A DNA stretch of 20,572 nt, from IMG/VR virus record IMGVR_UViG_3300020202_000226, positions 1 through 20,572 of that record, one strand, 5' to 3'. This document shows, piece by piece, positions 1-20,572 of this stretch. Position 1 is the first letter of the stretch. Every line of letters starts with the position of its first letter. The DNA is from a virus. The notes below the pieces were generated by a model, which saw only the letters and a program-made list of their open reading frames with translations, did not search any database and was not told where the DNA came from. The translations under genes were made by a program, and so were the position numbers.

Positions 1-177
1 ACCGGCCACGGCATCATGAGCCAGACAAGATTTGGCCGCCAGCTCACCGAGCGCGGCATCCGTAAGACCACAGGAACAAGCGGCCCCAACAAGGACCGCG
101 CAATTTATCACGACATAGCACTAAGAGGTAGAGATGAACAATTTGACAATCATTGGCAACGTGGGCAAAGCGCCTGA
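1..177 (+). CDS. C-terminus of phage/plasmid P4-type primase-helicase (5' partial)
   Basis: Reading frame 1 is open from the window edge to a TGA at 175-177, giving 58 residues of a protein that starts outside the window. The end contains FGRQLTERGIRK followed by a basic linker and RAIYHDIAL. This pattern of a 'GR.L.ERG' helix and a closing 'Y.gi.L' strand is the usual C-terminal winged-helix end of P4-type/DUF5906 primase-helicases. It overlaps the SSB start by 44 bases, which suits a replication operon. Identity rests only on this tail, so another helicase or replication protein with a similar winged-helix end is possible. Confidence 0.5.
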   Translation, partial: TGHGIMSQTRFGRQLTERGIRKTTGTSGPNKDRAIYHDIALRGRDEQFDNHWQRGQSA

Positions 178-544
178 GACGCGCACCACCCAGAGTGGCA
201 AACAAGAGACGACGTTTTCAGTCGCGCTCAATCGCTTCGGCAAAGACAAAGATGGCAACGATAAAAAACCTATCTGGGTGCGCTGTCGTGCCTACAGCAA
301 GCAGGCTGAGATCGTCGACAAGTACGTCAAGAAAGGCGACAAGATCGGTGTGGCTGGCAAGCTTGATGTGTCTGAGTGGACAAGCCGGCAGGGTGAGAGC
401 AAGTACCAGATCGAGCTTGTCGTCGGTGAGGTCACACTCATAGGCAACACCACCGGCCAGCGCAGCAGCGAGCCGTCGGCGCCTGCGGCGTCTGAAGCGG
501 ACATTGACTCTCTGTTTGAAAGCCGCGACGAGATCCCATTCTAG
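134..544 (+). CDS. ssb: Single-stranded DNA-binding protein
   Basis: This 136-aa protein has the whole SSB plan. An OB fold covers about residues 1-105 (MNNLTIIGNVGKAPETR, the SVALNR strand, WVRCRAYSKQAE, and a KGDKIGVAGKL strand). A short flexible S/A/P linker follows, then the acidic tip DEIPF at 132-136, which in bacterial SSBs recruits replication and repair partners. It coats single-stranded DNA during phage replication. AGAGGTAGAG lies just ahead of the ATG. It overlaps the upstream primase-helicase tail and its TAG touches the next gene's GTG, so it belongs to the replication operon. The intact tip suggests it can bind host SSB partners. Confidence 0.95.
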   Translation: MNNLTIIGNVGKAPETRTTQSGKQETTFSVALNRFGKDKDGNDKKPIWVRCRAYSKQAEIVDKYVKKGDKIGVAGKLDVSEWTSRQGESKYQIELVVGEVTLIGNTTGQRSSEPSAPAASEADIDSLFESRDEIPF

Positions 545-855
545 TGAAACACCACGTCACTACCAAGAATGAGCCCGAGAAGCGCTGCATCAAATGCCAG
601 CGTCTCAAACTCGCCTCATTCATATCCCGGCGTGGGATATGCGGCGTCTGTCGTGAGGCCTCCAAGCCCGCAGCAGACACCGCACCCCGCGCCAGCGAGA
701 TGGGCTATGCCGCAATGTGTGAGCGCTGCCAGCGATGGCTGCAGCCACAGCGCGAGCCCTACTACGCCGCTAAATGTCAGTCCTGCTGGCCCAGTGAGGC
801 CGCCCCTGAGTACCTGGAAAAGTGGAAATATTACACGAAGAGGAAAGTATCATGA
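544..855 (+). CDS. Small zinc-binding protein with four CxxC pairs
   Basis: A 103-aa protein starting at GTG, whose first base is the last base of the SSB stop TAG. It has four CxxC knuckles: CIKC and CGVC in the N-terminal half, CERC and CQSC in the C-terminal half. This looks like two zinc ribbons or treble-clef-like units joined by an Ala/Pro linker. The second half ends in a basic, aromatic tail (WKYYTKRK). Such phage proteins are often nucleic-acid or protein binding, but no specific family is recognised. The stop overlaps the next ATG in ATGA, so the two are probably translated together. Confidence 0.75.
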   Translation: MKHHVTTKNEPEKRCIKCQRLKLASFISRRGICGVCREASKPAADTAPRASEMGYAAMCERCQRWLQPQREPYYAAKCQSCWPSEAAPEYLEKWKYYTKRKVS

Positions 856-1001
856 ATTGCACGCACTGCCAGGACAAAGGCACTGTCAACAAATATGATC
901 CCACGGCAAAAGAGTACCGCGACTATCCCTGCGACTTCTGCCGTCGCATCCGTATCCGCATAGCACCAGATGCGGTGCATGACAGGCGGCAATACCGATG
1001 A
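852..1001 (+). CDS. 49-aa CxxC...CxxC zinc-finger peptide
   Basis: The start ATG at 852 overlaps the previous stop (ATGA) and the stop TGA at 999-1001 overlaps the next ATG at 998. The 49-residue product begins MNCTHCQDKG and contains a second pair, CDFC, about 20 residues on, so it is a single zinc-ribbon-like fold ending in Arg-rich sequence. Support is the four-base overlaps on both sides and the clean cysteine spacing. The 'C..C.dkG' start recalls the small single-zinc-ribbon proteins common in phages. Function is unknown. Confidence 0.7.
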   Translation: MNCTHCQDKGTVNKYDPTAKEYRDYPCDFCRRIRIRIAPDAVHDRRQYR

Positions 1002-1195
1002 GCCGCATGCCACGCCGGCTCTTTCTCGTCCCCGAACTGCTCCACGATCTGGCGGTGCGCGTTGCACGCGTGCGCTGCCAGACGGTAGCGGGCATTTACC
1101 GGGAGGCGATCCGAGACTATATCCAACACTATTACGGCGGGCGTATGCCTCTGCCTGGGGAGGAGAACCATGAGCCGCCATCTAGTCTGGTTTAG
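998..1195 (+). CDS. Possible ribbon-helix-helix DNA-binding protein
   Basis: A 65-aa basic protein. Residues 4-45 read as a short beta strand (RRLFLVPELL), a helix, a turn and a second helix with TVAGIYREAIRDYIQHYY, as in Arc/CopG-type ribbon-helix-helix repressors. The C-terminal 20 residues are loop-like. ATG 998 overlaps the previous stop; ATG 1007 is an in-frame alternative that would begin at MPRRLF. It overlaps the next gene by 26 bases. If the fold is right it would act as a dimeric operator-binding protein, but the family call is made by eye and only moderately secure. Confidence 0.55.
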   Translation: MSRMPRRLFLVPELLHDLAVRVARVRCQTVAGIYREAIRDYIQHYYGGRMPLPGEENHEPPSSLV

Positions 1196-1895
1196 TTGCG
1201 GCGCTGCAAGCGCGGTTGCCGCCAAGCTGGCCGTTATGCAGCTCGACAATGTCGAGGTTCTTTACTGCGACATGTCGCGTGATGAGCACCCCGATAACGA
1301 GCGCTTTCTGTGCGACGTAGAAAAGTGGATCGGGCAGGAAGTCATCCGCCTTAAAGGGAAGTTTGAGTCTATCACCGATGTCTTTGCATACCACCGCTAC
1401 ATGAGCGGTATCGGTGGCGCTAAATGCACGGTGGAGATGAAGAAGAAGCTGCGCTTTAACTACCAGCGCCCAGGCGATGTTCACATTTTCGGTTTTACCG
1501 CTGACGAACACGATCGTATTGAGTCGTTTGCGGCAAGCAACCACGACCTCAGCCTGCTCTGGCTGTTGGCCGACGCCGGCATCACAAAGCAGGACTGCTT
1601 CGGGATTCTCAAATTTGCTGGCATTGCACAGCCGGTGCTCTATTCGCTGGGGTTCAAAAACAACAACTGTATTGGCTGCGTCAAGGCGACAAGCCCCGCT
1701 TATTGGGCACTTGTCAGAAAGTTTTTCCCTGCAAGGTTCGCACAGCTTGCTGCACAGTCACGAGAGATCGGCTGTCGACTGGTCCGGCTCGCCGGCAAGC
1801 GCATCTTCTTAGACGAGCTGCCCGAAGGGGACTTTGCGCGGCACAAACAAGAAGACATATCGTGTGGTCCTGAGTGTGGAGGAGATGCAGCATGA
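1170..1895 (+). CDS. Phage PAPS-reductase-like / PP-loop ATP pyrophosphatase family protein
   Basis: A 241-aa protein of the adenine-nucleotide alpha-hydrolase (PP-loop) superfamily, close to PAPS reductase/CysH-like phage proteins. It begins MSRHLVWFSCGAASAVAAKLA. FSCGAASAV at 8-16 is the variant nucleotide-binding SGGxDS loop, and VEVLYCDMSRDEHPDNERF follows as the next strand and acidic loop. Later come GGAKCTVEMKKKLR, GFTADEHDRIESF, NNNCIGCVK and a C-terminal CGPECG, so cysteines could bind zinc or an Fe-S cluster. A strong GGGGAGGAG site precedes ATG 1170. Its natural reaction is unproven: sulphur or nucleotide chemistry on DNA, tRNA or small molecules are all open. It is followed by HNH-endonuclease genes. 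Confidence 0.8.
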   Translation: MSRHLVWFSCGAASAVAAKLAVMQLDNVEVLYCDMSRDEHPDNERFLCDVEKWIGQEVIRLKGKFESITDVFAYHRYMSGIGGAKCTVEMKKKLRFNYQRPGDVHIFGFTADEHDRIESFAASNHDLSLLWLLADAGITKQDCFGILKFAGIAQPVLYSLGFKNNNCIGCVKATSPAYWALVRKFFPARFAQLAAQSREIGCRLVRLAGKRIFLDELPEGDFARHKQEDISCGPECGGDAA

Positions 1896-2029
1896 GCAGA
1901 CTTGAGGACCAATGGTCCACGCCGTGGCATGTGTACCCACATGAATTCTGGCGCGGACGTGGCCAGGCATCAAAGCATCCTCACCACGCTATGGGAGTAT
2001 CCATGGAGTTATATGCGACCCCGAATTGA
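1892..2029 (+). CDS. 45-aa unknown protein
   Basis: ATG 1892 overlaps the previous TGA (ATGA) and has GGAGGAG 6 bases upstream, the best start signal in this interval. The product is MSRLEDQWSTPWHVYPHEF followed by a basic W-R-G-R stretch, ending in YATPN before TGA 2027-2029. It is rich in Trp, His and Pro and not recognised. Its existence argues that the following endonuclease begins inside it at 2013, not further upstream in another frame. Confidence 0.55.
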   Translation: MSRLEDQWSTPWHVYPHEFWRGRGQASKHPHHAMGVSMELYATPN

Positions 2030-2450
2030 CCCCGCAACACGATTTTTCCGCCACGTCGCGGTTGATTTACAAACACACTGCTGGCACTGGACAGGCGCCA
2101 TCAACAAGCTCACCTTTCACGGCGAGTTCTGGGACGGCGAAAAGCGCGTAAAGGCACACCGCTGGAGTTTCCAGCACCACTTTGGCTACCTGCCCGAGGT
2201 GGTGCGGCACAAATGCGACCTTGCACGCTGCGTCAATCCCACACACCTTGAGCCTGGCGATCAGGCTGACAATGTCGCCGATTGCATTGCGCGTGACCGC
2301 AAGCACACAAAGCTTTTCTGGAAGCAAGTGCTGCGCATACGGGAAGAGGCTGAGCACGGCGTGCCGCGGGCTAAGCTGGCATTGGACTATGGCGTTAGCG
2401 AGAAGCAGATCACGCGCATCTTGCGTGGGGATTCTTGGAGGACGGCGTGA
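2013..2450 (+). CDS. HNH homing-type endonuclease with C-terminal HTH
   Basis: From ATG 2013 the product is 145 aa. The HNH_3-type core is visible: CWHWTGA at 23-29, the AHRWSF strand-helix at 48-53, HKCDLARCVNPTHLEPG at 66-82, giving the H...N...H metal site with a C/C/C/H zinc knuckle, and QADNVAD. Residues about 105-140 form a helix-turn-helix (LALDYGVSEKQITRILRG), a DNA-reading unit often fused to such nucleases. The frame stays open upstream to 1902, but GGAG at 2005-2008 and the conserved core favour 2013. Such enzymes nick or cut DNA and often behave as selfish insertions in phage genomes. Confidence 0.85.
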   Translation: MRPRIDPATRFFRHVAVDLQTHCWHWTGAINKLTFHGEFWDGEKRVKAHRWSFQHHFGYLPEVVRHKCDLARCVNPTHLEPGDQADNVADCIARDRKHTKLFWKQVLRIREEAEHGVPRAKLALDYGVSEKQITRILRGDSWRTA

Positions 2451-2881
2451 TGGTGGTGTTTGACGCCAAGCTAGCCCCGCCACAATTTGCGAAGCACTTC
2501 CAAGAGATCGCCAACTGGATTCAATGGCAGATTATCAATCCGCCCAACCGGCTAGCCTACGACATTTTAGCCGGCGTCACGATCATGCGCAAAGCGGACG
2601 CGCCAGAGCCGCATTATGAGTTTGGTCAGGGCATCGTGCTAGTGCCAGGGAAACACAGCCGAGGCTATTTTGTTGAGCGCAATATGTCTTGCTCGCATGA
2701 AGCACTCAGGGACCTGCCGACGGACTTCCTGTTTGAACAAGCCGCCGTACTCGCCGAGCTGATAGCAGGTGACATCATGGTTGAGGCGCTGCGCTCGCTC
2801 TTATACTTTTACGACCCCCAGCAGGATGGTCCTGACTGGCGCCCCTCGGAGTCGTTACCGGAGGATTATTACGCGATATGA
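2450..2881 (+). CDS. Unknown phage protein (143 aa)
   Basis: ATG 2450 overlaps the HNH stop (TGATG) and has TTGGAGGA about 8 bases upstream, so I chose it over the in-frame TTG at 2435. The 143-aa product is a soluble, mixed alpha/beta, mildly acidic protein with no signal peptide or obvious metal motif. It has an aromatic N-terminal helix (FQEIANWIQWQI) and a helical C-terminal part (FLFEQAAVLAELIAGDIMVEA). The four-base overlap with the next gene points to one operon. Function unknown. Confidence 0.75.
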   Translation: MVVFDAKLAPPQFAKHFQEIANWIQWQIINPPNRLAYDILAGVTIMRKADAPEPHYEFGQGIVLVPGKHSRGYFVERNMSCSHEALRDLPTDFLFEQAAVLAELIAGDIMVEALRSLLYFYDPQQDGPDWRPSESLPEDYYAI

Positions 2882-3249
2882 GTGTGGTCACAAATCTGAT
2901 ACTGTCCTACAGCCTCTCTGACCGCGACATGCTTACTGAGGTTAACGAATACTTTGTTAAGCACTACTACCGTCCCGACTGTGGCTTTCAAGACAATGAT
3001 GACAACTACGGCGGCAATAAGTACCTTGAGCGCTGTACCTATGTGGGGGCTTTCAACAAGCTCGATCTGTGCCACTTTGTCGCCTACCTCAGAGCTTTGA
3101 AATGGGAAGAGCCGGACAAGGTCCAGCTCTTTGCGTGCCAACAGCAGGAGGACGTTTACAACGAGAGGTTTCACGATACCTCGCCGTGGTGGTGTGAGGG
3201 GACCGTCGGCTCTGGGTGTCCCAGCAGTCCCAGCAACCTGACCACCTGA
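2878..3249 (+). CDS. Conserved unknown protein, last gene of the left plus-strand operon
   Basis: A 123-aa protein whose ATG overlaps the previous TGA. It begins MSVVTNLILSYSLSDRDMLTEVNEYF, then GGNKYLERCTYVGAFNKLDLCHFVAYLRALKWEEPDKVQLFACQQQED. The pattern resembles a family of short conserved unknown proteins in phages and actinobacteria; this is recalled, not searched. The last 20 or so residues (Ser/Pro/Gly-rich) lie past the recognisable core and overlap the tail of the opposing recombinase gene by 79 bases. The true 3' end may have been altered when the minus-strand block joined here. Confidence 0.75.
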   Translation: MSVVTNLILSYSLSDRDMLTEVNEYFVKHYYRPDCGFQDNDDNYGGNKYLERCTYVGAFNKLDLCHFVAYLRALKWEEPDKVQLFACQQQEDVYNERFHDTSPWWCEGTVGSGCPSSPSNLTT

Positions 3250-3809
3250 GTCCTGTGCAGTCCCGTCTCACGCGCTATGTCCGCCGTGCACCAGCCCATT
3301 GCCGCCAGCTCTCTGACACGCTCACGCTGTGCCACCAGTCCCGCCCCCGCAGGCCGGCCCACATGCACACCCGCGTCACGCGCCACAGCCATAGCCTCAC
3401 GCGTGCGCTGCGCTATCAAGTCCCGCTCAAACTCAGCCACCGCACCAAGCATGTGATACACAAGCCTACCTGCCGGCGTTGTGGTGTCGACGGCTTGCTC
3501 AACACACACTAAGTCTGCGCCCATTGCGGCCAGCTCATGCGCAAGCTCGGTTAGCCGACTCAGTGACCTTGCCAGCCTGTCAAGCCGCAGCGCGATGATC
3601 CCGTGAGCCTGCCCCAGCCGGCACAGCTCCAATGCCCGCTCAATGTCGGGGCGGCGCTTTGCCGCCCCTGAAACAGGTGGGTAGGACTCCAGCACGACCA
3701 GCTCATAGCCGCGCTGCGCGCACCATTGCTGACATTTCTCTGCCTGGACTGTCAGGCTGTATGGCTGATCCGCGGTGCTGACGCGGGCGATTAGGACGAG
3801 TTTTTTCAT
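3171..3809 (-). CDS. Serine recombinase (resolvase/invertase type)
   Basis: From the ATG at 3809 the product is 212 aa. The catalytic domain is intact: LIARVST with catalytic Ser11 and Arg9, the active-site RLDRLARS motif (R75, D77, R78, R81), then the long E helix AVAEFERDLIAQRTREAM. A Hin-type helix-turn-helix (TADIARETGLHRTQVVRLLG) completes the resolvase/invertase plan. There is no large C-terminal integrase domain. It cuts and rejoins DNA at paired short sites via Ser-DNA links: resolution, inversion or small-element transposition. GGGAGGAGGA lies upstream of the chosen start; the frame continues upstream to 3917 but lacks a comparable site. It lies at the left edge of the minus block, tail to tail with plus-strand genes. 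Confidence 0.92.
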   Translation of the reverse strand: MKKLVLIARVSTADQPYSLTVQAEKCQQWCAQRGYELVVLESYPPVSGAAKRRPDIERALELCRLGQAHGIIALRLDRLARSLSRLTELAHELAAMGADLVCVEQAVDTTTPAGRLVYHMLGAVAEFERDLIAQRTREAMAVARDAGVHVGRPAGAGLVAQRERVRELAAMGWCTADIARETGLHRTQVVRLLGLLGHPEPTVPSHHHGEVS

Positions 3810-3811
3810 GG

Positions 3812-4003
3812 CTAGTCCTCCTCCCACACGACGACTTTGATGGCGTCTTTGAATAGCCATTGCAGGCGCTCGGCTTCTTTTTTTTCGGTCTGCCAACGCC
3901 CAGCCGCAGCCGGCCACCGCCCAACCGCATGATGTGAGTAATACTCAAGCGCCCGCCTGATAGTCAGCCGCTCCTGGTACATAAGCTCTGTCTGTTTTGC
4001 CAT
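3812..4003 (-). CDS. Small basic unknown protein upstream of the recombinase
   Basis: A 63-aa product from ATG 4003 (MAKQTELMYQERL). An ATG six bases upstream is in frame, but GAGG lies only about 3 bases from it against 9 from the chosen one. The sequence is helical, rich in Arg, Trp and Glu, with ERLQWLFKDAIKVVVWEED at the end. The stop is two bases before the recombinase ATG, so the two genes are translated from one message. It is preceded by one of the four identical CCCACTAGCAA leaders. No family recognised; it could be a recombination accessory factor, by position only. Confidence 0.65.
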   Translation of the reverse strand: MAKQTELMYQERLTIRRALEYYSHHAVGRWPAAAGRWQTEKKEAERLQWLFKDAIKVVVWEED

Positions 4004-4030
4004 TGTCATTACCTCGTGTTGCTAGTGGGT
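4004..4030 (-). promoter_or_regulatory. CCCACTAGCAA leader element, copy A
   Basis: The 11-mer CCCACTAGCAA (plus-strand 4019-4029) is followed after 3 bases by GAGGTAATGAC and the start codon. Identical 11-mers precede three other minus-strand genes. Here the whole gap between two genes is only 32 bases, leaving no room for a full promoter, so it probably acts in the RNA. Confidence 0.7.
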
Positions 4031-4035
4031 GTGTC

Positions 4036-4482
4036 TCATGATATCTCAAACTCTTGCCAGCCCTCGTCTGAGCGCCAGCCGGACCATTTTTCGGGCTTAA
4101 CATCGCCTTGCCATATTTCCAGCAGGATTGGGTCCTGATGGTCCTCCGCTACTTGCTTAGCACGCTCAACCATGTCGTCCAATGCCTCACGCGTGGCGCC
4201 GTAGTAGTGCTCAAGCTCCTCGTATTCAGTATCTCCAACCAATTGGATACTCGCATGCCACGGTCCCCGCGTGCAGCTGCTAGGCACGTGCCCTCGCTCC
4301 TCCAATTCCGCCACACGCAGCTCAAGCGCGCGCAGCCTGCCCTCTACAGTGTCTGTCGCTTGCAGCAGCACCGCCCGTAGTATCTCATTGACACGCACAC
4401 TGCGTGTCTGTTTGGGCAGTGCCTCCACTGCCTTGCATACCTCGTCGTCGAGGTAGAATGTGTATTTGTTTTTGCGTTGCAT
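4036..4482 (-). CDS. Ribbon-helix-helix protein with coiled coil
   Basis: A 148-aa protein. Residues 5-40 (KYTFYLDDEVCKAVEALPKQ, then SVRVNEILRAVL) look like a ribbon-helix-helix DNA-binding unit. A heptad-like helix (VEGRLRALELRVAELEERG) at about 46-64 could dimerise. The C-terminal half (65-148) is acidic, with many aromatics, and unassigned. The start overlaps the stop of the gene before it in the operon (TAATG), with AGGAGG in the end of that gene. A DNA-binding regulator of this block is a reasonable guess. Confidence 0.7.
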   Translation of the reverse strand: MQRKNKYTFYLDDEVCKAVEALPKQTRSVRVNEILRAVLLQATDTVEGRLRALELRVAELEERGHVPSSCTRGPWHASIQLVGDTEYEELEHYYGATREALDDMVERAKQVAEDHQDPILLEIWQGDVKPEKWSGWRSDEGWQEFEIS

Positions 4483-4859
4483 TACACGCCCTCCTTTGCT
4501 CGCTCCGAGAGAAGATGCAGAGCCTCTATAGCAGCACGCAGGCGCCCACTGCTGGCAAGGGCGTCTTTCAGAGTCTCAAAGCATGTGCACTGGTAGCCTT
4601 CCGAATAGCCGATTGTGACCATGCAAAAATCCAAGCGGACTCTAGGCCCATCAACTGGCTTATCAAACCACAAGGTCAGAGCGCTGAGTGTGGGACCAGC
4701 GTACCCGTCCCCGTATATCTTCCCGCCGTCAAAAATTACTGACTCCCACGCTTCCTTGAGGTGGTTACGTATCAGTTCCTCAGGCAGCAGAGCCGGCCAG
4801 TCACTGTCCGATCCCTCCAGCCTCTCTAAGAATTGCTCTCTCGTGTATTTGTCTAACAT
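4482..4859 (-). CDS. Unknown protein (125 aa)
   Basis: The product starts MLDKYTREQFLERLEGSDSD and ends AKEGV. It overlaps its neighbours by one base on both sides (TAATG at each junction), and AGGAGGGCGTG serves both as codons for the upstream protein's EGV end and as the ribosome binding site. The middle (ALTLWFDKPVDGPRVRLDFCM) looks like beta strands; both ends are helical. No motif recognised. Its tight coupling with the two adjacent genes suggests a three-gene translational unit at 4036-5110. Confidence 0.7.
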   Translation of the reverse strand: MLDKYTREQFLERLEGSDSDWPALLPEELIRNHLKEAWESVIFDGGKIYGDGYAGPTLSALTLWFDKPVDGPRVRLDFCMVTIGYSEGYQCTCFETLKDALASSGRLRAAIEALHLLSERAKEGV

Positions 4860-5110
4860 TACACGCCCTCCTCAACCTCAAGCAAGCCGGTGCAAGAGGG
4901 GACGCTCTCGCGGAAACCATCGCCCCGTAGTTTCCACACTTTCAGCGTGTCCTCGTCAAGCTCATACTCGTCAAGATCATTCATCTCGTCGTCACGCGCC
5001 GCCTCATACGCCACTTGTAGCGCGTCCTTTAGGTTCAGATCGTCGCCATTGGTGGCGATTGCCACGCAGCCAAGCGCTTTCAGTCTCTCAAGTGCCTCTG
5101 TGTATCTCAT
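4859..5110 (-). CDS. Small acidic unknown protein (83 aa)
   Basis: ATG 5110 (MRYTEALERLKALG) has CGAGGGTAAAGACA just upstream, matching the GAGGTAATGACA pattern of the block's other leaders, and is preferred over the in-frame start at 5137. The protein has an N-terminal helix and an acidic middle (DDEMNDLDEYELDEDTLK). It ends VEEGV, sharing its last codons and stop with the ribosome binding site and start of the next gene. First gene of the coupled 5110-4036 trio. Function unknown. Confidence 0.65.
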   Translation of the reverse strand: MRYTEALERLKALGCVAIATNGDDLNLKDALQVAYEAARDDEMNDLDEYELDEDTLKVWKLRGDGFRESVPSCTGLLEVEEGV

Positions 5111-5157
5111 TGTCTTTACCCTCGTTTCGCCCGTCATACATTACTGGGGCTCATCAG

Positions 5158-5197
5158 TGCGGTGCTTTGCCGCAGACGAGGGGCGGTTATACCGCCC
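5158..5197 (-). other. Two small stem-loops between RadC-like gene and the next operon
   Basis: GGGCGGT at 5181-5187 pairs with ACCGCCC at 5191-5197 around a 3-base loop that contains the RadC-like gene's stop region. TGCGG at 5158-5162 pairs with CCGCA at 5170-5174. Neither has a T-run on the minus strand, so they are not typical intrinsic terminators; they could protect mRNA ends or separate operons. Confidence 0.4.
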
Positions 5198-5648
5198 ACA
5201 TCCAGTCCTTGCGCTCGCGGTAGTGATAGTACCTGTCGCCCACGATTATGTGGTCAAGCACTTGTATATTCAGAAGCGCTCCCGCCTGGATCAGTTGTCT
5301 TGTGGTCTTGTCGTCGTCCTCGCTGGGAGTCGTGTCACCGGACGGGTGGTTATGCGCCACTATCACGGCATACGCATTAGCCAAGATCGCCCCTTTGAAC
5401 ACCTCACGTGGGTGCACCAGACTGCACGTCGCCGTGCCGTGTGATACCACGCTCATGCCTATCGGCTCTAAGCGGGCATTTAGGTACACCGCCACAAACT
5501 TCTCCTCTGCCTCGTCACACATCCATGACAACAGCGGATGTAGCGCGTCAGGCCCGTCCACGCGCTGTGCCACGTATGTGCGCTTACGCTCTCTGACGAG
5601 CTTGACTGACCATTGCTCAATGCTGGCTTGTATTGTCTCGATGCTCAT
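5187..5648 (-). CDS. RadC-like JAB/MPN (JAMM) domain protein
   Basis: A 153-aa protein with the RadC C-terminal JAB/MPN domain. VAHNHPSGDTTPSEDD at 97-112 gives the full JAMM zinc site (H99, H101, S109, D112), and an upstream acidic residue (E46, E48 or E49) could complete it. LNARLEPIG and the NHPSGD core are typical of RadC. The N-terminal HhH region of long chromosomal RadC (about 220 aa) is absent, as in short RadC forms on plasmids, ICEs and phages. The biochemical role of RadC remains unsettled; older repair claims were withdrawn. The start has GAGGTAATGCAAC upstream and leader copy B. Confidence 0.9.
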   Translation of the reverse strand: MSIETIQASIEQWSVKLVRERKRTYVAQRVDGPDALHPLLSWMCDEAEEKFVAVYLNARLEPIGMSVVSHGTATCSLVHPREVFKGAILANAYAVIVAHNHPSGDTTPSEDDDKTTRQLIQAGALLNIQVLDHIIVGDRYYHYRERKDWMWAV

Positions 5649-5680
5649 GTTGCATTACCTCAGTGTTTTGCTAGTGGGAA
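5649..5680 (-). promoter_or_regulatory. CCCACTAGCAA leader element, copy B
   Basis: CCCACTAGCAA (plus-strand 5668-5678), a 6-base spacer, GAGGTAATGCAAC and the RadC-like ATG. A large stem-loop stands 14 bases further upstream. Confidence 0.7.
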
Positions 5681-5694
5681 TTACCGGTCAGTGT

Positions 5695-5749
5695 CACTGC
5701 CGGGTGTGGCGCGGTATGCTCTGGACAAACCGCGCGTCACCGGGCAGTG
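5695..5749 (-). other. Long imperfect stem-loop between minus-strand genes
   Basis: The 21-base arm 5695-5715 (CACTGCC, GGTG, GCGCGGT blocks) is the reverse complement of 5729-5749 at 18 of 21 positions, around a 13-base loop. There is no T-run on either side. It fills the gap between the gene at 5753-6034 and leader copy B. Confidence 0.75.
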
Positions 5750-5752
5750 TGG

Positions 5753-6034
5753 TTAGGCCTCAAGACAGAAGATGTCAGAGCCCTCATTAAAGTCGCAGCA
5801 GGCAAGCCATAGCACGCGCTCTGTTATCTCAGCTACCGTGCTGTCCTCAAGCTCAGTTGCTGTCCAGCCGCCTGTGCTTTTCAGATAGCGCTTGGCACGC
5901 TCAATATCCACAGTAAAATTCAACTTTTCAGCCCAGTGAATCACAGCCTCACTCACGTCACCGGACGCGCTGCAATCAGCGATGCACTCAGCGGGCAGGT
6001 CCTCAATGTACAGGATGTGTGTTACATTAACCAT
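5753..6034 (-). CDS. Small acidic unknown protein (93 aa)
   Basis: ATG 6034 (MVNVTHILYIEDLP) is chosen because GAGGATTACGAC lies at the right distance; the earlier in-frame ATG at 6049 would overlap that site. The product is acidic and helical, with cysteines at CIADCSAS and LACCDF but no regular zinc spacing. It is preceded by leader copy C and a hairpin, and followed by the large stem-loop at 5695-5749. Not recognised. Confidence 0.65.
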   Translation of the reverse strand: MVNVTHILYIEDLPAECIADCSASGDVSEAVIHWAEKLNFTVDIERAKRYLKSTGGWTATELEDSTVAEITERVLWLACCDFNEGSDIFCLEA

Positions 6035-6060
6035 TGTCGTAATCCTCATTGCTAGTGGGT
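6035..6060 (-). promoter_or_regulatory. CCCACTAGCAA leader element, copy C
   Basis: CCCACTAGCAA (plus-strand 6049-6059), a 1-base spacer, then GAGGATTACGAC and ATG 6034. This is the most compact of the four copies. Confidence 0.7.
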
Positions 6061-6071
6061 GTTATTGACGG

Positions 6072-6103
6072 CGGATGTCCGGGTCACCGGACGTCCGTTT
6101 TTT
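6072..6103 (+). terminator. Intrinsic-terminator-like hairpin reading in the plus direction
   Basis: CGGATGTCCGG at 6072-6082 pairs with CCGGACGTCCG at 6087-6097 (11 bp, one G-T wobble) around GTCA, followed by six T at 6098-6103. In the plus direction this is a textbook intrinsic terminator, yet surrounding genes run on the minus strand. It may stop plus-strand transcripts entering from the left, or act as a plain structure in the minus message. Confidence 0.6.
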
Positions 6104-6284
6104 ATGCTAGGGCACCGCGTTCGGTGCCTGTGGCGTAGCGCTCACAGCTAGGGCAGCGGAGCCAGTAGATCTCACAGTACTGATGCTCACAGTCAGGGCA
6201 GACAGTGTAGGGCTTGCTGTGTGTTTTGCACGTATAAATCACATGTGTTCCAAGCTTGTAGCGCTTGAGATCTTGGATTGTCAT
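6102..6284 (-). CDS. 60-aa zinc-ribbon protein, first gene of the minus block
   Basis: The product (MTIQDLKRYKLGTHVIYTCK start) has YTVCPDCEHQYC and LRCPSCERY, so two CPxC knuckles form a zinc ribbon with extra Cys. The first 20 residues are basic. It is first in the leftward block, directly behind leader copy D and the best promoter in the window. Small zinc-ribbon proteins in this position are often early regulators, which is an inference from place only. Confidence 0.7.
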   Translation of the reverse strand: MTIQDLKRYKLGTHVIYTCKTHSKPYTVCPDCEHQYCEIYWLRCPSCERYATGTERGALA

Positions 6285-6311
6285 GTCAATACCTCAGGTT
6301 TGCTAGTGGGT
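6285..6311 (-). promoter_or_regulatory. CCCACTAGCAA leader element, copy D
   Basis: CCCACTAGCAA (plus-strand 6300-6310), a 4-base spacer, then GAGGTATTGAC and ATG 6284. It lies about 36-46 bases downstream of the likely transcription start of the minus promoter, so it would be part of the RNA leader. Confidence 0.7.
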
Positions 6312-6326
6312 TGTCGAGTGAACTTT

Positions 6327-6337
6327 GGGTTTAACCC
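6327..6337. promoter_or_regulatory. GGGTTTAACCC palindrome, possible operator
   Basis: An 11-base perfect palindrome located between the predicted minus-strand start site (about 6346) and leader copy D. A repressor bound here would block the minus promoter. One of the ribbon-helix-helix proteins could bind it; this is untested. Confidence 0.35.
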
Positions 6338-6352
6338 GTCGCTCACAATTTC

Positions 6353-6381
6353 AGATTACTGCGGTTTACCGAATCTGTCAA
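6353..6381 (-). promoter_or_regulatory. Sigma-70-type promoter for the leftward block
   Basis: Reading the minus strand, TTGACA (plus-strand 6376-6381, perfect -35) is followed after exactly 17 bases by TAATCT (6353-6358), which keeps the three most conserved -10 bases (T, A and final T). It faces the first minus gene at 6284. This is the strongest promoter seen in the window. Confidence 0.6.
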
Positions 6382-6880
6382 CACTGGAAAGATTAAAAGT
6401 TTGCGAGGCGCTTGCTGGCAGCGGTATCACGGGCGCGAAAAGCACTGTGCCGTGTAGTAATGACACTAATAGACTGCCCGCTAGCACTTGGCGACCCGTG
6501 CTTGACAGCCTGTATGTCCACAGCATGTCCAGTGGCCACCCGAACAATTAGCGCAGCTGCAACACCCCGTTGCAAAGGTGCGCCGGAAATGCCCACACAG
6601 CCAGTGTCCCACCGTGCTTATTGAGATCAAACTACCCGAATTATCATACAACCGGGTCCGGTGCCGTGGCTCAGGCTGTCCCGGGTTTTGCGTATGGTTC
6701 TGGTGGTTTTTGCAATGAATTGGTGTTTTTGGGTATTTTACATAATAGAGTACCCCAAATATAGACAGAGCATATACACACCCAAATATAAGCCTCTGGT
6801 ACTGGGCAACTCTACGGCGGGGTTGTCATTCACTGGGGCGATTGACGACTGAATTTAATCGGGAGATGGGGGTTGGTTGA

Positions 6881-6912
6881 TCGGGTAGTTTGGGGTATCT
6901 CCAACTACCCGA
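6881..6912. repeat. Inverted repeat, 12-bp stem
   Basis: TCGGGTAGTT(T)GG at 6881-6893 pairs with CCAACTACCCGA at 6901-6912 with one bulged T and a 7-base loop. The right arm is also part of the AACTACCCGAAT direct repeat seen at 6630-6641. Confidence 0.7.
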
Positions 6913-6913
6913 A

Positions 6914-6949
6914 TCTGTCAGACATACGACAATACGTATTGCTGACAGA
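6914..6949. repeat. Inverted repeat enclosing a 12-bp perfect palindrome
   Basis: TCTGTCAG (6914-6921) and CTGACAGA (6942-6949) are inverted copies; between them CAATACGTATTG (6930-6941) is a perfect palindrome. Operator or origin-type organisation. Confidence 0.7.
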
Positions 6950-7090
6950 ATTCTCATAATCGCCGTCACCGGACTAGCAGCAAGCGTCTCGGGCGAAAAA
7001 CGCAAAGTATGACAACCTCTCTCCCGAGTGTGTTCACGCGTTCTTGGAAACACAAATGACACAAACCATTCCCTTTGTGTCATTCTCGCC

Positions 7091-7183
7091 CGCCAGGCTA
7101 CAAGGCCGGCACTTACCTGGCGCCCTCGACCCGGGCGCCCTTGCCGGGGGTACCCTGCCCCAAAACGAGTGAAGGGTACCCCC
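7091..7183. repeat. Cluster of GC-rich inverted repeats
   Basis: Three stems follow one another: CGCCAGG/CCTGGCG (7091-7097, 7116-7122), GGCGCCC/GGGCGCC (7119-7125, 7133-7139) and GGGGGTACCC/GGGTACCCCC (7146-7155, 7174-7183). The first two share bases, so they could be alternative folds. Confidence 0.65.
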
Positions 7184-7410
7184 TGGCGCGCGCGAAAAAT
7201 CATCGCAATACCCCCACTCCAAAAAATCCTCCCCAAAAATTTCCCGGGACCGGCATGACACCGCAGGTGGTGCAGGTAAATGCCAGCCTCAAAGTGCAAG
7301 GGGTGAGCGAGCTTTTAAGCAAACCCTCAACAAAGTTACCTCGCGCAGAGATACATTGTCTCTCAGAACCAAAATGCGCCCACCCCGCTATAAAGTGGTG
7401 GTTGAAATCA

Positions 7411-7478
7411 GGCAGTGGTGTAGATAGTGCACGCGGGGCTCATAGACCCCGAGGACCGGTGCGACTCCGGCAGCCGCA
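7411..7478 (+). other. Degenerate tRNA-Met-like sequence
   Basis: The stretch has a D-arm-like GTGTAGATAGTGCAC, an anticodon-arm-like CGGGG-CTCATAGA-CCCCG (CAT anticodon, but an 8-base loop with an extra G), and a T-arm-like ACCGG-TGCGACT-CCGGC. The flanks do not form a 7-bp acceptor stem and the T loop has G in place of the second T. It is therefore a decayed tRNA or a tRNA-like/attachment-type sequence, not a working tRNA. TTTTT follows at 7481-7485. Confidence 0.4.
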
Positions 7479-7514
7479 AATTTTTCTTGACGGGCACACA
7501 GGGAGGGCAAAGGC

Positions 7515-7895
7515 ATGGGGGATAGACAGGGACGGACACGGTGGGCCTGCTTAGGGCTATTAGTCTCAGTCGTGTTGTCGCTGTCCCCATGCCAAGCCCA
7601 ACCCCTAAATGCCAGCTTACCAGCGGGTGTGCCATACGGCCACATCCAGGGTGGCCGCGGTAACATCCCCGGCACCACGACAGCGATAACATTCAGCCCG
7701 GCTGTCAGACATATAGACATTTGGACCACCACAGGCGGTGCGGTGTTGCACGTGGATTTGAACGGCAACACAGCGACGACTGCCGACCCGGGCATTGAGG
7801 CCGGGGGCAGCTTTCATTATGAGGGCGAGCCGGTGTCAGAGATAGAGATTATCGGCGCCAGCGCGTCAGGGAGCTATAACTATGTCGGCAATTAA
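7515..7895 (+). CDS. Exported beta-sandwich-like protein with signal peptide
   Basis: A 126-aa protein. Residues 4-9 are basic (RQGRTR), 11-24 hydrophobic (CLGLLVSVVLSLS), and CQA at 26-28 is a plausible signal peptidase I site; the Pro before Cys26 argues against a lipoprotein. The mature part is beta-rich with ITFSPAVRHIDIWTTTGGAVLHV and a closing IEIIGASASGSYNYVGN, resembling small beta-sandwich domains in phage head or fibre proteins. GGGAGGG lies 7 bases before ATG 7515. It overlaps the next gene by 14 bases. A Sec signal is unusual for a virion protein. It may be displayed on the host surface. Confidence 0.7.
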   Translation: MGDRQGRTRWACLGLLVSVVLSLSPCQAQPLNASLPAGVPYGHIQGGRGNIPGTTTAITFSPAVRHIDIWTTTGGAVLHVDLNGNTATTADPGIEAGGSFHYEGEPVSEIEIIGASASGSYNYVGN

Positions 7896-8823
7896 GGACC
7901 GGCACGCGGCAAGCACCGTGCTGTGGGTAATAATCTGCCTGCTGTTCGCAGCGGCCCCGCCAGCGCTGAGCTTATACATTCCGCCTGCGCAGCCGCCTGA
8001 TGCGGACTTGACGGCGCTAGCAGGACTGAGCACGACCGGGCTTGTGACACGCACAGGGTCAGCCACGTATGCCACGCGCACACTGACAGGTACGGCCGAC
8101 AGGCTGACGGTGACGCAGGGGGACGGCGTTGCCGGTGATCCGACGGCCGATGTCAACACCGCAGGCGACGTGTTGGGCACGGCCAATAGGCTGACTGTCA
8201 CGGGTGGCAGTAACGTGCTGGTTGGCGCCGACGCTGTGGACGTGACGCTGGATGTCAGCACAGCAGGCGACATACTGGGCACGAGCAATCAGGTCACTGT
8301 CACTGGCGGCGACAACGTGTTGCCGGGTGCCGACGCGGTAGACGTGACGCTGGCATTGCCACAGGATATACACACGGGTGCGAGCCCGACTTTTGTGAAC
8401 GTCAACCTGACGCAGAACGCTGCTACATTGCAGTATCGGTCAGTGAGTTTAAATACCGCCGCTATAACGGGGATGTTCGCCACGCCTGTGGAGCTGATCC
8501 CGGCGCCAGGCGCAAACAAGTTTATTGTCGTCGAGGCTGTCGTTATTGACTACACGTATGGTGGTACTGCTTTTACGGGCGGCGGCACTATATCTTTTGT
8601 TTATGGCACCTCGGGCTCAAACGCCTCGGGCACCATGGGCGGTGCGTTGTTTACGACCGGCACGACTGACCGGCTTGGCTGGTCGATTGCTAACGGCAAT
8701 AACAGCAACACGCGGACTTCAGTGGTCAATCAAGCCGTTAACATAACCAACGCGACGGGGGCATTTGCCACGGGCAACGGCTCGGCGGTGGTTAAGCTGG
8801 TGTATCGGGTCATGGATTTATAA
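7882..8823 (+). CDS. Tail-fibre-like repeat protein with N-terminal export signal
   Basis: A 313-aa protein. Residues 12-29 are hydrophobic (TVLWVIICLLFAAAPPAL) after a basic start, so a signal peptide (cleavage near S30) or anchor. The DADLTALAGL start of the mature part and the repeats GTADRLTVTQGDGVAGDPT, GTANRLTVTGGSNVLVGAD and GTSNQVTVTGGDNVLPGAD (about 70-158, spaced 29 and 34 aa) are typical phage tail-fibre shaft repeats. SPTFVNVNLT follows, and the C-terminal ELIPAPGANKFIVVEAVVI beta domain resembles receptor-binding tips. GGGAGC precedes ATG 7882. Probably a fibre or surface adhesin; why it should carry an export signal is unclear. Confidence 0.75.
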   Translation: MSAIKDRHAASTVLWVIICLLFAAAPPALSLYIPPAQPPDADLTALAGLSTTGLVTRTGSATYATRTLTGTADRLTVTQGDGVAGDPTADVNTAGDVLGTANRLTVTGGSNVLVGADAVDVTLDVSTAGDILGTSNQVTVTGGDNVLPGADAVDVTLALPQDIHTGASPTFVNVNLTQNAATLQYRSVSLNTAAITGMFATPVELIPAPGANKFIVVEAVVIDYTYGGTAFTGGGTISFVYGTSGSNASGTMGGALFTTGTTDRLGWSIANGNNSNTRTSVVNQAVNITNATGAFATGNGSAVVKLVYRVMDL

Positions 8824-8825
8824 AA

Positions 8826-9020
8826 ATGCCAGAGCGCATATACAACGTCAGATACTACACACTAGCCGGCGCCGTGGACTGCCTGCGCACAAGCCTGCCG
8901 TCAGCATTAGAGCTGGCCGACTGGCACGAGGGGGCAAGCAACCCGTTCCGGCAGCATCCGGACTACAAGCCGCCCGAGGTGACTGAGTTGACTGTGGTAG
9001 CAACGGAGAGGGTGAGGTAA
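8826..9020 (+). CDS. Small unknown protein (64 aa)
   Basis: The ATG lies two bases after the fibre-like gene's stop; the ribosome binding site is weak, suggesting coupling. The product MPERIYNVRYYTLAGAVDCL... is basic at the N-terminus, has a helix with a Cys and an ELTVVATERVR strand at the end. The stop overlaps the next start (TAATG). Not recognised. GC-rich codon use matches the neighbours. Confidence 0.55.
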   Translation: MPERIYNVRYYTLAGAVDCLRTSLPSALELADWHEGASNPFRQHPDYKPPEVTELTVVATERVR

Positions 9021-9166
9021 TGCCAGCACGGCCAGAGCGCGAGCGTGCCACGGAGAGGGCAATACTGGTACAGGAGCTAACGCTGCTGCTTATAAACAGG
9101 TGCCGTGTGACGCCGGACGTGGCGGTCAGGATCGCGTGGGAGATAGTGTTACAGCCAGGGCAGTAG
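9020..9166 (+). CDS. 48-aa basic helical peptide
   Basis: ATG 9020 overlaps the previous TAA and has GGTGAGG immediately upstream, a good start signal. The product (MPARPERERATERAILVQEL...) is one or two helices, Arg/Glu-rich at first, then LTLLLINRCRV and VAVRIAWEIVLQPGQ before TAG. Function unknown; it could be a small DNA-binding or regulatory peptide. Confidence 0.5.
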   Translation: MPARPERERATERAILVQELTLLLINRCRVTPDVAVRIAWEIVLQPGQ

Positions 9167-9196
9167 GCCAGGGCGCGTCAGGACGAGGAGGACGAC

Positions 9197-9475
9197 ATGG
9201 GGTTACCGACAATAGAGCAGGTGCAGGAGTCGCTGATCGCGAATAAGCGAGCGACGATATCTGAGGGGCTGCTTAAGCATGGCTTTGGCTCGCTTTATAC
9301 GCGAGGGCTGACCGAGGAGTCGATTAAGCTGCTGATCGACGAGTGTGCTACTCAGGGCTATGAGGTTTGGGAGCGCAAAGAGAAAGAGAACCTTGCTGGA
9401 CTCAACGAGTTTGAGGTTGTCGTAGACAGCTCCCGCGAGGACTACCTCAGGAATAGGTTTAAGCGGGTGAAATAA
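9197..9475 (+). CDS. Unknown protein (92 aa)
   Basis: The ATG at 9197 has CGAGGAGGAC just upstream. The product is alpha/beta: helices IEQVQESLIANKRATISEGL and TEESIKLLIDECATQGYEVW, then a strand FEVVVDSS and a basic C-terminus (RNRFKRVK). No family recognised. The stop TAA is directly followed by the GTG of the next gene. Confidence 0.65.
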   Translation: MGLPTIEQVQESLIANKRATISEGLLKHGFGSLYTRGLTEESIKLLIDECATQGYEVWERKEKENLAGLNEFEVVVDSSREDYLRNRFKRVK

Positions 9476-9697
9476 GTGACCGACCGCCCCTACAAACTCC
9501 AGCACATAAATGCCCGCGTAGAGTCCCGCGTGGTCGAGGCCTTGGAGGCCGAGGCCGTGCGCCGGACAAACCGTGACGGCATTGAGTGGACGCTGAGCAG
9601 CGTGGTACGGCGGGTGTTAGTGGACTGGGTGGACACAGGCTCACGCCGGCCCGCCCGGTTCGAGGCGATGCCAGGGTTCGAGATGGAGGCGCAATGA
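9476..9697 (+). CDS. Possible ribbon-helix-helix protein (73 aa)
   Basis: GTG start directly after the previous TAA; the Shine-Dalgarno is poor, so translation is probably coupled. The strand LQHINARVESRVVEALEAEA plus helix, then TLSSVVRRVLVDWVDTG, fits a ribbon-helix-helix unit with the usual S/T-V-R/V-R-V-L-D-W pattern of the second helix. The last 18 residues are a loop. A third such protein in this window after those at 998 and 4036. Likely a DNA-binding regulator. Confidence 0.55.
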   Translation: MTDRPYKLQHINARVESRVVEALEAEAVRRTNRDGIEWTLSSVVRRVLVDWVDTGSRRPARFEAMPGFEMEAQ

Positions 9698-9831
9698 CAC
9701 CACAAGACATAATAACCGTAGCCGTCGCCGTGATCGGCGCCTGGTATCTGGTCCCTTTCCTGTTGGGACTGGTCGTGTTTGTACTGGCAGGGTTTGGCGC
9801 ATTATTGGCGGGGATTTTTAGCAATGACTGA
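9694..9831 (+). CDS. 45-aa hydrophobic membrane peptide
   Basis: ATG 9694 overlaps the previous TGA and has GGAGG 6 bases upstream. Residues 6-42 (IITVAVAVIGAWYLVPFLLG and LVVFVLAGFGALLAGIF) are almost wholly hydrophobic, giving one long or two short membrane segments with a very short polar end (SND). It could be a holin-like or inner-membrane regulatory peptide, but its position away from a lysin gives no support for a lysis role. It overlaps the next gene by 8 bases. Confidence 0.55.
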   Translation: MTPQDIITVAVAVIGAWYLVPFLLGLVVFVLAGFGALLAGIFSND

Positions 9832-10114
9832 TTTCGCAGGATGGGCAATAGTCGAGCTTATGGGCCACGTGCGCCTTGCTGGCTACGTGACCGAAGAGGA
9901 GCATTTTGGCACCAAGCTGGGGCGAATTGACGTGCACAGCGGCGAGCAGGTTGTGACGCAGTTTTTCGGCGGCAATTCTGTTTACCGGGTGACGCCAACA
10001 ACAGAGGAAGTGGCCAGGCGTATAGCTGAGCCGACGCGGGCGCCGGTAGCATTACTGGGGCATGACGACGAGGATGACGACGTGGACCTGTGCGCGGATG
10101 AGGACTATGACTAA
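9824..10114 (+). CDS. Conserved unknown phage protein, acidic tail
   Basis: ATG 9824 (MTDFAGWAIVELMGHVRLAG) is preferred: it sits 8 bases inside the preceding gene with GGGGA upstream. The 96-aa product has the pattern WAIVELMGHVRLAGYVTEE, then a LRI/RID strand, TQFFGGNSVYRVTPTTEEVA. This is familiar as a short conserved protein of many phages and prophages (recalled, not searched). It ends in a run of Asp/Glu (DDEDDDVDLCADEDYD). Function unknown. Confidence 0.75.
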   Translation: MTDFAGWAIVELMGHVRLAGYVTEEEHFGTKLGRIDVHSGEQVVTQFFGGNSVYRVTPTTEEVARRIAEPTRAPVALLGHDDEDDDVDLCADEDYD

Positions 10115-10359
10115 TGACTAAATCCCGCATGCACCTCAGTGTAGTTAAGATTCCACCACGCTCACTGCTCCTGGCCAAGATCCCCGAGGATTGGGCGCAG
10201 GAGCGCGTCGAGATCGTGGTGCGCACGCTGCACGGCTTGCTTGAGGAGTACAAGTGTGACTCCGTGCTGGTGCTGCCGCAGGGTGCTGAGCTGGAGTTTT
10301 TGAGTGATGGCGACCTGGCGCGCATGGGGCTGCGGCGGGTGCCGAGGGAGGCAGGATGA
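10114..10359 (+). CDS. Unknown small protein (81 aa)
   Basis: The ATG overlaps the preceding TAA. The product MTKSRMHLSVVKIPPRSLLL... has a helix with EDWAQERVEIVVRTLHGLLEEY, a strand SVLVLPQGAELEFLSD and a basic tail RRVPREAG. It looks like a compact alpha/beta domain, not recognised. GGGAGG near its end provides the binding site for the next gene, whose ATG overlaps the stop. Confidence 0.6.
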   Translation: MTKSRMHLSVVKIPPRSLLLAKIPEDWAQERVEIVVRTLHGLLEEYKCDSVLVLPQGAELEFLSDGDLARMGLRRVPREAG

Positions 10360-10856
10360 CAGCGATAGATAAAGCGGTGCTCGCAATTGAGGAGCGCCTG
10401 ATAACGGATCTGAGTTACGAGTTCAGGATTGAGTTGCAGCGCGGACTGATCCACAGCGCGCTAGTTGAGGCGTACAAGAAAGGGGCGACACCGCCCGCAG
10501 GGACGTCGGTTAGCAACTTGCAGCCCGGGGAGCTTGCTTTACTCATCTCTGAGGCTGATTATGGCCGCCTACGCGCGAACTCAGAAGCACTGGCAGCAAT
10601 AAGCGCGCAAGAGGCTTTAACCGAAGGTGACTTAAATGCGCCTATTAGCAACGAAGAGCTAGAGCGTGCCATGCAAGGGATTGTGCTTTTGTGGCGGCTT
10701 GAGGACCAGCACCGAACCGCTAATGCAGGCCTGCACGGCGACGCTGCAGGACAGCGCGCCAGGCTTCGCCGGTGGTGGCGTGATTTGCCACTAGGCTTGC
10801 GAGAGCTTGCCACGAAGGAGGCGCATAAGCTGTTAGCTAGCGGTAACAGCGCATGA
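10356..10856 (+). CDS. Unknown helical protein (166 aa)
   Basis: The ATG overlaps the preceding TGA (ATGA), with GGAGG at good distance. The first 45 residues are helical (AIEERLITDLSYEFRIELQRGLIHSAL), followed by a Pro/Gly linker, a helical middle with many Ala and Leu, and a basic C-terminal part (RARLRRWWRDLPLGL). No known motif. It is part of the run of four-base-overlapping genes before the terminase module. Confidence 0.6.
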   Translation: MTAIDKAVLAIEERLITDLSYEFRIELQRGLIHSALVEAYKKGATPPAGTSVSNLQPGELALLISEADYGRLRANSEALAAISAQEALTEGDLNAPISNEELERAMQGIVLLWRLEDQHRTANAGLHGDAAGQRARLRRWWRDLPLGLRELATKEAHKLLASGNSA

Positions 10857-11209
10857 GGACACCGACAGGCTTCCAGGGCTACTTACCACGCGGTATCCGC
10901 AAGTTGCTGTTTGGTTACTGGGCGGATCGCATGATGGCGCATTTGGTGCGCGAGTCCCAGCTGCAGAAAGTACGTGCTGATCGCGAGGAAAAACGCGCCG
11001 ATAAGAATTACGCCGACTGCCGCGCTATGCACGGTGAGGTGTTTAAGCTGCTGCGCAAACTGGAAAACACTAAGGCGTGGAACGCCATACACCGCAAGTC
11101 TATCGCCAAGCTCAAGGAACAGGTTGCGCGTGACCGGGAGTATATCGGTAAGCTAAAGGCTGAGCTGGCTGAGCTGCGGGCCGCCTCCGCGAATCGAGGA
11201 GAGTTATGA
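10853..11209 (+). CDS. Coiled-coil protein (118 aa)
   Basis: The product starts MRTPTGFQGYLPRGIRKLLF with an aromatic, basic region and continues as one long charged helix from about residue 28 (RESQLQKVRADREEKRADKN through KLKEQVARDREYIGKLKAELAELRA), typical of a coiled coil that would form dimers or trimers. ATG 10853 overlaps the previous stop. Scaffold, spanin or regulatory roles are all open, since coiled coils are not diagnostic. Confidence 0.6.
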   Translation: MRTPTGFQGYLPRGIRKLLFGYWADRMMAHLVRESQLQKVRADREEKRADKNYADCRAMHGEVFKLLRKLENTKAWNAIHRKSIAKLKEQVARDREYIGKLKAELAELRAASANRGEL

Positions 11210-11742
11210 CTGACGACTCCCTAATCACAAAACCCTGGGAACGCCCAGGCGAAGGCCATAACCTGATAATAAACACCCAGGAAACACAGCGGCAATTCCA
11301 GGACAGGCTGAGCCTGGGCGAGCGCAGAGTGCAGCGCAAGGCTAACCAACTGGTCGAGGGCACCGCGCCAAGCCAGCGCGCGCAGGACATGAACAGCAAT
11401 GACGCCGTGGCCAACATAAAAGCCTGGCGCGTGGGCCCAAACTGGTGCGCGGACTGCACGCAGCAAAAGCCTGACTTCAGAGTCGGGCCGCAGATGTTCC
11501 TGCAGCCCATGCCTGAGATCGACATGACGCCATTGGACGTGGCGATATTTGGCCTGTGCAAAGAGTGCTTTCAGGACGCCGAGCTTGGCGGGCAATTGGT
11601 TGTCGTGGACGGCGACGGCGACGAGACAGACAGCCGGGCCGAGCGGCGTGAGCGCAATATCATTGAGTGGTGCAAGGCTGCCAAGCTGCGCGGGTTGAGT
11701 CCGGCGCGGTTTGATGGTACTGGGCGGAGGGTCACAGAGTGA
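11206..11742 (+). CDS. Unknown protein with Cys pairs (178 aa)
   Basis: GAGGAGAG precedes ATG 11206, which overlaps the preceding stop. The N-terminal half is polar and Gln-rich with LITKPWERPGEGHN, a central WCADCTQQKPDF and a later LCKECFQD could form one zinc-ribbon (CxxC...CxxC, about 54 residues apart). The C-terminus is basic (RAERRERNIIEWCKAAKLRG). Function unknown. It ends in a GTGA overlap with the next gene. Confidence 0.6.
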   Translation: MTDDSLITKPWERPGEGHNLIINTQETQRQFQDRLSLGERRVQRKANQLVEGTAPSQRAQDMNSNDAVANIKAWRVGPNWCADCTQQKPDFRVGPQMFLQPMPEIDMTPLDVAIFGLCKECFQDAELGGQLVVVDGDGDETDSRAERRERNIIEWCKAAKLRGLSPARFDGTGRRVTE

Positions 11743-12047
11743 GGTGCAGCGCCTGCAAGATGGAGTATCCATGGGTGGATGGGCTCGGGCAGACGTATTG
11801 CTGCAAGGCTAAGCTTGAAGATCCGAGGTTCACTGTCGACAACGTAATAAAAATGCTGGAAGTGCTCGGCCGCTATTCCGGCTGCGGCTGTTGCGGGGTT
11901 ATCAATGCCGACGAGGCTCTGACTGAGATCCTGCATTTGCTTGGGCACAAGCTGCAGGTGACAGATCAGCAGGTTTGCGTCAAGCCGGGCACGCGCGAGG
12001 AGAGGCCGCAATACGAAAGACGGGTGACGGTAAATGCCACCACGTAA
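11739..12047 (+). CDS. Small Cys-rich protein (102 aa)
   Basis: GTG 11739 overlaps the previous TGA (GTGA). The first 25 residues carry CSACKMEYPWVDGLGQTYCC, a zinc-finger-like CxxC...CC; a second cluster GCGCCG lies near residue 48. The rest is a helix (ADEALTEILHLLGHKLQV) and an Arg-rich end. No family recognised; it may belong with the other CxxC proteins in this genome. It overlaps the next gene by 14 bases. Confidence 0.6.
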   Translation: MRCSACKMEYPWVDGLGQTYCCKAKLEDPRFTVDNVIKMLEVLGRYSGCGCCGVINADEALTEILHLLGHKLQVTDQQVCVKPGTREERPQYERRVTVNATT

Positions 12048-12231
12048 CAAATGCCTGCATTGCTCATACGACGCGGGTGGACTGGTGCACAAGTTTTGCA
12101 ATAAGCACGCGGACGAGATAATAGACGCGCTCAAACGAGCGCAGGAAGTCACAGAGATGCAGGAGAGGGACAGAGCGCTAAGGTGTACATGCTGCCCGAT
12201 TCACCAAGGAGTGTACCGTGCCACCACGTAA
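12034..12231 (+). CDS. 65-aa zinc-finger-like protein
   Basis: Starts at ATG 12034. MPPRNKCLHCSYDAGGLVHK contains CLHC, followed by FCNKHADEI and, after a helix, RCTCCPIH, so a Cys/His site is likely. The N-terminal MPPR and the MPPRKR start of the following gene are alike by chance of local repeated ATGCCACCACGTAA-type starts. No ribosome site better than GACGGTAA is visible. It overlaps the small-terminase candidate by 14 bases. Confidence 0.55.
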   Translation: MPPRNKCLHCSYDAGGLVHKFCNKHADEIIDALKRAQEVTEMQERDRALRCTCCPIHQGVYRATT

Positions 12232-12721
12232 ACGCCAGCTCCCACCGCCACCGCAAGAGATCGACCGCTCAGAGTACGTAAAATACGGCGACGAGCTGCC
12301 ACCAAACGCGGTGCTGCTGCGCGACTTGCGCGCATGCCAGGGTGACTTGGACGAGTTTCTGCACAGGCACGCCGGCAAGCGTCGCCGCGAGGTTTTGTTT
12401 GAGATAAATGTCCGCAGGCAAGAGGCCCCGTCACTGACAGAGGCTCAATACGCGGTGGGGATGACGAGTTTTGCTGACGAGTGGGACAAGCTAATCCGCT
12501 CAGGCGAGCAGCTAACGCTGGATTTAGTCACCAGCCGGTTGCTGACTGAGCTAAAAGCCATGACAGATGTGGGGGATGTGATCAAGGTAGTTGAGCGCCT
12601 GGCACCGGAGAAATGGGCTCGTAAGACGGTGGCGGGACGGGGCGTGGGGCGGACCTCCAAAGGGGATAGGAAGGACCGCTTGGACGAACTGTTAGGCATG
12701 ACGGGTGGCGATACGGGATAG
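12218..12721 (+). CDS. terS: Probable terminase small subunit
   Basis: A 167-aa protein just ahead of the large terminase, the usual place for the DNA-recognising small subunit. AAGGAG lies 6 bases before GTG 12218. The sequence is basic at both ends (MPPRKRQLPPPPQE; RKTVAGRGVGRTSKGDRKDR), with helical regions ELPPNAVLLRDLRACQGDLD and QLTLDLVTSRLLTELKAMTD and a DDLDRL-like tail. No clear HTH of a known TerS family can be named, so the call relies on size, basic nature and position. It overlaps terL by 17 bases. Confidence 0.5.
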   Translation: MPPRKRQLPPPPQEIDRSEYVKYGDELPPNAVLLRDLRACQGDLDEFLHRHAGKRRREVLFEINVRRQEAPSLTEAQYAVGMTSFADEWDKLIRSGEQLTLDLVTSRLLTELKAMTDVGDVIKVVERLAPEKWARKTVAGRGVGRTSKGDRKDRLDELLGMTGGDTG

Positions 12722-14615
12722 TCGCAGGCATGACAACCGCGATGAAGAATCGAAGCGGATAGCGTACCTGCAGAAAATGGCAACAAGCCCACGCAATTGT
12801 CTTGCGTGTCAGTCGTGGTATGCAGCGCGCCAGGCGGGCCGGGACTGGGACGGGAAAATACCACATGTTTGCGCGCGCGGCTACATGGAGCGCCACTTAT
12901 ATATCACCAACAAGCAGGGCGAGAAGCAGCTGCTTACCTTCAATGACAGCCAGGACGACGTCTGGGAGGTCATTTATGTCCTGACGCGCGACGGCAAGCT
13001 GCTCAGGATACTGATACTTAAGAGTCGCCAGGTGGGCATATCGACAAGCTCCTCGGGGTTGCTGTATGCGCGCACAACTACGCGGCCTAATACGAACAGC
13101 ATGATCATTGGCCACCATAAGAAGGCCACGGCCAACCTTTTCCAGAAGCAGCAATACTTTCACGACCACTTAGAACCAGATATAAAATTCCCGCTTGAGC
13201 GCGGCAACACCGAGGAGCTGTACTGCAAGCTGCTCAACTGGCGTATCACGCTGGCAACAGCCGGCACGTTGGCCGCCACGCGATCAAACACGCTGACTAA
13301 CGTGTTGTTTACGGAGATTGGTTATTACGACGACTTTATAACAATCAAGTCAGCCACCGAGGCCTCTGTGCCGGTGACAAGCGACACTATGATCATCGGC
13401 GAGTCCACAGCCAACGGCATGGGCTCTGACTTCCATACGCTGTGGGTGCTGGCCGAGGCCGGCGAGATTGATTACTTCCCGCTGTTTTTGAAGTGGTTCA
13501 GGGATCGCAAATGTTGGTTTCCATTTAACAGTGACCGCGAGCGGGACGAGCACTTAGACTGGCTCTTTGGCAAGTGCCCCGAGCTAAAAGACAGGCAGCA
13601 GGCATTTAACCTGGCGCCCGAGCAGATAGCTTTCTATGGGCTTATGCTCAAGCAATACAACTGGGACACGCAGTATATACAGCAGGAGTTTCCATGCACG
13701 CCGCAAGAGGCGTGGTTAGCTAGCGGGCGCACTGTGGTGCCGACGCGTGTGATCATGAAGCACGTCGAGAAGGCCAAGCCGGGCAAGCTGTATGACCCGT
13801 ACATGACGCTGACGCGCAAGTCTGCGCTTGATCAGTGGGATGAGGCACCATGGCTGGTGCGCCAGCAGCATGCGTATCTGGAGATCTGGCAGCGTCCGAT
13901 CCCGGGGCGGCATTATCTAATTGCGGTAGACACGGCGCAGGGCACAGAGAAGGGTGACTACTCGTGTGCGCTTGTGTTTGACATTGCCACGCAGCGACTG
14001 GTGGCTCAATTGCATGGCAAGATCGAGCCTAAACTTTTAGGCAAGGAACTGGTACCGCAGCTGGGGCGTGTGTACAACGGCGCGATTCTGGTAATTGAGA
14101 TCGACGGTCTGGGGCTGACTACACTTAGCTATGCAAAAGATGTCTACCACCATATGTACCAGCAGCGCAAAGACGACGGCTTTGCAACATCTGTCACGCA
14201 TAAGATCGGCTGGGAGACGTCAACGTCGACGCGCGCCAACATCGTCGCCAATATGCGCCACGTGCTAGGTGAGAGGCAGGCAGAGGAAGGATTCTGCCCA
14301 GACAAATGTCTGCTTGAGGAGCTGCTGGTATTCGTGGAGAAGGACGGCAAGCCGCAGGCTCAGAAGGGCTTCCACGACGACCGCGTCATGACGTACGCGA
14401 TAGGTCAGTGGACTTGTCTTGAGGAGATCAAAATTCGGCCCGAAATTTTGCGAGTGCTCAACAAAGTTGAGGACGGCGATGCTAGGGTGGTAACCGTAAA
14501 GCCAGAGGACGTTTTGCGTAAGGTCAAGGACCCTCGGTGGTACGGGCAATCAATGGTTAGCGGCGGGGACCTGGGTGGCCCCATTATTCCTGAGGGAGGA
14601 GACTACGAATGGTAG
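12705..14615 (+). CDS. terL: Terminase large subunit
   Basis: A 636-aa DNA-packaging motor. The ATPase half has a Walker A-like KSRQVGIST at 106-114, and VLFTE at 200-204 fills the Walker B/catalytic-Glu place, with Thr where Asp is usual. The RNase H-type nuclease half has IAVDTAQGTEKGDYS (D409), LVIEIDGLG (E465, D467) and FHDDRVM (D558, D559). It uses ATP to drive DNA into the prohead and cuts the concatemer. An N-terminal C32xxC35...H54xC56...H64 cluster is an extra possible zinc site. GTG 12705 is chosen: the frame's next ATG (25) would cut this cluster. Position before portal supports the call. Confidence 0.93.
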   Translation: MAIRDSRRHDNRDEESKRIAYLQKMATSPRNCLACQSWYAARQAGRDWDGKIPHVCARGYMERHLYITNKQGEKQLLTFNDSQDDVWEVIYVLTRDGKLLRILILKSRQVGISTSSSGLLYARTTTRPNTNSMIIGHHKKATANLFQKQQYFHDHLEPDIKFPLERGNTEELYCKLLNWRITLATAGTLAATRSNTLTNVLFTEIGYYDDFITIKSATEASVPVTSDTMIIGESTANGMGSDFHTLWVLAEAGEIDYFPLFLKWFRDRKCWFPFNSDRERDEHLDWLFGKCPELKDRQQAFNLAPEQIAFYGLMLKQYNWDTQYIQQEFPCTPQEAWLASGRTVVPTRVIMKHVEKAKPGKLYDPYMTLTRKSALDQWDEAPWLVRQQHAYLEIWQRPIPGRHYLIAVDTAQGTEKGDYSCALVFDIATQRLVAQLHGKIEPKLLGKELVPQLGRVYNGAILVIEIDGLGLTTLSYAKDVYHHMYQQRKDDGFATSVTHKIGWETSTSTRANIVANMRHVLGERQAEEGFCPDKCLLEELLVFVEKDGKPQAQKGFHDDRVMTYAIGQWTCLEEIKIRPEILRVLNKVEDGDARVVTVKPEDVLRKVKDPRWYGQSMVSGGDLGGPIIPEGGDYEW

Positions 14616-15214
14616 GTAAGGACGACAAGGACAAGGCACTGGATATTTTGTTTCCGCCTGAGCCCGATCCGGACGATGAGGATTTGGATGACGAGGACCT
14701 GCTGGGGCCTCCGCTGGTGGTGCCAGAGCCCGAGCCGATGCCCCCCGCGCCAGAGCCTGTTATACATAAAGACATCGCCGACGTCGCAGCGCTCCCCAAA
14801 GAGCAGCCCGAGCCCGATCCGCTGACCGTGCAGATCAAATCCGAGGAGCAGCCAAACGTCAAGAAGCTAGACGTCGACCCCGAGCGCGACGAGCTGGCCA
14901 GATTTTTCCTCGGCGAAGAATTGTTTACACGCTTTAAGCTACTCGCCACCGGCCGCGGTGTCAGCATTGGCACCCTGTTAGATCAGGGCTTGCAGATGTG
15001 CTTTGACATCGGCGGCTTTGTCTGCGAGGCGGCCAAAGAGCACAAGCGTACCGGACACGACGAGGTGGAGCACTGGTATGTCAACAAGCGCCTGCGCTCA
15101 CTTGTTACCGACAAGTACGAGCAGGTGACGTCTGCGTGCCGTGCTTATGGCGTGCCCAATAAAGAGGGCTTCGCTGCGGGCATTGAGGCTGCGTTGGACA
15201 GAGGGGCGATATGA
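14609..15214 (+). CDS. Acidic/Pro-rich protein with a C-terminal helical domain
   Basis: A 201-aa product. Residues 10-95 are disordered-looking: DPDDEDLDDEDLLG and PEPEPMPPAPEP runs, strongly acidic. Residues 96-201 look folded and helical (ELARFFLGEELFTRFKLLA, TLLDQGLQMCFDIGGFVCEAAKEH, SLVTDKYEQVTSACRAYG). GGGAGGAG precedes ATG 14609, which overlaps the terL stop. Located between terminase and portal, it could be a packaging accessory or head-vertex protein. No family recognised. Confidence 0.7.
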   Translation: MVGKDDKDKALDILFPPEPDPDDEDLDDEDLLGPPLVVPEPEPMPPAPEPVIHKDIADVAALPKEQPEPDPLTVQIKSEEQPNVKKLDVDPERDELARFFLGEELFTRFKLLATGRGVSIGTLLDQGLQMCFDIGGFVCEAAKEHKRTGHDEVEHWYVNKRLRSLVTDKYEQVTSACRAYGVPNKEGFAAGIEAALDRGAI

Positions 15215-15498
15215 TCGAGGCCTGCCTGCTCATGTGCACGTTCTGCACGCTCATTGCTGTGGGCGCTGCCGCCTATGTGGGTATAAGCGGCGCCAGTATC
15301 AATCACCGCTTCGCCAACTTTCTTGAGGCCGAGGCGCGAGCCTTCAGTCAGACAGTGCGACAGACCAGCGCAGAGCTTGGCCCGCTGCGCGAGAAGATTG
15401 ACGCCACTGGCGCTGCGCGTGCAGAGAAGATTGACGACGACGACATCCTTGACGACATGGATGACGAGGAGGAGGCCCGTAAGTGGCTGGCGAAATAA
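15211..15498 (+). CDS. Small N-terminally anchored acidic protein (95 aa)
   Basis: ATG 15211 overlaps the previous TGA. Residues 4-30 (ACLLMCTFCTLIAVGAAAYVG) form one membrane segment, then a helical amphipathic stretch and an Asp/Glu-rich tail (DDDDILDDMDDEEE). This looks like a type II membrane-anchored helix. The gene overlaps the portal start by 16 bases. Being between terminase-proximal and portal genes, a role in head maturation or membrane interaction is possible; unknown. Confidence 0.6.
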   Translation: MIEACLLMCTFCTLIAVGAAAYVGISGASINHRFANFLEAEARAFSQTVRQTSAELGPLREKIDATGAARAEKIDDDDILDDMDDEEEARKWLAK

Positions 15499-17258
15499 AC
15501 CTTGTAGACGAGTTGGAGCAGGAGCTTAAGACGCTCGACACGCCTCAGTGGAAATTTGAGGGGTGCAACAGCCGTGACGAGTACGAGGAGAAATACGTCC
15601 GGCTTGTTGACGACTTGCTGGCCGAGTCCGAGGGCGCTTATCTCAAAACAAAGAAGCGCTGGCTAAAGGACCTTAAGCGCGTCCACATGGAGGAGGATGA
15701 TTTAGAGGGCACGGTCAGCAGGACTGACTTGCCTCTGATACCGCCCGCGGTGGAGGACGCCGTTGCTATGTCGGTGGAGAATTTGCCCCGCGGCAATGCT
15801 TCGCCAAGGCAGTCGTCACAGGAAGACTTTGCCGGCGCGCTAAATTACTTCATGGAGGAGGAGTACGACTCCAACGACTTTGACGCTGTCGCCTGGCGCG
15901 CCGTGTTTGACGCGCTCGTGTTTAGCTTCGGTTGTATAAAACAAACCGTCGACATGGAGCAGACCGGCCCGCTGGGACAGATGGGTCGGGTCATCTTCAA
16001 AAACATCGACCCCCGCCACGTCTGGCCCGATCCGAAGGCAAAGAGCTGGCGCTGGGAGGACATGCGGTATCTGATCGTGGCTGAGCCTATGGACCTGTCA
16101 GAGATCCGCGAGCGCTGGCCCGGTCAAGGTCATCTTGTCGAGCCCGAGGGCGACTACTCAGAGAAGCGCAATGAGCTTGAGCTGGGTGTCTCAGAAGAGG
16201 TGGGCGACGGCTATACTGTCGGTCAGCGCCACCGAGCCGTGGTTAAAGAGTGTTGGATTAAAGACGGCCGGCGTGTGTGGGAGCCCATGCGCGACCCCAA
16301 CACATGTGAGGAAGTCAAGGACAGCGAGGGGCGACCACTCGGTAAGTGGAAGAAAAAATATCCTTACGGCCGCGTGGTTATCACCGCCAATGGTGTCCTG
16401 CTGGCCGACGTGCCCAACCCGTTTGACCACGGGCAGCCGCCGTATAGCTTCCTGCCAGGACTGATCGACAGGCTCATGGGCAAGGGACAAGTGCGGCTGA
16501 TCGGCATCATTGCCGATAAGATCAACCAGCTTGGCAAAGACGGTTTCAGAAATTTGCGCGTGGGCTGTAACAGTCCATGGGTAGCCGACCGCAACGCATT
16601 TGAAGATCCGGACAAATTCCACCAGTTAACAAACGACCCCGGCATTGTCTTGCCGGTCACAGCCGGCGCGCGCGTGGAGCGCCTGCCTCCAGCCGAGCTG
16701 CCACAGTCTTACTTTATGTTCATGGACTGGATGCAGTCGCAGTTTGACAACATCCTGGGCCGCGCCGCTGTGGCTGCCGGCCGGGTAGAGAAAGGTAGTC
16801 AGCTGTCAGCTGAGGCCATCGCCAACCTGCAACAGTCAAGCATGGCTCGGCAGAGGCTCAGGCAGCGCATGTTTGAGCTATTCCTCAAGCACGTGGCGCA
16901 CCTGTTGCAGTGGAACATCCGGCAGTTTTATCCTGACCAGATGCAGGTGGAGCTGATGGATCCGCGCAGTGGTAGCAAGAAGATTTATAAGTGGACAGCC
17001 GACGCAGCCAAGGCTGACTACAGCATTAAGATCGAGGCCGGCTCAAGCATGCCAGGCGCCAAGCAAGGTAAAGAGAGCTTGGCCAGGGACCTGTATAAAG
17101 ACGGTATTACTGATCGCGAGTACACGATCCGCATGATTGATCTGCCTGGCGCTGACGCTCTAATTGAGCGTATGCGTAAGCAGGAGGAGAAGCTGGCCCA
17201 GCTCGGCATGATGGCTGAGCTGAAGAAGATACGACCATCGAGTAAGAGGAGCGCATAA
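15483..17258 (+). CDS. Portal protein
   Basis: A 591-aa protein right after the packaging genes and before scaffold and capsid. The beginning (DEYEEKYVRLVDDLLAESEG), VFSFGCIKQTVDMEQTGPL, FKNIDPRHVWPDPKAKSWR, the Tyr/Pro stretch FDHGQPPYSFLPGLIDRLMG, and the long helical core MFMDWMQSQFDNILGRAA with SAEAIANLQQSSMARQRLRQ are the standard portal pattern, closest in length to P22-like podovirus portals. It makes the ring at one capsid vertex through which DNA enters. GTG 15483 with GAGGAGG upstream is the start. Overlaps the previous gene. Confidence 0.88.
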   Translation: MAGEINLVDELEQELKTLDTPQWKFEGCNSRDEYEEKYVRLVDDLLAESEGAYLKTKKRWLKDLKRVHMEEDDLEGTVSRTDLPLIPPAVEDAVAMSVENLPRGNASPRQSSQEDFAGALNYFMEEEYDSNDFDAVAWRAVFDALVFSFGCIKQTVDMEQTGPLGQMGRVIFKNIDPRHVWPDPKAKSWRWEDMRYLIVAEPMDLSEIRERWPGQGHLVEPEGDYSEKRNELELGVSEEVGDGYTVGQRHRAVVKECWIKDGRRVWEPMRDPNTCEEVKDSEGRPLGKWKKKYPYGRVVITANGVLLADVPNPFDHGQPPYSFLPGLIDRLMGKGQVRLIGIIADKINQLGKDGFRNLRVGCNSPWVADRNAFEDPDKFHQLTNDPGIVLPVTAGARVERLPPAELPQSYFMFMDWMQSQFDNILGRAAVAAGRVEKGSQLSAEAIANLQQSSMARQRLRQRMFELFLKHVAHLLQWNIRQFYPDQMQVELMDPRSGSKKIYKWTADAAKADYSIKIEAGSSMPGAKQGKESLARDLYKDGITDREYTIRMIDLPGADALIERMRKQEEKLAQLGMMAELKKIRPSSKRSA

Positions 17259-17660
17259 ATGGCAGTCCCAACCGCAGAGCAGCTAAATGTCCGCTTAGCC
17301 GTGAGCTACGGCTCGACCTTGGGGAGTGAGCGTCCGCTGCTGGATTACACAGAGCCTGACGCCACAGAGGTGACGCAGGGCAATGTGATTAGCAAAGAGC
17401 TGGCCGCCGGCGCGACCGATCAGACGGTGGACCTCTCGACGTATGTTGACACACTGCATGCGATCACAATTGAGGATCGCAGCAATATTGGCCTCAAGGT
17501 GGGCTTGGCTGCAGGCGGGACAAAGTTTAGGATAGCGGCTAATGGCGCCATGTGTATCCGGTGGAATAGCAGCGTGGCGCCGCCGACGTTGTATCTGGAT
17601 AACGAGAGTGGCGCGAGCAAGTGCTTTCTGCAGATAGGGATCGCGGGCAGCTCAAGCTAG
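17259..17660 (+). CDS. Small beta-rich virion-like protein
   Basis: A 133-aa protein with AGAGGAGCGCATAA before ATG, one base after the portal stop. It is beta-strand rich: ATDQTVDLSTYVDTLHAITI, NIGLKVGLAAGGTKFRIAA, PPTLYLDNESGASKCFLQIG. The alternating pattern is like small capsid-decorating or head-fibre beta-sandwich proteins and also the mature part of the 7515-7895 protein. Function by position only: head accessory. It ends 9 bases before the tRNA. Confidence 0.6.
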   Translation: MAVPTAEQLNVRLAVSYGSTLGSERPLLDYTEPDATEVTQGNVISKELAAGATDQTVDLSTYVDTLHAITIEDRSNIGLKVGLAAGGTKFRIAANGAMCIRWNSSVAPPTLYLDNESGASKCFLQIGIAGSSS

Positions 17661-17669
17661 CGCTCACGC

Positions 17670-17741
17670 GCCGGTGTAGCACAACGGTAATGCGGCTGCC
17701 TTGTAAGCAGTAGATTGCAGGTTCAAATCCTGTCGCCGGCT
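17670..17741 (+). tRNA. tRNA-Thr(UGU)
   Basis: A complete cloverleaf: acceptor GCCGGTG (17670-17676) pairs with CGCCGGC (17734-17740) with one G-T wobble; D-arm GCA...TGC; anticodon stem GCTGC/GCAGT with loop CTTGTAA (anticodon TGT); T-arm GCAGG-TTCAAAT-CCTGT. Discriminator base T at 17741; no encoded CCA. G1-C72 and C2-G71 are Thr identity pairs. It decodes ACA and possibly ACN wobble codons. It lies inside the head gene cluster, in the same direction. Confidence 0.93.
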
Positions 17742-17767
17742 CTAAGGGGTTCACATCGGTTTCGGTA

Positions 17768-17820
17768 AAAGGATTGAGGAGACATAGCGACCGTGCGGCG
17801 AAAGCCCTAATCAATCCTTT
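17768..17820 (+). other. Structured RNA-like hairpin after the tRNA
   Basis: AAAGGATTGA (17768-17777) and TCAATCCTTT (17811-17820) are perfect inverted 10-mers around 33 bases that include a GGC-GAAA-GCC tetraloop stem (17797-17806). No T-run follows, so not a plain terminator. It could be a processing signal or a small RNA. Confidence 0.65.
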
Positions 17821-17865
17821 CCCCTCTTAAGTATTCAAAGTATCTCTTGTATCTCATTCCAAGCC

Positions 17866-17890
17866 GCACACAGCTTGCGTTAGCGTGTGC
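17866..17890 (+). promoter_or_regulatory. Hairpin in front of the next start codon
   Basis: GCACAC(A)GC (17866-17874) pairs with GCGTGTGC (17883-17890) with one bulged A, loop TTGCGTTA. It ends two bases before ATG 17893, where no Shine-Dalgarno can be seen, so the start could be hidden or controlled by it. Confidence 0.55.
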
Positions 17891-17892
17891 AT

Positions 17893-18210
17893 ATGTTTGA
17901 CGCAATGCAAGCCATGATGAGTCCGACGCCACCGCCAGCAATGGCAGGCCCGGCCGCGCCGTCCCTGATGAATCCAGGCGGTGGACAGCCGGCAGTCAAT
18001 CCTCTAGAGGAGGATTACAGCACTTTAACTCTGGTCTTGCGCCAGTTTGCAAACCGCGCCCGCGCCCTCAACAAAGAGAAGATCGCGGCCATGGTCGAGG
18101 CGTTTGGCGCCAAGGTGACTAAAGAGAAGCTGCGCGAAGAGGACGAGCTGAGACGCGCCAATGAGGTTTACCAGCAACACATGGCAGCGGCAGCGCTGCC
18201 GCCAGGATAG
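17893..18210 (+). CDS. Small head-module protein of unknown function
   Basis: From ATG 17893 a 105-aa protein: Met/Pro/Ala/Gly-rich flexible N-terminus (MFDAMQAMMSPTPPPAMAGP) up to residue 40, then a helical part (LTLVLRQFANRARALNKEKI, KLREEDELRRANEVYQQHMA). GTG 17887 is an in-frame alternative that lies within the hairpin. The start has no visible ribosome site, unusual here. Upstream of scaffold and coat; may be a head assembly cofactor. Confidence 0.6.
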   Translation: MFDAMQAMMSPTPPPAMAGPAAPSLMNPGGGQPAVNPLEEDYSTLTLVLRQFANRARALNKEKIAAMVEAFGAKVTKEKLREEDELRRANEVYQQHMAAAALPPG

Positions 18211-18221
18211 GACGAGGAAAG

Positions 18222-19016
18222 ATGCCAGATTTAGCAAAGTTCTTACAAGAGATGGGCGACGGCGAGGTCACTTCGCGGACATTCGATCAGGCCAAGTTTG
18301 AGGATGACCTGACCGACGACGGCGTCAATATCGGGGGCGACGACGAGGACGAGGGCGAGCAGGAACCGGCAGAGCAGCAACCGCAGCAGCCAGAGCCGCC
18401 AGCCGCACCAGCATCCGACGAGCCCACCGCAAAGGACTATGAGCGCATCTATGCCGAGCAATCCAGGCAAACGCTCAATCAGCTACAGCAATTCGTCGAG
18501 CAAAAATTATCGCAGCATCAGCCGGCACCGCAGGCACAGCAGCCGCAATTTGAGGACCCAATGGTGCGGCTCCACCGCGAAGTAGAGGAGCTAAAACAAA
18601 AGCAAGAGCAAGCAAATGCCCGCGCGAAGTCTGCTGCAGAGAAGCTGTTTAAACAAGAGTTTGAGCGGTCGGTGGCTGCAATCAAAGAGCAGTACCCAGA
18701 CATCCACGAATTCATTCCAGCCGAGCGCATGGAGCACGCCTACAGAGAGGCTGTGAAGCATGAGGCGTTTGACACTGACTGGAAGGGCGAGATCAGCAGG
18801 ACGTACAAGCTGCTCTCACACGACAAATATTTCAAGGCTCACGGCAAGGGCGAGGACGAGGTGAGTCAGAAGCGGGCTGAAAAGCGCGAGAAAAGCAGCG
18901 CGATCAGCGCCGGTGGGGCGAAGTATCAGGCGCCGAGCAAGAAGCTCGACCCTAATAGCCCCACATACCACAAAGACAAACAGGCGGCATTTTTTGCCGA
19001 CTTAGCAGGAGGGTAA
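18222..19016 (+). CDS. Scaffolding protein
   Basis: A 264-aa, charged, helical protein immediately ahead of the coat gene, the standard scaffold place. It begins with an acidic N-terminal region (LTDDGVNIGGDDEDEGEQEP), then a Gln/Pro-rich linker (QQPQQPEPPAAPAS), a coiled-coil helix (LHREVEELKQKQEQANARAK), and a basic C-terminus with lysines (KKLDPNSPTYHKDKQAAF), which in scaffold proteins binds coat. It assembles the prohead and leaves or is cut. GACGAGGAAAG precedes the ATG. No protease motif seen. Confidence 0.82.
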   Translation: MPDLAKFLQEMGDGEVTSRTFDQAKFEDDLTDDGVNIGGDDEDEGEQEPAEQQPQQPEPPAAPASDEPTAKDYERIYAEQSRQTLNQLQQFVEQKLSQHQPAPQAQQPQFEDPMVRLHREVEELKQKQEQANARAKSAAEKLFKQEFERSVAAIKEQYPDIHEFIPAERMEHAYREAVKHEAFDTDWKGEISRTYKLLSHDKYFKAHGKGEDEVSQKRAEKREKSSAISAGGAKYQAPSKKLDPNSPTYHKDKQAAFFADLAGG

Positions 19017-19019
19017 GGA

Positions 19020-20048
19020 ATGGCCGTCTCGGTTTCAATTAATACATTCGACGCTGCAACCGACAAGAATTTTATTCACGAGTTGCACGATCAATTTTTC
19101 CTCAGCCGCGCGTTTAACGTCAAGCTGAAGAAGCGCGAGCGCCCCGTGGATGGTGGCGACGATATTCGCGTACCCGTGAAATATCAGGGCAACACTAACA
19201 CTGGCCGATGGAATGGTGACGACGATCTGCTCGACACTGCCGGCCAAGAGTTTGCTACGCAGGCAGTATTTGAGTTCCGTTATCTGAAGGCGTCAGTGGC
19301 GCTGCCGGAAACAAAGATCCTTAGAAACATGGGCAAGTCCCGAATCTTCAATCTGTTAGAAGAAGAAGTTGAGAACGCTAAAGAGACTATCGTTGATCAA
19401 TTCGACATCGACCTGTACAAGGACGGTGCGGCGGATTCTAACGGGCGAATCGGGATTGACGGATTGGCAGCAGTTTGCACGCGGGCAGCAAACCCAACGC
19501 CAGGCTCTTATGGTGGCATCACCAGGGTTGGTGCCTCGGGTTCTAAAAACAGCCCAACCGGCAACGCGTTCTGGAACGCCAACGTGGTAGCCGCAAACGG
19601 CAACCAGACTTACACGCTGTGGAAGAACGATGTCACCATGGACAACTCCGCGGTGATGACTTTGGCAAAACTGCAAGCCATCTTTGGTGTCTGCGGCGGT
19701 GCCGACTTGATCGTGACTTCGCAGCTGTTGTACGACAAATACTGGTCATTGCTAACCGCAATCCAGCGCCAGATGACTGACGACGAGATTGGTAAGGCTG
19801 GCTTCTCTAGCCTCATGTTTAACTCGACCCCAGTAATCGTCGGCGACAACATCAACAACACAGGCTATTGGTACAACCTTAACCTGAAGTTCTTTGAGCT
19901 GAAGCCGCACAAAGACATGAATTTCGATGCGACTGAATTCAGAAAGCCGCCTAACCAGCGCACTCTGATCAAGCACATCAACTGGATGGGCAACCTGATC
20001 TGCAAACGGCCGAACCGCCAGGGGCTGATCACCGGTATGACCGCCTAA
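19020..20048 (+). CDS. Major capsid protein
   Basis: A 342-aa coat protein, GGAGGGTAAGGA before ATG, three bases after the scaffold stop. Typical features of an HK97-fold coat: N-terminal INTFDAATDKNFIHELHDQF, long E-loop region (RVPVKYQGNTNTGRWNGDDD), a helical spine (FNLLEEEVENAKETIVDQFD), a P-domain with TSQLLYDKYWSLLTAI, and an A-domain/C-terminal SLMFNSTPVIVGDNI with FRKPPNQRTLIKHINWMGNL. Gene order confirms it. It forms the icosahedral shell. Whether it is P22-like or another HK97 subfamily cannot be decided here. Confidence 0.9.
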   Translation: MAVSVSINTFDAATDKNFIHELHDQFFLSRAFNVKLKKRERPVDGGDDIRVPVKYQGNTNTGRWNGDDDLLDTAGQEFATQAVFEFRYLKASVALPETKILRNMGKSRIFNLLEEEVENAKETIVDQFDIDLYKDGAADSNGRIGIDGLAAVCTRAANPTPGSYGGITRVGASGSKNSPTGNAFWNANVVAANGNQTYTLWKNDVTMDNSAVMTLAKLQAIFGVCGGADLIVTSQLLYDKYWSLLTAIQRQMTDDEIGKAGFSSLMFNSTPVIVGDNINNTGYWYNLNLKFFELKPHKDMNFDATEFRKPPNQRTLIKHINWMGNLICKRPNRQGLITGMTA

Positions 20049-20095
20049 AGACAGGATGAGGGCGGCCCGGGCGCTGCCATGCAGAGGAGAAAAAC

Positions 20096-20545
20096 ATGGC
20101 TACAGGAACATCATTTCATTTTTACGAGCCGGTAACTACGGCCCACACCACACAAAAATTCCCGCTCGGCTTCCGCCGAATGGAGAACGGCAAAGAGTAC
20201 ACGTACATGAAGGCCGGTGCCGCCATCGCCATTAACGAGGCGGTTAAGCTGGATACGGCCGACACCACAGGCGGTACCGTTAAGAAAACGGCAGCTGTCG
20301 CCGATCCGATATTTGGCGTCGCCGAGTCTGTCGCACTTGCCTCTGGCGAGTACGGTTGGATCACGACCCGCGGGCCGGTGTCGGTACTGATTCTCGATGC
20401 TGTCGCTGCTGAGGATCTGCTTGGCGCAAGCGCCACCGCAGGCACTCTACAAGCTGCCGCTGCCGGTAACGTTGATCACATCCGTGTGATGGCGTTAGAG
20501 GACGGCGTCGTAGCCAACAGCACCAAGGCATGCTACATATTCTAA
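20096..20545 (+). CDS. Capsid cement/decoration-like protein
   Basis: A 149-aa protein after the coat gene; GAGGAGAAAAAC precedes ATG 20096. It has a beta pattern with an N-terminal arm (YEPVTTAHTTQKFPLGFRRM), KAGAAIAINEAVKLD, DPIFGVAESVALASGEYGWI and a final KACYIF. This is the plan of DUF2190-like capsid cement proteins that bind the outside of HK97-fold shells. The position right after coat is typical. Name by fold pattern, not search. The next gene's binding site (AGGTATGAGGA) is at the window end. Confidence 0.7.
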   Translation: MATGTSFHFYEPVTTAHTTQKFPLGFRRMENGKEYTYMKAGAAIAINEAVKLDTADTTGGTVKKTAAVADPIFGVAESVALASGEYGWITTRGPVSVLILDAVAAEDLLGASATAGTLQAAAAGNVDHIRVMALEDGVVANSTKACYIF

Positions 20546-20572
20546 GCAGGCGCTAACGCATAGGTATGAGGA

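Follow-up and report, generated by a model that had tools for sequence, protein, structure and literature searches.

The question raised by this locus is why four genes that stand close together on one strand of a viral genome should each be preceded by the same word of 11 letters, CCCACTAGCAA. The window, i.e., the whole stretch of DNA that was analysed, is the 20,572-base virus record IMGVR_UViG_3300020202_000226, a fragment of a tailed-phage genome that is possibly incomplete. No close relative of it was found in the collections searched, and its capsid protein reaches only ~26–30% identity to those of phages of Myxococcus, Bradyrhizobium, Ruegeria and others. A plus-strand block encodes SSB, a PAPS-reductase-like protein and an HNH protein, a minus-strand block (3.2–6.3 kb) a resolvase, a RadC-like protein and small ORFs without a family, and a plus-strand late block the terminase, the portal and the major head protein. 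Between the structural genes there is a tRNA-Thr (TGT) at 17670–17742 (+), and at 3171–3249 the plus-strand ORF 2878–3249 overlaps convergently with the minus-strand resolvase gene. The minus-strand block, read from its 5′ end, is composed as follows.

6300–6310, minus strand: first copy of the word, before the 60-aa ORF, with GAGG at 6292–6295 and ATG at 6284
6102–6284, minus strand: 60-aa ORF that follows the first copy, no family match
6049–6059, minus strand: second copy of the word, before the 93-aa ORF, with GAGG at 6044–6047 and ATG at 6034
5753–6034, minus strand: 93-aa ORF (m5753) that follows the second copy, no family match
5668–5678, minus strand: third copy of the word, before the RadC-like gene, with GAGG at 5658–5661 and ATG at 5648
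5187–5648, minus strand: RadC-like JAB-domain protein (PF04002, phrog_10276) that follows the third copy
5119–5182, minus strand: type III hammerhead ribozyme (RF00008), downstream of radC and ahead of the following gene
4859–5110, minus strand: ORF with the hammerhead leader replacing the word, no family match
4482–4859, minus strand: coupled ORF (its start overlaps the previous stop), word absent
4036–4482, minus strand: coupled ORF (its start overlaps the previous stop), word absent
4019–4029, minus strand: fourth copy of the word, before the 63-aa ORF, with GAGG at 4012–4015 and ATG at 4003
3812–4003, minus strand: 63-aa ORF (m3812) that follows the fourth copy
3171–3809, minus strand: serine recombinase / resolvase (PF00239), tightly spaced, word absent

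The original prediction had placed the four copies exactly here and none elsewhere in the window, and an exact search of both strands agrees with it on both counts. It had also described the word as followed by one to six bases, a GAGG and the ATG; as measured, the gaps from word to GAGG are 4, 1, 6 and 3 nt and those from word to ATG 15, 14, 19 and 15 nt, the word beginning 25–30 nt 5′ of the ATG. The start of m5753 is most likely 6034 (the word and the ATG at 6049 overlap), and that of m3812 is most likely 4003 and not 4009. With the refined starts (6284, 6034, 5648 and 4003), all four genes have the arrangement GAGG-N7-9-ATG, and the same spacing is seen for the gene starting at 5110. Set against random positions, the placement holds: an order-3 Markov model expects 0.004 copies on the minus strand where four are observed, and the positions lying 0–8 nt 5′ of a GAGG with an ATG downstream, which make up ~0.6% of that strand, hold all four. 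The word is the sole 11-mer with four copies in the window, and any 11-mer occurring four times on one strand turned up in 3 of 300 simulated sequences in one run and in 1 of 100 in another.

Within the minus-strand block the word stands at four of the five non-coupled gene starts, the fifth (after radC) being taken by the hammerhead, and both the word and the ribozyme are absent from the coupled genes (starts 4859 and 4482) and from the closely following resolvase. It is confined to the accessory block at 3.8–6.3 kb, with no copy before the terminase, portal and capsid genes. A second repeated word of the minus-strand block, CCGGTGAC, was dropped because it is partly coding (Ser-Gly-Asp, including the RadC motif).

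Whether such a word acts in the RNA or as part of a promoter can be approached through its predicted folding and the DNA upstream of it, where three further features lie.

6353–6381, minus strand: weak promoter-like pair, TTGACA (6381–6376), 17-nt spacer and TAATCT (6358–6353), found by reading, ahead of the first word-bearing gene
6070–6099, minus strand: stem-loop just 5′ of the second copy of the word (upstream 70 nt, z = −4.5)
5695–5749, minus strand: long stem-loop 5′ of the third copy of the word (upstream 70 nt, z = −5.1)

The word itself is predicted to be mostly unpaired (unpaired fraction 0.70 vs 0.40 for the background). A strong stem-loop is predicted 5′ of three of the four words (z −2.5, −4.5 and −5.1), the remaining word being inside the 32-nt gap at 4019; the stem-loops that precede the three words have no conserved sequence in common. 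The predicted accessibility of the Shine–Dalgarno sequence (SD) is not uniformly high, which counts against a leader that aids translation. The stem-loop at 6070–6099, which is part of the minus-strand operon, reads on the plus strand as an intrinsic terminator. Neither a conserved −10/−35 nor other conserved bases were found 5′ of the four words, and no −10-like box stands in register with any copy in the window. The promoter that had been proposed before 6300 is plausible and weak, the TTGACA-17-TAATCT pair not being recovered in a strict sigma-70 scan. The accompanying proposal that the word is an RNA leader or translation signal, and not a promoter, has fared better: the constrained distance to the SD and the ATG, the lack of a conserved −10/−35, the predicted single-strandedness and the absence at coupled genes all support it. 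Base pairing of the word with 16S rRNA was rejected, the best runs being no longer than those of shuffled words.

The explanation favoured here, to which we give about an even chance, is that the word is a start-associated leader with a function in translation initiation that serves in addition as a recombination patch between gene cassettes. The word would then be a stretch of RNA without structure that sits immediately 5′ of the SD, roughly from −25 to −15 relative to the ATG. It would mark the accessory-operon genes that need a fresh translation start, and it may help 30S subunits, or a trans-acting factor, to use those starts. At the cassette boundaries the identical word would serve as a short homology patch and, since it is identical at each of them, cassettes could be gained and lost by recombination between copies. 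Within the window only four copies are available, and the genome, which may be incomplete, has no close relative in the collections searched.

The gene starting at 5110 lacks the word, which counts against reading the word as a leader, and the element that stands there instead, the hammerhead at 5119–5182, had been missed in the original prediction. It matches Rfam RF00008 over the full length (model positions 1–54) with 49.2 bits, the gathering threshold being 48.5, and an E-value of 2.7e-8, and it has the conserved core CUGAUGA / GAAA / GUC and three stems, with the cut predicted after the C at 5175. The gene that begins at 5110 has its SD within ACGAGGG, the 3′ strand of stem III. As judged from the match in sequence and structure, the ribozyme, which occupies the word's position at this one boundary, would self-cleave the polycistronic RNA and thereby free the SD held in stem III. 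Prophage hammerheads have been suggested to cut long transcripts into gene-length mRNAs (PMC3088659), and the one in the window likewise separates two genes of a phage operon that run in the same direction; it differs from them in that the SD of the next gene is in stem III and in that the other boundaries of the block have the word. An SD-holding hammerhead at the only non-coupled boundary without the word offers a case in which control of translation by a ribozyme could be tested in a phage operon. In another viral contig (L145), a type II hammerhead is located at 12415–12484 (+), ~2 kb from a radC homologue.

The core of the word, AC[CT]AGCAA, recurs at the same place, 5′ of the SD, in two further viral lineages, with 4–10 copies per contig. 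The first is a marine group (listed as L018, L044, L053, L066, L112 and L113) that surfaced in the scan for the word plus GAGG. It carries [CAG]ACTAGCAA immediately 5′ of the SD in one gene after another, 5–10 times per contig in seven contigs. The repeats are oriented, with up to 10 ACTAGCAA copies forward and at most 1 reverse and with 0 in a reversed-word control, and the spacer between word and SD gains or loses bases among orthologues. The marine group has no protein similarity to the window; its nearest named relatives are Roseobacter phages, and in the nearest of these, CRP-114 and CRP-361, the leader was sought and is absent. The second lineage is a contig (L171) that was retrieved through its RadC homologue and not through the word. 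There, AACCAGCAA precedes seven genes, its own radC homologue among them, and the RadC family phrog_10276 is common to this contig and the window; the CTAG core is not kept in its version of the word (CCAG). For SD-preceded starts, an 8-mer with at most one mismatch from the word is met in 1.7%, and the chance of one match of this kind among the ~5 repeat-leader lineages seen de novo is roughly 8%; the resemblance to the window word is suggestive and not proof.

Further contigs have single or double copies. Most hits of the viral-contig scan for the word plus GAGG were due to chance, a second scan for lineages with at least three copies found none further, and the scan with a control word yielded no multi-copy contig. 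A general phage signal was rejected, because a start after CCCACTAGCAA+GAGG elsewhere in IMG/VR (8/118) is no commoner than after any GAGG (9.2%). A search of genome contigs for prophages with the leader gave 0 hits with the strict pattern and 17 scattered ones with a looser pattern, with several leaders in none of the contigs; a match to a longer pattern in L098/L207 was taken as chance because it is apparently antisense inside another reading frame and present in a single copy; and a short-oligo BLAST of the word against named phages returned chance-level matches only. Other sampled phages have repeated leaders of different sequence, e.g., one (L430) in which a word follows a −10-like sequence at ~25 places, so that repeated leaders are a recurring phage habit and the core common to several lineages could be a coincidence. 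The L430 unit, gTATATAGTAt..cttATCAACAAC..AAGGAGAAA-ATG, mostly on the minus strand, stands before nearly all genes and has the look of a promoter-leader-RBS cassette. In Arthrobacter phage Racecar (L449; 5408–8904), seven early genes have a repeated TACCAACC leader in front of them, and this often follows a −10-like sequence.

The marine group also allowed the follow-up of a further proposal, namely that a mobile cassette system with common leaders lies behind the repeats. Among 116 alignment ends from these related contigs, which are not independent of each other, 26 fall at the word, compared with 6.4 at random positions (at most 23 in 1000 draws) and with 3 at gene starts without the word. 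For instance, L018 is without a 103-aa gene that is present in L112; it tracks L112 to the first leader and resumes after the second, i.e., the switch occurs at the word. Sequence comparison thus gives direct evidence of gene gain or loss, with cassettes joining at the repeat, in the marine lineage, one of two unrelated lineages in which a nearly identical core has the same position. The support for the cassette proposal comes from that different lineage, and for the window's own lineage recombination between copies of the word is inferred by analogy. Junctions fall at gene starts anyway, and recombination may therefore result from the repeats rather than be what they are selected for.

The same junctions speak for an alternative that sees the word chiefly as a boundary sequence, spread with the cassettes by recombination at gene starts and having no role of its own beyond carrying a usable ribosome-binding site. 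Boundary sequences are, as far as they are treated in PMC3029335, a proposed route to phage mosaicism, and in the marine lineage the word is where gene-content junctions cluster. A word that only hitch-hiked would, however, have no need to remain exact when the spacer between it and the SD ranges over 1–6 nt in the window and gains and loses bases in the marine orthologues, and this explanation is considered unlikely. A second alternative, that a phage or host regulator (an RNA-binding protein or small RNA) binds the word in the RNA and so coordinates the accessory genes, would fit a word that is identical at four non-coupled starts, stays within one gene block and is predicted to be unpaired. 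No candidate regulator of the word was found in the window, in particular no RNA-binding protein among the genes searched, and neither the word nor its complement has a further copy there that might act as an antisense RNA, which leaves this possibility quite improbable.

Being short, asymmetric, in one orientation and at gene boundaries, the word might also be a DNA operator like the stoperators of the cluster A mycobacteriophages (PMC3029335), with a repressor silencing the accessory genes. Against this, the spacing to the SD and ATG varies by only a few nucleotides, a constraint that a block of elongation would not require, the CTAG core is lost in the CCAG version of L171, and the genes of the block include no recognisable HTH repressor; an operator is very unlikely. 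A reading of the word as part of a promoter for each gene, either its core or the first transcribed bases, as seemingly in L430 (TATATAGTAT then ATCAACAAC), deserves scant credence, for although repeated leaders come right after −10-like sequences in L430 and in Racecar and T7-type promoters contain CACTA, the window words have neither conserved upstream bases nor a −10-like box in register, and at 4019 the genes are no more than 32 nt apart.

Taken beyond the window, the reading as a translation-and-recombination leader can be extended, tentatively and with considerable doubt, to AC[CT]AGCAA 5′ of the SD as a leader common to unrelated lineages (the window, the marine roseophage-like group and L171), which would be held through conserved host machinery or transfer between phages, alongside ribozyme processing that would expose starts in the same operon.

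Repeats at phage gene starts have been on record for years without a mechanism, and the window word resembles several of them, most closely the motif of the Microbacterium cluster EC phages and the repeats of the cluster K mycobacteriophages. The start-associated sequences (SAS) of the cluster K mycobacteriophages and the cluster EF Microbacterium phages, for which a role in translation initiation was proposed (PMC3203893, PMC7302621), are short asymmetric repeats at gene starts, in one orientation, in several copies and before non-structural genes only, all of which is true of the window word. They differ in that SAS include the SD and lie 3–7 bp from the start codon, whereas the window word ends 14–19 nt before the ATG, and in the conserved inverted repeats of the ESAS type, which go with about half of the SAS and are absent at the window words. 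Phage boundary sequences, in the form in which they are cited in PMC3029335, are short repeated sequences between genes through which homologous exchange can take place; the junctions seen at the word in the marine group are of this kind, and for the lineage of the window the likeness would hold by analogy. The intergenic motif of the Microbacterium cluster EC phages, 18 bp long, in 12 copies, 21–30 bp 5′ of the start codon and of unknown function (PMC7302621), is asymmetric, in one orientation, in small intergenic gaps and 5′ of the RBS, and the window word has the same placement. Its sequence (TAGaCTATaGGTgTaAgC) is another and longer one than CCCACTAGCAA, its hosts are actinobacterial, and some of its 12 copies are among structural genes. 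The window word is accordingly filed as a start-proximal oriented repeat and set apart from SAS, because SAS include the SD while the word, lying 5′ of the SD, excludes it, and it extends such repeats to a lineage that has no link with the actinobacteriophages from which they are known.
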